In this document: positions 1 through 49,082 of the stretch, one piece after another
Layout of the letters: every line of letters starts with the position of its first letter
How positions within the stretch are numbered: the stretch's first letter is position 1
From: Planctomycetota bacterium
GTDB taxonomy: Bacteria; Planctomycetota; Phycisphaerae; WQYP01
Reading direction: 5' to 3'
Length of the DNA stretch: 49,082 nucleotides
NCBI GenBank assembly: GCA_021805985.1
Contig: JAJZDN010000024.1
Span: forward strand, 1-49,082
Position numbers and translations under genes: made by a program
Notes under the pieces: generated by a model
The model's database searches: none
What the model saw: the letters and a program-made list of their open reading frames with translations, nothing else
Told to the model about the DNA's origin: nothing

Positions 1-56
1 CACGAAGGCCACCGCGACAGCGACTTAAAAACGTCAGCTTCTTATGGAGTAACACT

Positions 57-236
57 ATGAAGCAAAAAAATAGAAAATCGGGCTTTACAAACCAGAAAAC
101 ATCTTGTAACGCTTCAGCTGCCACTCTTTCAAATGCCCCTTCTGAGATCCAAGCAACGGAAAGAGGTCCATCGGTGTGGTGTTCGCCCACCGCTCCGCAC
201 GCAAGAGATCTGGCTCGGAATTCGACCGGCCATTAG
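57..236 (+). pseudogene. Truncated prepilin-like leader (type II secretion pseudopilin or DUF1559-type N-terminus)
   Basis: A GGAG ribosome-binding site 7 nt upstream precedes an ATG at 57 that opens with MKQKNRKSGFT. This is the basic leader plus G-F-T processing site of planctomycete prepilin-type proteins. After the T, where a hydrophobic LVELLVV-type helix should follow, the reading frame runs into unrelated hydrophilic sequence and stops at TAG 234-236 (59 codons). The break coincides with the 3' end of the opposing lipoprotein gene (stop codon at 85-87). The sequence directly shows a good start site and an 11-residue match to the leader consensus. That it is the stump of a pseudopilin gene cut by a rearrangement is inference. 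A chance short ORF cannot be excluded. Confidence 0.4.
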
Positions 237-762
237 TGCGATGCACCGTGCGTGCCGCCGCGCCGCTACCGGTACGCTCCTTCGCCCTTTTTTTGCGCAC
301 GCATGATGGAATGGCGACTACCATTCTGAAGCTGTCCTCACGCGGAAGCGACTCAACCCAGTAGGAGGTGCGGTAGCGATCCAAAGGCTTCTGGGATACC
401 GCGTGCCAGTGAGGCGGCATCGCGATGCGGACCCTGCCTTGCTGGATTGTGGCCGACCAGAGGGAAGCGTGCAAGCGGCGGTACTCAAGTCTCTCCCAAA
501 TTTGTGGTGGAACGTTCATGACAAACGATTGAAGGGCCCAGAGTTTTGGAACGTCGCCGAATCTTTCCGAAAGAGAGCGGAAGTCATCGCGCAAAAAATC
601 TCCGGCAACCGAAGGGGATGGGCGCGACGGACTTCCATTCTGTCCCACCCGGCCCGCCGGCAGCCTCGCTGTAAGCGTGCATCCGCCGAGGCATACTCCC
701 ACCGAGGCGATTGACATCACCGCTAAGGCTCGTATTTTATGGTTCCTCCATACCACGATCAT
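85..762 (-). CDS. Putative lipoprotein encoded immediately downstream of an RHS gene
   Basis: The 225-residue protein has a short basic N-terminus, a hydrophobic stretch (about residues 11-26) and a lipobox-like LGGC with the cysteine near residue 28, so export and lipid anchoring are likely. The rest is hydrophilic and rich in R, S and P, and I do not recognise the family. The ATG overlaps the stop of the RHS ORF in an ATGA arrangement (759-762), which implies translational coupling. Genes directly after RHS C-termini often encode an immunity partner for the variable RHS tip. That role is possible here but rests only on position. The RHS gene itself is damaged, so the pair may be a relic. 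Confidence 0.5.
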   Translation of the reverse strand: MIVVWRNHKIRALAVMSIASVGVCLGGCTLTARLPAGRVGQNGSPSRPSPSVAGDFLRDDFRSLSERFGDVPKLWALQSFVMNVPPQIWERLEYRRLHASLWSATIQQGRVRIAMPPHWHAVSQKPLDRYRTSYWVESLPREDSFRMVVAIPSCVRKKRAKERTGSGAAARTVHRTNGRSNSEPDLLRAERWANTTPMDLFPLLGSQKGHLKEWQLKRYKMFSGL

Positions 763-3227
763 GGCCCTTCCACATTGACGTTGGTGATGTCCATATAGTT
801 AAAGTTGACGCCCTTCCCCTCGATAACGCTACCGGTGACGTACAACGTGAAGGGGTCGGCGCTGCAGTCACAGGTGAACTGCCCGCCCGTCGATGTCGGC
901 TCTCCGATCTTCCCAACGAGTCCCGTGACCGTGGCCTCAAAACGCTGAGTGGACGGCTGGTACGTGACAACCATGTCGGCATGGCACTTTTTCTTTCCGT
1001 AATCACCGGATTGGATCACGACGACCCCGTCGTGCTGCCTCTTCAGGTAGTCGTACCAATGTTTGATGGCCTCCTCAACAAACTTCTTACCAAACTTCTT
1101 GGATAGGGCCGCGATCGTGGGCTCTTCGTAAAGGTCTTCTACAATCGAAAGTGCGGCCTTTAGTAGCCCTACGGCGAGAAAAAACTCGATCTGGCCTAGC
1201 AATAGTACCCGACCGGAGAACAGCTCGGCACGAAGTAAGAGTGTCTTGCTGATACTGGCCTGCGTTCCCAAGCTCTCCAGCCTCCCCTCAATAAGCCGCG
1301 CTAGTTTCTGTAATCCAGCTTTGTCGAGGTACAGGCCTAGCAGTCCCAGTGGGTCCGGGGTAAGGCTCGGGAATCCCTCCACATACTCATACAAATTCAC
1401 GCCACCCGCGTATCCGATCGGGTCACGCTGTATCCACCTACCGAGAATCGGCGAATATGTCCGATTCCGCACGTAGTACAATTTCGCCTCGGGATTGAAT
1501 CTGTATCCGCAATAAATAATTTCGTTGGCACCGTAGCTGGATTGCACGTCATCATCGGTGAACCACACGCCATCTGTGCCGGGTCCGGTGAAGATCAGCG
1601 TATTGCCGTAGGCGTCACAATCATAGGCTTCCACAATGCTGCCGTTGGAATTGGTCAATGCCACAGCACGATACAGTAAATCCTGCAGCAGGTAATACGC
1701 CCCGGCGGGCAAATTCTGCGGCCCCAGTATCGTCACCGTGGTGAGTTGGATACACTCATCAATATATGTACCCCAGATATACTGGCGGATTGGGGCGTTG
1801 CTGGAGTTTCGTTCCTCCATGCACTGCCAGCCCTGCCAGATGTAATCGGTTGTGCCGTTGGGAATACTGCCAGTCAAGCCGCCGTTGAAGATTGTCTTCC
1901 TGACACGCCGATTCATGGCGTCATACGTTGCAATAATAAGGCCGTCCGATACACGGTTGACCTGAATCAATCTGTTGAGCGCGTCATAGGCGTAAATCAG
2001 GGTGCCGTCGTTTTTCAGGTTCCCATTGGACCCGCCGGTCTTGCCATCATATTGGAATGCAACGGCACTCCCGCCGGTCAATGTCCGTTGGGTAATTTCA
2101 TTGACGTAATTGTGGCTTCTCTGATCAGTGGATTGACTGCCACCCACGGGCGTGAATGTGCTTGTTTTCCAGTTGCCCAGACCATCGAGGTTATACGTCC
2201 TGCTCTGATCGGTATTGGGCAGTGTGATCGCCGCGGTGACGCTGCCACCGCCGGCAAGCTGATAGCCGCCGGTGCTGTTTAATGTGCCTCTCTGGTATTG
2301 CAACAGCCGATTCACACTGTCATAGCCCGGCGTGGGCGAGGCGACATTGCCGGTGCTGCTGACCGGTTGATACAGATTATCCCGCTCTTCGGTCTGCAAG
2401 GCTCTTTCATAGAACTTACCGCCCGTGCGGTCAAAAGCGGTGGTGTTGCCAACCAATGCCGTGGTATTGGCATAGCCGTTCTGTGCATTAAGCGTGCTGG
2501 ATAAATAGCGTTTGGTAATATTCCGCCCTGCGCCGTCATAACCCAGCCGGTCGCTGGTGTTATTACCCCATGGCGGATTGACGGGATTTGGGCTTTGCAC
2601 TGCGGAATTGGTTCTGGCGTTATTGAGATAACTCTGCGCAAGGCCGTTGGCCAGGGCGACTTCGGCGATTCTGCCCGGACCGTAGAACTGCCAAGTTGCA
2701 ATCACCGCACTGGTGGCCGCTTCGATAATCTGCTTTTTGCGGTACAGCACATCGTAGCCGCTGTTGACCAGGCGGTTGTTGGGATATTCAAACTGTGTGC
2801 CGGGAATGGAGGTAAACGTGGTATTTGTCACATAGCGACTGCCTGTACCTAATGTGACAGGCGATTCTTCGATACTGCGGCCCAGTGAATCATAGAAGCT
2901 TGTCACCTGCACCGTGCCGGCGCTGCTGATATCCTGATTCTGTGTGGGCCTGTTCAAGCCGTCGTACTGGAACGTCTGGCTGGTGGTGCCGCCGATGCCC
3001 GTAGCCGGGGTAATGGCGACATGGGTCTTTCGGCTCCCGAGCCTGTTTGGGAGGCTAGCGAGGCCGCGACGCTGGGCATGTTGGTTGCAGGCAAGAAGTG
3101 ACGGCGATCGCGACCCTGATGTAGACGGGTCGCAGAGCCGGAGCGACGCCGCCTGCGGCCGAGAGGACCGCGTCCCCCTGGGTTCGGCATCCAGTCGGCC
3201 ATCTGCGGTGTTATCGCTTCTCGCCAT
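759..3227 (-). CDS. RHS repeat-associated core protein, 3' fragment of an interrupted gene
   Basis: The translation shows many RHS/YD-type repeats (for example YDGLNRPT, YDSLGRS, YDALNRLI, YDAMNRRV). It then reaches the RHS core ending YGYRFNPE-like/YYVRNRTYSPILGRWIQRDPIG, followed by NLYEYVEG and PDPLGLLGL. After this conserved junction lies a variable C-terminal tip of about 190 residues with a cysteine-containing region (HADMVV, TCDCSAD), which I cannot assign to a toxin family. Real RHS homology begins near the residues RKTHVAITPATG (about position 3032). The first 65 or so residues from the ATG at 3227 are read out of an inserted 280-bp element and are not RHS-like. The gene therefore looks like the 3' part of a broken RHS gene. 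Whether it is still translated from an internal start is unknown. Confidence 0.75.
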   Translation of the reverse strand: MARSDNTADGRLDAEPRGTRSSRPQAASLRLCDPSTSGSRSPSLLACNQHAQRRGLASLPNRLGSRKTHVAITPATGIGGTTSQTFQYDGLNRPTQNQDISSAGTVQVTSFYDSLGRSIEESPVTLGTGSRYVTNTTFTSIPGTQFEYPNNRLVNSGYDVLYRKKQIIEAATSAVIATWQFYGPGRIAEVALANGLAQSYLNNARTNSAVQSPNPVNPPWGNNTSDRLGYDGAGRNITKRYLSSTLNAQNGYANTTALVGNTTAFDRTGGKFYERALQTEERDNLYQPVSSTGNVASPTPGYDSVNRLLQYQRGTLNSTGGYQLAGGGSVTAAITLPNTDQSRTYNLDGLGNWKTSTFTPVGGSQSTDQRSHNYVNEITQRTLTGGSAVAFQYDGKTGGSNGNLKNDGTLIYAYDALNRLIQVNRVSDGLIIATYDAMNRRVRKTIFNGGLTGSIPNGTTDYIWQGWQCMEERNSSNAPIRQYIWGTYIDECIQLTTVTILGPQNLPAGAYYLLQDLLYRAVALTNSNGSIVEAYDCDAYGNTLIFTGPGTDGVWFTDDDVQSSYGANEIIYCGYRFNPEAKLYYVRNRTYSPILGRWIQRDPIGYAGGVNLYEYVEGFPSLTPDPLGLLGLYLDKAGLQKLARLIEGRLESLGTQASISKTLLLRAELFSGRVLLLGQIEFFLAVGLLKAALSIVEDLYEEPTIAALSKKFGKKFVEEAIKHWYDYLKRQHDGVVVIQSGDYGKKKCHADMVVTYQPSTQRFEATVTGLVGKIGEPTSTGGQFTCDCSADPFTLYVTGSVIEGKGVNFNYMDITNVNVEGP

Positions 3228-3319
3228 ATTTACGTCTCAATATTGCTCGTCGCTCTGCCTTGCATCTGGCCGACTGGATGCCGGACGCGGCTCTCGCTAG
3301 CCTCCCAAGCAGGCTCCCG
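3032..3319. mobile_element. 280-bp non-coding inverted-repeat element (MITE/REP-like) inserted in the RHS gene
   Basis: Near-identical 24-bp inverted termini occur at about 3039-3062 and 3293-3316, beginning GAGCCTG and ending GGAGGCTAGCGAG, with one mismatch. The 8-bp sequence GGCTCCCG occurs as a direct repeat at 3032-3039 and 3312-3319, as expected of a target duplication. Inside is a perfect 7-bp hairpin (GCGACCC/GGGTCGC) and a second inverted pair, GGCATCCAGTCGGCC at 3186-3200 and its complement at 3268-3282. There is no transposase. RHS coding sequence is recognisable on both sides, and the upstream RHS frame ends at a TAG (3297-3299) inside the element. The repeat offset is 280 bp, not a multiple of three. 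Both RHS fragments nevertheless lie in the same frame, so precise excision alone would leave a frameshift. Confidence 0.7.
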
Positions 3320-3545
3320 CATCCCAAGTGTTGGAGAACACCGAACCATTTTCATCGGTGTATGTTACCACATCATTGGCAAAATCATAAACAAATTCTC
3401 GGCTTGATCCACCCTGATAGGTTTCACTGATCTTACGATCCAGCGTATCAAACGCCCAGATGGTTGTGCCGCCCCGGGGCCGCCTTCCGGCCAAACGACC
3501 AGAATCGTAAGGCCCATGGCCGACAGAAGGTATGCAACCAGAGAC
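3297..3545 (-). pseudogene. RHS gene, 5' fragment upstream of the inserted element
   Basis: The minus-strand frame ending at 3297 contains RHS-type sequence: GGTTIWAFDTLDRKISETY, then FVYDFANDVVTYTDENGS and SNTWDA. It breaks off where the 280-bp element begins. Further 5' there is only weak RHS-like sequence (YDSGRLA near 3525-3540), and the ORF then becomes non-RHS toward the tRNA. The long N-terminal RHS region is therefore missing, and the gene is truncated at both the inserted element and its 5' side. The ORF formally opens at 3716, but no RHS signal is visible there, so I annotate only the recognisable part. Confidence 0.6.
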
Positions 3546-3728
3546 ACAAATTCCCGCCCACGTCACGCACTTCGCAAGCACCCAAACGACCGAAACGGTC
3601 GGACGGGAGTATAGATTACCGCCCCGCGGGTCAAGAAAAAAATAGAAAGTTTGTTTCGGTTTTTCCGGTGGCCGGGTGGGGGTGAATCCGCAATTGCGTC
3701 GTTCGTTGACGGCCACATTGATGGCTAC

Positions 3729-3757
3729 TTTTCACAGCATGATTCTTCGCGTATAAT
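3729..3757 (+). promoter_or_regulatory. Candidate sigma-70 promoter of tRNA-Leu
   Basis: A perfect -10 TATAAT at 3752-3757 lies 15 nt before the tRNA. A weak -35 (TTTTCA at 3729-3734) sits 17 nt upstream of it, and TTCACA at 3731 with a 15-nt spacer is the alternative. Confidence 0.5.
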
Positions 3758-3772
3758 TCCAGCCACTGAATC

Positions 3773-3856
3773 GCCGGAGTGGCGGAACTGGCAGACGCGC
3801 CGGACTCAAAATCCGGTTCTCGCAAGAGAGTGTGGGTTCGATTCCCTCCTCCGGCA
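3773..3856 (+). tRNA. tRNA-Leu (anticodon CAA)
   Basis: The 84-nt gene folds as a class II tRNA. The acceptor stem is GCCGGAG/CTCCGGC (3773-3779 with 3849-3855) and the discriminator is A3856. The anticodon stem is CCGGA/TCCGG with loop CTCAAAA, giving anticodon CAA for UUG codons. The long variable arm has stem TCTC/GAGA around GCAA, and the T-arm GTGGG-TTCGATT-CCCTC has one T-T mismatch. The long variable arm and A73 agree with a leucine tRNA. CCA is not encoded. Confidence 0.95.
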
Positions 3857-4129
3857 TCCGCAGTAAAATCAATGCTTTCCCGCATCAAGTGCGACGGGGC
3901 GAAACGCATCGTTTCAGGACATCCAGCTTCCGCGACTAACTCAACGCTACCGCATTGAGCCAAAGACATTCATTATGATTAAACACAAAATGCTGTCTAA
4001 AACACATAGCGGTGCCACGGTTGGATGCCAAACGCGTTCATGGAAAAAGTCCACGTCCCGGCCGGGCGCGCGGGGCATTTCAGGGCCGCCCTGTGAGATG
4101 CTTATTATCCGGGCATGCGCCTGGAGTTA

Positions 4130-5281
4130 TTAATGAGGGACGTCCTCCACCCGGCGCTCAAGGCGGGGGCCTAGGCGGGTGGCCAATTCGTAGCCGATGG
4201 TGTTGCACGTCGCTGCCAGATGGTCCATACTGATGGGGGAAAGTGGATCGTCAGAAATGATGCTTACATAGTCGCCCACTTGGCTGTCGCTATCGGTTAA
4301 ATCAATCAGGGTCTGGTCCATACTCACCCGCCCCACTACCGGCAGCTTCTTTTCACCCAATAGTACAAAAGATCGATTGGACAGTTCGCGCGGATAACCG
4401 TCGGCGTATCCCACCGGCACCACGCCTACGCGGCTGATTCGGGCGGTGGTAAATGTGTGGCCATAGCCCACCCCCGTTCCGGTGGCACAAGGATGAATCG
4501 CGGTAATCGGGGCGGTTAGCCGGGCAATAGGAGTTATGGCGGCGACCGGTGCCGCCAATGACGGCTGCAATCCATACAATGCGATCCCCAATCGCACCAT
4601 ATCCAGAGCGTTCAAGCCATCGTGCCAGGCACCGCCGGAATTATGGGCATGCAAAATTAATTGCGGATCGCAGTTTTTTTCCGCGGCTGTCGCCCGGATG
4701 AATTCATTAAGTTGCAGCGCATTAGCACTATGACCCGGCTGATCCGCATGGGAGAAGTGCATAAATATGCCCTCCAGGCGTATCGCGGATAAAGCTCGCA
4801 CGTGTTGAATTAATGTCGGCAGTTCCTGCAACGATACCCCTTGCCGGGTTAAGCCGGTATCAACCTGAACATGCACGGCCAGGGGACCATCGCGCCCCAT
4901 GGCAAGCAGATGAGAACTTAAATACGAGGCGGATTGCGCATCGGTTACAGTAAGCCGCACGCGGCCTGAAGCTAGAACGCGCATCACATGTGGCGGCAAA
5001 TCAGAAGATTCGGGTGTTATAACCAACGGGGCTAAAACCAAAATCGGCAAGTTCGCATCCAGGGCAACCACATGGATTGCTTCCTCAAGCGAATACACAC
5101 ACAACCAGGATATGCCGGCCGCCGGCAGCAGGGGAACAATGTGTTGCAACCCGTGGCCGTACGCATTGGCTTTTACAGTGGCACCAAGCAGCACATGGCC
5201 GGGCAGGCGGGATCTAAACGCCTGCACATTGCTGCGTAAGCGGGCAGCGGAAATTTCCAACATTCCATTCTGGGCTATCAT
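4130..5281 (-). CDS. alr: Alanine racemase
   Basis: PLP-dependent racemase that interconverts L- and D-alanine for peptidoglycan. The 383-residue length is usual for the family. The PLP lysine is K37 in the motif VKANAYGHG, and the second catalytic base is the tyrosine of GVGYGHTF (about residue 273). The C-terminal beta-domain shows GRVSMDQTLIDLT and the terminal GYELATRLGPR. The start codon overlaps the stop of the upstream tsaC-like gene by 4 bp (ATGA at 5278-5281), so the two are probably translationally coupled. Met7 is an alternative start. It is the last gene of a minus-strand run rpe-fabI-tsaC-alr. Confidence 0.95.
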   Translation of the reverse strand: MIAQNGMLEISAARLRSNVQAFRSRLPGHVLLGATVKANAYGHGLQHIVPLLPAAGISWLCVYSLEEAIHVVALDANLPILVLAPLVITPESSDLPPHVMRVLASGRVRLTVTDAQSASYLSSHLLAMGRDGPLAVHVQVDTGLTRQGVSLQELPTLIQHVRALSAIRLEGIFMHFSHADQPGHSANALQLNEFIRATAAEKNCDPQLILHAHNSGGAWHDGLNALDMVRLGIALYGLQPSLAAPVAAITPIARLTAPITAIHPCATGTGVGYGHTFTTARISRVGVVPVGYADGYPRELSNRSFVLLGEKKLPVVGRVSMDQTLIDLTDSDSQVGDYVSIISDDPLSPISMDHLAATCNTIGYELATRLGPRLERRVEDVPH

Positions 5282-6303
5282 AGAGGCAGTTCTTTCGTGG
5301 CACGGCGCAAACGGTCTTCAATGGCCGCCCATACGCCAAAATTATTTTCCGGGCATTGTATCAGCAGCACATCACAGTCGGCGGCGTCCAATTCGCGCAG
5401 GGCACCATACAAGGCTCTGGCACATGCTTGCTCAACGGCAGGCAATATAAGTATTTTCGCCATCCCCGCTGGAACGGCAAAACCTTCCAAGCATAGCATT
5501 CCGATGCGCTGATTTCGCAGGGTTAGCAAATAGGCGTTTAATCCTGGCTGATCCGAGGCGTAAAAGCGATACGCCACGGTCCGCGGGGCATAATGACTTT
5601 CCAATTGCCCCGGACTCTTCAACGGCTCATTGGCGGAATTTCCGGCGTACTTGGCCGCCACGGTGACTTGCACGGAAAATCCGGCATCGGTAAGACATTG
5701 GGCCAGCATGGCCTGTGTAACGGCCCCCGGACGCAGTATCACCGGGGAACTTCCGGTAACGTCCACCACCGTGGATTCCAAACCGACCTTGCATAGGCCG
5801 CCATCTAGAATCAATGCAATACGTCCGGCCAGTTCGTCAAGGACATGCTGTGCCGTGGTAGGTGAGGTGTGACCCGAACAGTTTGCACTCGGTGCAGCAA
5901 TGGGCCGGCCGGCTGCCTGTAATAGCGCTTGGGCAACGGGATTATTGGGGCAACGGATAGCCACGGTAGTTTTCCCCGCGGAGACAGCCGGGCATATCTG
6001 GTCATTACGCTGCAAAACCAGCGTTAAGGGGCCTGGCCAGAATGCTTGCGCCAGGACCGCCGCTATGGCGGGAAACTCGGATGTATAGTCGCGAGCTGCT
6101 GACACATCCGGCACGTGTACAATCAGCGGATTATTGCCGGGGCGGCCCTTAACCTGATAAATTCGTTCAATGGCCGATGCGTTGCCTGCATCGCCACCTA
6201 AGCCATAAACCGTTTCCGTGGGAAAGGCGACAAGCTCTCCGCGACGGATTAAATCAGCGGCTTCCTGCAGGCCGAAATCAGCGGGTTCAATGCGGGTCAG
6301 CAC
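5278..6303 (-). CDS. tsaC: L-threonylcarbamoyladenylate synthase (Sua5/YwlC type, two-domain)
   Basis: Makes threonylcarbamoyl-AMP from threonine, bicarbonate and ATP, the first step of the t6A37 modification of ANN-decoding tRNAs. The N-terminal YrdC domain (about residues 10-200) has FPTETVYGLGGDA, the KGRPGNNPLIVH motif, TVAIRCPN and APSANCSGH. The C-terminal Sua5 domain follows the linker motif SPGQLESHYAP. At 341 residues it is of Sua5 rather than short TsaC length. The start is a GTG at 6303 with only a weak upstream AAGAA. It overlaps alr by 4 bp and lies 58 bp after fabI. Confidence 0.93.
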   Translation of the reverse strand: MLTRIEPADFGLQEAADLIRRGELVAFPTETVYGLGGDAGNASAIERIYQVKGRPGNNPLIVHVPDVSAARDYTSEFPAIAAVLAQAFWPGPLTLVLQRNDQICPAVSAGKTTVAIRCPNNPVAQALLQAAGRPIAAPSANCSGHTSPTTAQHVLDELAGRIALILDGGLCKVGLESTVVDVTGSSPVILRPGAVTQAMLAQCLTDAGFSVQVTVAAKYAGNSANEPLKSPGQLESHYAPRTVAYRFYASDQPGLNAYLLTLRNQRIGMLCLEGFAVPAGMAKILILPAVEQACARALYGALRELDAADCDVLLIQCPENNFGVWAAIEDRLRRATKELPL

Positions 6304-6361
6304 GGCAGAAATTCTTTACGTGGAATATTAAAATGGCCAACGGGCCGCGGACCATGCCGCG

Positions 6362-7144
6362 TTACCACCCGACAATGTTATATCCGCCATCGACATAAAG
6401 GGTTTCTCCGGTAACCCCGGAGGATAATTCGGAACAAAGATATAGTGCGGTTTTGCCCACATGCGCCGCCGCATCATCTGCATTCCATGGCAACGGAGAT
6501 TTTTCAGTGTAATGGGCCATCATTTTATCAATATCGCCAATGCCCCGAGCCGCCATGGTTTTAATGGCTCCCGCGCTAATGGCGTTGACACGAATATGTT
6601 TTTCGTGCCGGCTCATCTCCGCCGCCAGATAGCGCACCGTACACTCCAGAGCCGCTTTGGCAACGGCCATGACATTGTACATAGGTATATATTTCTCCGC
6701 GCCCAGATAGCTCATGGTGATAATGGAGCCATTGGGGTTCATCAGTGGCTGCGCTTCGCGGGCCATGGCTAAAAGGGAATACGCACTTATATCCAGAGCC
6801 ATTTTCCAGGCCTCACGGGTGGTTTGCAGAAAAGGATTGTGCAACGACTCGGCCGGGGCAAAGGCCAGAGAGTGCACAAGAATATCAAACGTGCCGAACG
6901 CTTCACCGGCCTGCTGAAAAGCAGATTTAATATCTTCATCTTTGCTGACATCACACGGAGCGAGAACTTTAGGGGAAAAGCGTTCAACGGCTTTGACGAC
7001 CCGGCGGTGAATTTTTTCGCCAGGCAGATACGAAAATCCCAATTCACAACCCGCCTTATGGAGTTCTTCGGCAATGTGCCAACCGATGGAATATTCATTG
7101 AGCACGCCAAAAATAAAAGCTTTTTTTCCCGCCAGCATGGACAT
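6362..7144 (-). CDS. fabI: Enoyl-[acyl-carrier-protein] reductase (NADH), FabI type
   Basis: Catalyses the last reduction of each fatty-acid elongation cycle. This is a 260-residue short-chain dehydrogenase of divergent FabI type. The N-terminal nucleotide motif is KKAFIFGVLNEYSIGW. The active-site Tyr146, Tyr156 and Lys163 lie in SYLGAEKYIPMYNVMAVAK, at the positions expected from the E. coli enzyme. The C-terminus VTGETLYVDGGYNI is typical. An AAAGGG Shine-Dalgarno lies 9 nt before the ATG. It lies between rpe (48 bp upstream) and tsaC (58 bp downstream), probably in one transcript. Confidence 0.95.
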   Translation of the reverse strand: MSMLAGKKAFIFGVLNEYSIGWHIAEELHKAGCELGFSYLPGEKIHRRVVKAVERFSPKVLAPCDVSKDEDIKSAFQQAGEAFGTFDILVHSLAFAPAESLHNPFLQTTREAWKMALDISAYSLLAMAREAQPLMNPNGSIITMSYLGAEKYIPMYNVMAVAKAALECTVRYLAAEMSRHEKHIRVNAISAGAIKTMAARGIGDIDKMMAHYTEKSPLPWNADDAAAHVGKTALYLCSELSSGVTGETLYVDGGYNIVGW

Positions 7145-7192
7145 CGTATAACACCCTTTATCTGAAAGTTTTTCCGCCGAATTTAAAGACTA

Positions 7193-7882
7193 TTAACGCG
7201 GGTAATCACCGCGTAACAATTGAATCGTCGAGGCGCGGTGAGAAGCGCGGAACACGGCCGCCCCCGCCACCAGCACGTCCGCACCAGCTTCCAGGGCGTC
7301 ATGCGCGGTGCGTATGCCAATACCGCCATCAATCGACAGCCGCTGACGCGGTTCCAGCTCATTACGTAGTGAGCGGACCTTATTGAGCACTTCAGGCATG
7401 AAGCTCTGGCCGGTAAAGCCTGGATGCACGCTCATCACCAACACCAGATCTACCTGATTAAGGACCGCCTTGATCGCTTCAGGCGGGGTTTCAGGGTTGA
7501 GGGAAATACCCGCCGTCGCCCCCAGATCATGAATCCGTTTTATTAAATCCACCGCCCCGAAACGCGTGAGTCCCGGCGCTTCAATGTGAAATGTAATATG
7601 GCCGGCTCCCGCTTCAATAAATGACTTAACAAAATCCTGTGGATCGGTCACCATCAGATGCACGTCCTGCATAAGATGACACGCCCGCGCCAAAGCCAGA
7701 ACAATATCCGGCCCCATCGTCAAATTGGGGACAAAGTGGCCATCCATTACATCCACATGCAGAAGATCGGCACCGGCACGTTCAATATCGGCGGCTTCTT
7801 CGGCCAGACGCCCAAAGTCAGCCGCCAGAATGGAAGGCGCTACCAGAGGCAAGTGCGGCGGACGCAAAAACACGCTGTTCAT
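7193..7882 (-). CDS. rpe: Ribulose-phosphate 3-epimerase
   Basis: Interconverts ribulose-5-phosphate and xylulose-5-phosphate in the pentose phosphate pathway. The TIM-barrel sequence has SILAADFGRLAEE, the metal/catalytic signature LLHVDVMDGHFVPN, HLMV, MSVHPGFTGQSF and the phosphate-binding IDGGIG followed by GADVLVAGAAVF. The length, 229 residues, is normal for Rpe. It is followed after 48 bp by fabI on the same strand and preceded by pgk. Confidence 0.95.
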   Translation of the reverse strand: MNSVFLRPPHLPLVAPSILAADFGRLAEEAADIERAGADLLHVDVMDGHFVPNLTMGPDIVLALARACHLMQDVHLMVTDPQDFVKSFIEAGAGHITFHIEAPGLTRFGAVDLIKRIHDLGATAGISLNPETPPEAIKAVLNQVDLVLVMSVHPGFTGQSFMPEVLNKVRSLRNELEPRQRLSIDGGIGIRTAHDALEAGADVLVAGAAVFRASHRASTIQLLRGDYPR

Positions 7883-8048
7883 TCTTCAGGCATCCCAATG
7901 TTGCCAACAAAAAACGCTTGATCGAAGCGGCTCAGTTAAACAATCTTGTTCGCACGATCCGCTTTTCTCTACTTAGGGCATCACACGGAACCTTTCCGCG
8001 GCGCTAGTGCGCGAAAAGGGCCCACTTCCCTGTTCAATCCTTATTGAA

Positions 8049-9239
8049 TCATACCGTATCTAGAATGTCGATGCACGGAAATCCGCGACCTTCCATAAAT
8101 TCCAGGCTTGCTCCTCCGCCCGTGGACACGTGCGACACTTTGGCAGCCAGGCCAAACTGCTCGATGGCTGCTGCGGAATCACCACCGCCTATGATGGTCG
8201 TGGCTCCATGCCCCGTAATTTCCGCCAAGCTTTCCGCCACAGCCCGGGTTCCCGCCTGGAACGGCTTTTTCTCAAAGACCCCCATGGGGCCATTCCATAC
8301 CACTGTGCGGGCGGATCGAATCCGATTCTTGTAATCGGCAATTGTTTTGGGGCCAATGTCCAGACCTTCTTTGTCATCCGGTATTTTGCCTTCCACCACC
8401 GCCGTGACGGCTGTATCAGAAATTTCCGATGCCACGACCGTATCCATTGGCAAGACCAGTTTGCCTTCACCCTTCGCCAGCAGATCGGCCGCCAGATTTA
8501 CCTTATCCCGTTCCGCCAGAGACTTGCCGATCAGCTTACCTTGCGCCAGAAAAAACGTGTAGGCCATCGCGCCGCCGATGAGGATGGTGTCGGCCTTTCG
8601 CAGCAGATTTTCAATGACGGCAATCTTATCGGAAACCTTCGCGCCACCGAGGATTGCAATAAAGGGGCGATTGGGATGATCCAGCGCCTCACCAAGAAAC
8701 TTCAACTCTTTTTCAATCAGGAATCCGATGACGCGCTTACCCGACCCCAAAATCTCGGCCACACCATACGTAGAGGCATGTTGCCGATGGGCCGTACCAA
8801 AGGCGTCATTACAATACAGATCTCCCAACTTGGCCAACTGGGCCGCAAAGGCCGGATCATTTTTTTCCTCACCTTTATGGAATCGCGTATTTTCCAGCAC
8901 CACCACATCGCCGTCGGCCATTTGGGCAACCATTGCTTCCGTTGCGGGGCCAACGCAATCCGGTGCAAGCTTCACATTCTTTTTTAACAAAACGCCGAGA
9001 TGTTCCGCCGCCGGCTTAAGAGAAAACTTCGCCTCCGGGCCGGACTTGGGCCGCCCGAGATGGCTCATCAAAACCGCTTTTCCGCCGCGTTTGATAATAT
9101 TTTCAATGGTCGGCATCGCTGAAACAATTCGGCGATCATCGGTAATTTTTCCGGCCCCATCCAATGGGACATTAAAATCCACACGCACCAATACCCGTTT
9201 ACCTTTAACATCCAACTGGGAGATTGTTTTCTTTGCCAT
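8049..9239 (-). CDS. pgk: Phosphoglycerate kinase
   Basis: Glycolytic enzyme transferring phosphate between 1,3-bisphosphoglycerate and ADP. The 396-residue bilobed protein shows the substrate motif [29 protein letters not shown], the hinge region GGAKVSDKI and, in the C-terminal nucleotide domain, [24 protein letters not shown] and [13 protein letters not shown]. It is complete and of normal length. It starts a minus-strand block. A 166-bp gap separates it from rpe, so it may or may not share a transcript with the genes downstream. Confidence 0.97.
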
Positions 9240-9404
9240 GTTTCTTCCTGCTTCCTGAACATACTATTATCCCACCACCAACCGGCGGTGCGGAATCAAG
9301 TTGGTATGCTAGGAAATACCTATCAAGCGGTCAAGCGACAGGATGCGGCAATGACATGATGCGATAATGGCCGTCCCGAGTATATTTCCGTTAGAATTCC
9401 GGCC

Positions 9405-11042
9405 ATGAAGGATGTAGTGACAAATTCCTCTACGGGCACAGATAAACAAAATCACGGCATTATGCCATTGCACCGCCCATCGCCGCGCCGCCGGATACTG
9501 GTATTGGCTGCCGGATTCGCGATTCTACTGGTGCTGCTGCAGATTTGGCAGTTGCCCCGAATTGCCGGTTGGACGTTTTTTTCATTCTTTGATCCCGGCA
9601 CCGCATTGAAAGGCGATTTGCTGATTTCCATGGGAATGAAGCCGGCGATTGATTTTGGCTACACCCACGGTTTAGCCAGCTTAATGGTGGCCCACTGGGG
9701 TTTTGTGATTCTCGGCCGCACGCCCACGGCTTATCTGCTGATGACAGCGCTCATGGAAGTGCTCATGGCTGTGATGATCGCACGCTTCGCAGTCGCCATG
9801 AAATTATCACGCCCGGCGTTGGCATTTTTATTTATCGCACTGCCCATAGCGATTATGCCGTGCTATCTCACACTCACCCACCCGCTCGAGGCATTACTAC
9901 TGCTCTGGGCTATCGCGGAACAAGCTGTCGGCCGGCGGCCCCGCGCATTGGCAATCTGCACCGCGTGCGTATTTGTTAAACCATCCATGGCCTATGTATA
10001 CGGTTTGCTGCTTCTGATCTGGACGATTATAGAGTGTTACCGCCATGAGTGCCGCTGGTCGGGGCTGCTGCGCCGCACCGCCCCCGCGATGGTAACCGGT
10101 GTACTGATGGCCGCAGCGATGATTTGGCGATTTGGAATTCAATCACTGCTTTTAACCATCGTGCCGATCACCGGAATGCGCACCTACAAAGATACGCATT
10201 TTGGCTTTTTTTCCGGCAGCGGTTTGCGGTTCTGGTCGCCAGCTTTTCACCCGTGGTATTACTATATTATTACCCCGGCGGGGATTTGGCTGGCGATGTC
10301 CGCGATACTGCTATGGGTTCTGCTGATACGCGGATTGCGGCAAAGAAACCCTCCAGAAAATATCGGCAAGAGGCATTATGTTGGCGGCCTGATCACCGAT
10401 TGGGTCCATGCGCCCAGCCGTTTCATGGAAACAGCGCTTTCTATCGGCATCATGCATATTGCTTTCGTATTGGGCTTTTACGGATGGAAATATGCCTGGG
10501 AATATTATTCTTATTTGCCGGTTCTGTTTACAACTCTGGTAATCACCCGCTGCCGGGCCAGACAGATGCAGTTCGCGTTGGCAGTGGGAATTATGGCGCT
10601 TTGCAGTCAGGTGCGCAATGCAGGCCTGACGTTCTGGTGTTGGCAAAACAAAACGCGCGACCAGCAAACCGGATATTTATGGGCCTATCCCAACCAAGCG
10701 GCACAATGGCAGTACGTCTGCCGGAAGGTGCGGGGCCATCACACGTTGATACTTTCCAACGGCTATTTGCCATGGATGCCCAAAGGCATGACCATGCCCT
10801 TAAGCTGGTTTCCCGAACCGGGAATTCCCACGGCCATAGAAATGCGACGGCTTAAAAGCGAAGCGTTGGCAGCACATTATATTGTGGTACGGCGCGAATA
10901 TGGGAAGTTTGGCTTATGGGTTAATCCGGCCTTCGCCTCAGTTCGCCACAGATTTTCGCTGCGGTGGCAAGGGCAATATTTTTCGATTTGGAAAATTAAT
11001 GCTTCTCCAACCACTGCTGGTAGTTCAGCCGCGGCATATTGA
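9405..11042 (+). CDS. Polytopic membrane protein, possible GT87/GT39-like glycosyltransferase
   Basis: 545 residues with roughly ten hydrophobic helices, starting after a basic segment (PSPRRRILVLAAGFAILLVLL). The region after the first helix (FFDPGTALKGDLLISMGMKPAIDFGYTHGL) has an acidic residue and a DF-Y-GL pattern. This resembles the first loop of polyprenyl-phosphate-dependent membrane glycosyltransferases. The C-terminal 120 residues are soluble and lie outside the membrane helices. I cannot name the family firmly, so glycosyltransferase is a suggestion. Met20 is an alternative start. The 3' end overlaps the convergent flavin reductase gene by 47 bp. Confidence 0.6.
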   Translation: MKDVVTNSSTGTDKQNHGIMPLHRPSPRRRILVLAAGFAILLVLLQIWQLPRIAGWTFFSFFDPGTALKGDLLISMGMKPAIDFGYTHGLASLMVAHWGFVILGRTPTAYLLMTALMEVLMAVMIARFAVAMKLSRPALAFLFIALPIAIMPCYLTLTHPLEALLLLWAIAEQAVGRRPRALAICTACVFVKPSMAYVYGLLLLIWTIIECYRHECRWSGLLRRTAPAMVTGVLMAAAMIWRFGIQSLLLTIVPITGMRTYKDTHFGFFSGSGLRFWSPAFHPWYYYIITPAGIWLAMSAILLWVLLIRGLRQRNPPENIGKRHYVGGLITDWVHAPSRFMETALSIGIMHIAFVLGFYGWKYAWEYYSYLPVLFTTLVITRCRARQMQFALAVGIMALCSQVRNAGLTFWCWQNKTRDQQTGYLWAYPNQAAQWQYVCRKVRGHHTLILSNGYLPWMPKGMTMPLSWFPEPGIPTAIEMRRLKSEALAAHYIVVRREYGKFGLWVNPAFASVRHRFSLRWQGQYFSIWKINASPTTAGSSAAAY

Positions 11043-11631
11043 AGCGATCCCGGGAGCGCACATACGTTGCCGGAGCACCCATGCGCCCGATCGGGTGGAA
11101 CGCTTCGGTACGAATATGCTTTTTGTCCGCATCGTAGATTTCATCGGCAATCCGCAAATGTACGATCTGGCCGATGAAGACAATATTTTCTCCGATCTCA
11201 ATATCTTGCACCCGACGGCATTCAAAACTTGCCGCAGATTCCGCTATATGGGGCACTTTCACTTCTCTTCCTGCGGTACACGTTAAACCGATTTTTTCCA
11301 CTTCACTGGTGCCATTGGGGAAATCCACGGAACATTCGTTCATCTGTTCCACCAGTTCTTCGGTTACCAGATTCACCACAAATTCACCGGTGCTCCGAAT
11401 ATTTAACGCGGTATCTTTCGGGGTATGGCTTCCGGGTCGCCGCCCGATCCCAACGGCCAGAATCGGCGGTTCAGCGCCAAGCATATTAAAAAAACTAAAG
11501 GGTGCCGCGTTAATAACTCCTGCCGCATCTATACTGGTAATCCACGCAATCGGCCGCGGCACGATCAAATTGGTCATGAGTTTATAAGAAAACAAATAAT
11601 CCGTTTGAGTAATATTAAATTCCACGGGCAT
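10996..11631 (-). CDS. Flavin reductase family protein (DIM6/NTAB, FMN-binding split barrel)
   Basis: Members bind FMN and reduce flavin or act as small oxidoreductases in the cytoplasm. The sequence has the family core LIVPRPIAWITSIDAAGVINAAPFSFFN, PPILAVGIGRR, KDTALNIRSTGEFVVNLV and the C-terminal ECRRVQDIEIGENIVFIGQIVH. I place the start at the second in-frame methionine (11631). A GGAG sits 7 nt before it, and the first 12 residues of the longer ORF are not family-like. This gives 211 residues, the usual length. It is convergent with, and overlaps, the membrane protein gene to its left. The substrate is unknown. Confidence 0.85.
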   Translation of the reverse strand: MPVEFNITQTDYLFSYKLMTNLIVPRPIAWITSIDAAGVINAAPFSFFNMLGAEPPILAVGIGRRPGSHTPKDTALNIRSTGEFVVNLVTEELVEQMNECSVDFPNGTSEVEKIGLTCTAGREVKVPHIAESAASFECRRVQDIEIGENIVFIGQIVHLRIADEIYDADKKHIRTEAFHPIGRMGAPATYVRSRDRFNMPRLNYQQWLEKH

Positions 11632-11810
11632 AAAACTCCATAATGTCTTACCAAGATACTCTACCATAATATCTTAGCCGCCAAGATCCCCCTCTCGCCA
11701 CAATCCAAACTGGCGATCCTTTCGGCGATGCCTTCGTTGCCCCACCGCAGGCCAGAGCCATACAATACTCCACAAGAGTTACGAACTGCCCAACGGCACT
11801 GGAGTGTACA

Positions 11811-12458
11811 TTGTTTGCTTTAATACTCAATCCACACGATACGATCCGCACGCTGGCATATATCCGTCTGGGTGCCAAGTTTCCCAAGTCAGTCAGTGCG
11901 ATCATTTTTGAAAATCATTGGGCCATCTGGGCTGCAATGTTTCTGGTTTCCGCCGCTGTGATCTGGCGGGGCATTAATACCCAACAGGCCGTACCGCGCA
12001 ATATCGGAGGCATCATTTTAGCTGTCGCTATCGTTTGGATTGTCACTGCGGCACTGGTGGTAACTCCGCATGAACGTCTGGTGAATGCCAATGATGCGAT
12101 CATCAGCGCGGCCGCACACGATGATGTTCCATCCATCATGCACTATATTTCACGACGTGCTACCTTTGGCCAGTGGAACTATGCCCAAATTCAATCCGGC
12201 CTGGCGGATCGACTGAAATCGGCCCATATCACTGGCAACATTATTCGATCCATGACCGTGGAGATGCGGGGTGATCAAGCCGTTACGCGTATGGTTATCT
12301 GGACCAGCACCCGCGATTACGGCCCGGTAATTACCTCCTGGCGATTTATCTGGCAGGATCACCTCCGACCAGGGAATTGGCGCATTATGGAAGTTGATTT
12401 ACTGGCGATCAATGGCCACCGCGCAAGGCCGGGGGCCGTGATTCCCATGCCGCGATAG
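11811..12458 (+). CDS. Hypothetical protein with two N-terminal membrane helices
   Basis: A TTG start at 11811 with GGAG 6 nt upstream opens a 215-residue protein. Hydrophobic segments lie at about residues 35-52 (HWAIWAAMFLVSAAVIW) and 64-84 (GGIILAVAIVWIVTAALVV). The extracytoplasmic C-terminal part (about 130 residues: ANDAIISAAAHDDVPSIMHYIS, then WRFIWQDHLRPGNWRIMEVDLL) resembles the cone-shaped NTF2/SnoaL-like fold in pattern. I cannot establish that without a profile search. It is convergent with the aldo/keto reductase gene, 25 bp away. No function is assigned. Confidence 0.6.
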   Translation: MFALILNPHDTIRTLAYIRLGAKFPKSVSAIIFENHWAIWAAMFLVSAAVIWRGINTQQAVPRNIGGIILAVAIVWIVTAALVVTPHERLVNANDAIISAAAHDDVPSIMHYISRRATFGQWNYAQIQSGLADRLKSAHITGNIIRSMTVEMRGDQAVTRMVIWTSTRDYGPVITSWRFIWQDHLRPGNWRIMEVDLLAINGHRARPGAVIPMPR

Positions 12459-12483
12459 CCAAGCTGGCTTATCACCTGGGCTA

Positions 12484-13473
12484 TCAATAAGGCCCGCGAA
12501 TGTTTGCGGCAATATCCGTTGCGTACAATTCCCGCAAATGTTTATGCAACGAAGCCGGCAGGGGAGAAAGATCGCTGGATTTGGCATTATTCAGCGCCTG
12601 CTGTGGCTTGGACGCGCCGGGAATAACCGTTGTTACAGCGTCATGGTCCAGGATCCAACGAATGGCGAATTCTGCCATGGTTTGATTTTGTGGCACCCAT
12701 GCTTTCAACCGATCCGCAAGTTCCACACCGCGCGAAAATTCCAAACCGGCAAACGTTTCGCCCACATTAAATTTCTCTCCGTTGCGATTGTACGTGCGAT
12801 GGTCACTGGGCGCAAAAGTGGTATCACGTGTGTATTTGCCGGCAAGCAATCCACTGGCCAGCGGCAGCCGCACGATAATGGCGACGCCCTTTTCCTTCGC
12901 CTCGGCAAATAATTCATCAATCGGCTTTTGTCGAAAAATGTTGAAGATAATCTGCAATGAATCACAATCCGGTTGTTGCAGGCATATTTTTGCTTCCTGC
13001 ACAGTTTCTACACTGGCACCAAAATGCCGGATGAGTTTTTCGTCCTTTAATTTTCGCAGCCAGTCAAAAACATGCCCCGCTTGCAGGTGCCGCATGGGTA
13101 TGCAATGCAACTGCGTTAAATCCAGTGCCGCAATGCCCAGCCTTTCAATGGAGCGCAAGGTGCACTCGCGCAGCAGATCGGCCGTGTAGCCATCAGGATA
13201 TCCTTGCAGGCGTCCAAGTTTGGTGGCAATAAATAAAGGCTTTGCACCAGCCGGCCGTGATTTGAGATATTTACCGATCAGCATTTCGCTTCGGCCGCTG
13301 CCGTAAACATCCGCTGTATCAAAAAAGGTAACACCGGTCTGATCGGCGGCTTGAAGAATCTCCATCGCCCGCTGTTCCGGCACATCCCCCCAATCAGCGG
13401 CACCAAGCTGCCAGCAACCTAATCCAATTTCCGAAATACTGGCCCCAATCCGACGTGAACTGCGATACTGCAT
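12484..13473 (-). CDS. Aldo/keto reductase
   Basis: NAD(P)H-dependent oxidoreductase with the AKR TIM barrel. Visible motifs are RRIGASISEIGLGCWQLG, FFDTADVYGSGRSEMLIGKYL with the catalytic Asp and Tyr, FIATKLG with the catalytic Lys, and LDLTQLHCIP (the usual His is present). The C-terminal VTTVIPGASKPQQALNN binds the cofactor. The ORF extends 100 residues further upstream, but that part is read out of a dispersed palindromic repeat. The start at 13473 has AGGAG 9 nt upstream and begins MQYRSSRRIG, like its relatives. The protein is 329 residues. The substrate is unknown. Confidence 0.9.
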   Translation of the reverse strand: MQYRSSRRIGASISEIGLGCWQLGAADWGDVPEQRAMEILQAADQTGVTFFDTADVYGSGRSEMLIGKYLKSRPAGAKPLFIATKLGRLQGYPDGYTADLLRECTLRSIERLGIAALDLTQLHCIPMRHLQAGHVFDWLRKLKDEKLIRHFGASVETVQEAKICLQQPDCDSLQIIFNIFRQKPIDELFAEAKEKGVAIIVRLPLASGLLAGKYTRDTTFAPSDHRTYNRNGEKFNVGETFAGLEFSRGVELADRLKAWVPQNQTMAEFAIRWILDHDAVTTVIPGASKPQQALNNAKSSDLSPLPASLHKHLRELYATDIAANIRGPY

Positions 13474-13611
13474 AGATAAATTCTCCTGCCTGAAATCACC
13501 GGCTTCATAATAATACAAAACCATGAAATGCGGCAGCGCGTGCTCCGATATGGGCGCATCCGTTATATACTCTGGACGCCTTTCGATGGGACCAACGGGC
13601 GTTGGAATCCG

Positions 13612-13680
13612 TTGTACCGCCGGCATCTTGCCTGCATGGGAAATGCGACAAAAGCAAGGGGGATGCCTGCGGTACCTACG
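13612..13680. repeat. Dispersed palindromic repeat, family 1, copy A
   Basis: Opens TTGTACCGCCGGCATCTTG and closes GGATGCCTGCGGTACC, so its two ends are inverted copies of each other. Related copies lie at 15921-15985 and 31071-31136. The copy at 31071 matches the first 30 bases almost exactly. It fills most of the gap between the aldo/keto reductase start and the promoter at 13854. Confidence 0.7.
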
Positions 13681-13853
13681 CTGCGCCCGTCTTCCCAAGC
13701 GAGTATCATCAATTTCCCAGTGGAGTAGACCTGATTGGTAGACACCCCATCCACTCTGGGCGCGGCCGTTCAAGAAAATCGGCGATCCCGAGGCGCGGGG
13801 AGCAGCATGTTTCGCCCGATAATAATATTTTTGATTATTTTTTCATTTTTTTG

Positions 13854-13881
13854 TTGACAGTCTAAGAAACGAGCGTATTCT
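13854..13881 (+). promoter_or_regulatory. Sigma-70-type promoter for the PEP-CTERM gene at 14123
   Basis: A perfect -35 TTGACA (13854-13859) is followed by a 16-nt spacer and a -10 TATTCT (13876-13881). An AT-rich tract (13820-13853) precedes it and could act as an UP element. The implied transcript start near 13888 leaves a 5' leader of about 235 nt. Confidence 0.6.
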
Positions 13882-13887
13882 CTACTG

Positions 13888-14122
13888 CGTCGTGTGGAGA
13901 GGGAGAAATCGGATTTTCTTCCTAAACAAATAATTCAGGGATTGCAGTGGCTTAGCCGCGATCAGCGATTTGTTGCCCGGAAAATTCTCGGTCAGCAGGA
14001 CGGGATTACTGCGCGCCCATTGTTTGTAAATACATATTTGCCGACTACGTGCTTTTTCAGCATGAGGGGTTTGTTGCGCCTTGTGCAAGGTGATTTTAAC
14101 AGTGCTTTGGAGGAATTTTACC
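13888..14122 (+). other. Long 5' leader of the PEP-CTERM gene
   Basis: About 235 nt lie between the predicted transcript start and the GTG start. A 78-codon frame (13894-14130) runs through it but has no family resemblance, no good ribosome site and overlaps the real start. It looks like untranslated leader. I recognise no known riboswitch in it. Confidence 0.35.
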
Positions 14123-15109
14123 GTGACTAAAACTTGGGTTCTCATGCAGGGGCGTAGCATCGCCGGGATGGTGATCGCAGCCACACTGTGGTTGCCAGTG
14201 GCCACGAATAAAACTTTTGCAGCCGTGCAGGATACGCCAATATCGCTGACCAGTTCAAGCTGGAATGCAGACGTGGTGTATGCGTCGGGCTCCAGTGCCG
14301 ACACGGCGGTGGCATTTGATGGCCAATTCGCATGGGATGCGGCCGATGCATTCCTTTACGGGGGCACCTACGTCAATATAAATGCAGGTTTACCAGCCTC
14401 CATGGGTTCATTCACACCCGTGTATACACCCTCTCAGCCAACCAACTTCACCAGTGCGGCCACGAACTCCGTCACCGGATCACATACCGAATTTGAATTT
14501 CAGCCCTTTCTCTCCAACAATGTTAATCTTTTCACCAGCAGTTCACCTGGAGCCACATTGGCGCTTACCACAGCCACTGCTTACGATAGCATCGCAATCC
14601 TGGCCGCCTCGGCGGGGTCCGGAGCCGGTTATGTGCCAGTTAGAATGACTTTGACTTTCGCCAATGGGTCAACGAGTTCGCTAATTCCTTACAGCGTTTT
14701 TGACTGGAGCAAATACGCTGGTGCCTCCGGCAATATGGCTCTTCCGAATCCCGTTGACCGCAGTACCGCTGGCAGCACGCCCACATTAAACACATCGTCG
14801 AAGTTGGACGTCGGTAGCGCAAGCGATTTCCAAATGTACGAAACAGATTTTAACCTGCAAAGCCTCGGCTACTCCAACAATGCCATTACGTCCATCGGCT
14901 TCAGCGCTGCGGCGGGCGGGGATGTTGGCATTTTCGCATTAAGCGGGTACGCCAATCCTACACAACCTCTGCCCGTCCAGCCCGCCGCGCTGGACCCCGC
15001 AGCTCCGCTGCCCGGTTCTATGCCACTGGCTTTATGCGGTGGAACGCTACTGGCCCTGGCCGCCCTCGGCCGACGATTCGCGCGCAATCGGAGACAAATG
15101 ATGCGGTAA
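14123..15109 (+). CDS. PEP-CTERM-like secreted protein
   Basis: The start is a GTG at 14123, chosen because GGAGGAA lies 7 nt upstream. The ORF is open to 14081, but that extension is not signal-peptide-like. The 328-residue product has an N-terminal signal (SIAGMVIAATLWLPVATNKTFA). A Ser/Thr/Ala-rich beta-type body follows with no recognised catalytic motif. The C-terminal sorting tail is PLPGSMPLAL, a hydrophobic helix and the basic cluster RRFARNRRQ. The tail has PLP rather than a canonical PEP. By family knowledge such proteins are processed by an exosortase and placed at the cell surface or in matrix; no exosortase is in this window. It has its own promoter at 13854. Confidence 0.75.
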   Translation: MTKTWVLMQGRSIAGMVIAATLWLPVATNKTFAAVQDTPISLTSSSWNADVVYASGSSADTAVAFDGQFAWDAADAFLYGGTYVNINAGLPASMGSFTPVYTPSQPTNFTSAATNSVTGSHTEFEFQPFLSNNVNLFTSSSPGATLALTTATAYDSIAILAASAGSGAGYVPVRMTLTFANGSTSSLIPYSVFDWSKYAGASGNMALPNPVDRSTAGSTPTLNTSSKLDVGSASDFQMYETDFNLQSLGYSNNAITSIGFSAAAGGDVGIFALSGYANPTQPLPVQPAALDPAAPLPGSMPLALCGGTLLALAALGRRFARNRRQMMR

Positions 15110-15383
15110 GCGTATCCCCGCGTTGACGGCGGCAACGCCATAGTACGTTGCGCGACCGCTGCATATAGCGGGTGCCCCACAGCGAGATTCCCTCGAAGTC
15201 GCATGAGGGTAAGCGGCTGCGCGCAGGCCTGGTAGAGTTCAGAATCTTCCATGTTTTTCAGCCCCGTGCGCGGTGCCACGCGCGGCACGCACGTTCAGAG
15301 GGTTTTACGCCGGTAACTTCTTCGCGTGGCGGGCAATTCGAGTATAGTGTGAGGTGTTGATTACAGGCAAAGGAAACTAATTT

Positions 15384-15854
15384 ATGGCTCTTACGGAAAA
15401 AGACATGGCTCCGGCGTTTTCGCTTCCGGGCACCGATGGCAAAACGATAAGTTTGAAAGATCTCAAGGGGAAAAAAGTGGTGCTCTACTTTTATCCTAAA
15501 GATGACACTCCGGGCTGTACCACAGAGGCGTGCAATTTTCGCGACGGTATTGCGGACTTGGAAAAGGCCGGGGCCGTGGTTCTGGGCGTAAGCCCGGATA
15601 CCGTTGCCAGCCATGAAAAGTTTCGGGCAAAATTCAGCTTGCCCTACGCTCTGTTGGCTGATACCGATCACGCGGTGGCTGAAGGGTATGGCGTCTGGAA
15701 GGAAAAATCCATGTATGGCCGGAAATATATGGGCATTGAACGCACCACGTTTATCATCGACGGCAACGGGGCCATTGCCAAAATTTTCCCCAAAGTAAAG
15801 GTGCCGGATCATCACGCAGAGGTGTGCGCAGCATTGGCAGCGCTGGGAGCCTGA
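15384..15854 (+). CDS. bcp: Thiol peroxidase, Bcp/PrxQ type peroxiredoxin
   Basis: Reduces hydrogen and organic peroxides using thioredoxin. The 156-residue sequence has [23 protein letters not shown]. Peroxidatic Cys45 and resolving Cys50 are spaced CX4C, as in atypical 2-Cys PrxQ. It also has [41 protein letters not shown] and the final KVPDHHAEV. It is complete, cytosolic and of standard length. AAAGGAAA lies 9-10 nt before the ATG. The 274-bp upstream gap holds a GC-rich hairpin near 15266-15294 and no recognisable gene. Confidence 0.95.
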
Positions 15855-15920
15855 TGCGCGAATCTGCAGGCATCGCTTCATTGGCCACGCGAGTTTCAAT
15901 ACCCGGCTGCAAGCGCAGAC

Positions 15921-15985
15921 GTACCGCAGGCCTCTGGCCTGCTTGGTTGTGCTTCCGATGCAGGCAGGATGCCTGCTTTACAACG
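15921..15985. repeat. Dispersed palindromic repeat, family 1, copy B (diverged)
   Basis: Begins GTACCGCAGGCCTCTGGCCTGC and continues into CAGGCAGGATGCCTGC. It follows the pattern of copies A and C but is more diverged. It lies between bcp and the GH2 gene stop, where a repeated hairpin could also serve as a transcript end. Confidence 0.55.
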
Positions 15986-16013
15986 TCCGTCGCCTGTTGG
16001 TCATGCCCGGTTG

Positions 16014-18614
16014 TTACGCCCGCATATCCGGAGCCAGATCATAAATGCTTCGGACCTCAAGCTTGCGGCGGAAATCAGCGGGTGCCAGTGGCTCATCAAG
16101 CGTAATATGAATCAGTGCGGTGCGTCCGGGGCGGATAGCAATAAAGTTATCCGAATAGGTGGCGGCCGTATCTTTCACATTGGCAAAAGCCCAGAGAGCT
16201 GGTGCATTGGCGTCAATTCGCACGTCATAATGCAGCCCGTTTCCGCTGATATGAGCCGCCAGTTGCGGCTTGTTGCATTTGAGGTCCAAGGGTCGCCCAA
16301 AGAACAGCGCATTATCCGCTACGGTGCGGCTGCCTACCCGTACTTCCGGCCAGATGATTAAATTCTTAGCCCCGTGGCTCTTGATCAGGTCCGCCAAGTC
16401 TAAGCTGTGCGCCAGGCGGCTGGTGCGGGCGGGAATGTGAACTGCCATTTCACCATGCATCACCACAGTACCGGTCATATCGGTTACCAACCAGCGCAAC
16501 TCACCGGAAGCATCCGTCTGCCGATCACTGGTAATATGCAGTTCCGCTTTGCCGGTTTTCGGATCAGGTATGCCGCTGACCAGAATTGGTGCGAAGAAAT
16601 GTTTGCTCTGATATTGAATAGCCTTTAATCGGCGATAGTAATCGATCATGGACCAGGTGGGTCCGGGCCAGGAGTCGTTAAATTGCCAGATGGTTGCCGC
16701 CATGGATCGCGGCATATCACGCCGCCAGTGCTCTACGCCGTAACGGATTCCATACGCCTGATTGATTTGCGTCAGCACGAGGGTGTCGTCAAAATTTTCC
16801 GGTGCTTTGCCAAAATACATATTGGTATAGTGCATGATAATGCCGATGCCGTGGCCGCTGCCGTCCATTTCGTGATAACGCATCACTGGAGAATGAATAC
16901 TCTTGCGATCGGCGGCGTCGGTATAGGACGCGACAGTCAAGGGATCGGGGAATGATTGCATGCCGAATTCCGTGACAAAGCCTTCCACCGTGCGATACTG
17001 TTCAAAGGGTGCCATGGCATGCCACACCGCCCAGGTATGTATATCGCCGCTGCCCGCGGCTCCGCTTCCGACTTCATAAAACGCGCCCGGCACAAGCCTA
17101 TGCACCGTTCCCCCAATGACGTCACGGAACAGATGGTAATACCCCTTGAAGTCCTGAATTTCATTGTTGCCGCTCCAGATCACAATGGAGGGGTGATTGC
17201 GGCAACGCATGACCTGTTGATCCAGCTCGGTCTGTAAATTGGCCATCCATTTTTTGTCATTGACCGGATAGGTATCATTGGCAAATTTGAATTCAAACTG
17301 CAGCATGATGCCCAGTTCATCACAGAGGTCAAATAATTCATCCTGTTCATAATATCCGCCCCCCCAGAGGCGGATAAAATTAAAGTTACATTCAATGGCT
17401 TTTTTCATATACCAGCGGATAATTTCCGGCGTTACATGTGTGGGAAGGTTATCGGCGGGAATCCAATCCGCGCCTTTTACAAACACGGGCACACCGTTAA
17501 CTTTTACGTGCATCGCCACCCCGTTTTTGGGGGCTACAACGTCAATTTTTCGCAGACCGATGCGCCGTTGCGCGGTATCGATGACCTTCGCAGCCGACGG
17601 GGTTCCCGCCGCCAACACATCCACCACGCTGCCGGCTGATTCGTGCAGTTGTGATTCCACCACATATAACGGATGTTCCCCCATTCCGTTGGGCCACCAG
17701 AGCTTGGGTGAAGGGATTTCAACGTGACATCGTGCCATGCCGCCGTTCACCGGAGCCGAAGCGGTTGCCACGACCTGATTATCAAATAAGACCCGCGTGG
17801 ACACCTGGGCATCGGAATTGCTGCTGGAAACACTGGTTTGAATATCCAGATGCACGGCACCGGACGCATCGTGATGCTGCAAAATTCCCAGATCCGTGAT
17901 TCGTGCGTCATAGCCCAGAATTTCAATGCCTTTCCAGATGCCCTGCGTCAGCACCGCCCGGCACCAGTCCCAGCCCCACATATACGGTGCTTTACGCACC
18001 CAGCAGCGCGCGTCGCTTAAGTCAATGCCGTAGTCGCTCTTGTAAGCCGCGCGATTTTTTTCCACATACGGTGTCAGGGTATCAAACCGGATGCGAATGG
18101 TGTTATGGCCGGCCTTGATGTGCTGCCGAACGTCAAAACTCCAGGACCTGAACATATTGTCCGCATAGCCCACTTGATTGTCGTTAATCCAGATAGTGGC
18201 CAGCGTATCCAGCCCGTGGCATTTCAGTTCCACGTGCGGCTTGGCAAGCATTTCCGGGGAAATATTAAAGCTGCGTTCATAAATCCAGTTCTTTTCGGCC
18301 ACCCACTGAACCTTACCGTTGTCTTCACGGTAATAGGGGTTGGGAATTTTCTTGGCACGCATTAAATCAGTGTACGTGGCACCGGGCACAATGGCGGGAT
18401 TTTTTTCCGATTGGCCCTCTTCATGCATGGTCCAGGTGTCACCAGCCAGATCCACCGCCATCGATGGCATCGGAACTTCCGCCGGGGCAGTAGTCGCCTG
18501 CTGCCCGCCCGGCGTGCTGCACCCGCTTAGTGCCAATACTACGCCAGCCCCCGCCGCCGTCTGCAGCATCTGCCGCCGAGTCAGGTGTGTCGCTTCGATT
18601 CTGTTTTCTTCCAT
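16014..18614 (-). CDS. Glycoside hydrolase family 2, beta-mannosidase-like lipoprotein
   Basis: Exo-acting retaining glycosidase, most like beta-mannosidases. The N-terminus has a twin-arginine/lipoprotein signal (TRRQMLQTAAGAGVVLALSGCS), so a folded, Tat-exported lipoprotein is likely. Domains in order are: a jelly-roll sugar-binding domain (about 60-240), an Ig-like domain, and the TIM barrel with FIRLWGGGYYEQDELFDLCDELGI, acid/base E in WSGNNE (about residue 485) and nucleophile E in VTEFGMQS (about 549). A C-terminal beta domain follows. I place the start at 18614, where AAAGGGG lies 7 nt upstream; two earlier in-frame methionines exist. It lies 84 bp after the GH5 gene and is probably co-transcribed, suggesting mannan or glucomannan breakdown. 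Confidence 0.9.
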   Translation of the reverse strand: MEENRIEATHLTRRQMLQTAAGAGVVLALSGCSTPGGQQATTAPAEVPMPSMAVDLAGDTWTMHEEGQSEKNPAIVPGATYTDLMRAKKIPNPYYREDNGKVQWVAEKNWIYERSFNISPEMLAKPHVELKCHGLDTLATIWINDNQVGYADNMFRSWSFDVRQHIKAGHNTIRIRFDTLTPYVEKNRAAYKSDYGIDLSDARCWVRKAPYMWGWDWCRAVLTQGIWKGIEILGYDARITDLGILQHHDASGAVHLDIQTSVSSSNSDAQVSTRVLFDNQVVATASAPVNGGMARCHVEIPSPKLWWPNGMGEHPLYVVESQLHESAGSVVDVLAAGTPSAAKVIDTAQRRIGLRKIDVVAPKNGVAMHVKVNGVPVFVKGADWIPADNLPTHVTPEIIRWYMKKAIECNFNFIRLWGGGYYEQDELFDLCDELGIMLQFEFKFANDTYPVNDKKWMANLQTELDQQVMRCRNHPSIVIWSGNNEIQDFKGYYHLFRDVIGGTVHRLVPGAFYEVGSGAAGSGDIHTWAVWHAMAPFEQYRTVEGFVTEFGMQSFPDPLTVASYTDAADRKSIHSPVMRYHEMDGSGHGIGIIMHYTNMYFGKAPENFDDTLVLTQINQAYGIRYGVEHWRRDMPRSMAATIWQFNDSWPGPTWSMIDYYRRLKAIQYQSKHFFAPILVSGIPDPKTGKAELHITSDRQTDASGELRWLVTDMTGTVVMHGEMAVHIPARTSRLAHSLDLADLIKSHGAKNLIIWPEVRVGSRTVADNALFFGRPLDLKCNKPQLAAHISGNGLHYDVRIDANAPALWAFANVKDTAATYSDNFIAIRPGRTALIHITLDEPLAPADFRRKLEVRSIYDLAPDMRA

Positions 18615-18687
18615 GTGCATACCCCTTTGTTTCACTATCTACAATCTACAATGAGCAAGGATTAAAATCTAAGGACTTTCCTATTTA

Positions 18688-18702
18688 TTGATCAGTGATC
18701 AA
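18688..18702. repeat. Palindrome TTGATCAGTGATCAA at the GH5 stop codon
   Basis: A perfect 7-bp inverted repeat around one base spans the TGA of the GH5 gene and the GH5-GH2 gap. A related direct array of TGATCCG occurs at about 24121-24140. It may be a stem in the transcript or a short dispersed repeat. Confidence 0.45.
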
Positions 18703-19817
18703 TGACTACTGGTTAACGCCTTCTTAATCAACGCACCAAAGGCGCTGGGCTGATAGCGCCAGTTTTTTATCAGTACCGGACCGGCCTGCGTGTGAAACGA
18801 CCAACTGCACCAACTGATATGATGTGCCGCCGCATACGCAATAACCTTTCTGCCAAACGCCAATTGTTTCCCCGTGCCACCGAATTCATCAAAAATCATT
18901 GGCACCTTTTTGGCCGCAAGTTCAAAGCTGTGCATCCATCGCGGCTTCCATGGATATACGTGACAATCATACACAATATTTTTTCCCGCGATAGCGTAGC
19001 CATGGGTAATGCCAAAATCGTCGTAGGCCCAACTGGTTCCCCCGATGATCACAATATTGGGAGCACCCGCATGCCGCACCACATCATATAAGCGTTGCAT
19101 GCCCACAGCACGATAGGTCACGACTGTGGTTTTTGTTTCGCCCGTGCAAATTCCGCCATCCCGCCAGGTAATCCAGCTAATACCATGCGGTTCATTGTAC
19201 AGGTCATAAAAAACATTGGGATAATCCCTATAACGCCGGGCGGCTAATCTCCAGTACCGCACACAGGAATGATCAGGCATGCGGTGCTGCCCGAGATCCG
19301 CAAAGGTGCGGTCCATGTCATTCCAATGCAAATCCAGCACCACATACACATGATGCCGGGCGGCGTACTGGATCAACTGGTCCACAATATGCCTGTACAC
19401 CCGCCCCCCATGGCTTTGCCCCGGCGCTTGCCCGAACCAGCGATTGACGCACGTGGGAATGCGAATAATTTGGCAGTGCCACTGCGTGACAGCCGCACGC
19501 ATAGATCGTCGGACATGATCGCCGCGGTTGGTCCATTCCAGGCTCGGCAAATCCACCCCGTGCAGCACCACGAGTTTATTTTGCGCGTTTAACAGTTTAT
19601 TACCCCGCGTGTGCAATGCCATATTGCTGATACGATAGGGGCACGTTAAGGTAACAATATGTGGAGCCGTGGAGAGGGCAGCCCCCGATGCGCGCCCAGC
19701 CACCACTAACCACACGCCTGCCAGCATTACCAAAACGAAGTACGACACCCTGCCGATTGAGGATCGTGTGTTGTGATTCATTGGTGCGATTTGAGTAATT
19801 TCGGAGTTGCCTTTCAT
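18699..19817 (-). CDS. Glycoside hydrolase family 5-like endoglycanase (catalytically intact)
   Basis: Secreted endo-beta-glycanase of the cellulase/mannanase superfamily. A 372-residue product starts at 19817, where a GGAGG lies 7-8 nt upstream and the ATG overlaps the previous stop (ATGA, 19814-19817). Hydrophobic export signal is near VSYFVLVMLAGVWLVVAG. GH5 landmarks are all present: Arg in IIRIPT, HWND, the acid/base E209 in YNEP, His/Tyr in CHVYPW, the nucleophile E311 in IFDEFGG and the late Trp in SWCSWSFH. Substrate specificity cannot be read from sequence, but the GH2 beta-mannosidase-like gene downstream fits mannan. Its upstream neighbour is a close but inactive-looking paralogue. 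Confidence 0.88.
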   Translation of the reverse strand: MKGNSEITQIAPMNHNTRSSIGRVSYFVLVMLAGVWLVVAGRASGAALSTAPHIVTLTCPYRISNMALHTRGNKLLNAQNKLVVLHGVDLPSLEWTNRGDHVRRSMRAAVTQWHCQIIRIPTCVNRWFGQAPGQSHGGRVYRHIVDQLIQYAARHHVYVVLDLHWNDMDRTFADLGQHRMPDHSCVRYWRLAARRYRDYPNVFYDLYNEPHGISWITWRDGGICTGETKTTVVTYRAVGMQRLYDVVRHAGAPNIVIIGGTSWAYDDFGITHGYAIAGKNIVYDCHVYPWKPRWMHSFELAAKKVPMIFDEFGGTGKQLAFGRKVIAYAAAHHISWCSWSFHTQAGPVLIKNWRYQPSAFGALIKKALTSSH

Positions 19818-21223
19818 TTTACTGCCTCCGAAGCCAGTGCCCCATTCGCCAGTTCGTGTTTCACCAAGTTCCCCAATTTCGTTGGCTGATATTGCCAATT
19901 TTTAATAAGTGCCGGCCACGGCGGTCCGACCCTGAAATTTACTGCGGTCCAACTGATATCTCTTTTTTTCATTGCCTTTAATAGCAGATGTTTGTAAGCC
20001 GCCCCTTTGCGTCCGCCACCCCATTGCGCCACCAACACCGGCACGTGTTGGGCAGGCAACTCAAAATGCTGCCGCCATTGCCGCGCCCATTGCGTAATGG
20101 GTACATGGGATGACACCCATGCGTAAATATTCGTGCTGTACATAATGTTTCGGCCCCGCACAGCGAAGCCGTGGATCACACCGAAGAGATCTGCCCCACC
20201 GCGACATCCCGGTGCCAGCACAATATTTTCTGCACCCGTCGCCCGCACGGTGTTATACAATTCCTGCATTCCCGCCGCCCGATACGCCACAACGCGCGTG
20301 GCGGATTCATGCGTGCATACGCCGCCATAAAGCCAGGTGTGCCAATCCACGCCGCTGGGCGACGCAAACAATCCGAAAAGCACATTGGGATAATTTTTAT
20401 ATCGGCTGGCCACAGCTCGCCAGAAGCGCACAGAATTACCATCCGGCATGCAATGGCGACCGAGATATTTTCCCCAGTGGCCTATGTCGGTCCATTGCAG
20501 AGTTAAATCAATATAAGCCCCGTGCGTGGCACAATATTGCACGACCGAATCAATTTTATGCCTATAAACTGCGCCCTGGTGGCGTGAATCCGGGAGTTTG
20601 CCAAACCAGGCATCCTGTGAGAGCGGCAAACCAATTAACCGACTTTTCCAGGTCTTGACTGCCACCGCGGCAGATTGTTGAAGGTGCGACCAACTGGGTG
20701 TTCCCGGCTTAGCGGCCATGACCACACCATGGAGGATCGCAATTTTATTGTTGGCATAAAGCAACTTATTGCCATGGGTGTGCAGGGCACCGGTCTTTGC
20801 AGCGGCGAGGGCGGGTAAAGCGCGTTGCGACGCGCGGGTTATCACCTGTGCCCCAGCCACTATGGGCATCGCCAGAAAAATAGTCGATAACATCAGGCAA
20901 GCAACCCGGAATATGATGCGCCGCTTATACTCCGCTGGGACATGGATGAACGCTAAGGCCCAAGTGTTAGCCGCGAACGCCACCCCCGTAGAAAAGAGCC
21001 AACATGCGGCGGAAATACCGCAGTTGAAGCTGGCAGTATCCGAAGGGCGGCTGGTGCGGCTTGCGGCCAAAGGTTCACACTGGATTCCGGCAATGAGCTT
21101 CAAGGGAATGGCGTTAATCAAGAGAGCATCGCAGTGCGCGGGCGGCGGCCACGCCAAACCCTGCCTTCCATAACGCCCGGTCCACGTCGTCCCAATTACA
21201 ACCATGACATTTCCTTCGCTCAA
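19814..21223 (-). CDS. GH5-like pseudoenzyme, paralogue lacking catalytic residues
   Basis: Aligns along its length with the GH5 protein downstream: shared HGNKLLYANNK, RHCMPDGNSVRFWRA, SRYKNYPNV, YRAAGMQELYNTVR and ALIKNWQYQPTKLG. Every GH5 landmark is changed: Arg to Gly in LIGLP, HWN to QWT, NEP to ASP, CHVYPW to TNIYAW, DEF to AQW, SWS to AVN. Both catalytic glutamates are therefore gone while the reading frame is intact. The 5' end is uncertain. The ORF opens with TTG at 21223, but the only signal-like stretch follows RRIIFRVACLMLSTIFLAMP near 20920-20865, so the true start may be internal. A binding or scaffold role is possible. It overlaps the active GH5 gene by 4 bp. Confidence 0.8.
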   Translation of the reverse strand: MSEGNVMVVIGTTWTGRYGRQGLAWPPPAHCDALLINAIPLKLIAGIQCEPLAASRTSRPSDTASFNCGISAACWLFSTGVAFAANTWALAFIHVPAEYKRRIIFRVACLMLSTIFLAMPIVAGAQVITRASQRALPALAAAKTGALHTHGNKLLYANNKIAILHGVVMAAKPGTPSWSHLQQSAAVAVKTWKSRLIGLPLSQDAWFGKLPDSRHQGAVYRHKIDSVVQYCATHGAYIDLTLQWTDIGHWGKYLGRHCMPDGNSVRFWRAVASRYKNYPNVLFGLFASPSGVDWHTWLYGGVCTHESATRVVAYRAAGMQELYNTVRATGAENIVLAPGCRGGADLFGVIHGFAVRGRNIMYSTNIYAWVSSHVPITQWARQWRQHFELPAQHVPVLVAQWGGGRKGAAYKHLLLKAMKKRDISWTAVNFRVGPPWPALIKNWQYQPTKLGNLVKHELANGALASEAVK

Positions 21224-21238
21224 TGCGGCAGCATTGAG
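21219..21238. repeat. Hairpin repeat, family 2, copy A
   Basis: CTCAATGCGGCAGCATTGAG is a perfect 8-bp stem with a GGCA tetraloop. A second copy is at 28463-28486. It lies between the yhaM-like gene and the GH5-like pseudoenzyme and has no following T-tract, so it is a repeat rather than an obvious intrinsic terminator. Confidence 0.6.
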
Positions 21239-21281
21239 TTGATTTCCGCATGGTCCGGCAAGCCGATGGAGTGGCTACCCA

Positions 21282-22256
21282 TTACTGTTGCGTAATGGAT
21301 GGCCGATACAAGCTGGTGCTGAAGGCTTTTTTATATTCCGTCCAGGTGGAATCTTCAGTAGGGGCGGCGACCGCATCCAAGGCCATTTGTGTTTTTGCAT
21401 CCAGGTTGTCAATGAGATTCACCAGAATGGCTTCGGGGGTTTTGGGCAGAACGGCGGCACCAAACTCCGGCAACCCATGATGCGAAAGAATAATGTGCTG
21501 CAAGACCATCAACAGGTCCTGCCGAAACGGCCGCCCCTGTTTTTCTGATAATGCCGCCGCCCGCTGATTAATCCACAGCGTTCCCAGGGCAATGTGGCCC
21601 ACGAGCTTACCCATATCCGTGTAATCAAACATGAACTCATAAGAAAGTTCCGCGGTTTTTCCAATGTCATGCAGAAACAGCCCCGCGAGAATCAGGTCCT
21701 GGTCAATATCCGGATAGCGTGGGCAGATCACCACTGACAATTCCAGCAAGCTTAGCGTATGTTCCAGCAAACCGCCCAGCCAGGCGTGGTGCATGGATTG
21801 CGCTGCCGGGGCAACGCTGAACCGCGTCATAAATTCTTTATCATCAAGGAAGCTGTTAACCAGTGCCACAAGGTCTTTGTCTTTAATGGCGGATAGTATT
21901 TCCCGAAGTCTGGCGACCATGGTCGGAATATTTTTCTGGGTTTTTTTAATAAAGTGTCCCAAGTCCAGCTTATTGGTGTCTGTAATTGGAGCAATGCTTT
22001 CAGCCACCAGTTGCAGGTGGCCCTGATAACTTTCAACGCGTCCCCGTACGTGAACAAATCCTTTGGCAGGAAGTTTTTCATAAACATCCTTGGATATATT
22101 CCACATACGGCAATGCACTTCGCCCGTGGCGTCCGCGCACGTGGCCTTAAGGTACAGCTTGTTGCTGACGGTATTACCCATCTGTTTGCCGGAGATCAGA
22201 AAAGGCTGATCAATCACATCCCCCTCACGCATTTGTGCTACACCAATTCTGGCCAT
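21282..22256 (-). CDS. YhaM-like 3'-5' exoribonuclease (OB-fold plus HD domain)
   Basis: Members degrade or trim single-stranded RNA or DNA from the 3' end using a metal-dependent HD phosphohydrolase. The 324-residue protein has an N-terminal OB-fold nucleic-acid-binding domain (about 10-95: YLKATCADATGEVHCRMW, VHVRGRVESYQGHLQL). The HD domain follows with HHAWLGGLLEHT, the signature LFLHDIGKTAEL (H196-D197) and ILSHHG near the C-terminus. Length and domain order match YhaM-type proteins. It is divergent from the DUF2959-like gene and independent of the GH genes. Confidence 0.88.
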   Translation of the reverse strand: MARIGVAQMREGDVIDQPFLISGKQMGNTVSNKLYLKATCADATGEVHCRMWNISKDVYEKLPAKGFVHVRGRVESYQGHLQLVAESIAPITDTNKLDLGHFIKKTQKNIPTMVARLREILSAIKDKDLVALVNSFLDDKEFMTRFSVAPAAQSMHHAWLGGLLEHTLSLLELSVVICPRYPDIDQDLILAGLFLHDIGKTAELSYEFMFDYTDMGKLVGHIALGTLWINQRAAALSEKQGRPFRQDLLMVLQHIILSHHGLPEFGAAVLPKTPEAILVNLIDNLDAKTQMALDAVAAPTEDSTWTEYKKAFSTSLYRPSITQQ

Positions 22257-22370
22257 GATATTTTTAACTCCTGCCGAACAATTCCATTAACACAACCAAG
22301 AAGGTAAGCGATTTAGTGATCATAAACAACTCGGCGGCAGCAAAAATCAGAACACCACCGTGAAAGCAAC

Positions 22371-22399
22371 TTGCCTTTTTGAAAATTCTTTGCTACAAA
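22371..22399 (+). promoter_or_regulatory. Candidate promoter of the DUF2959-like gene
   Basis: TTGCCT (22371-22376), a 17-nt spacer and TACAAA (22394-22399) lie about 70 nt before the ATG at 22472. The match is moderate. Confidence 0.35.
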
Positions 22400-22471
22400 C
22401 GCTTTAGAGAGACAAACTGACGCTTCGCGGCTTGGCGTAACGGGCCGCTGACTAACTTCGGAGACACTTTC

Positions 22472-23125
22472 ATGACGTTTCACAAGATGAGCATCGCCAC
22501 CGCGTTGACATTGTTGATGGCACTTCCGGCTCTTAACGGATGCTCGCACTTGCCTTACCAAAGTGCGCAAAGCATCAGTGGTCATTCCATGAGCGTGCAA
22601 AAAAACGGGTTGAACGTTGCCGCTCGTGTTGACAGTACGATGGGTGCCCTGAACACCTTGCTTAACAAGCCATCGGGATCACTTGCCAATGATTATAAGA
22701 GCTTCAGCAACAAATTCAGTTCATTAAAAAGCGGCTATGCGGATCTTAAGGGTGCAATAAGCAATGTCAGTGGTAACCAGGGAAAATATATGGCAACGTG
22801 GGACAAACAGATCCAAAGCATCAGCAATTCGAACATTCAGGCAGTGGCTAAGTCCAATTACTCCAATGCCCAGACGGATTTTTCCCGGTTTACTACCCGT
22901 GCCAAAACCACCGAGAGTTCCGGCGGGGCGCTGATGGCTTACCTGGGCAATATGAAAAAGTATCTCGCCACGGATCTAAGCGCCAGCGGAATTCAGGGCG
23001 CTTCGGGGCTTTTGGGAAAGGCGAAATCACGAGCGGCAACATTCAAACATAATTTAGCCAAGCTTGATAGCGACGCCTCCCGGCTTTCCAATGATTTGAA
23101 ACCCGCGGCGGGAACCAGTAATTAG
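22472..23125 (+). CDS. DUF2959-like lipoprotein
   Basis: 217 residues. An N-terminal lipoprotein signal ends in LPALNGCS, giving a lipidated cysteine near residue 23. The body is predicted mainly helical/coiled-coil: RVDSTMGALNTLLNKPSGSL, KFSSLKSGYADLKGAI, TWDKQIQSISNSNIQ, LGNMKKYLATDLSA, KLDSDASRLSNDL. The pattern of a W-x-x-x-I-x-S-I-x-N segment and a late YLATDL segment is reminiscent of DUF2959, whose function is unknown. A GGAG lies 8 nt before the ATG. It is followed after 36 bp by hpt, so the two may share a transcript. Confidence 0.6.
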   Translation: MTFHKMSIATALTLLMALPALNGCSHLPYQSAQSISGHSMSVQKNGLNVAARVDSTMGALNTLLNKPSGSLANDYKSFSNKFSSLKSGYADLKGAISNVSGNQGKYMATWDKQIQSISNSNIQAVAKSNYSNAQTDFSRFTTRAKTTESSGGALMAYLGNMKKYLATDLSASGIQGASGLLGKAKSRAATFKHNLAKLDSDASRLSNDLKPAAGTSN

Positions 23126-23161
23126 ACAACAGCACCAAAATAATTTCCCGATTGGCGTGCG

Positions 23162-23776
23162 GTGATCAAATTCGGATGCGTGGGTATTTGTCCTATGCAG
23201 ACCCGTGCGGTTATTCTGGGCGATATGTACAACGCTGATATTGACCGCATCCTCCTGACGCATACCGCCATCGCACGGCGCGTTGGAAAAATTGCGCGCG
23301 ACATTGCCGCCACTTACGGAAATCGTGAAGTTGTTATTGTGCCGGTATTGACGGGATCCATGATCTTCATGGCTGACCTGATACGCCGGCTCCCGCTGAA
23401 AATGCGGGTTGATGTGGTAGCAGTTTCGAGCTATCCCAATGAGAGCACGACCAGCCGCGGTGCCTTGATCACCTTTCGCGGATCGCTGCCCGTCCGGGGG
23501 CGCGAGGTATTAATTATCGATGACATATTAGAAAGCGGCCAGAGCCTGGCGGCGGTGGCGCAGCTGATGCGGCGGCGTGGTGCAAAATCTGTAAAGACCT
23601 GCGCCCTGCTGCGCAAGCCGCAGGCGATTGAAAAAGGCCTGGCGGCCGACTTCATGGGCTTTGACATTCCGGATGAATTCGTCGTGGGGTATGGCATGGA
23701 CTACAATCATTACTACCGAAATCTTCCGTACATCGCGGTATTAAAAGCCAAGGCATTTTTTTCTTTGCCGCTGTAA
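23162..23776 (+). CDS. hpt: Hypoxanthine phosphoribosyltransferase
   Basis: Purine salvage enzyme converting hypoxanthine (and guanine) plus PRPP to IMP/GMP. The type I PRTase fold shows VPVLTGSMIFMADLIRRL, SSYPNESTTSRG in the flexible loop, the PRPP-binding signature VLIIDDILESGQSL, and C-terminal LLRKPQAIEKGLAADFMGFDIPDEFVVGYGMDYN typical of Hpt. The open frame begins with GTG at 23162. ATG at 23195 or 23225 would give a more usual 183-193-residue protein, and none of the three has a convincing ribosome site. Confidence 0.93.
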   Translation: MIKFGCVGICPMQTRAVILGDMYNADIDRILLTHTAIARRVGKIARDIAATYGNREVVIVPVLTGSMIFMADLIRRLPLKMRVDVVAVSSYPNESTTSRGALITFRGSLPVRGREVLIIDDILESGQSLAAVAQLMRRRGAKSVKTCALLRKPQAIEKGLAADFMGFDIPDEFVVGYGMDYNHYYRNLPYIAVLKAKAFFSLPL

Positions 23777-23842
23777 CGTTAGATAATTTAATGACTTATA
23801 ATCGATTCTGGCATCTCAAAACACAGGATTTCCGGATTATTC

Positions 23843-23871
23843 TTGACTTTTTATCGGAGCCGATGTATATA
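23843..23871 (+). promoter_or_regulatory. Strong candidate promoter of the PEP-CTERM cluster
   Basis: TTGACT (23843-23848), exactly 17 nt of spacer, and TATATA (23866-23871). The first gene with a credible start is at 24227, so the transcript would have a leader of about 350 nt. Confidence 0.55.
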
Positions 23872-23877
23872 GATGCT

Positions 23878-24226
23878 TGACCTTTCCAGAGCAGCTCAGC
23901 GTTGGAGAGATCGGAACGTCGGATAAGCTTAAAAGCTTACGGGCTTTTAGACTCATGTCTCGAAGTTCTAGAATTGTGTAGTTGTAAAAAATTGAATAGT
24001 TGTTCGACTGACCGCAGGGATGGGGTCATGTTTTCGCGTTGCGCAGAAACATGGAGCAGAAGATTTGCAAACAGGACGTCAGTAATTTTTCATCGGTCAA
24101 TGGCTTTGGAAATCAGCGATTGATCCGTGATCCGTGATCATTGAGCACCGCGAACAGCGTTCTGGCTCCGATGATTCGGTGCCGCCGATTTGCGGTGCAT
24201 AGAAGTCTGTTATGGGAGTAGCACAT
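23878..24226 (+). other. Long 5' leader with competing hairpins
   Basis: About 350 nt without a credible gene; the 73-codon frame at 23902 has no family features. TAAGCTTAAAAGCTTA (23924-23939) is a perfect 7-bp stem. It overlaps and excludes a second stem, AAAAGC (23931-23936) with GCTTTT (23943-23948). The leader ends with the hairpin motif at 24164-24183. TGATCCG repeats occur at about 24121-24135. Confidence 0.35.
24164..24183 (+). promoter_or_regulatory. Conserved upstream hairpin of PEP-CTERM genes, copy 1
   Basis: GGCTCCGATGATTCGGTGCC is 8-bp stem-like with one mismatch around TGAT. It is enclosed by a second stem, CACCGC/GCGGTG. It ends 43 nt before the ATG at 24227. Copies 2 and 3 are at 25286 and 26184 at nearly the same distance from their own starts. 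Confidence 0.6.
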
Positions 24227-25102
24227 ATGTACAAGACGAAATCTTATCGTGGTGGTGTGTTGGCGGCGGCCGTGGCCGCAGTGACTCTAGTATCCGCAGC
24301 CCAGGCGGCTTCAGTTTCTAACGCTTACGCAGATTATGGTCATGCCACTAATAACACGGGCGGATTTTGTGCTGCAACTTCTATTGCGAATTCATTGCAG
24401 TTCTTAGCAAATGAAAATCCCGGGGTGTACGGATCGACCGGCTTAATTGATGGAAATGCCTCTACGACGCGTGACGATATCGTAGCAATTGAAAGTCAGG
24501 AAACGATTACGCCCAGCACCGGTCCCGCTTACCAGGCACCCACCGATAATGAAACGATCTGGAACAGCATGGTCGATTACATCGGGGCTAAGGCTCCTGA
24601 CACCACCTCGTTTGCGGCACAGTTCGACCCCGGTTCCTTCAGCGCGACAGGGGGATACGCGTACGCCACAGACATCCAAAATACAATTCCCACCTTAACT
24701 TTTCTCTACGATCAGCTTGCCGCTGGAGCGGGTGTCGAGATCGGTTTCATTGGCCAAGCACCCTTAAATGTGGATGGATCACTCGATTATAATAATCAAA
24801 CGGCACATATGGTTACACTAACCGGAGTTAACAGCACTACCGGTGCCATGACTTATCTTGATCCTAATGCTCCTTCGTCATTAATCGATACACTCCTCAC
24901 CGTTGACGGAAACGGGTACTTGTCTTTCTATTGGAATAACGGCGGCAACCCAGGTGAGCAAGTTGCAATAAACGAAGTGTGGGCCGAGAGTGCTATTACG
25001 CCGATACCCTCCGCCCTTTCGTTGTCGGCACTGGGGATCCTTGGTTTGGGGGGCTTGGCGCTGGCGCGGCGCAAATACTTGCGGCCCAGCCAGCTGTTTT
25101 GA
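24227..25102 (+). CDS. PEP-CTERM protein with papain/C39-like cysteine peptidase pattern
   Basis: The ATG at 24227 is chosen because GGGAG lies 8 nt upstream; the ATG five codons earlier overlaps that site. The 291-residue product has a signal peptide (GGVLAAAVAAVTLVSAAQA). A possible catalytic set follows: Cys48 in GGFCAATSIAN, His194 in TAHMVTLTGV and Asp212 in YLDPN, in the order of papain-fold C39-like peptidases. The sorting tail is TPIPSALSLSALGILGLGGLALARR plus KYLR, a PEP-CTERM variant. Export by Sec and exosortase processing are inferred from the tail. Peptidase activity is an inference from spacing only. It is first of four PEP-CTERM genes on this strand. Confidence 0.75.
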   Translation: MYKTKSYRGGVLAAAVAAVTLVSAAQAASVSNAYADYGHATNNTGGFCAATSIANSLQFLANENPGVYGSTGLIDGNASTTRDDIVAIESQETITPSTGPAYQAPTDNETIWNSMVDYIGAKAPDTTSFAAQFDPGSFSATGGYAYATDIQNTIPTLTFLYDQLAAGAGVEIGFIGQAPLNVDGSLDYNNQTAHMVTLTGVNSTTGAMTYLDPNAPSSLIDTLLTVDGNGYLSFYWNNGGNPGEQVAINEVWAESAITPIPSALSLSALGILGLGGLALARRKYLRPSQLF

Positions 25103-25148
25103 TCCCCCGTCGCCACGCCACAAAACAAGCGGGAGCGCCGGAAAACGA

Positions 25149-25256
25149 AAAGTGGAGCACGAGAGGTGCAGAGAGGGAGTAAAGTGGCGGCGGGCGGACA
25201 CGCTCGCCGCCATAATGAGGGAGCGGCAGCCTGCATCAGGATGCGGGCGAATATTG
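25149..25256. repeat. Intergenic repeat S, copy 1
   Basis: 108 bp starting AAAGTGGAGCACGAG and ending GAATATTG. It aligns over its whole length with 26051-26157, sharing GGCGGCGGGCGGACACGC and TAATGAGGG. It is followed 29 nt later by hairpin copy 2. It lies outside any convincing gene. Confidence 0.7.
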
Positions 25257-25285
25257 ACCAATACGGCACCATGAACTGGCGATGT

Positions 25286-25305
25286 AGCTCAGATCATTCG
25301 GGGCC
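25286..25305 (+). promoter_or_regulatory. Conserved upstream hairpin of PEP-CTERM genes, copy 2 (diverged)
   Basis: AGCTCAGATCATTCGGGGCC matches the other two copies at about 15-16 of 20 positions. The stem itself is weaker here. It ends 42 nt before the ATG at 25348. Confidence 0.5.
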
Positions 25306-25347
25306 ACCATTCACTTGGGTCGAGTTTCTTGAGAAAGGAAACATACA

Positions 25348-26118
25348 ATGGGTAAGATCGAACGCTTTCACCTTGTTACTGCCTCGGCAGCCGCCGCATT
25401 GGCCTTGGGGATTTTCGCGGCTCTGCCTGCACCGGCCTACGGCTCGGAAACCGCCAGTGCCACCATTGCTCTGGCATCTAGCTCGATTGTCGGCGGCCAG
25501 ACGCAATACACGTATGACCTTTCCCTGACCAACACCAGCACCGACGGCAGCACTGTGGGCACATTCTGGTTTGCATGGATCCCCCACCAGAGCTATCTGG
25601 CCTCCAATCCCATTACAGTATCGGCCCCCACCGGCTGGGAGAACGGACCTGATTCACAAAGCGTGGGCGGAGCCTTTGGAGAAAAGGGTGCCTCCATTGA
25701 ATTTCAAGCTAGCAGTTCGAGCAATTATCTTACCGCCGGAACTACCCTGACGGGCTTTTCCTTTACCACATCTGATGCGCCAAATTCCGTATTCGGCAAC
25801 TCCAAGTATTTCCCCGGAACGCCGGTGCTGACCTCGCAGGTTTATCACGCCGGCCCCTTCAGCGATACGTTTAACGGACCCAATGGATACCAGTTCCTGG
25901 TGCAAGTGGTGCCCGAACCCGCATCTGTGGCTCTGATGGGCGTAGGTGCCGGAGTCTTGTTGCTGATAGGACGAAAAAGGCGGCAAACGTCCGATTCCAA
26001 AATATTGAAGTCAAACAGTGACCGAGTACGGGCGCGGATGGGAGGTTTGAAAAGTGGAGCAACAGGGGTCGCAGAGATTGGGCAAAGCGGCGGCGGGCGG
26101 ACACGCCCGCTGCCGTAA
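25348..26118 (+). CDS. PEP-CTERM protein with C-terminal extension
   Basis: The 256-residue product has a signal peptide (VTASAAAALALGIFAALPAPAYG) and a beta-rich Ser/Thr/Gly body without recognised catalytic motifs. The canonical tail is VVPEPASVALMGVGAGVLLLIGRKRRQ. Unusually, about 43 further residues follow the basic cluster (from TSDSKILK to RTRPLP). Most of these are encoded by intergenic repeat copy 2 (26051-26157). PEP-CTERM proteins normally end just after the basic cluster, so this tail is probably read-through caused by loss of the original stop. AAAGGAAA lies 8 nt before the ATG. Confidence 0.8.
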   Translation: MGKIERFHLVTASAAAALALGIFAALPAPAYGSETASATIALASSSIVGGQTQYTYDLSLTNTSTDGSTVGTFWFAWIPHQSYLASNPITVSAPTGWENGPDSQSVGGAFGEKGASIEFQASSSSNYLTAGTTLTGFSFTTSDAPNSVFGNSKYFPGTPVLTSQVYHAGPFSDTFNGPNGYQFLVQVVPEPASVALMGVGAGVLLLIGRKRRQTSDSKILKSNSDRVRARMGGLKSGATGVAEIGQSGGGRTRPLP

Positions 26119-26157
26119 TGAGGGGGCGAAGTGGGGCCGCAAGGGTGCGGAAGATTG
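26051..26157. repeat. Intergenic repeat S, copy 2
   Basis: 107 bp aligning with 25149-25256. Its first 68 bases are in frame with, and translated as, the tail of the preceding PEP-CTERM gene. It is followed 26 nt later by hairpin copy 3. Confidence 0.7.
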
Positions 26158-26183
26158 TCGATGGCGCCGCCAACCGGTGTTCT

Positions 26184-26203
26184 GGCTCCGATGATTCGGA
26201 GCC
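26184..26203 (+). promoter_or_regulatory. Conserved upstream hairpin of PEP-CTERM genes, copy 3 (perfect)
   Basis: GGCTCCGATGATTCGGAGCC is a perfect 8-bp stem with TGAT loop. It is enclosed by AACCGG/CCGGTT. It ends 44 nt before the ATG at 26248. Confidence 0.65.
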
Positions 26204-26247
26204 GCCGGTTAGCGGAGGTGGCAAACATTTTTCTGGGAGGACGAACG

Positions 26248-27342
26248 ATGCGAAACGCACAATCAAGGATGGGCTTATGTTGGACCATGGCAATATCCGC
26301 CGCGATTATGGGTGGCTTGATGGGCGTAATCAACCACGCCGCGGCCATCGGCCCAAACGACCAGTTTCTTCCCGACGCGCCTAATCCGTTAAGCTTGGGT
26401 TCTGTGGGTTACGTTGCGGGAATAGGCACTGGAACTGTGATTTCCGCAAAAGTCAGCGGCAATCAGGGGTTGATTACGATACTGACGGCCAACCACGTCG
26501 CCAAAGACGCGACCGGAGGCGTTTTTGATATTGGCGCAAAGGCTCCCTTCTCCGCAGCGTTTAATATTATGGGTTTGCAAACCTACACGCTTGTCGATCC
26601 GCTAAACAATCCTACCAATCTTCCCGAGGATGTTTCTGTGATGGAGGGCATCGACACGCAAAACGTAAATGCTGGGGCACCGCAACAAATATTCAATTTA
26701 CTTAGCGCAAATGTTGCCACAGTCACCAACCCGGGGGCCGGCAATGGGCCGTTTGCGGGAGGCTCGGTGTTAAATCCGGTTGGTTTCACACAAGTCGGAT
26801 ACGGACTGCAAGGTCAGTTCAGCGCGAATGCCGGCGGACCTAACATTCCGGGGTACGTTTCCACAGGCGCTCTTGGCCAGCGGCTTTTTCAAAACAATGG
26901 TGTTGTTGCCTATACGGCACCGACCACGAAGGGCGATTATTTTGAACCGCTCGTGAGTTTTACCTATTCAGCGCCTGACGCCTTTGGGCAGGGCGCGGCG
27001 TTTGCTGGGGATTCCGGCAGCCCCTATTTCACCGCAGGCGCGGCTGGGGCGCTCACCATCACAAGCACCGCGGACGGGCGACAGGGCCAAACCGTACCTA
27101 TCGACTTCAGCAATGGCATTTCGGCGGTCCATGTCCTGGGAAGCAGTTTTAATGGCGGAAATTTGAAGCTGGTTGGCGGAGGGTATGGCGGGCAGGGAGT
27201 TCCCATCACGCCGGGGTTGTACAACTGGCTTCAACCTTTCATTCTAAATCCAGCCACAGCTGCACCCGAACCGGCCGCGCTGGCCCTGATGGGCATTGGC
27301 GGTGCAGCTCTGCTGCTGGTTCGGCGACGGCGAAAGATCTGA
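26248..27342 (+). CDS. PEP-CTERM trypsin-like serine protease
   Basis: Predicted secreted, cell-surface-sorted S1-type peptidase. I chose the ATG at 26248 (GGGAGG about 8 nt upstream); the ORF is open upstream but enters repeat DNA. The 364-residue product has a signal helix (MAISAAIMGGLMGVINHAAA). The catalytic triad is in trypsin order: His83 in LTANHVAKD, Asp128 in PEDVSVM, Ser256 in AGDSGSPYF. The sorting tail is AAPEPAALALMGIGGAALLLVRRRRK. The His motif lacks the usual Cys of TAAHC, as in many bacterial members. Together with the Cys-peptidase-like neighbour it makes a two-protease surface cluster; substrates are unknown. Confidence 0.85.
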   Translation: MRNAQSRMGLCWTMAISAAIMGGLMGVINHAAAIGPNDQFLPDAPNPLSLGSVGYVAGIGTGTVISAKVSGNQGLITILTANHVAKDATGGVFDIGAKAPFSAAFNIMGLQTYTLVDPLNNPTNLPEDVSVMEGIDTQNVNAGAPQQIFNLLSANVATVTNPGAGNGPFAGGSVLNPVGFTQVGYGLQGQFSANAGGPNIPGYVSTGALGQRLFQNNGVVAYTAPTTKGDYFEPLVSFTYSAPDAFGQGAAFAGDSGSPYFTAGAAGALTITSTADGRQGQTVPIDFSNGISAVHVLGSSFNGGNLKLVGGGYGGQGVPITPGLYNWLQPFILNPATAAPEPAALALMGIGGAALLLVRRRRKI

Positions 27343-27464
27343 TCAGACTGACCGGCGGTTTGGCCGATGGTCGCGGGTGAGGCTCGGGTGTACCGCGTTA
27401 TAGGAATTGAGTCTTTTTCGGGAGATTTTTTATGTTCGCTTCAAAGTTTTAATGGCAAGCCGGT

Positions 27465-28277
27465 ATGGCGTCGGGAGCATTGTTAGCCGGAGCGGTAATT
27501 GGCACCCCGCACTGTTTTGGCACGTTTGCCTCGTCCGCCAGTTATTACGCTTTTCAATTCACCAACGGTACCAGCAGTTCACAGGACAGCGTCAACTTGG
27601 TGCTCTCCGGCGACCAGAGCGCCAGCAATTTTGGCCTGTCCGGGGCTTATGAAAACTCCCTCGGCACCAGTTCCTCCGCCAACTATGCAAGCGGTAGCAC
27701 CACCATTGCCTTCACCGGCTCGTCCGTGAGCGGTAGCGGCACGGCCACCGCCACCGTCGGCTTTGGTTGGAAAGGGCTTCTGGCCCCGGACATCACCGGC
27801 GCATACTGGGGAAACGGAAGCACAGACACTTCTATTTCACCGCTACCGTTGACAGCGTCCCCGCCGTCGAACCTTTCGGATCCCTGGACGGTTATCACTT
27901 ATGATGTCTCGTCTAATGGCTCGCCGGGCACCCGATATTGGTTTGAGGAGCAATTTACCAATGGCTCCAATCCGCAATTAGATCTCACATACAGTAATTA
28001 CGGCCGCGGAGCGCTTTCCGACGTTGGTTATTTCATTTCAGATAGCCTGATCCCTTTAGACCAACTGAACTACCCCGATGAACCGCCGCCGGGTGCAACC
28101 AACTCCCCCTTTACTGCGCTACCGACCTTGGATGGCCAGAGCATTTCCGGCACTGGCAGCCTCAATTTCACGCTCCCATTACCCATTCCCTCGCCCCTGG
28201 CACTGGCTGGCGTTGGCGCCATTGGCTTGCTGGCGGTCCATCAATTGCGCAAACGCCGGCGCGGCGATGCCATTTGA
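27465..28277 (+). CDS. PEP-CTERM-like protein with disrupted N-terminus
   Basis: The 270-residue open frame has a Ser/Gly/Thr-rich beta-type body and a sorting tail LPLPIPSPLALAGVGAIGLLAVHQLRKRRRG. The start is anomalous. The only good ribosome site (GGGAG, 7-8 nt spacing) serves an ATG at 27432 in the same frame, but TAA at 27450-27452 ends that frame after six codons (MFASKF). The next in-frame ATG, 27465, gives MASGALLAGAVIG, which lacks the usual basic N-terminus. Options are a nonsense mutation in the signal peptide, reinitiation after a six-codon leader, or a base error. No copy of the upstream hairpin shared by the three preceding genes is recognisable. Confidence 0.65.
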   Translation: MASGALLAGAVIGTPHCFGTFASSASYYAFQFTNGTSSSQDSVNLVLSGDQSASNFGLSGAYENSLGTSSSANYASGSTTIAFTGSSVSGSGTATATVGFGWKGLLAPDITGAYWGNGSTDTSISPLPLTASPPSNLSDPWTVITYDVSSNGSPGTRYWFEEQFTNGSNPQLDLTYSNYGRGALSDVGYFISDSLIPLDQLNYPDEPPPGATNSPFTALPTLDGQSISGTGSLNFTLPLPIPSPLALAGVGAIGLLAVHQLRKRRRGDAI

Positions 28278-28462
28278 AGATCCCGGGCATGCGACCCAAG
28301 AGTCGAAAGTGATTTGCCGGTGGTTTTCGATCGCGAAAATGCGGGAGCACCCGGTTAAAAATGGGATTGCCACCCGAGGTGGTGCTGCATTTTGTTGGGC
28401 GGTTGGTATCACGGGCGCCGCGCCCGAACGCAGGCAATTCCCCAACCGCAAAATGGGCAATT

Positions 28463-28486
28463 AGCTCAATGCGGCAGCGTTGAGCT
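28463..28486. repeat. Hairpin repeat, family 2, copy B, in a 336-bp gene-free gap
   Basis: AGCTCAATGC-GGCA-GCGTTGAGCT forms a 10-bp stem with one G-T pair and the same tetraloop as the copy at 21219. It lies between the convergent PEP-CTERM and PDZ genes (28278-28613). Flanking GCAAAAT (about 28449) and ATTTTGC (about 28519) could extend the structure. No gene is visible in this gap. Confidence 0.55.
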
Positions 28487-28613
28487 GGATGCGAAGCGTG
28501 GTTGAGTGACGCAAGACATTTTGCCCCGTGGCGTTTGATTCGACGTTTTACCCCTTGGAGTAGCGTTTCTTGGTGTCCGAATCCCACATTGCATCGGCCC
28601 ATACATCGTACCA

Positions 28614-29570
28614 CTATTTGGCTGACGCCCGAGGCGCACATTTCACCGCCTGGGCTTCCAGAGACTTTTCCTGTAATTGCAAATTATGAATCATCGCTTT
28701 TACTTCTGTCAGGCGTTGCTGGATCAGCATGTACCGTGAGGAGGTTGGCGTTATGGATTGGCTGTGACTTTGCAATATCAGCCGCGCTACCGCCTGGACC
28801 GGAGGAGGCAGCCGATCCAGGCGGTTGGGCTGAATGTTGTAAGCGTGGCTTCGCCATAAAATTTGCAGATGCCTTCCGCCGCGTGGACCGATGTACTGGC
28901 GCAACGTAAATAAGTCGGGATGACCCATCATGCCCGCATGCGGTATAGCGGCAGCGGGCATGTGAAGTCTTACGCCCGGCCCGATGGTCATAACACTGGT
29001 GGCTTGAATATGATTAGGCGATCCGGTGCCTGACGGTAACGCACCGACAGGCGCCAGACGCCGGTTGAAAAGAAATACCAGATGATGCGGACGATTGACC
29101 GGTGTAAGCGTAACAGCTTTCCGCACACCGGCGCGAATCAACGTGATGTTCAGCGCCGGTGCCTTGGAGCCGGGTCGATTCTCCGCACGAATAAGCTCAA
29201 ACGGATTCTCCAGGGCGTGACCATTAAGCGTAATGAGAAGATCACCCGGTTGCACATGGGCCTTAAACGCCGGACTGTTGGGAATTACCTGCAGGACCAT
29301 AAGCCCCTGTTGAGGTTTAAGCCCCAATAAATGGCTAAATATCGGGGGAATTTTTCCCATCGCCACGCCCAGCCAGCGCGGAGATTGGGCCGCCGGTGCG
29401 GCAACAGAACTTGTCGCCGAAGCGGCGGCCGCCGTGGTGGAGGTATCCTCGGCGGCCGCACGCACGGCATTTGGGCACCTTACTGTCGCGAAGCCAGAGG
29501 CGATCGCGATGGCGACAAGAAGTTTTAATGTTGGGCCATTGACCATGATATTTTCACTACTTATAGCCAT
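28614..29570 (-). CDS. Secreted or periplasmic PDZ-domain protein
   Basis: The 318-residue protein has an N-terminal signal segment (TLKLLVAIAIASGFATV) and a low-complexity Ala/Thr/Ser linker. One PDZ domain follows (about 65-160: RWLGVAMGKIPP, QQGLMVLQVIPNSPAFKAHVQPGDLLITLNGHAL). A proline-rich middle and a C-terminal coiled coil (RLTEVKAMIHNLQLQEKSLEAQ) complete it. No protease triad is present, so it is a PDZ adaptor rather than an HtrA enzyme. Its start abuts the stop of the anti-sigma gene (shared base 29570). It is the third gene of the ECF operon, suggesting a periplasmic sensor or modulator for that switch. Confidence 0.8.
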   Translation of the reverse strand: MAISSENIMVNGPTLKLLVAIAIASGFATVRCPNAVRAAAEDTSTTAAAASATSSVAAPAAQSPRWLGVAMGKIPPIFSHLLGLKPQQGLMVLQVIPNSPAFKAHVQPGDLLITLNGHALENPFELIRAENRPGSKAPALNITLIRAGVRKAVTLTPVNRPHHLVFLFNRRLAPVGALPSGTGSPNHIQATSVMTIGPGVRLHMPAAAIPHAGMMGHPDLFTLRQYIGPRGGRHLQILWRSHAYNIQPNRLDRLPPPVQAVARLILQSHSQSITPTSSRYMLIQQRLTEVKAMIHNLQLQEKSLEAQAVKCAPRASAK

Positions 29571-30208
29571 TAATAAATGGTCTGTTTCTTACCATTCACC
29601 GGTACAACCGGATAAGCCATCACGTTATTGGGGCCTTCCGGCACCAGCACAATATGGTTCGCCTCCGAGTAGGCTGTGGTGCGAACATTTGAAGGGTTAT
29701 ACGACGGGCTGAAAGACGGCGATTCCTGCGTGCCAAAGCCCGGCGGAAGTCCCGGTGTAATATATTGGATGGCGCCCTGCGGGGGCTGTGTTGCTGACGG
29801 CGCGACCGCAACCTGCGGACTGCCGGCACCTGCCGGTCCTGTTTGTACCATTCCGTTACCGCCTCGGCCAAGATACAACCCCCCGGCTCCAAAAATCCCG
29901 GCTGTTATCATCACCAACGCGGCCACGCGCACCCAATCAATGCGGTAAATAGTCGCAGGCCGCGCCGCCGGTCGGACGTCAAGCATATCCCGCACCGCCC
30001 GGCGTTCCACCTGCCGGGCTAAAAAGTGCAGCGACAAACTTCGCCAGGCGTCTGGGTTGCGGTCAATGGATTCAAGCAAGGCCCGTCGCCGATCCTCGGG
30101 CAGTTCGTCATCGACAAGCATATCCATAGCCAAGTCCGAATCCTGCGGCCCGGTTACCCGCCCCAACGGGCCGTGCGGATCATCAGCGTGTGAGAAAAAA
30201 AGTGCCAT
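29570..30208 (-). CDS. Putative membrane anti-sigma factor
   Basis: I place the start at the second methionine (30208; GGAG 10 nt upstream), giving 212 residues. The N-terminal cytoplasmic part has an anti-sigma-like pattern: MDMLVDDELPEDRRRALLESIDRNPDAWRSLSLHFLARQVERR. One membrane helix follows (about VRVAALVMITAGIFGAGGLYLG), and then a Pro/Gly/Gln-rich extracytoplasmic tail. There is no HX3CX2C zinc motif, so it would belong to the non-zinc class. The call rests mainly on position directly after an ECF sigma gene and on topology. Confidence 0.7.
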   Translation of the reverse strand: MALFFSHADDPHGPLGRVTGPQDSDLAMDMLVDDELPEDRRRALLESIDRNPDAWRSLSLHFLARQVERRAVRDMLDVRPAARPATIYRIDWVRVAALVMITAGIFGAGGLYLGRGGNGMVQTGPAGAGSPQVAVAPSATQPPQGAIQYITPGLPPGFGTQESPSFSPSYNPSNVRTTAYSEANHIVLVPEGPNNVMAYPVVPVNGKKQTIY

Positions 30209-30262
30209 TTTGTTTTTACTCCGTCTCTGCACAAGAACATCCATCCATTTCAATCAACCTTT

Positions 30263-30838
30263 TCAATCCACTGTCCGGGCCGCCAGAAGCTGTCGCAATT
30301 TCTGGCGCGCCCGAAACAGCCGCATTTCCACAACCGCCGGCGTTACGCCCATACGGGCGGCGATTTCCTTATAGCTACAATCATCTACATGTTTCATCAT
30401 CAGCATTTCCGTATCCCGTGAGGGCAATCGGGCCATCGCCTGCCGCAGCATCGCGGCACGTTCTGAACTTAACAGAACTTCCAGCGGATCAGGCGGCCGG
30501 GAAGCGTCCGACCGCATCACCGCCACTTCCGACGCCTGGGCAATTCGCTTGCGTGCTCTACCCAAAGATCGCCGGTGCATCAGGGCCGCCCGCACAGTCA
30601 GGCGATACAGCCACGGCTTGGCATTGCTCTGCGAATGCAGGGTGGACCAATTCTTGACAGCCGCGGCCGCCACTTCCTGCATCACATCATCCGCGCCCTG
30701 CGTAGTTTTGAGCCGGGCCACCGCGACGGCCCGCAACCATGTTCCATACAGGCGCAAGGCCTCCGTCGGTGTCGCCGGCACAATAGCCAGCGTCTCACTG
30801 CCTGCCCCTGTTACTGAATTGGCTAAGCGGGATTCCAT
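30263..30838 (-). CDS. ECF-family RNA polymerase sigma factor
   Basis: Sigma factor with region 2 (WLRAVAVARLKTTQGADDVMQEVAAAAVKNW, then KPWLYRLTVRAALMHRR) and region 4 (LSSERAAMLRQAMARLPSRDTEMLMMKHVDDCSYKEIAARMGVTPAVVEMRLFRARQKLRQLL), the usual two-domain ECF build. I choose ATG 30838, which has AGGAGG about 10 nt upstream. A TTG three codons earlier lies too close to that site. It is followed by a membrane protein of anti-sigma type and a PDZ protein, so it probably answers an envelope signal. An ECF-like promoter lies about 40 bp upstream of the ATG. Confidence 0.9.
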   Translation of the reverse strand: MESRLANSVTGAGSETLAIVPATPTEALRLYGTWLRAVAVARLKTTQGADDVMQEVAAAAVKNWSTLHSQSNAKPWLYRLTVRAALMHRRSLGRARKRIAQASEVAVMRSDASRPPDPLEVLLSSERAAMLRQAMARLPSRDTEMLMMKHVDDCSYKEIAARMGVTPAVVEMRLFRARQKLRQLLAARTVD

Positions 30839-30876
30839 TCGCCGCAAACCTCCTTCCGAAAACCCGGTCTTCTATT

Positions 30877-30907
30877 CTATACGTTGCCATGCCCCCCAAG
30901 GGTTTTC
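30877..30907 (-). promoter_or_regulatory. Candidate ECF-type autoregulatory promoter
   Basis: Reading on the minus strand, GAAAACC (-35-like, 30901-30907) is separated by 17 nt from CGTATAG (-10-like, 30877-30883). AAC/CGTA elements with this spacing are typical of ECF promoters. It lies just upstream of the sigma gene. It is only a consensus resemblance. Confidence 0.35.
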
Positions 30908-30921
30908 ATCAATTTAGCGCA

Positions 30922-30977
30922 CAGGAGCCTGTTGGAGCAATAGCCGGGATTAGGACGATTACTCGGACAGGCTCCTG
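30922..30977. repeat. Perfect 11-bp inverted repeat upstream of the ECF operon
   Basis: CAGGAGCCTGT (30922-30932) and ACAGGCTCCTG (30967-30977) flank a 34-nt loop. The GGAGCCTG core also occurs at the ends of the 280-bp element at 3032-3319. With the repeat at 31071, this fills the gap 30848-31222, which has no visible gene. Confidence 0.55.
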
Positions 30978-31070
30978 GGCGATTATCGGAGCGCGGCAAT
31001 TTTTCCCGGCAGGGCCGAAATAACGTAACGCTTTACCGCTCCGCAGCTGATATTCGCAATATGGAACCCC

Positions 31071-31136
31071 TTGTACCGCAGGCATCTTGCCTGCATCGGA
31101 AAAACGACAAATCAGACAGGATGTCTGCGGCACCTA
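31071..31136. repeat. Dispersed palindromic repeat, family 1, copy C
   Basis: Starts TTGTACCGCAGGCATCTTGC and ends AGGATGTCTGCGGCACC, with ends that pair with each other. It closely matches copy A at 13612. Confidence 0.7.
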
Positions 31137-31222
31137 TACGCCCTTCGCAACCGACTAGGGCCAATAATTGGCCCAGAGAAACAGAATCACACGCAGAAAC
31201 ACCACTGGCGGACGCGTGAACA

Positions 31223-31720
31223 TCATGACGAAGCGGCTCCGGTATTTGGTGCAGGGCTGGCGGCGGCTTGGGGTAATTTCCGCCGCCGGATGGGGATGAT
31301 CCAAGGTGACAGCACAAACGCCGACATCACGAACGCTCCCCAATAGCCAAAGGGATCTCCGGTTTGTAACTCATTGGTCAGGATCCATACCACATAGCAC
31401 ACCAATGGAACGGAAATAGCTCGCAGTGCCCAGATAAGCCACGCCCTGCCAAAAAGTACCGACCAGAAACCGCCGAGGGCCAGACAAAATATAGCCAGAC
31501 AGATCGAAACCCCTATCGGCCAGAACATAAGCGTTAATCCTAGGTCTGCCCGCCAGTTCGGAAGGCTATGACCGTCAATACCTACAATTGACCGACCGCC
31601 GCCAAACTCGTACGCCAGCAGTGAAACCAGCCCTCCCACCACGAACGCCAACCCGATCAATTTTCTGGCACCAACCCACATTGTTAACATCAGACTCTTG
31701 CGCTCAACCAGCCTTCTCAT
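31223..31720 (-). CDS. Small integral membrane protein
   Basis: The start at 31720 is chosen because GGAGG lies 7 nt before this ATG. The ORF extends 66 codons further upstream, over the next gene's 3' end, without a ribosome site. The 165-residue protein has about four hydrophobic helices: LIGLAFVVGGLVSLLAYEF, LTLMFWPIGVSICLAIFCLAL, AISVPLVCYVVWILTNE and GAFVMSAFVLSPWIIPI. It ends in a basic/Ala-Pro tail. I do not recognise the family. It is the last of three consecutive small membrane protein genes on this strand. Confidence 0.65.
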   Translation of the reverse strand: MRRLVERKSLMLTMWVGARKLIGLAFVVGGLVSLLAYEFGGGRSIVGIDGHSLPNWRADLGLTLMFWPIGVSICLAIFCLALGGFWSVLFGRAWLIWALRAISVPLVCYVVWILTNELQTGDPFGYWGAFVMSAFVLSPWIIPIRRRKLPQAAASPAPNTGAASS

Positions 31721-31850
31721 CACTGCACCTCCGCCGATATTGAGTCCAACGGACTGGGCAGAACATCCTCCCAGAAATTCTGGAGAATGTTCGCCGAGCT
31801 GGCGATCGGGGAACCCAGCGGGACCGCTAGATTTGCTAACAGTAACACCA

Positions 31851-32420
31851 TCATCCGCCTCCGATCCCGTTTCCGGATGCGGAGCCAGCCTGCAGCTCCG
31901 ATGCCGGATCAAGAGCAACGATGTCTTTACGCTTTTGCCGCGGGGGAATCAGCCATACGCCAAGGCAGACCAGGATACTTGCGGCGGCAAGCGTTGGAAG
32001 GCCGGGGCAGAAGCGGTCACAGCCCCGATATTCCCGGAGGTAGCGCCAACCCGGATAGCAACCAATCAGCGACCCGAGAGTAACTGCCCTCGCCGCCCAC
32101 CGAGACGGCCGCCACCGACGCAGGCCGGGCGAAATAGCCGCCGAACCCAATCCAAGAAAGTAGCCCGCAAAGATCGCGGTGGTAAGCGTAAACGAAAAAC
32201 TAGCAATGCCGCCAAGTAGTTCCAGAAATGCCAGCCCAATATAGAGCCAAACTTTTATCGGTTCCGCCGCCCACCGTGAAGCATAGGCAGCAGGCATCAA
32301 GAGTGAAATGAACCATACAGTCCAGCCAATGGTGTAAGCTGCCCACCCCGCCCAAAGTCTTAGCCGATACCAAGACGCACTCTTTGGCGCACGCTTTAAT
32401 TGCTTCACTGGTTCAAGCAT
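31851..32420 (-). CDS. Small integral membrane protein
   Basis: 189 residues with a GGGAG 7-8 nt before the ATG. A basic N-terminus (KQLKRAPKSASWYRLRLW) is followed by about four helices (WAAYTIGWTVWFISLLM, VWLYIGLAFLELLGGIASF, LTTAIFAGYFLGLG, LAAASILVCLGVWLI). A soluble tail follows, and a WRYLREYRGCDRFCPGLP loop with two cysteines lies before the last helix. The family is unknown. It is 130 bp upstream of the 165-residue membrane protein and 87 bp downstream of the next one, so the three may be co-transcribed. Confidence 0.65.
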   Translation of the reverse strand: MLEPVKQLKRAPKSASWYRLRLWAGWAAYTIGWTVWFISLLMPAAYASRWAAEPIKVWLYIGLAFLELLGGIASFSFTLTTAIFAGYFLGLGSAAISPGLRRWRPSRWAARAVTLGSLIGCYPGWRYLREYRGCDRFCPGLPTLAAASILVCLGVWLIPPRQKRKDIVALDPASELQAGSASGNGIGGG

Positions 32421-32507
32421 GGCACGCTCCCCTGTGCTGCCGACCCTCGCGGATTCGCGAATTGCCCTGCGGCAGGTTAGGCAGCAACGCCAACATAGTG
32501 CCTCCCG

Positions 32508-33044
32508 TCAAAAAGTCCCATTTTTATTCTTCCGTGGTAATCGCAGTTTAATCCAATAATAAAGGCCGGGCAAAGTGCTAAAGAACACCAAGGTACAGCC
32601 GACGGCAAATACGTTGTACCCATGGAGCGGAGGCATGTCCCTTCCCCGCCATGCGGCCGCAGGCATATATAAAACCCAACTCGCACAAAGAGGAGCACTT
32701 AAGACCGGAACCAGCAAAGATCGCCCGGGACCCCCTCGGCGAAGCGCGTTAATAACGCATGTGAGCAGTCCCGTGTAGAACCAGGCCACCAGTGGAATCG
32801 TGGGATAAAAGATTACTAAAAAAAGGGTCATCCCGAAGATGCCCGAATAAGTTGAGTAGGGGGTGTTATTCCAGGGGTTAAAATCTGCTTTCATGGGAAG
32901 CGAGCGCAAGATTAAAATGACCCCAACCACGAGAGACGCCCGAGCCGGCCATATCGCCCTCGGCGGTAGACGCCGCGAAACATTGGCGTCACCTCCTGCT
33001 GGCGGCACGGACATACCCCTCGTGCTATCACGATCCCGGCACAT
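32508..33044 (-). CDS. Small integral membrane protein
   Basis: 178 residues. AGGAG lies 6 nt before the ATG at 33044, which supports this start over Met11. Helices are near ASLVVGVILILRSLP, GMTLFLVIFYPTIPLVAWFYTGLLTCV, LLVPVLSAPLCASWVLYMP and NVFAVGCTLVFFSTLPGLYYWI. The end is basic (KLRLPRKNKNG). The family is unrecognised. It is the first of three small membrane protein genes. Confidence 0.65.
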   Translation of the reverse strand: MCRDRDSTRGMSVPPAGGDANVSRRLPPRAIWPARASLVVGVILILRSLPMKADFNPWNNTPYSTYSGIFGMTLFLVIFYPTIPLVAWFYTGLLTCVINALRRGGPGRSLLVPVLSAPLCASWVLYMPAAAWRGRDMPPLHGYNVFAVGCTLVFFSTLPGLYYWIKLRLPRKNKNGTF

Positions 33045-33710
33045 AACTGTCTCCTGAATCGAGTTTTCCGGTGATAGCCTGATTCAGTTCCTGGAACAGG
33101 CCATCGTTCCACGGTGCTGATTCCAGCGGGCCGGTAAGCGTGGAGCCATTCCGGACGGCTATCTCTTTTTTCCCATTTTACCTTATCAGTCGGCCAGCCG
33201 GCAACGGACGCAAGCGGCGGCCTGTCCGTGAGTGTCCGTGAGTTGCTTCTGCCGCGTTACATGGCATGACGGCGGAGTCGCCGGGGAGCAAAATAGCGGC
33301 GCTAGCGCTCAGCCACACCAAGATTTTAACGTGGGGACCCCGTCAAACCAAACCGCCCCCTGCCACACCGCCCCCTGCCACACGACCTCGCTGCATACCC
33401 CAACTTCTTGCGGTAACAGGACACGGGGGCGATTATTTTACCTACGATCACAACAGGAGAGAACCGCGGATTGCGCTGATAACGCGGATACCAGTGGATC
33501 GTTGCGGTATTGAAGTAGTTCTGGTTGCCATGGCAATTATCAAATAGCGCTGTGCTAAACGCGTAGGGAAGTCTCGGAGCATGGAAGCCCGGTGTTTATC
33601 CGCGTAATCCGCGTGATCCGCGGTCTTTTTTACAGTCTATTTTGAATTGTTTGCATTGGCCATCCGATGGCGCGTTTGACGTTGCCGACGATCCTTGCGA
33701 CACTTTCGGT
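33045..33710. other. Gene-free interval containing an inverted repeat pair
   Basis: No convincing gene is visible on either strand in these 666 bp. A short tandem duplication of CCGCCCCCTGCCACA occurs near 33352-33383. The most structured part is an inverted pair of ACCGCGGAT-rich sequences at 33463-33491 and 33598-33625. The ORFs crossing it have no family features. Confidence 0.45.
33463..33625. repeat. Inverted repeat pair of CGCGGAT-type sequence
   Basis: AACCGCGGATTGCGC...AACGCGGAT at 33463-33491 and ATCCGCGTAATCCGCG...CCGCGGTC at 33598-33625 are inverted copies about 28 bp long, enclosing about 105 bp. Each arm is itself built of ACGCGGAT iterations. It looks like a REP-type unit. Confidence 0.5.
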
Positions 33711-34673
33711 ATGAATAATTTGACCTTAAACACGCAAACCCTTGTCGAGCCGGATTTATCAGTGCAAATCGGTAAGATGCAACTGGCCAATCCGATGATG
33801 ACGGCCTCAGGTACCTGCGGCTATGCCGACGAATATGCCGACTTTGCCGATTTATCAAAATTTGGTGCATTTGTCACCAAATCCATCAGCAAAGCGCCAC
33901 GTAAGGGCAATGAAAGTTACCGCGTCGTTGAAACGCGGGCCGGCATGCTTAACGCCATTGGCTTGGCCAATATCGGGTTGGAACGGTTCATCAGTGAAAA
34001 AATACCCATCCTGGAAAAATTGGGCATACCCGTCATTGTCAATGTTCCCGGCTGGTGCGTGGAAGATTATGCTGATGTTGCAGAGCGGCTGGATCAGGAA
34101 TTACCGGTCGTGCAGGGTATTGAACTGAATGTGAGTTGTCCCAATGTAAAAAACGGCCTGAGTTTTGGAACCGATCCGGTGCGTCTGGCGGAACTGGTAG
34201 CCGCCGTGCGCAAACGGGTGAAGCGTACGACCCTGATTGTAAAGCTTTCACCCAATGTTGCCGACGTGGCCGTCACCGCCCGCGCCGCCGTTGAAGCCGG
34301 TGCGGATTGCTTATCGCTGATTAATACGTTTACCGCGATGGTTATCGATATTGAAAAAGGGCGGCCCATGCTGGCCAACGGCACAGGCGGCTTAAGCGGT
34401 CCGGCGATAAAACCCATTGCAGTGTTTATGGTGCATCGCGTGTATACACAGGTGGCTAAAGCTCATGCGATCCCGATCATCGGCATGGGCGGCATTCAAA
34501 CCTGGCAGGATGCGGTGGAATTTCTGCTGGCGGGTGCGACGGGTCTGGCGGTTGGAACGGCCCTGTTTATCGATCCGGCGATCCCCAATACAATTTGTGA
34601 CGGCCTGCGGGATTATCTGCAGCGCAAAGGCCATAACCGAGTGCAGGATATTATCGGGACATTGCAAACATAA
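33711..34673 (+). CDS. pyrD: Dihydroorotate dehydrogenase (class 1, 1B-like)
   Basis: Oxidises dihydroorotate to orotate in de novo pyrimidine synthesis using FMN. The ATG at 33711 gives 320 residues, the usual class 1 length. The ORF is open 23 codons further but without support. Motifs: NPMMTASGTCGY, FVTKSIS, NVPGW, NVSCPNVKNG with the catalytic Cys143, VKLSPNV, LINTF, GTGGLSGPAIKP, IIGMGGIQTWQDAVEFLLAGA and VGTALF. Cys as catalytic base marks class 1 rather than class 2. The 1B assignment is tentative because no pyrK partner is adjacent. Confidence 0.93.
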   Translation: MNNLTLNTQTLVEPDLSVQIGKMQLANPMMTASGTCGYADEYADFADLSKFGAFVTKSISKAPRKGNESYRVVETRAGMLNAIGLANIGLERFISEKIPILEKLGIPVIVNVPGWCVEDYADVAERLDQELPVVQGIELNVSCPNVKNGLSFGTDPVRLAELVAAVRKRVKRTTLIVKLSPNVADVAVTARAAVEAGADCLSLINTFTAMVIDIEKGRPMLANGTGGLSGPAIKPIAVFMVHRVYTQVAKAHAIPIIGMGGIQTWQDAVEFLLAGATGLAVGTALFIDPAIPNTICDGLRDYLQRKGHNRVQDIIGTLQT

Positions 34674-34685
34674 GATCCTATCGGC

Positions 34686-34913
34686 GTGAGAGTAGTGAGT
34701 AGAGCAGTAGACTGCAGGTAGCTCTTCCGCCAGAAATTCGTCGACGTAATCCTCAATAAATTCACAGAGCGTTGCGGCCCAGGAACTACTCCGGGTAGCA
34801 GGCTCTGCATCATGGCTCTGGAAAATGATGGGATGTTCGTTCCGATGAGGGTGCGAGCAATCCAGGCAAAACAGATTGCCACCACCGTCTCTCTTAATAC
34901 AAACCATCCGCAA
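34686..34913 (-). pseudogene. SMI1/KNR4 (SUKH)-like C-terminal fragment
   Basis: A minus-strand frame reads RDGGGNLFCLDCSHP, then EHPIIFQSHDAEP and SSWAATLCEFIEDYVDEFL. This matches the order of the C-terminal half of SUKH domains: a Gly-Asn-x-x-x-x-Asp strand, an I-x-x-x-H-D strand, then a Trp/Ser-containing helix ending in E-F-L. There is no N-terminal half, and upstream frames are unrelated. No sensible stop occurs before the frame runs into sequence antisense to pyrD. I take it as the remnant of an immunity-type gene. The boundaries are approximate. Confidence 0.4.
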
Positions 34914-34944
34914 AACAGTTGCAGTGCGGCCGGTCCGCTGCGCA

Positions 34945-35568
34945 CTACACTTGGCGATTTCGCGCCTCGAACCTCATTAATGAAGCGCGACGAAGCTCGG
35001 CGTAATAGCGGGGGCTTTCCTTGGCGTAGCCCAGGTGCCGCGCCGCCTCTGTCCCGACCGGCAGGTACTTCGCGATCTTGGGCGCGATGTCCTCAACCTC
35101 AATCTCCGCAAACGATATGGAAAGAACACCGTACTCGCGGCGCCCCCAAACCTGTATCGCCAGCCGGTACCCTCCATTTTCGCGGAAGAGGTTTGAGCAG
35201 TGGTACCACAGATTACCGCTGGGGACATCTGGCAGCGCGATACGCCGGACCCCGTGGAAAATGATCCTGGTTCGGAAATCCTGCCGCCGAAGCTTGGCTC
35301 GGGGCAGGCCTGCTTCCGCTCTGGCGCGGGCGGTTGAATCTATGGCGTAGACATTTCGGAAGGATACAGTCACCGTGCGCGACGCCAGCCTGACGCCGCG
35401 GAGCAGAACTTCACCGTCGTGAAAGCTGTCGAATGTAAAAACCCGATAGGGAAGGTCGCCGAGCGTGAATCCGCTTCGGATTAGGTGCTCAAAATACCGG
35501 GCCTCCCGGCGCGCCGCCTCGTGGTGGCTTCGGGCTGTCGTGGCACGATTCAGTTTCAGCAATCCCAT
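34945..35568 (-). CDS. Hypothetical protein
   Basis: The ATG at 35568 has GGAG 11 nt upstream; a TTG three codons earlier is the alternative. The 207-residue protein is soluble, basic and mixed alpha/beta. Visible segments are RSHHEAARREARYFEHLIRSG, YRVFTFDSFHDGEVLLRGVRLASRTVTVSFRNVYA, FRTRIIFHGVRRIAL, YGVLSISFAEIEVEDIAPKIAKYLP and a C-terminal helix. There is no signal peptide, membrane helix or catalytic motif I recognise. It lies next to a SUKH-like remnant and an inverted-repeat element, in accessory-type surroundings. Confidence 0.55.
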   Translation of the reverse strand: MGLLKLNRATTARSHHEAARREARYFEHLIRSGFTLGDLPYRVFTFDSFHDGEVLLRGVRLASRTVTVSFRNVYAIDSTARARAEAGLPRAKLRRQDFRTRIIFHGVRRIALPDVPSGNLWYHCSNLFRENGGYRLAIQVWGRREYGVLSISFAEIEVEDIAPKIAKYLPVGTEAARHLGYAKESPRYYAELRRASLMRFEARNRQV

Positions 35569-36068
35569 TCCAGACAACGCTCCTTTGTATTCCCTTTTGC
35601 AATCACAATCACTGTTCGATCACCGGATCAATTCCGAGATCCTCCACCTACCCCTGAGCTGCGAGGAAGGAGGCGGGGCCAGCCACGCCTTAGGACCATT
35701 TGGCCAGCCATGAAATCCGCCATTTGGCCCTTGGGTGAAATGAAACGGCGACGTAGCTAGTTTTGTCATATTTGACCCCAGATTGCGCCTTTTTTTGAAC
35801 GTGGTTCGAAATGCACCGTATGCTCCGAGTTTAACCGTTCCAGTTCTCCGATCCGTCACAAATCAGTGTTTATAGAGCGGGCAGGGTGGTCTTTCGAAGA
35901 ACCCTTACAGCCAACAACTAGCTACGTCCCCATTTCGCTTTCATTCCCTTCGTGGTAGTAGGCGCGAAAGACATAGAGCGCGCAACACGGGGCGTGTTGC
36001 TACCTTGAGTGGACCTGAACGCGGCAATGGTGTGTGGACGCTCGCCCATTCACACCCCCCCGCAGCGC
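35569..36068. other. Gene-free interval
   Basis: 500 bp between two minus-strand genes without a convincing ORF on either strand. The notable structure is the inverted repeat at 35740-35938. Confidence 0.4.
35740..35938. repeat. Inverted-repeat-bounded element of about 200 bp
   Basis: GAAACGGCGACGTAGCTAGTT (35740-35760) and AACTAGCTACGTCCCCATTTC (35917-35937) are inverted copies with two mismatches over 21 bp. The interior has no ORF of note. The arrangement is MITE-like or an IS remnant, though no target duplication was found. Confidence 0.5.
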
Positions 36069-36644
36069 TTAGATCGAGTCCAATATCCGCCCGCGTTGCT
36101 GCTGAAATTCAGCAGCGGTTATTAAGCCGCGGTCGCGGAGTCCCTGAAGCTCGGTAAGACGACGTCCCAGTTCGGCATCACGACCAGCGGCAGTAGGACC
36201 CGTGGCCGAACCTCCTTCGGAGACGCTCGATGCAACTGGCGCGGCGACGACGGGCGGAACTTGATCAGCCAAAGGTTCGTTACCGGCATGGGTCCACTTG
36301 GAAATGGGATCAGGCTCTTCGCCGCCGGTCGTTACGTCCAGCAGCGACATGCGGTTTTGGGCGGTTGTGTTGTAGATGTCCCAGATCAGCTTGCCGATGC
36401 CTGCGAGAATGAACACAACCCCGAAAAGAGGAAAGATCACATGGACGGTGGAGGCAACATGAGCGCCACCGGATGAACCGGGGAATGCGCCAAAGTTGTT
36501 CATGGATTGGGCCGACGACGCGGCGGCACCCGTGAGGGCGTAGGCGAAGATGGTCCAAAGGATTCCAAAGGCGATTACCACGAGGCTGCCCACCGCCCCA
36601 GCCAGTGAAAGGCCTCGTCCTTCCTTGACAGAATACGTAGCCAT
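36069..36644 (-). CDS. SHOCT-domain membrane protein
   Basis: GGAGG lies 6 nt before the ATG at 36644, giving 191 residues. Two membrane helices are visible (LAGAVGSLVVIAFGILWTIFAYAL and HVIFPLFGVVFILAGIGKLIWDI), then a Pro/Ala/Ser-rich cytoplasmic linker. A C-terminal SHOCT helix pair follows (LGRRLTELQGLRDRGLITAAEFQQQRGRILDSI) with the characteristic L-x-x-L-x-x-x-G-x-I-t-x-x-E-F core. SHOCT domains are short oligomerisation modules; the role of this protein is unknown. Confidence 0.8.
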   Translation of the reverse strand: MATYSVKEGRGLSLAGAVGSLVVIAFGILWTIFAYALTGAAASSAQSMNNFGAFPGSSGGAHVASTVHVIFPLFGVVFILAGIGKLIWDIYNTTAQNRMSLLDVTTGGEEPDPISKWTHAGNEPLADQVPPVVAAPVASSVSEGGSATGPTAAGRDAELGRRLTELQGLRDRGLITAAEFQQQRGRILDSI

Positions 36645-36783
36645 AATATACCTCCACGTGCACCCAACCGATGAATAAACTATACGCGCACCCGGACTGC
36701 GGATCAAGCCGAGGATGCGAGTACCCCGGGTGGGGAATTTCTCTGGGGGTGACGCACCTACTACTGTGGCGCGCCTACTTTCG

Positions 36784-39700
36784 CTACCGCAGGGACGGCA
36801 AAGATGATGGCTTGCGAACCAATTCGGTCAGTGAACGGTAATCGACTTTTCCGGTGCCTAGAACTGGTAATTGGTCCAGGTGCACGATGGCGCGGATGTG
36901 GTGCAGTCCGGAGAGGCCGGCTTCGCGGATTGCGGCATTAACTTCTGATCTATCCAGCTGCAGCGTGGTGGCCAGCACCAGCTCCGGCGTGTCGTTCTCT
37001 GCGGTCGCCACCACTGCCAAAGCGGGCGAACTATCGGGCGGGGCGGGAAACTTGCGTTCCAGAACTTCCTCTATCGCCGGCAGGGAAAGCATCTCTCCAC
37101 CAACTTTGATAAAACGCTTCAACCTTCCCGTAAACGTCAGTACCCCACTGGCATCCACGCGAACCAGATCACCGGTGCGATACCAGGTTTCACCGTCCCA
37201 TTGCACAAATGGAGAGTGTGCCTGATCGCCTAGATATCCCTTAAAAATACTTGGCCCGCGCACCAGCAGCATTCCCGGCTGATCCGGGGCACAGCGTTGC
37301 TGCGTTTCTTCATTGATAATGGCCCACTTAATGGAAGGCAGCGGCGTGCCGATGCTGCCGGGGCGAATATCATTTTCCCGTGCCACGGAAACAAAGGGCG
37401 AACATTCGGTTATGCCGTAGCCTTCTAAAATGGACGCTTCAGGGCAGGCTTTTTTTAAGGCGTCATAGACACTTTGCGGGCATTTTTCCGCACCGGTTAC
37501 ACAGATTCTCAAAGCCGATAATGAATCCGGGCCCCTGCCGCGGACAATGTTGGAAAGGAACGTTGGCGTGCCCAATAATATGGACGCGCGGTAATTTTCA
37601 ATCACACGTACCAGCGCGGAGACATCATTGGGATTGGGGTAATGCACCACTTTAACGCCCGCCAACAGCGGCAGAAGCATGGCTGCATTTAATCCGAAGG
37701 AATGAAACGGCGGCAACATACCCAAAAAGCAATCATTGCGGCGAATATGAAAACTCGCCAAGGCATCACGCATGTTCACCAGTAGATTTTCATGACTTAG
37801 CGGCACAGCTTTGGGAAGTGCTTCAGACCCGCTGGTAAATAAAATCACCGCGGTTTCTGAGCCTGCGACGTGATTGAGTGCCCGCCAATAAAACTTCCCC
37901 TTGATTGCGGCACGTAACTTCGCCCCTTTTCCCAATGACCCAGCGAGTTTTTCCAGCGGCACCATTCGATCATTCAAGCTTGAAAAATCCATCCCCTGAG
38001 CTGCCAGGCGGCTAAGCAGGGCCTGTGCCGTCAGCACGCGCTGAACTTCGGCAACGTCCAGGGCGTGCGTGATGTTGCGTATACCCGTGGTCCAATTCAG
38101 CATGACCGGCGTTTTTCCGGAAAACAATACGGCCAGAAATACCGTATCAGCCGCCACAGAAGCCGGCAGCATAATGCCGATCCGCTGTCCCGGAAATTTC
38201 ATAATTTCTTCGCGTAAAGCGAAGATGGACGTGATTAAATCACGGTAGGTTCTGATGCCGCGTTGAATATCAGCCGCCGCAATCTGATCCGGGTGCATCC
38301 GGGCTTGTGCCAGAAATACTTCCTGAATCGTGATGCCCGGAGGCAGTTGTACGCGCTGGTTGCTGCGATCCTGAAACCAGCGGGATTCAGGCATGGGAAC
38401 GGCGGATTCCTTGCTGGCGGCGCCCAGTTGCCCGCACGCCGCCAGCATGACATCATGAACCGATTCCAGCGATTCCACGGCCGGCACCGTTACACCAAAT
38501 TCCTTTTCCAGCCACGCAATTAAATCCATAACCGCCAGACTGTCCATGCCCAGGTCCCGCGCCAATAATTGATCGCGCGTCACGGTCTTCAGGCCGGTGA
38601 ATTCACACATATAGTCCAGGACGATTTTTTCCGTAGCGGGCGCAACCGATTCAGTTGAGCGCTGCGGCTTAGGCGCAGATACGGGAATATCATGGGCACC
38701 GCTGCGGTCCCAGACGCTGTATGGCACATACCGCGCCGGCGGCGCTTCCTGATTGTAAAAGCTTTCCATATACCGGTTCATTTCGGCACGCGTGCCACTC
38801 CGGGGAAAATCAACCGGCTGATGAAAGGTGATGCGCACCTGCCGTTTGGGAAGAAAAAATATTCCGCTGGCTAATAAATCTGTAAGATGAGCCTTAAACG
38901 CATGACCAAGCCGCGGCGGTGCGCCCGCACCCCACCCAAAACTGCTGCCCCATAAACCCGTGGTTCGCACCAGCACCACGCGCACATCCGGCAACTGCGC
39001 CAAGATGCGTTCAACCGCACTGGCACTGCCCAGATCAGTTAACTGTTCCCGCATCAACCTCCCCGCCGGGTACAGCAGTATATTATCCCCCTGGCGCAGC
39101 GCTTCCACGCACCGCCTTATGGCTAGTTGCACGCGATCAGCTTTGCCGTGTTCAATGCTGGACATTTCCGGTATGGGCAGAACACCCACGGTGCCGACCA
39201 GTGCTTTTACCAGTGGATGACGAAGTTGATCTTCCGCGGTCAGGGGGCGCACCGCCAAATATCGATGCAAATGCGCGACCATAATAATCGGATCAATCAA
39301 CGCCGGATGATTGGGCAGAAAGAGTATCCCGCTTTGGCCGGCCTTTTTAATCTCCGTCACGCCGTTCAAGGTTATGCGATAGCGCAGGCGCAAAATCACC
39401 CGCGCCAACAGGCACCACAAACGCCCAGCCCAGTTCGTTTTGCCGCCGGTGGGCTGGGGGTCACTGTACGCGAAGGCCACGCCGATAATTGCCGCTGCGA
39501 TAATCGTCAACAGCCCCGAAGCCAGGAACACCTGCGTAGGTGCAAGACCGTTCTGTAAAGGTATATACAACATACTGCCCATAAGAATACCAACAAATGA
39601 TGCAAACCACGCGGCGGCGATCACCTGCCCCCGGACATTGGCCGCCGGCCGCACCTGGAAAAAACTTTCCAGCGGCACCATGATAAACCCACCGGCAATT

Positions 39701-40743
39701 CCTGACCCGCCCAAGGCTAAGAGCACATAAATGAGCTTGACCGCGTGCGGCAATAACGGCGCAGCGCCGATGCCGCACAGAAATATCGCCAAGGCTCCCA
39801 TCGCCGGTGCGGTGGCCCGGTGGCCGTTGTCTTTGGAAACAAATTTGCCGGCAGCCAGACTTCCGATCACAATTCCCAGCAATTCCGCCAAGGCCAGATA
39901 ACTGGTGGTGGCATCGTTGAGGCCAAATTGTACCAGCCCCATTTTGTTAATCACCAGAATCTGCAATGCCGCAATAAACCAGAAATAGGTGTTGGCAAGA
40001 ATGGCGGTAATTAATATTCGGTCCGTGCGCAGGAACCATAAATCCCGAATCGAATTCACGGGCCCTCCCCGTGGAAACTTTGCGGCAGGGTTCGCGGCAG
40101 GCCGACCCGGCACGGCAAAGCTGATCAGGAAACCCAGCATGGAAACACCCACCAGAGATGCGGCCACAATGATTCTTCCCAGGGGATACGCACCGATATG
40201 CCCGTGGCAAGTCAGAGCGATTCCCGCCAGCACGACACCCAAAAGTATCGCGGCGGTGGTGGCGGCTTTGAGCCGGGCGTTGGCCTTAATAACGTACCAT
40301 TCGGGATAGACATCCGGAATGGATCCCACTAACGCCGGACCAAAAATGGTGGCCTGCAGCGCCATGAGGAAAATAACCGCCATGATCAAAAACCAATTCA
40401 GCGTCAGAACTCCCACGGCTGCCACGGTCAGCAGCACCAATTCCAGGGCCTTGGAGCCGATGACCACATGTTTGCGGGAAAAGCGATCCGCCATCCAACC
40501 CGCCGGTGCGGAAAACAATAAAAATGGAATCGTAAAGAATGTCGCGATCCATCCCTGCAAGTGCGCCAGCCCATGCGAAACCGCCAGGAGGCTCACTGCC
40601 TGCTTCATAAAATTGTCGTTAAAATTTCCCAGCGAATAAGCGCCCGCCATGGCGATAAAACGTGAACGCCCTTGACGAATTTGCTGCGTCTGATCGGCGG
40701 TTATGATCTGGGGTTTGTCACATGGGGATTGGGCAACGGTCAT
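36784..40743 (-). CDS. Four-domain lysophospholipid transporter / acyltransferase / ACP / acyl ligase fusion (LplT-Aas-like)
   Basis: Starts at ATG 40743 (GGAG 7 nt upstream; a TTG two codons earlier opens the frame), about 1319 residues. Domains: LplT-like MFS transporter with about 12 helices (30-430); PlsC acyltransferase (440-665) with the catalytic NHPALID (HX4D near 480-486); acyl carrier protein (703-772) with GMDSLAV, Ser near 735 for phosphopantetheine; AMP-dependent acyl ligase (800-1319) with ILFTSGSEALPKAVPLSHEN, YGITECSPFV, YRTGDLV, GRLKRFIKVGGEML and catalytic Lys in LGTGKVDY. By family knowledge LplT-Aas imports lysophospholipid and re-acylates it. The internal ACP is not part of the standard three-domain fusion. 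PlsC motif III reads YPAGR where PEGxR is usual. Confidence 0.88.
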   Translation of the reverse strand: MTVAQSPCDKPQIITADQTQQIRQGRSRFIAMAGAYSLGNFNDNFMKQAVSLLAVSHGLAHLQGWIATFFTIPFLLFSAPAGWMADRFSRKHVVIGSKALELVLLTVAAVGVLTLNWFLIMAVIFLMALQATIFGPALVGSIPDVYPEWYVIKANARLKAATTAAILLGVVLAGIALTCHGHIGAYPLGRIIVAASLVGVSMLGFLISFAVPGRPAANPAAKFPRGGPVNSIRDLWFLRTDRILITAILANTYFWFIAALQILVINKMGLVQFGLNDATTSYLALAELLGIVIGSLAAGKFVSKDNGHRATAPAMGALAIFLCGIGAAPLLPHAVKLIYVLLALGGSGIAGGFIMVPLESFFQVRPAANVRGQVIAAAWFASFVGILMGSMLYIPLQNGLAPTQVFLASGLLTIIAAAIIGVAFAYSDPQPTGGKTNWAGRLWCLLARVILRLRYRITLNGVTEIKKAGQSGILFLPNHPALIDPIIMVAHLHRYLAVRPLTAEDQLRHPLVKALVGTVGVLPIPEMSSIEHGKADRVQLAIRRCVEALRQGDNILLYPAGRLMREQLTDLGSASAVERILAQLPDVRVVLVRTTGLWGSSFGWGAGAPPRLGHAFKAHLTDLLASGIFFLPKRQVRITFHQPVDFPRSGTRAEMNRYMESFYNQEAPPARYVPYSVWDRSGAHDIPVSAPKPQRSTESVAPATEKIVLDYMCEFTGLKTVTRDQLLARDLGMDSLAVMDLIAWLEKEFGVTVPAVESLESVHDVMLAACGQLGAASKESAVPMPESRWFQDRSNQRVQLPPGITIQEVFLAQARMHPDQIAAADIQRGIRTYRDLITSIFALREEIMKFPGQRIGIMLPASVAADTVFLAVLFSGKTPVMLNWTTGIRNITHALDVAEVQRVLTAQALLSRLAAQGMDFSSLNDRMVPLEKLAGSLGKGAKLRAAIKGKFYWRALNHVAGSETAVILFTSGSEALPKAVPLSHENLLVNMRDALASFHIRRNDCFLGMLPPFHSFGLNAAMLLPLLAGVKVVHYPNPNDVSALVRVIENYRASILLGTPTFLSNIVRGRGPDSLSALRICVTGAEKCPQSVYDALKKACPEASILEGYGITECSPFVSVARENDIRPGSIGTPLPSIKWAIINEETQQRCAPDQPGMLLVRGPSIFKGYLGDQAHSPFVQWDGETWYRTGDLVRVDASGVLTFTGRLKRFIKVGGEMLSLPAIEEVLERKFPAPPDSSPALAVVATAENDTPELVLATTLQLDRSEVNAAIREAGLSGLHHIRAIVHLDQLPVLGTGKVDYRSLTELVRKPSSLPSLR

Positions 40744-41299
40744 CTTCAAACTCCGAAACTCCGCACGCCACCCTCGGCGGGCGATATATTAGTTAATACA
40801 AGCCACGTGCCGGAATTATTAAAGTTCATAAGCCAAGAATATACCATAACTTATGATCTTTTAACTGAAAACGGATTTTTCATGGATATACGCCCTATGC
40901 ACACACGGAGTACATCCGATGTACGTCGTTGGCACTGCCGATGATATGCACCGGCGCGCAACGCACATCCGTTTCCCGACACAGTGTGCCGTATCCACGG
41001 GCATTGATAGGCGGACCGTGTGTTAATTCACCGTCGGCGCTAATTGCAAAAGCATAATTCTATTGCTCCGCATTGGAACCTGATAAGTCCAATCGCCGCT
41101 GCCGCCCAGGGTAGCGAGCTTTTTTTCCAACAATCGCTCATAAACCCCTTAACCGAAATAGAAATGTCACCGCCGAGCCTGAGGCATAACCATACTACCG
41201 GGTAACGGGGGTGCGAACACAGGCCCCCTTATAAGCCGCCTTGATCGCGTGCGTCCTTCCGAATATCGGCTATGATCTATGGGATAAAGGAGTTACATT
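40744..41299. other. Gene-free interval with a short palindrome
   Basis: 556 bp between divergent genes. It should contain promoters for both, but I see no strong -35/-10 pair. GTACATCCGATGTAC (40910-40924) is a perfect 7-bp palindrome around one base and could be a dimeric-regulator site. ORFs crossing it lack family features. Confidence 0.35.
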
Positions 41300-42517
41300 A
41301 TGCGATCCATTTTAGCAGCAATCTTCGTGATTTTTTGCACCTCGGCTCCTGCGGCGGCGGGCGATTTTCTCGCCTATGTTCAGACTTTTTACGCACCCAT
41401 ATTAGTGACCAACGGCAAGGTACAATCGTCCTGGTCGATGGAACAACAGAAGGTGGTTGATTTTATCAACATGCAACGCGCGATCATGGGCGGCGGCATC
41501 CGCGCGTCCAGCCGTTTTATGGTTAGGGCTGACGCAATTTCCATAACGCATTTGCCAGGTGGAAATAATTTCCTTGTCGCCGCCGAACGCTACCGTCCTC
41601 GAAAGAACACACAGCCCACCACGATCTACGAGATTCATTGTTCGCTAAACGAGGCGAAATTCGGTGTGCGAATCGTACGCACAATTCATGTCCCATGGCA
41701 ATTTATAGACGATACCAAGTCACATGTGTGCCGGGGAATTCAGGCCGGTCCGGACGGGATCGTGTGGGAAACACGGCGGGGGCCGGTCCAGAAGCACCCT
41801 AGCTATATCGAGGTGGCGGCGGTGAACTGGCAAACACAAAAGGTGCTGGGAAAATGCCGCTTTTATGTTAAGGACTTGGGCGAGGGGGGTATGCCGGAAC
41901 CGTTAAACCACGCCGCAATTCTTTTTGCGTATCCACATTTCAAACAGGTGATGCGCAATGGCGTTGTGCACAACCACTTCGGAGAACTCCTCACGACCCT
42001 TATCATGGAAAACGGGCGCAAGCATATACTCCACCTGGCTCCCAAGTTACCGGATAAGCCGTTTTTATGCGCTACGCGCGGAGGCCGAACCACTGGTATC
42101 ACCTACGACGGCCGGAACTTTGTTTCCTTTTCGATTGGTCCGCAAGGTAAGTTGTCAGCTCCTTACACACGCAAGTTGCCGCTGAAAGCTATAGAGGCGA
42201 AGCACGTTTTCAGGTTGAAATCGCAACGTACGTGGCCCGTAAGTGCCGAAAGCTACTGTTGGATAAGCCGTCATGAAGCGGCCGCCCTGGTAAGATACGC
42301 AAGCCATCAAAAACTGATCTGCCTGAACCCATCCACAGGGATTATCACGCACGTACAGGAAGTAAAGCCATCCGTTCAGTGGTTATTTGCGCGGCACGGA
42401 AAGCTCTATTTGATCAATGATATGGGCGGCATTATTCCCTGGGCCATCAATGGCCCATCAAAGGAGACATTCGGTATAGCTCCAAATTCTGTCGCAGGCG
42501 TCACCGGGTCGCAGTAG
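41300..42517 (+). CDS. Secreted protein of unknown function
   Basis: AAGGAG lies 7 nt before the ATG. The 405-residue product has a clear signal peptide (SILAAIFVIFCTSAPAAAG). The body contains repeating short strand motifs with W, G and D (GPDGIVWETRR, ITYDGRNFVSFSIGPQGKL, SYCWISRHEAAALVRYASHQKLICLNPSTGIITHV, WLFARHGKLYLINDMGG). This is suggestive of a beta-propeller-like fold. There is no catalytic motif or C-terminal anchor. I do not recognise the family. Confidence 0.7.
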   Translation: MRSILAAIFVIFCTSAPAAAGDFLAYVQTFYAPILVTNGKVQSSWSMEQQKVVDFINMQRAIMGGGIRASSRFMVRADAISITHLPGGNNFLVAAERYRPRKNTQPTTIYEIHCSLNEAKFGVRIVRTIHVPWQFIDDTKSHVCRGIQAGPDGIVWETRRGPVQKHPSYIEVAAVNWQTQKVLGKCRFYVKDLGEGGMPEPLNHAAILFAYPHFKQVMRNGVVHNHFGELLTTLIMENGRKHILHLAPKLPDKPFLCATRGGRTTGITYDGRNFVSFSIGPQGKLSAPYTRKLPLKAIEAKHVFRLKSQRTWPVSAESYCWISRHEAAALVRYASHQKLICLNPSTGIITHVQEVKPSVQWLFARHGKLYLINDMGGIIPWAINGPSKETFGIAPNSVAGVTGSQ

Positions 42518-42629
42518 AGCGCATTTAGAAGGCCGCTGCCCAGTTTCAGTTAGTTTCCAACTTGAATAAATGATATTCACGGATATCCTCAGCCTTCGTT
42601 AGACACCGCCGCTTTTCAGGAGCAACAAT

Positions 42630-43703
42630 ATGACTACCGGCGAGGAAACCTTCAAAAGCCGTGTGCAGGAATTCTGGCGTTGGTTCGTGGAAGCGGCTTC
42701 CCATTATAGCGAAACCATTGCCGCCGGCGCGTGCGCCACGTTGACAACCGAGATCAGTGCAAAAGTGAACGCGATGGCCGAGGGTCTGGCGTGGGAGTTC
42801 GGACCAGGGGCTGGTGGCGGCGGGCACTCGCTAACGGTCAGCGGGGAGGGAAATCTGCACCGGCAGCTGCTGACGATTTATTGGTTAGAGAGGGCACCAA
42901 GCCTTCCGGGGTGGACCTTCTATCCGGCTCGGCAGGCAGGATCCATCAAAGGATACCGAATAGACTTTGGGGGCAAACGATTTGATCCAGCGGAACTTCT
43001 GGTCACGGCTGCGGTCAACCCGGATAAGCAAAATTTGAACATCACGGTTTGGCATCCGCTATTTGATAACACGCCGGAGAGGGAACGCTGGACTGTGCTT
43101 TTCCTATTCCTTGACACGGTTCTTGGCGAATACGGGACGCAGCAGTGGATAGGAAAAATCATCTTCGCTCCGCAGCGGCCCGGCGATTCTTTCCCGCTTA
43201 ATGAGCTAGAGCCGCTGCTTGAGCGCGTCAAAACGGAACACAGATGGAGGAATTTTCCGCCCGGTGAACGTACGGTAGGATACAGCTTTGAAAAGCCACA
43301 CACCCGCTGGCTTCGCGGCGACATCGTGGCGGGAACAACCGTGAACTTCCCGCTCATTAACCAGTACACCAACGCCGAGGGCGATATGAAAGACCCGCTT
43401 GCAGGAACGGGAGCCGATTATGTTTTCGTGGCTTTTGCAGCAAGTATACTACCGCCGGGCCGACAGGTGGAGATAAGAGCACGGATAGAAGATGCACTCG
43501 ATGCCGCTCTCAGGAGTTCCGCCAGCGGCCGATTGTTAGGCGGCGCAACTGGGACAGTCAATGCATATATCGACCTGCTGCTCTTCGACGGTGGCAACAG
43601 CATTGAAATCATTAAGCGCCTCATGCGTGAGAAAGGGCTGCCCGCCGGTTCCAGCATCAACTACTTTGCCAAAGAAAAGCGAATGTGCCGCATCGCTATT
43701 TAA
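42630..43703 (+). CDS. Hypothetical cytoplasmic protein
   Basis: AGGAG lies 7 nt before the ATG. The 357-residue protein has no signal or membrane helix. It begins with a helical region (FKSRVQEFWRWFVEAASHYSETIAA), then EFGPGAGGGGHSLTVSGEGN. A WTFYPARQAG segment and repeated strand-like stretches follow (NITVWHPLF, WTVLFLFLDTVLGEYG), ending IDLLLFDGGNSIEIIKRLMREKGLPAG. The FWRWF / WTFYPARQ pattern recalls small-domain families found beside SMI1-type and polymorphic-toxin immunity genes. I cannot name one. Confidence 0.6.
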   Translation: MTTGEETFKSRVQEFWRWFVEAASHYSETIAAGACATLTTEISAKVNAMAEGLAWEFGPGAGGGGHSLTVSGEGNLHRQLLTIYWLERAPSLPGWTFYPARQAGSIKGYRIDFGGKRFDPAELLVTAAVNPDKQNLNITVWHPLFDNTPERERWTVLFLFLDTVLGEYGTQQWIGKIIFAPQRPGDSFPLNELEPLLERVKTEHRWRNFPPGERTVGYSFEKPHTRWLRGDIVAGTTVNFPLINQYTNAEGDMKDPLAGTGADYVFVAFAASILPPGRQVEIRARIEDALDAALRSSASGRLLGGATGTVNAYIDLLLFDGGNSIEIIKRLMREKGLPAGSSINYFAKEKRMCRIAI

Positions 43704-43715
43704 AATTAGCGGCAC

Positions 43716-43874
43716 TCAAGATCGTGGAGCAATCGCCCGCCAATGCGACTTCAGCGCACGTTCCATTCGATCGATCTCTTCGTCGGTCAGAAAATCAAAG
43801 GTGCTGCGGCGTTTGGTGGCAATGCAACCAGCCGGACGTGCGCCCGTATCGTTGTGAAAAATACTCTTAGCCAT
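43716..43874 (-). CDS. Small 52-residue protein of unknown function
   Basis: An open frame, ATG at 43872-43874 to TGA at 43716-43718, encodes MAKSIFHNDTGARPAGC, then IATKRRSTFDFLTDEEIDRMERALKSHWRAIAPRS. The composition is protein-like and the C-terminal half is an amphipathic acidic/basic helix. Its 5' half and upstream region are duplicated, base for base in length, 2.67 kb away (46473-46631). The duplicate is truncated after IATKRRS and would give only 33 residues (46438-46539). No strong ribosome site is visible (ACGGAAA). It could be a small DNA-binding or antitoxin-like protein, but that is speculation. Confidence 0.45.
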   Translation of the reverse strand: MAKSIFHNDTGARPAGCIATKRRSTFDFLTDEEIDRMERALKSHWRAIAPRS

Positions 43875-43960
43875 GTAGTTTCCGTGAAAAACAGACGCAA
43901 CGCAAGATTATTGAGCGCAAATTGGCATTTTGCAAGAAAAACGATCGCAAATCTGTCGTA
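43802..43960. repeat. 159-bp direct repeat flanking the Sel1 gene, copy 1
   Basis: Begins TGCTGCGGCGTTTGGTGGCA and ends CTGTCGTA. It aligns without gaps to 46473-46631 with roughly 90% identity by eye. It covers the 5' half of the 52-residue gene and its upstream region. The interior has several TTGCG/TTTGCG iterations. Confidence 0.8.
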
Positions 43961-43965
43961 TGACG

Positions 43966-46227
43966 CTATTCAGGGTAACGCCGGAAGGGCTGCGGAAGCT
44001 TCTCCGCAGGCAAGCCCAAGAATTTTCTAGCGCGGGGACTCCCGACCGAAGCCGCCCTTTGGAACCATTTCATTGCCTTGTTGCTATCCTTTGAAACCCC
44101 CAGTCCACCTGCATACAGTTCTCCAATATTAAACATGGCACTACGTCCCCCGGCATTGGCTGATTTCCTGAACCACTTCATCGCCCGTTTGTAATCCTGT
44201 TTTACTCCATAACCGTGCTGATAGAAAGTTCCCACCTTGAACATGCCAAACGGATTGCCGGTTCGACCTCCGGCAGCAGCTTTGCGGTACCATATCAGGG
44301 CCCGAATATAATTCTGCTTGACTCCCCATCCCTTTTCATAAAACCGGGCAACTTCATTCATCGCATCTGTATCACCGGTTGCCGCAGCCCTGCGATACCA
44401 ACTCATGGCTCGCCGGTTGTCTTTCTGAACACCTTCTCCATTCAGATATAGTTCAGCAATTCCGTCCATCGAATCGCTGTCGCCAACCTTAGCTCCCCTG
44501 CGATACCAGGACATGGCTCGCCGATAGTTCCGCTTGACGCCGTCGCCCTCCTGATAAAGCATTCCCATCCAGCACATGGAAATTGGGTCACCCAGCGCTG
44601 CCGCTCTCCGATACCATACACGGGCATTCTTGCCGTCGGAAGCACCAATATCCTGACACCGGTAGAGATCGGCGATGGAGGTCGCGGCACTGGAATTACC
44701 GGCACCGAGGCTTTTGAGATACCAGGTAAACGCCTTTTTATAATCGAGCTGGACTCCTCGCCCGCCATTGTAGAGCCAGCCAATATCAGCCATCGCGTCG
44801 GCGTTGTCCAGCGCCGCACCCCGGCGGGCCCAATCCATCGCCTTATGATAGTCCCGCTTGACGCCGTGAGCCGTTTCGTAAAGCCACGCGAGTGTTGCCG
44901 CGGCGTCACCTGACCCGGCCGCTGCAGATCGTTTATACCATGCGACGGCCTTACCGTAATTCTGCGCTAATCCGCCGCGGGCATATTGATAAAATCTTGC
45001 AAGCTCGAACATTGCAGTGCGGTTCCCGCCTTTCGCCCCTTTTCTATACCACTTTTCCGATACCTGCATGTTCTGCGGCACTCCCCATCCCACATGGTAG
45101 AGCCATCCGAGGTTGTACATTGCGTCGCAATTTCCGTGGGCGGCGGCTCGCCGCCACCACCCGATGGCGAACTGGTAACTCATCGGAACGCCATACCCCT
45201 TTTCGTAAAGGCAACCAATATTCAACATCGCCGGGGTACTACCCGCGCGTACAGCCTTTCTGTACCAATACATTGCTTTCTGATAATCCACGGGGATGCC
45301 CAAACCGCGCTCGTAAAAAAATCCGATGCTGCACATCGCATTGCCGTTCCCCGCTTTTGCGCTTTTGCTATACCACTGCAGGGCCTTTTGATAGTCTCTG
45401 GGGACACCCAATCGCGATTGGTAGAGCGTTCCAATATCGTTCATCGCTGCGGCGTTGTGCTGCAATGCACTTCTGCGATACCAGGTTAGCGCGGCTTGAC
45501 CATCTTGCGGCACGCCTTCACCACGTTGATACAGCAGGCCAATACATGTCATTGCATGTGCACTACCCTTTGCGGCTGCGGCCCTGAACCACCTCATCGC
45601 CTTCGGATAATCTCTCGGATATTCCGACCCGCCTTCGTAAAGCCAGCCAATCCGATTCATCGCGATAATACTGCCGGCGGCGGCTGCCCTATGGAACCAC
45701 GCCATCGCCAAAGGGATGTCCTTTTTGACCCCGTGCCCGGTCTGATAAAGAATGGCGACGTTGTACATCCCCTTGACGTTGCCTGCATCGGCAGCCTTGC
45801 GAAACCATTGCATAGCCCGCAGGAAATTCTGTGGAACGCCTTCGCCATTCTCATAGAGGTAGCCGATGAGATTCATACCTCCGGAACTTCCCTCTCGGGC
45901 TGCCTTACGGGCTTCTTGAATTGCTTCTACGAAGTGCCCATTATTCAATTGCTTTTCCGCCAGGTGCAGGGCGTTGTCTGCATCTGCATTTTTTTGTGCG
46001 TCCCCCGCGTCTGCGTTGTGCATTCTCATAGCAACCAAGCCGGCCGCGACGAAAAATATCCTCGTGACCACACATATGCTTTCATGTTTACTTTTGTGCA
46101 CATTTTTCGATTGGCGCATGCAATGTGAACCGATAGCCGCCGGCGGCAGATCTTGCAGGACGCGGATTGACTGACCCAAACCGGTCCGCACTTCGGCTTT
46201 ACGTGAACGATCTGATATCGTAGACAT
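43966..46227 (-). CDS. Sel1-repeat protein, 17 repeats
   Basis: The start at 46227 is chosen for AGGAG 7 nt upstream; the ORF opens 34 codons earlier without support. The 753-residue protein has a basic N-terminal region, a hydrophobic segment near VVTRIFFVAAGLVAMRM (signal or anchor) and a short helical region. About 17 consecutive Sel1-like repeats of about 36 residues follow, each of the form A-M-x-x-I-G-x-L-Y-x-x-G-x-G-V-x-x-D-Y-x-K-A-M-x-W-Y-R-K-A-A. Repeat 9 carries one extra residue, repeat 12 is diverged and repeat 15 has a three-residue insertion. Sel1 arrays are alpha-solenoid protein-binding scaffolds. The gene lies exactly between two 159-bp direct repeats. Confidence 0.88.
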   Translation of the reverse strand: MSTISDRSRKAEVRTGLGQSIRVLQDLPPAAIGSHCMRQSKNVHKSKHESICVVTRIFFVAAGLVAMRMHNADAGDAQKNADADNALHLAEKQLNNGHFVEAIQEARKAAREGSSGGMNLIGYLYENGEGVPQNFLRAMQWFRKAADAGNVKGMYNVAILYQTGHGVKKDIPLAMAWFHRAAAAGSIIAMNRIGWLYEGGSEYPRDYPKAMRWFRAAAAKGSAHAMTCIGLLYQRGEGVPQDGQAALTWYRRSALQHNAAAMNDIGTLYQSRLGVPRDYQKALQWYSKSAKAGNGNAMCSIGFFYERGLGIPVDYQKAMYWYRKAVRAGSTPAMLNIGCLYEKGYGVPMSYQFAIGWWRRAAAHGNCDAMYNLGWLYHVGWGVPQNMQVSEKWYRKGAKGGNRTAMFELARFYQYARGGLAQNYGKAVAWYKRSAAAGSGDAAATLAWLYETAHGVKRDYHKAMDWARRGAALDNADAMADIGWLYNGGRGVQLDYKKAFTWYLKSLGAGNSSAATSIADLYRCQDIGASDGKNARVWYRRAAALGDPISMCWMGMLYQEGDGVKRNYRRAMSWYRRGAKVGDSDSMDGIAELYLNGEGVQKDNRRAMSWYRRAAATGDTDAMNEVARFYEKGWGVKQNYIRALIWYRKAAAGGRTGNPFGMFKVGTFYQHGYGVKQDYKRAMKWFRKSANAGGRSAMFNIGELYAGGLGVSKDSNKAMKWFQRAASVGSPRARKFLGLPAEKLPQPFRRYPE

Positions 46228-46472
46228 CGCACAGCTCCTGTCACGTTGCCTTGTGCAACTGAAAGACGTAACGCTGCAAATCCATTTGCCCGCCAAGACA
46301 TTGGGGTGCCAGGCCACTTGTCGGGCCAATTTGCCCGGCTTTCACATTGTATTGGCCAAACTTCAAGAATAACCAAGTCAACGCACCGTTGCAAATCCGA
46401 GCCGATGGAACGGGCGTGGAAATTTTTCGGGGCAGAATCAGGTTGGTAGCGAGGTGCGGGCGGTGCCAAAGA

Positions 46473-46631
46473 TGCTGCGGCGTTTGGTGGCAATGCAACC
46501 AGCCGGACGTGCGCCCGTATCGTTGTGAAAAAACACCATTAGCAGGCAGTTTCCGTGAAAAACAGACGCAATACGGGATTATTGAGCGCAGATCGGCATT
46601 TTGCAAGAAAAACGAGCGCAAACCTGTCGTA
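46473..46631. repeat. 159-bp direct repeat flanking the Sel1 gene, copy 2
   Basis: Same length and orientation as 43802-43960. It lies 245 bp upstream of the Sel1 start and carries a truncated version of the small gene (46438-46539, 33 residues). Because it holds the upstream region of the small gene it may supply the promoter for the Sel1 gene. Confidence 0.8.
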
Positions 46632-47078
46632 AATAGTTGCACTTGCGCTGCACTCTCAGAGGACTTTCACCCCGCACCGCCGGCGAAGCCGGCGGCTTTG
46701 TAAAGTTTCTCCGCCCATGCTCGGGACAGGAACGGAACAACCCGTGAAAACCCGCAGGAAGCGGCGTTTTCAAAATCACCCGCAGCAAAATCCGCAGCAT
46801 TTCAACCAGATTCCGATTTGGCCTTGATCGTGGGCCGTTGGTCATCACTGCCTGACCATATCAAGCTGGCGGTATTGGCGTTGGTCAAAACTGGGACCTG
46901 ACTACGCATAGTAAACCATTATAGAATCTCTACGTGATCTTCTTGAGTGAACTTTCGTTCATAAATAGATACCCACACCGTTTCGGGTCGGGTCTGCCAG
47001 GTCACCGCAGTGTGTCCTAATATGGCCGAACCAAATAACCATCTTGCATTTGCTTTGTTTAGAAGCTATAGTTCAAGT
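46632..47078. other. Gene-free interval before the AbiE pair
   Basis: 447 bp without a convincing gene. CCGCCGGC-GAA-GCCGGCGG (46677-46695) is a perfect 8-bp hairpin. No clear promoter for the following genes was identified. Confidence 0.4.
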
Positions 47079-47822
47079 ATGGTTTTAACTGCAAGGTACA
47101 ACTTAATCAAGAGGCTGCAAACCACTTTCCGCCGGGGCGAGCCTTTTGACTATTCGCAACTGGCGCAATTGGGCATATCGTCCGCGTTGGCGCATCATTA
47201 TTTGAAATCGGGATGGCTGACGCGACTGGGGCGGGGCGTCTTTGCGTTCCCCAATGACACACTCCGCCAGGAAGACTGCCTGAAATTTCTGTCACATCGC
47301 GTGGCTGGCTTTCATGTCGGCGGCAAGACCGCATTAGCCTGGCGCGGTATTCACCACAACGTCCCGGTCCGTGAAGTGCTTTGCTTATGGGGTGATAATA
47401 AGGGCGGCTTGCCAGTGTGGTTTCGGAGGCGATTTCCATCCCGTTATACGGTGCGAAATCCATTTTCTTCCAAGTTGGAGAAAGACTTCGGGTTACAGCC
47501 ACTGCCGGAAGTGTTCGACGGAGTTCCCGTGTCCGTGCCGGAAAGAGCATTGTTAGAGATGTTAAGCGAGGTGGGCATCCATGAAGGAATCGAAGAAGCC
47601 CGCAATATTATGGAAGGTGCCGGATCGCTACGGCCAGAAGTCTTGGCAACGCTGCTGAAAAATTGTCGGCGTGTCAAGGTCGTGCGCCTGTGTGTAAATT
47701 GGTCCCAAGAACTGAACTTGCCATGGGCATCCATGGCAAGAAAAGCCGCGAACGGTCAATCCGGTCACAGCCGCTGGACGGGTCGCCTTAGAGACGGAAC
47801 GATTCTTGTACTGAAGCCATGA
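47079..47822 (+). CDS. AbiEi-type antitoxin (type IV toxin-antitoxin), transcriptional regulator
   Basis: Antitoxin of the AbiE system: an N-terminal winged helix-turn-helix that represses its own operon, plus a C-terminal domain that antagonises the toxin. I choose the ATG at 47079 (MVLTARYNLIKRLQTTF), giving 247 residues; GTG 47010 and ATG 47022 are open alternatives. The wHTH covers about residues 18-60 (FDYSQLAQLGISSALAHHYLKSGWLTRLGRGVFAFPND). The C-terminal domain has FHVGGKTALAWRGIHH, LWGDNKGGLPVWF and VPVSVPERALLEMLSEVG. It overlaps the toxin gene by 4 bp (ATGA, 47819-47822), the usual AbiE arrangement. Confidence 0.85.
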   Translation: MVLTARYNLIKRLQTTFRRGEPFDYSQLAQLGISSALAHHYLKSGWLTRLGRGVFAFPNDTLRQEDCLKFLSHRVAGFHVGGKTALAWRGIHHNVPVREVLCLWGDNKGGLPVWFRRRFPSRYTVRNPFSSKLEKDFGLQPLPEVFDGVPVSVPERALLEMLSEVGIHEGIEEARNIMEGAGSLRPEVLATLLKNCRRVKVVRLCVNWSQELNLPWASMARKAANGQSGHSRWTGRLRDGTILVLKP

Positions 47823-48745
47823 TGGATAAAACTTATATTGAGACGGTCAGACTGCTGCTCGAAGTTGCTCCCGCAATTTTTGAAACGCCGCACTTCGCCA
47901 TGAAAGGCGGAACAGCTATTAATCTCTTTGTCGAAAACATGCCACGATTGTCGGTGGACATTGACATGGTTTACACGAATCACCAAGCAAGCCGCGATAA
48001 GGCGTTAGAATCCATTGCCAAGGGATTGGAAACCGCAATGGAACGGCTCATCAGAAGGGGCTTGGCAGCAGAGATTTCACCCGCCAAAAGCGGCGATGAG
48101 ATCAAATTGTTCATCCGTCGGCAGCGACATCAGGTAAAAGTCGAGGTTAATCACGTCTTCCGCGGCACGGTTCTGCCAGTCGAAATGCAGCGGCTTGGGG
48201 CTGAGGCCCGGTCTCTCTTTACGACGGAATTATACGCACCAGTTTTGGCGGCGTCGGAACTCTATGGCAGTAAACTGGTCGCCGCGATGGATCGCCAGCA
48301 TCCACGGGACCTGTTTGATGTGCGCGGGCTTCTTGATCGAGACGGCCTGACTGCAGAAGTTGTCGAATGTTTCGTGTGCTATCTGGCTGGCCACAACCGG
48401 CCCGTGCATGAAGTCTTGTTTTCACGCGACCAGGACATTACATCCGCCTTCGACGGCGAATTCGTGGGCATGACAAAGGATACTGTGACATTGTCAGAAT
48501 TACAGCAGGTAAGGCGCAAACTCAGGAATGAATTGCCTGGCATGCTTACGCCGCATCAACGGCAGTTTCTGCTTGGATTGGTTGCAGGTGAACCGAATTG
48601 GCAGTTGATGAAGTGTCCTCATCTGTCTCTGTTACCGGCAATCCGATGGAAACTCCAGAATCTCACCAAACTCAAGAAGTCCAATCCGCACAAGTTCATG
48701 CAACAATTTGAAGCACTGAAAGTTCGGCTGGCCGAATACTCATAA
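47819..48745 (+). CDS. AbiEii-type toxin, nucleotidyltransferase
   Basis: Toxin of the type IV AbiE pair, a DNA-polymerase-beta-type nucleotidyltransferase. Relatives add nucleotides to tRNA and stop growth, giving phage defence. The 308-residue protein has the motif MKGGTAINLFVEN, metal-binding DID in RLSVDIDMVYT, a KVEVNHVFRG strand (further acidic/His residues) and AASELYGSKLVAAMDRQHPRDLFDVRGLL, all typical of the family. A C-terminal helical part follows. It is complete and in frame. The start is ATG 47819; an adjacent ATG at 47822 is equivalent. Confidence 0.9.
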   Translation: MMDKTYIETVRLLLEVAPAIFETPHFAMKGGTAINLFVENMPRLSVDIDMVYTNHQASRDKALESIAKGLETAMERLIRRGLAAEISPAKSGDEIKLFIRRQRHQVKVEVNHVFRGTVLPVEMQRLGAEARSLFTTELYAPVLAASELYGSKLVAAMDRQHPRDLFDVRGLLDRDGLTAEVVECFVCYLAGHNRPVHEVLFSRDQDITSAFDGEFVGMTKDTVTLSELQQVRRKLRNELPGMLTPHQRQFLLGLVAGEPNWQLMKCPHLSLLPAIRWKLQNLTKLKKSNPHKFMQQFEALKVRLAEYS

Positions 48746-48968
48746 CAACCCGATCAACAGTTCATCGCACATCCATGGGCACCTTGTGATTAATCCGTAA
48801 TCAATTCGGAAATCGCCGTGGTCCCGGTCGTCGTGCGCTACAAAAAGCCACCGCTGCGCTTGCCATGCTCCGGCTTCACTGCGCCTTGCTACGTTCCAGG
48901 CGTGCGCGTGGCATGTCTTTTTTCCGTTCCCTCGGACATCCCCGGCTCAAGCAGAGGGCTTTTGATTC

Positions 48969-49019
48969 TTTTTTCACCTCGCGGCCTCGCTATCTGGCGT
49001 AGGCCGGAGGTGAAAAAAA
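48969..49019. terminator. Bidirectional terminator-like hairpin
   Basis: TTTTTTCACCTCGCGGCCT and AGGCCGGAGGTGAAAAAA form a long imperfect stem (about 17 pairs) bounded by a T-run on one side and an A-run on the other. It would work in both directions. The surrounding 48746-49082 shows no gene. Confidence 0.5.
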
Positions 49020-49082
49020 ATGCGGCGGCGATGGGCCGACGCGCCTTTAGGCGGTCTACGTTTTGGCTCCTATTTTTTGGAG

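Follow-up and report, generated by a model that had tools for sequence, protein, structure and literature searches.

Why should the same short palindrome stand before successive genes whose proteins have unrelated bodies? The question is raised by a 49,082-nt contig of a Planctomycetota bacterium (the window, i.e., the whole stretch of DNA that was analysed), in which the first-pass annotation reported a 20-nt motif upstream of three consecutive PEP-CTERM genes. We know of no account of how Planctomycetota control their very large PEP-CTERM surface-protein sets. The sole conserved upstream site of PEP-CTERM genes that was found described in the literature is proteobacterial and sigma-54 based (PMC1569441). 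About 80 PEP-CTERM genes and two genes for exosortase (PF09721) are present in the host genome (4.68 Mb in 197 contigs). The hairpin formed by the motif is real, exceeds chance and is linked to PEP-CTERM genes, yet it is narrower in reach than first thought. The genes in the array probably share it as a switch or stabiliser, and together with its putative promoter and gene array it constitutes a defined candidate system in one genus of uncultured Planctomycetota, open to experiment.

The features of the array are listed in Table 1. A scan of the window finds GGCTCCGATGATTCGGAGCC exactly in copy 3 and with one mismatch in copy 1, and these are the only two sites at up to three mismatches, where shuffled sequences lead one to expect 0.01. 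The counterpart in copy 2, AGCTCAGATCATTCGGGGCC, has four mismatches, reaches only 12 bits with the covariance model and folds differently from copies 1 and 3; the view that there are three equal copies is not supported. Its orthologue in the congener G007 (L169, about 2045–2100) is better preserved and identifies copy 2 as a diverged member of the hairpin family. The distances from the end of the motif to the ATG (43, 42 and 44 nt for copies 1, 2 and 3) were measured exactly as claimed.

Table 1. Features of the gene array and its upstream region (window positions unless a locus is named).
Feature	Position	Strand	Remarks
Conserved, putative sigma-70-like promoter CTTGACTTTTTATCGGAGCCGATGTATATAGAT	23842–23874	+	Near-invariant 17-nt spacer
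Promoter-like copies	Window 23842–23874; L176:191, L169:460, L170:3033, L171:2696, L172 (- strand), L198:4383, L199, L200, L201
Conserved leader, promoter to copy 1	23872–24144	+	~270 nt; internal hairpin CATGTTTTCGCG..GCAGAAACATG
Element copy 1, compound stem-loop	24145–24198	+	Apical hairpin 24164–24183; 28 nt before ATG 24227
Shine-Dalgarno-like GGGAG	24214–24218	+	15 nt after outer stem of copy 1
Gene 1, secreted protein	24227–25102	+	Weak C39-peptidase-like match (E 0.035); P-x-P variant of PEP-CTERM tail
13-bp GC-rich hairpin after gene 1	25184–25213	+	Intergenic, no T run
Element copy 2, diverged, without the family fold	25265–25319	+	Apical part 25286–25305; 28 nt before ATG 25348
Gene 2, PEP-CTERM protein	25348–26118	+	TIGR02595 23.5 bits; frame continues into intergenic repeat
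13-bp GC-rich hairpin after gene 2	26087–26116	+	Intergenic, no T run
Element copy 3, compound stem-loop	26164–26218	+	Apical hairpin 26184–26203; 29 nt before ATG 26248
Gene 3, PEP-CTERM protein	26248–27342	+	TIGR02595 24.1 bits; G005 orthologue has its own element

In the whole genome, four sites match at up to three mismatches: the two in the window, one on contig C48 at a distance of 43 nt from the PEP-CTERM gene that follows it, and one on C134 with three mismatches, inside an apparent coding region. No further convincing copy was found in the upstream regions of all 80 PEP-CTERM genes. The element is thus borne by three of about 80 such genes (four with the diverged copy), and across the genus 11 strong copies compare with 451 PEP-CTERM matches. 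The proposal that it serves sorted surface proteins at large fails on these counts, and a general PEP-CTERM operator is rejected, nearly all 80 upstream regions being without the element.

At up to two mismatches, five of the seven congeners have one match each, four of these lying 43–44 nt before a PEP-CTERM ATG, and reversed-pattern controls at two mismatches gave zero matches in the genus. The match in G004:C145 (GGCTCCGATTTTTCGGTGCC, two mismatches) does not precede a PEP-CTERM gene and was excluded from the covariance model. This model, trained on seven copies, detects 11 strong copies in five of the eight genomes of the genus, including four from outside the training set (G007:C6:783, G007:C6:6527, G007:C10:9301 and G006:C190:2993; E 3.6e-7 to 2.8e-10). 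All 11 have the sense orientation, and their outer stem ends 24–29 nt before an ATG (28–29 nt in ten, 24 nt in one), and a PEP-CTERM tail or its P-x-P variant is present in each of the nine downstream proteins that can be read, the other two being cut by contig ends. The hits are therefore not scattered, as they would be for an ordinary repeat. A short GC-rich palindrome in several copies may recall a dispersed repeat (REP or MITE-like) lying near these genes by accident; this is hardly credible for three strong copies in 4.7 Mb, all in sense and at a fixed start distance, and the scattered intergenic copies that mark REP and other dispersed palindromes are contradicted by the genome-wide scans.

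Outside the genus, a search of 60 genomes of the class with the covariance model, later widened to about 290, gave nothing convincing. A model match in G009 (E 0.004) has no PEP-CTERM link, and family- and class-level matches at two mismatches (L115–L121) do not precede PEP-CTERM genes; both were set aside. The exact pattern has 11 scattered matches in named genomes, of which JAKBCC010000139.1 (Planctomycetota isolate ZJ5.bin40, same genus) is the sole confirmed true copy and the remaining ten fall in unrelated phyla. A search of viral contigs for the pattern gave none. Rfam has no match above gathering score in 22000–29000; the better of two weak matches nearby, Acido-1 RNA (RF01686; minus strand, 22.7 bits, E 0.52), is far below its gathering score of 50, at chance level, and is rejected. 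Literature searches found no description of this stem-loop element.

The element comprises about 54 nt, with a lower stem of about GCACCGCAA/UUGCGGUGC, a mid part having a short CGG/CCG stem and a 5' bulge around GUUCU, and an apical hairpin of conserved sequence, GGCUCCGA-loop-UCGGAGCC. Its 3' end lies about 15 nt 5' of the Shine-Dalgarno sequence. The apical loop is UGAU (4 nt) in most copies and AAGUU (5 nt) in G007:C10 and G006:C190, where the stem is kept. Standard pairs occupy 86.6% of pair cells vs 26–47% when partners are slid, a difference that arises partly by construction, and G-U cells outnumber A-C cells by 16 to 8 (p=0.076). Folding is more stable than expected in five of the seven training copies (z -3.4 to -4.8); for the copies of G005, G006a, G006b, G007b and G007c the gain over shuffles is small or absent, and in G005 and G006a apical pairs are broken by single-base changes. 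Over the apical 20 nt identity is 90%, compared with 70–77% at third codon positions (two orthologue pairs; Fisher p=0.024). Conservation is lopsided, the 5' GUUCU side being kept and the mirror side not. The first-pass annotation saw compensatory change in the outer stems of copies 1 and 3; the stems do exist, but they pair in different registers, and covariation equals that of shuffles. With seven sequences 374 of 500 shuffles are as high as the observed value, and with 11 sequences 155 of 500, the few sequences giving this comparison low power; double changes in the pairs of the element are likewise not in excess over shuffles. Of two marks of an RNA 5'-UTR cis-element, a conserved position relative to the ribosome-binding site and start is thus present, and covariation beyond chance is not seen at this low power.

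All three downstream genes had been taken for PEP-CTERM genes, which is borne out for genes 2 and 3, both passing TIGR02595 (cut-off 16 bits). Gene 1 has no match to TIGR02595 and ends in ITPIPSALSLSALGILGLGGLALARRK, a P-x-P variant. The three bodies are indeed unrelated, but the earlier argument from this against duplication does not carry over to the 5' ends: in copy 1, C48 and several congeners the common stretch includes about the first 30 nt of the gene, which code for roughly M-x-K-x-K-S-Y-R-G-G. A 5' cassette has thus been duplicated. Partial 5' duplication contributed to the spread of the element, and conservation is in part due to descent. The arrays illustrate how unlike surface-protein bodies are attached to a common 5' cassette.

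The main rival to a functional element follows from the same observation, namely that 5' ends of genes were repeatedly duplicated in part and fused to new bodies, with the hairpin as an inert passenger. The homology of copy 1 to C48, G007 and G006 members extends through the element and ends about 30 nt into the gene, bodies past this stretch being unrelated or far more diverged, and an inert cassette would also suit the confinement to one genus, the lack of covariation above shuffles and the existence of array genes without the hairpin. It explains less well why the element is common to copy 3, its G005 counterpart and G006a, which do not have the start codons that the other members share, why spacing stays within 1 nt in ten of 11 copies despite differing spacer sequence, and why changes are fewer in the apical part than at third codon positions. 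We regard this rival as unlikely, albeit one to be taken seriously. As to the array genes without the hairpin, the first genes of G006:C31 and G005:C65 have the same start context. In G006:C31 (L172), in G005:C65 (L198) and at about 1600 of L175, a leader end of the form TGATCCAAT..GTGATC..CGCAC replaces the hairpin; genes with this leader end agree with the others in ribosome-binding site and resemble them in their first codons.

Upstream of the array is a putative promoter of the pattern TTGACT-17-TATATA. CTTGACTTTTTATCGGAGCCGATGTATATAGAT occurs in 10 copies, spread over six of the eight genomes in the genus, and 20 other genomes gave no copy. A simple sigma-70 scan missed it because the scan accepts a -10 hexamer only if its last base is T. 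The internal genes of the array have the element, and no promoter of their own is recognisable at the scan threshold. In G004:C124 and G002:C136 the promoter-like sequence adjoins an rdgB-like gene. The promoter spacer contains a ATCGGAGCCGAT dyad and the 9-mer ATCGGAGCC, which is the reverse complement of the hairpin arm GGCTCCGAT and which in the window is confined to the spacer and, in the other orientation, to both strong hairpins. This distribution and the near-invariance of the spacer would suit a DNA operator, in which the palindrome binds a dimeric regulator that would also bind ATCGGAGCCGAT in the shared promoter spacer. Such an operator, the second rival, is decidedly unlikely: the distance between the arms shifts by one base in two copies, conservation is not mirrored between the two sides, and internal copies are without a recognisable promoter nearby. 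The sharing of ATCGGAGCC between promoter and hairpin was moreover noticed post hoc and may be due to chance. A combined scheme can be imagined, in which a modular, genus-specific expression system built on a portable 5' cassette serves exchangeable exosortase substrates, and a single regulator controls an array of unlike surface proteins both on DNA and on RNA, through a half-site common to the promoter operator ATCGGAGCCGAT and the leader stem-loop; it is a speculation that we consider improbable.

The leader between promoter and copy 1 is long, conserved and structured (z -2.5). A part of it, 23958–24139, and its counterparts form a conserved stretch of about 180 nt that has its own hairpin CATGTTTTCGCGTTGCGCAGAAACATG and a few double-sided pair changes. 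A leader of this kind might let the element work as a terminator, attenuator or translational switch by alternating with another fold, a reading that is very unlikely, as a terminator-like T run does not directly follow the hairpin, internal genes bear the element without this leader, and a look for conserved alternative pairing that involves the ribosome-binding site gave none.

The 13-bp GC-rich hairpins trail several array genes and are also found, likewise with no T run, at L169 1861–1944, L174 3675–3755 and L172 5000–5076. Their loop is mostly GACA, and the two in the window differ at one pair on both sides (T-A vs C-G). Taken together, the arrays are, by sequence comparison, genus-specific and share a presumptive promoter with an invariant spacer, a leader of about 270 nt and GC-rich intergenic hairpins.

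The reading that we prefer, tentatively and at close to even odds, is that of a 5'-UTR stem-loop acting on the mRNA stability or translation of each cistron. An RNA element is favoured because it is near the ribosome-binding site, in sense orientation and at a spacing that is held, and because loop length varies and internal genes without a recognisable promoter bear it; a change of the loop from 4 to 5 nt with the stem kept is awkward for a DNA dyad of fixed spacing. The element would act on the RNA of each cistron, leaving the ribosome-binding site free and marking or protecting the 5' side of each reading frame, and the GC-rich hairpins after the preceding genes would protect the upstream cistrons. 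In this way several unlike surface proteins could be made in coordination from few promoters. Transcription of the element, for which the promoter-like sequence at 23842 speaks, its folding in vivo and its action on stability or translation are all inferred.

Stem-loops of the ompA type, located in the 5'-UTR upstream of a free Shine-Dalgarno sequence, stabilise mRNA. The element described here likewise precedes a free Shine-Dalgarno sequence; it differs from the ompA type in being repeated before several cistrons of one array and in its conserved primary sequence. Processed operons of the puf or pap type have intercistronic hairpins, similar to the GC-rich hairpins between co-oriented cistrons here, where polycistronic transcription and processing are putative.

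In Proteobacteria, the PrsK/PrsR site consists of a 17-nt activator motif ending in TTTACA and a -24/-12 sigma-54 promoter with GG at -24 and GC at -12, lies on average 71 nt from the start, and precedes 99 of 167 PEP-CTERM genes of that phylum (Haft et al., 2006, PMC1569441). Further PEP-CTERM regulatory motifs were expected to be found (PMC1569441). The two systems have in common a conserved cis-sequence before PEP-CTERM genes with unlike bodies, which in the case of PrsK/PrsR is thought to be co-regulatory. In contrast to that site, the stem-loop adjoins the ribosome-binding site with the sigma-70-like promoter far upstream, and it belongs to few genes of one genus outside the Proteobacteria. 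A sigma-54 GG/GC motif in register was not seen in the conserved upstream DNA of the arrays (compared by eye with PMC1569441). Membership among PrsR sigma-54 cis-sites is rejected, given the TTGACT-17-TATATA pattern upstream and the small fraction of PEP-CTERM genes preceded by the element.

The array is flanked by hprT and by a group of PDZ, anti-sigma-like and ECF-sigma genes, and this gene order recurs in part in G005, G006 and G007. The PDZ-domain protein, unassigned anti-sigma-like protein and ECF sigma factor are encoded at 28614–30847 (- strand), adjoining the array; in G005, too, the gene for the PDZ protein stands beside the array together with its neighbour. In gene 2 (25984–26118) the stop after the PEP-CTERM signal seems to have been lost, adding about 44 residues from the intergenic repeat; in the G007 orthologue a stop follows the signal closely. 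A fourth gene has a good Shine-Dalgarno sequence before its ATG at 27432, and an in-frame TAA follows at 27450; its listed frame restarts at 27465, inside an apparent signal peptide, and the gene may be a pseudogene.
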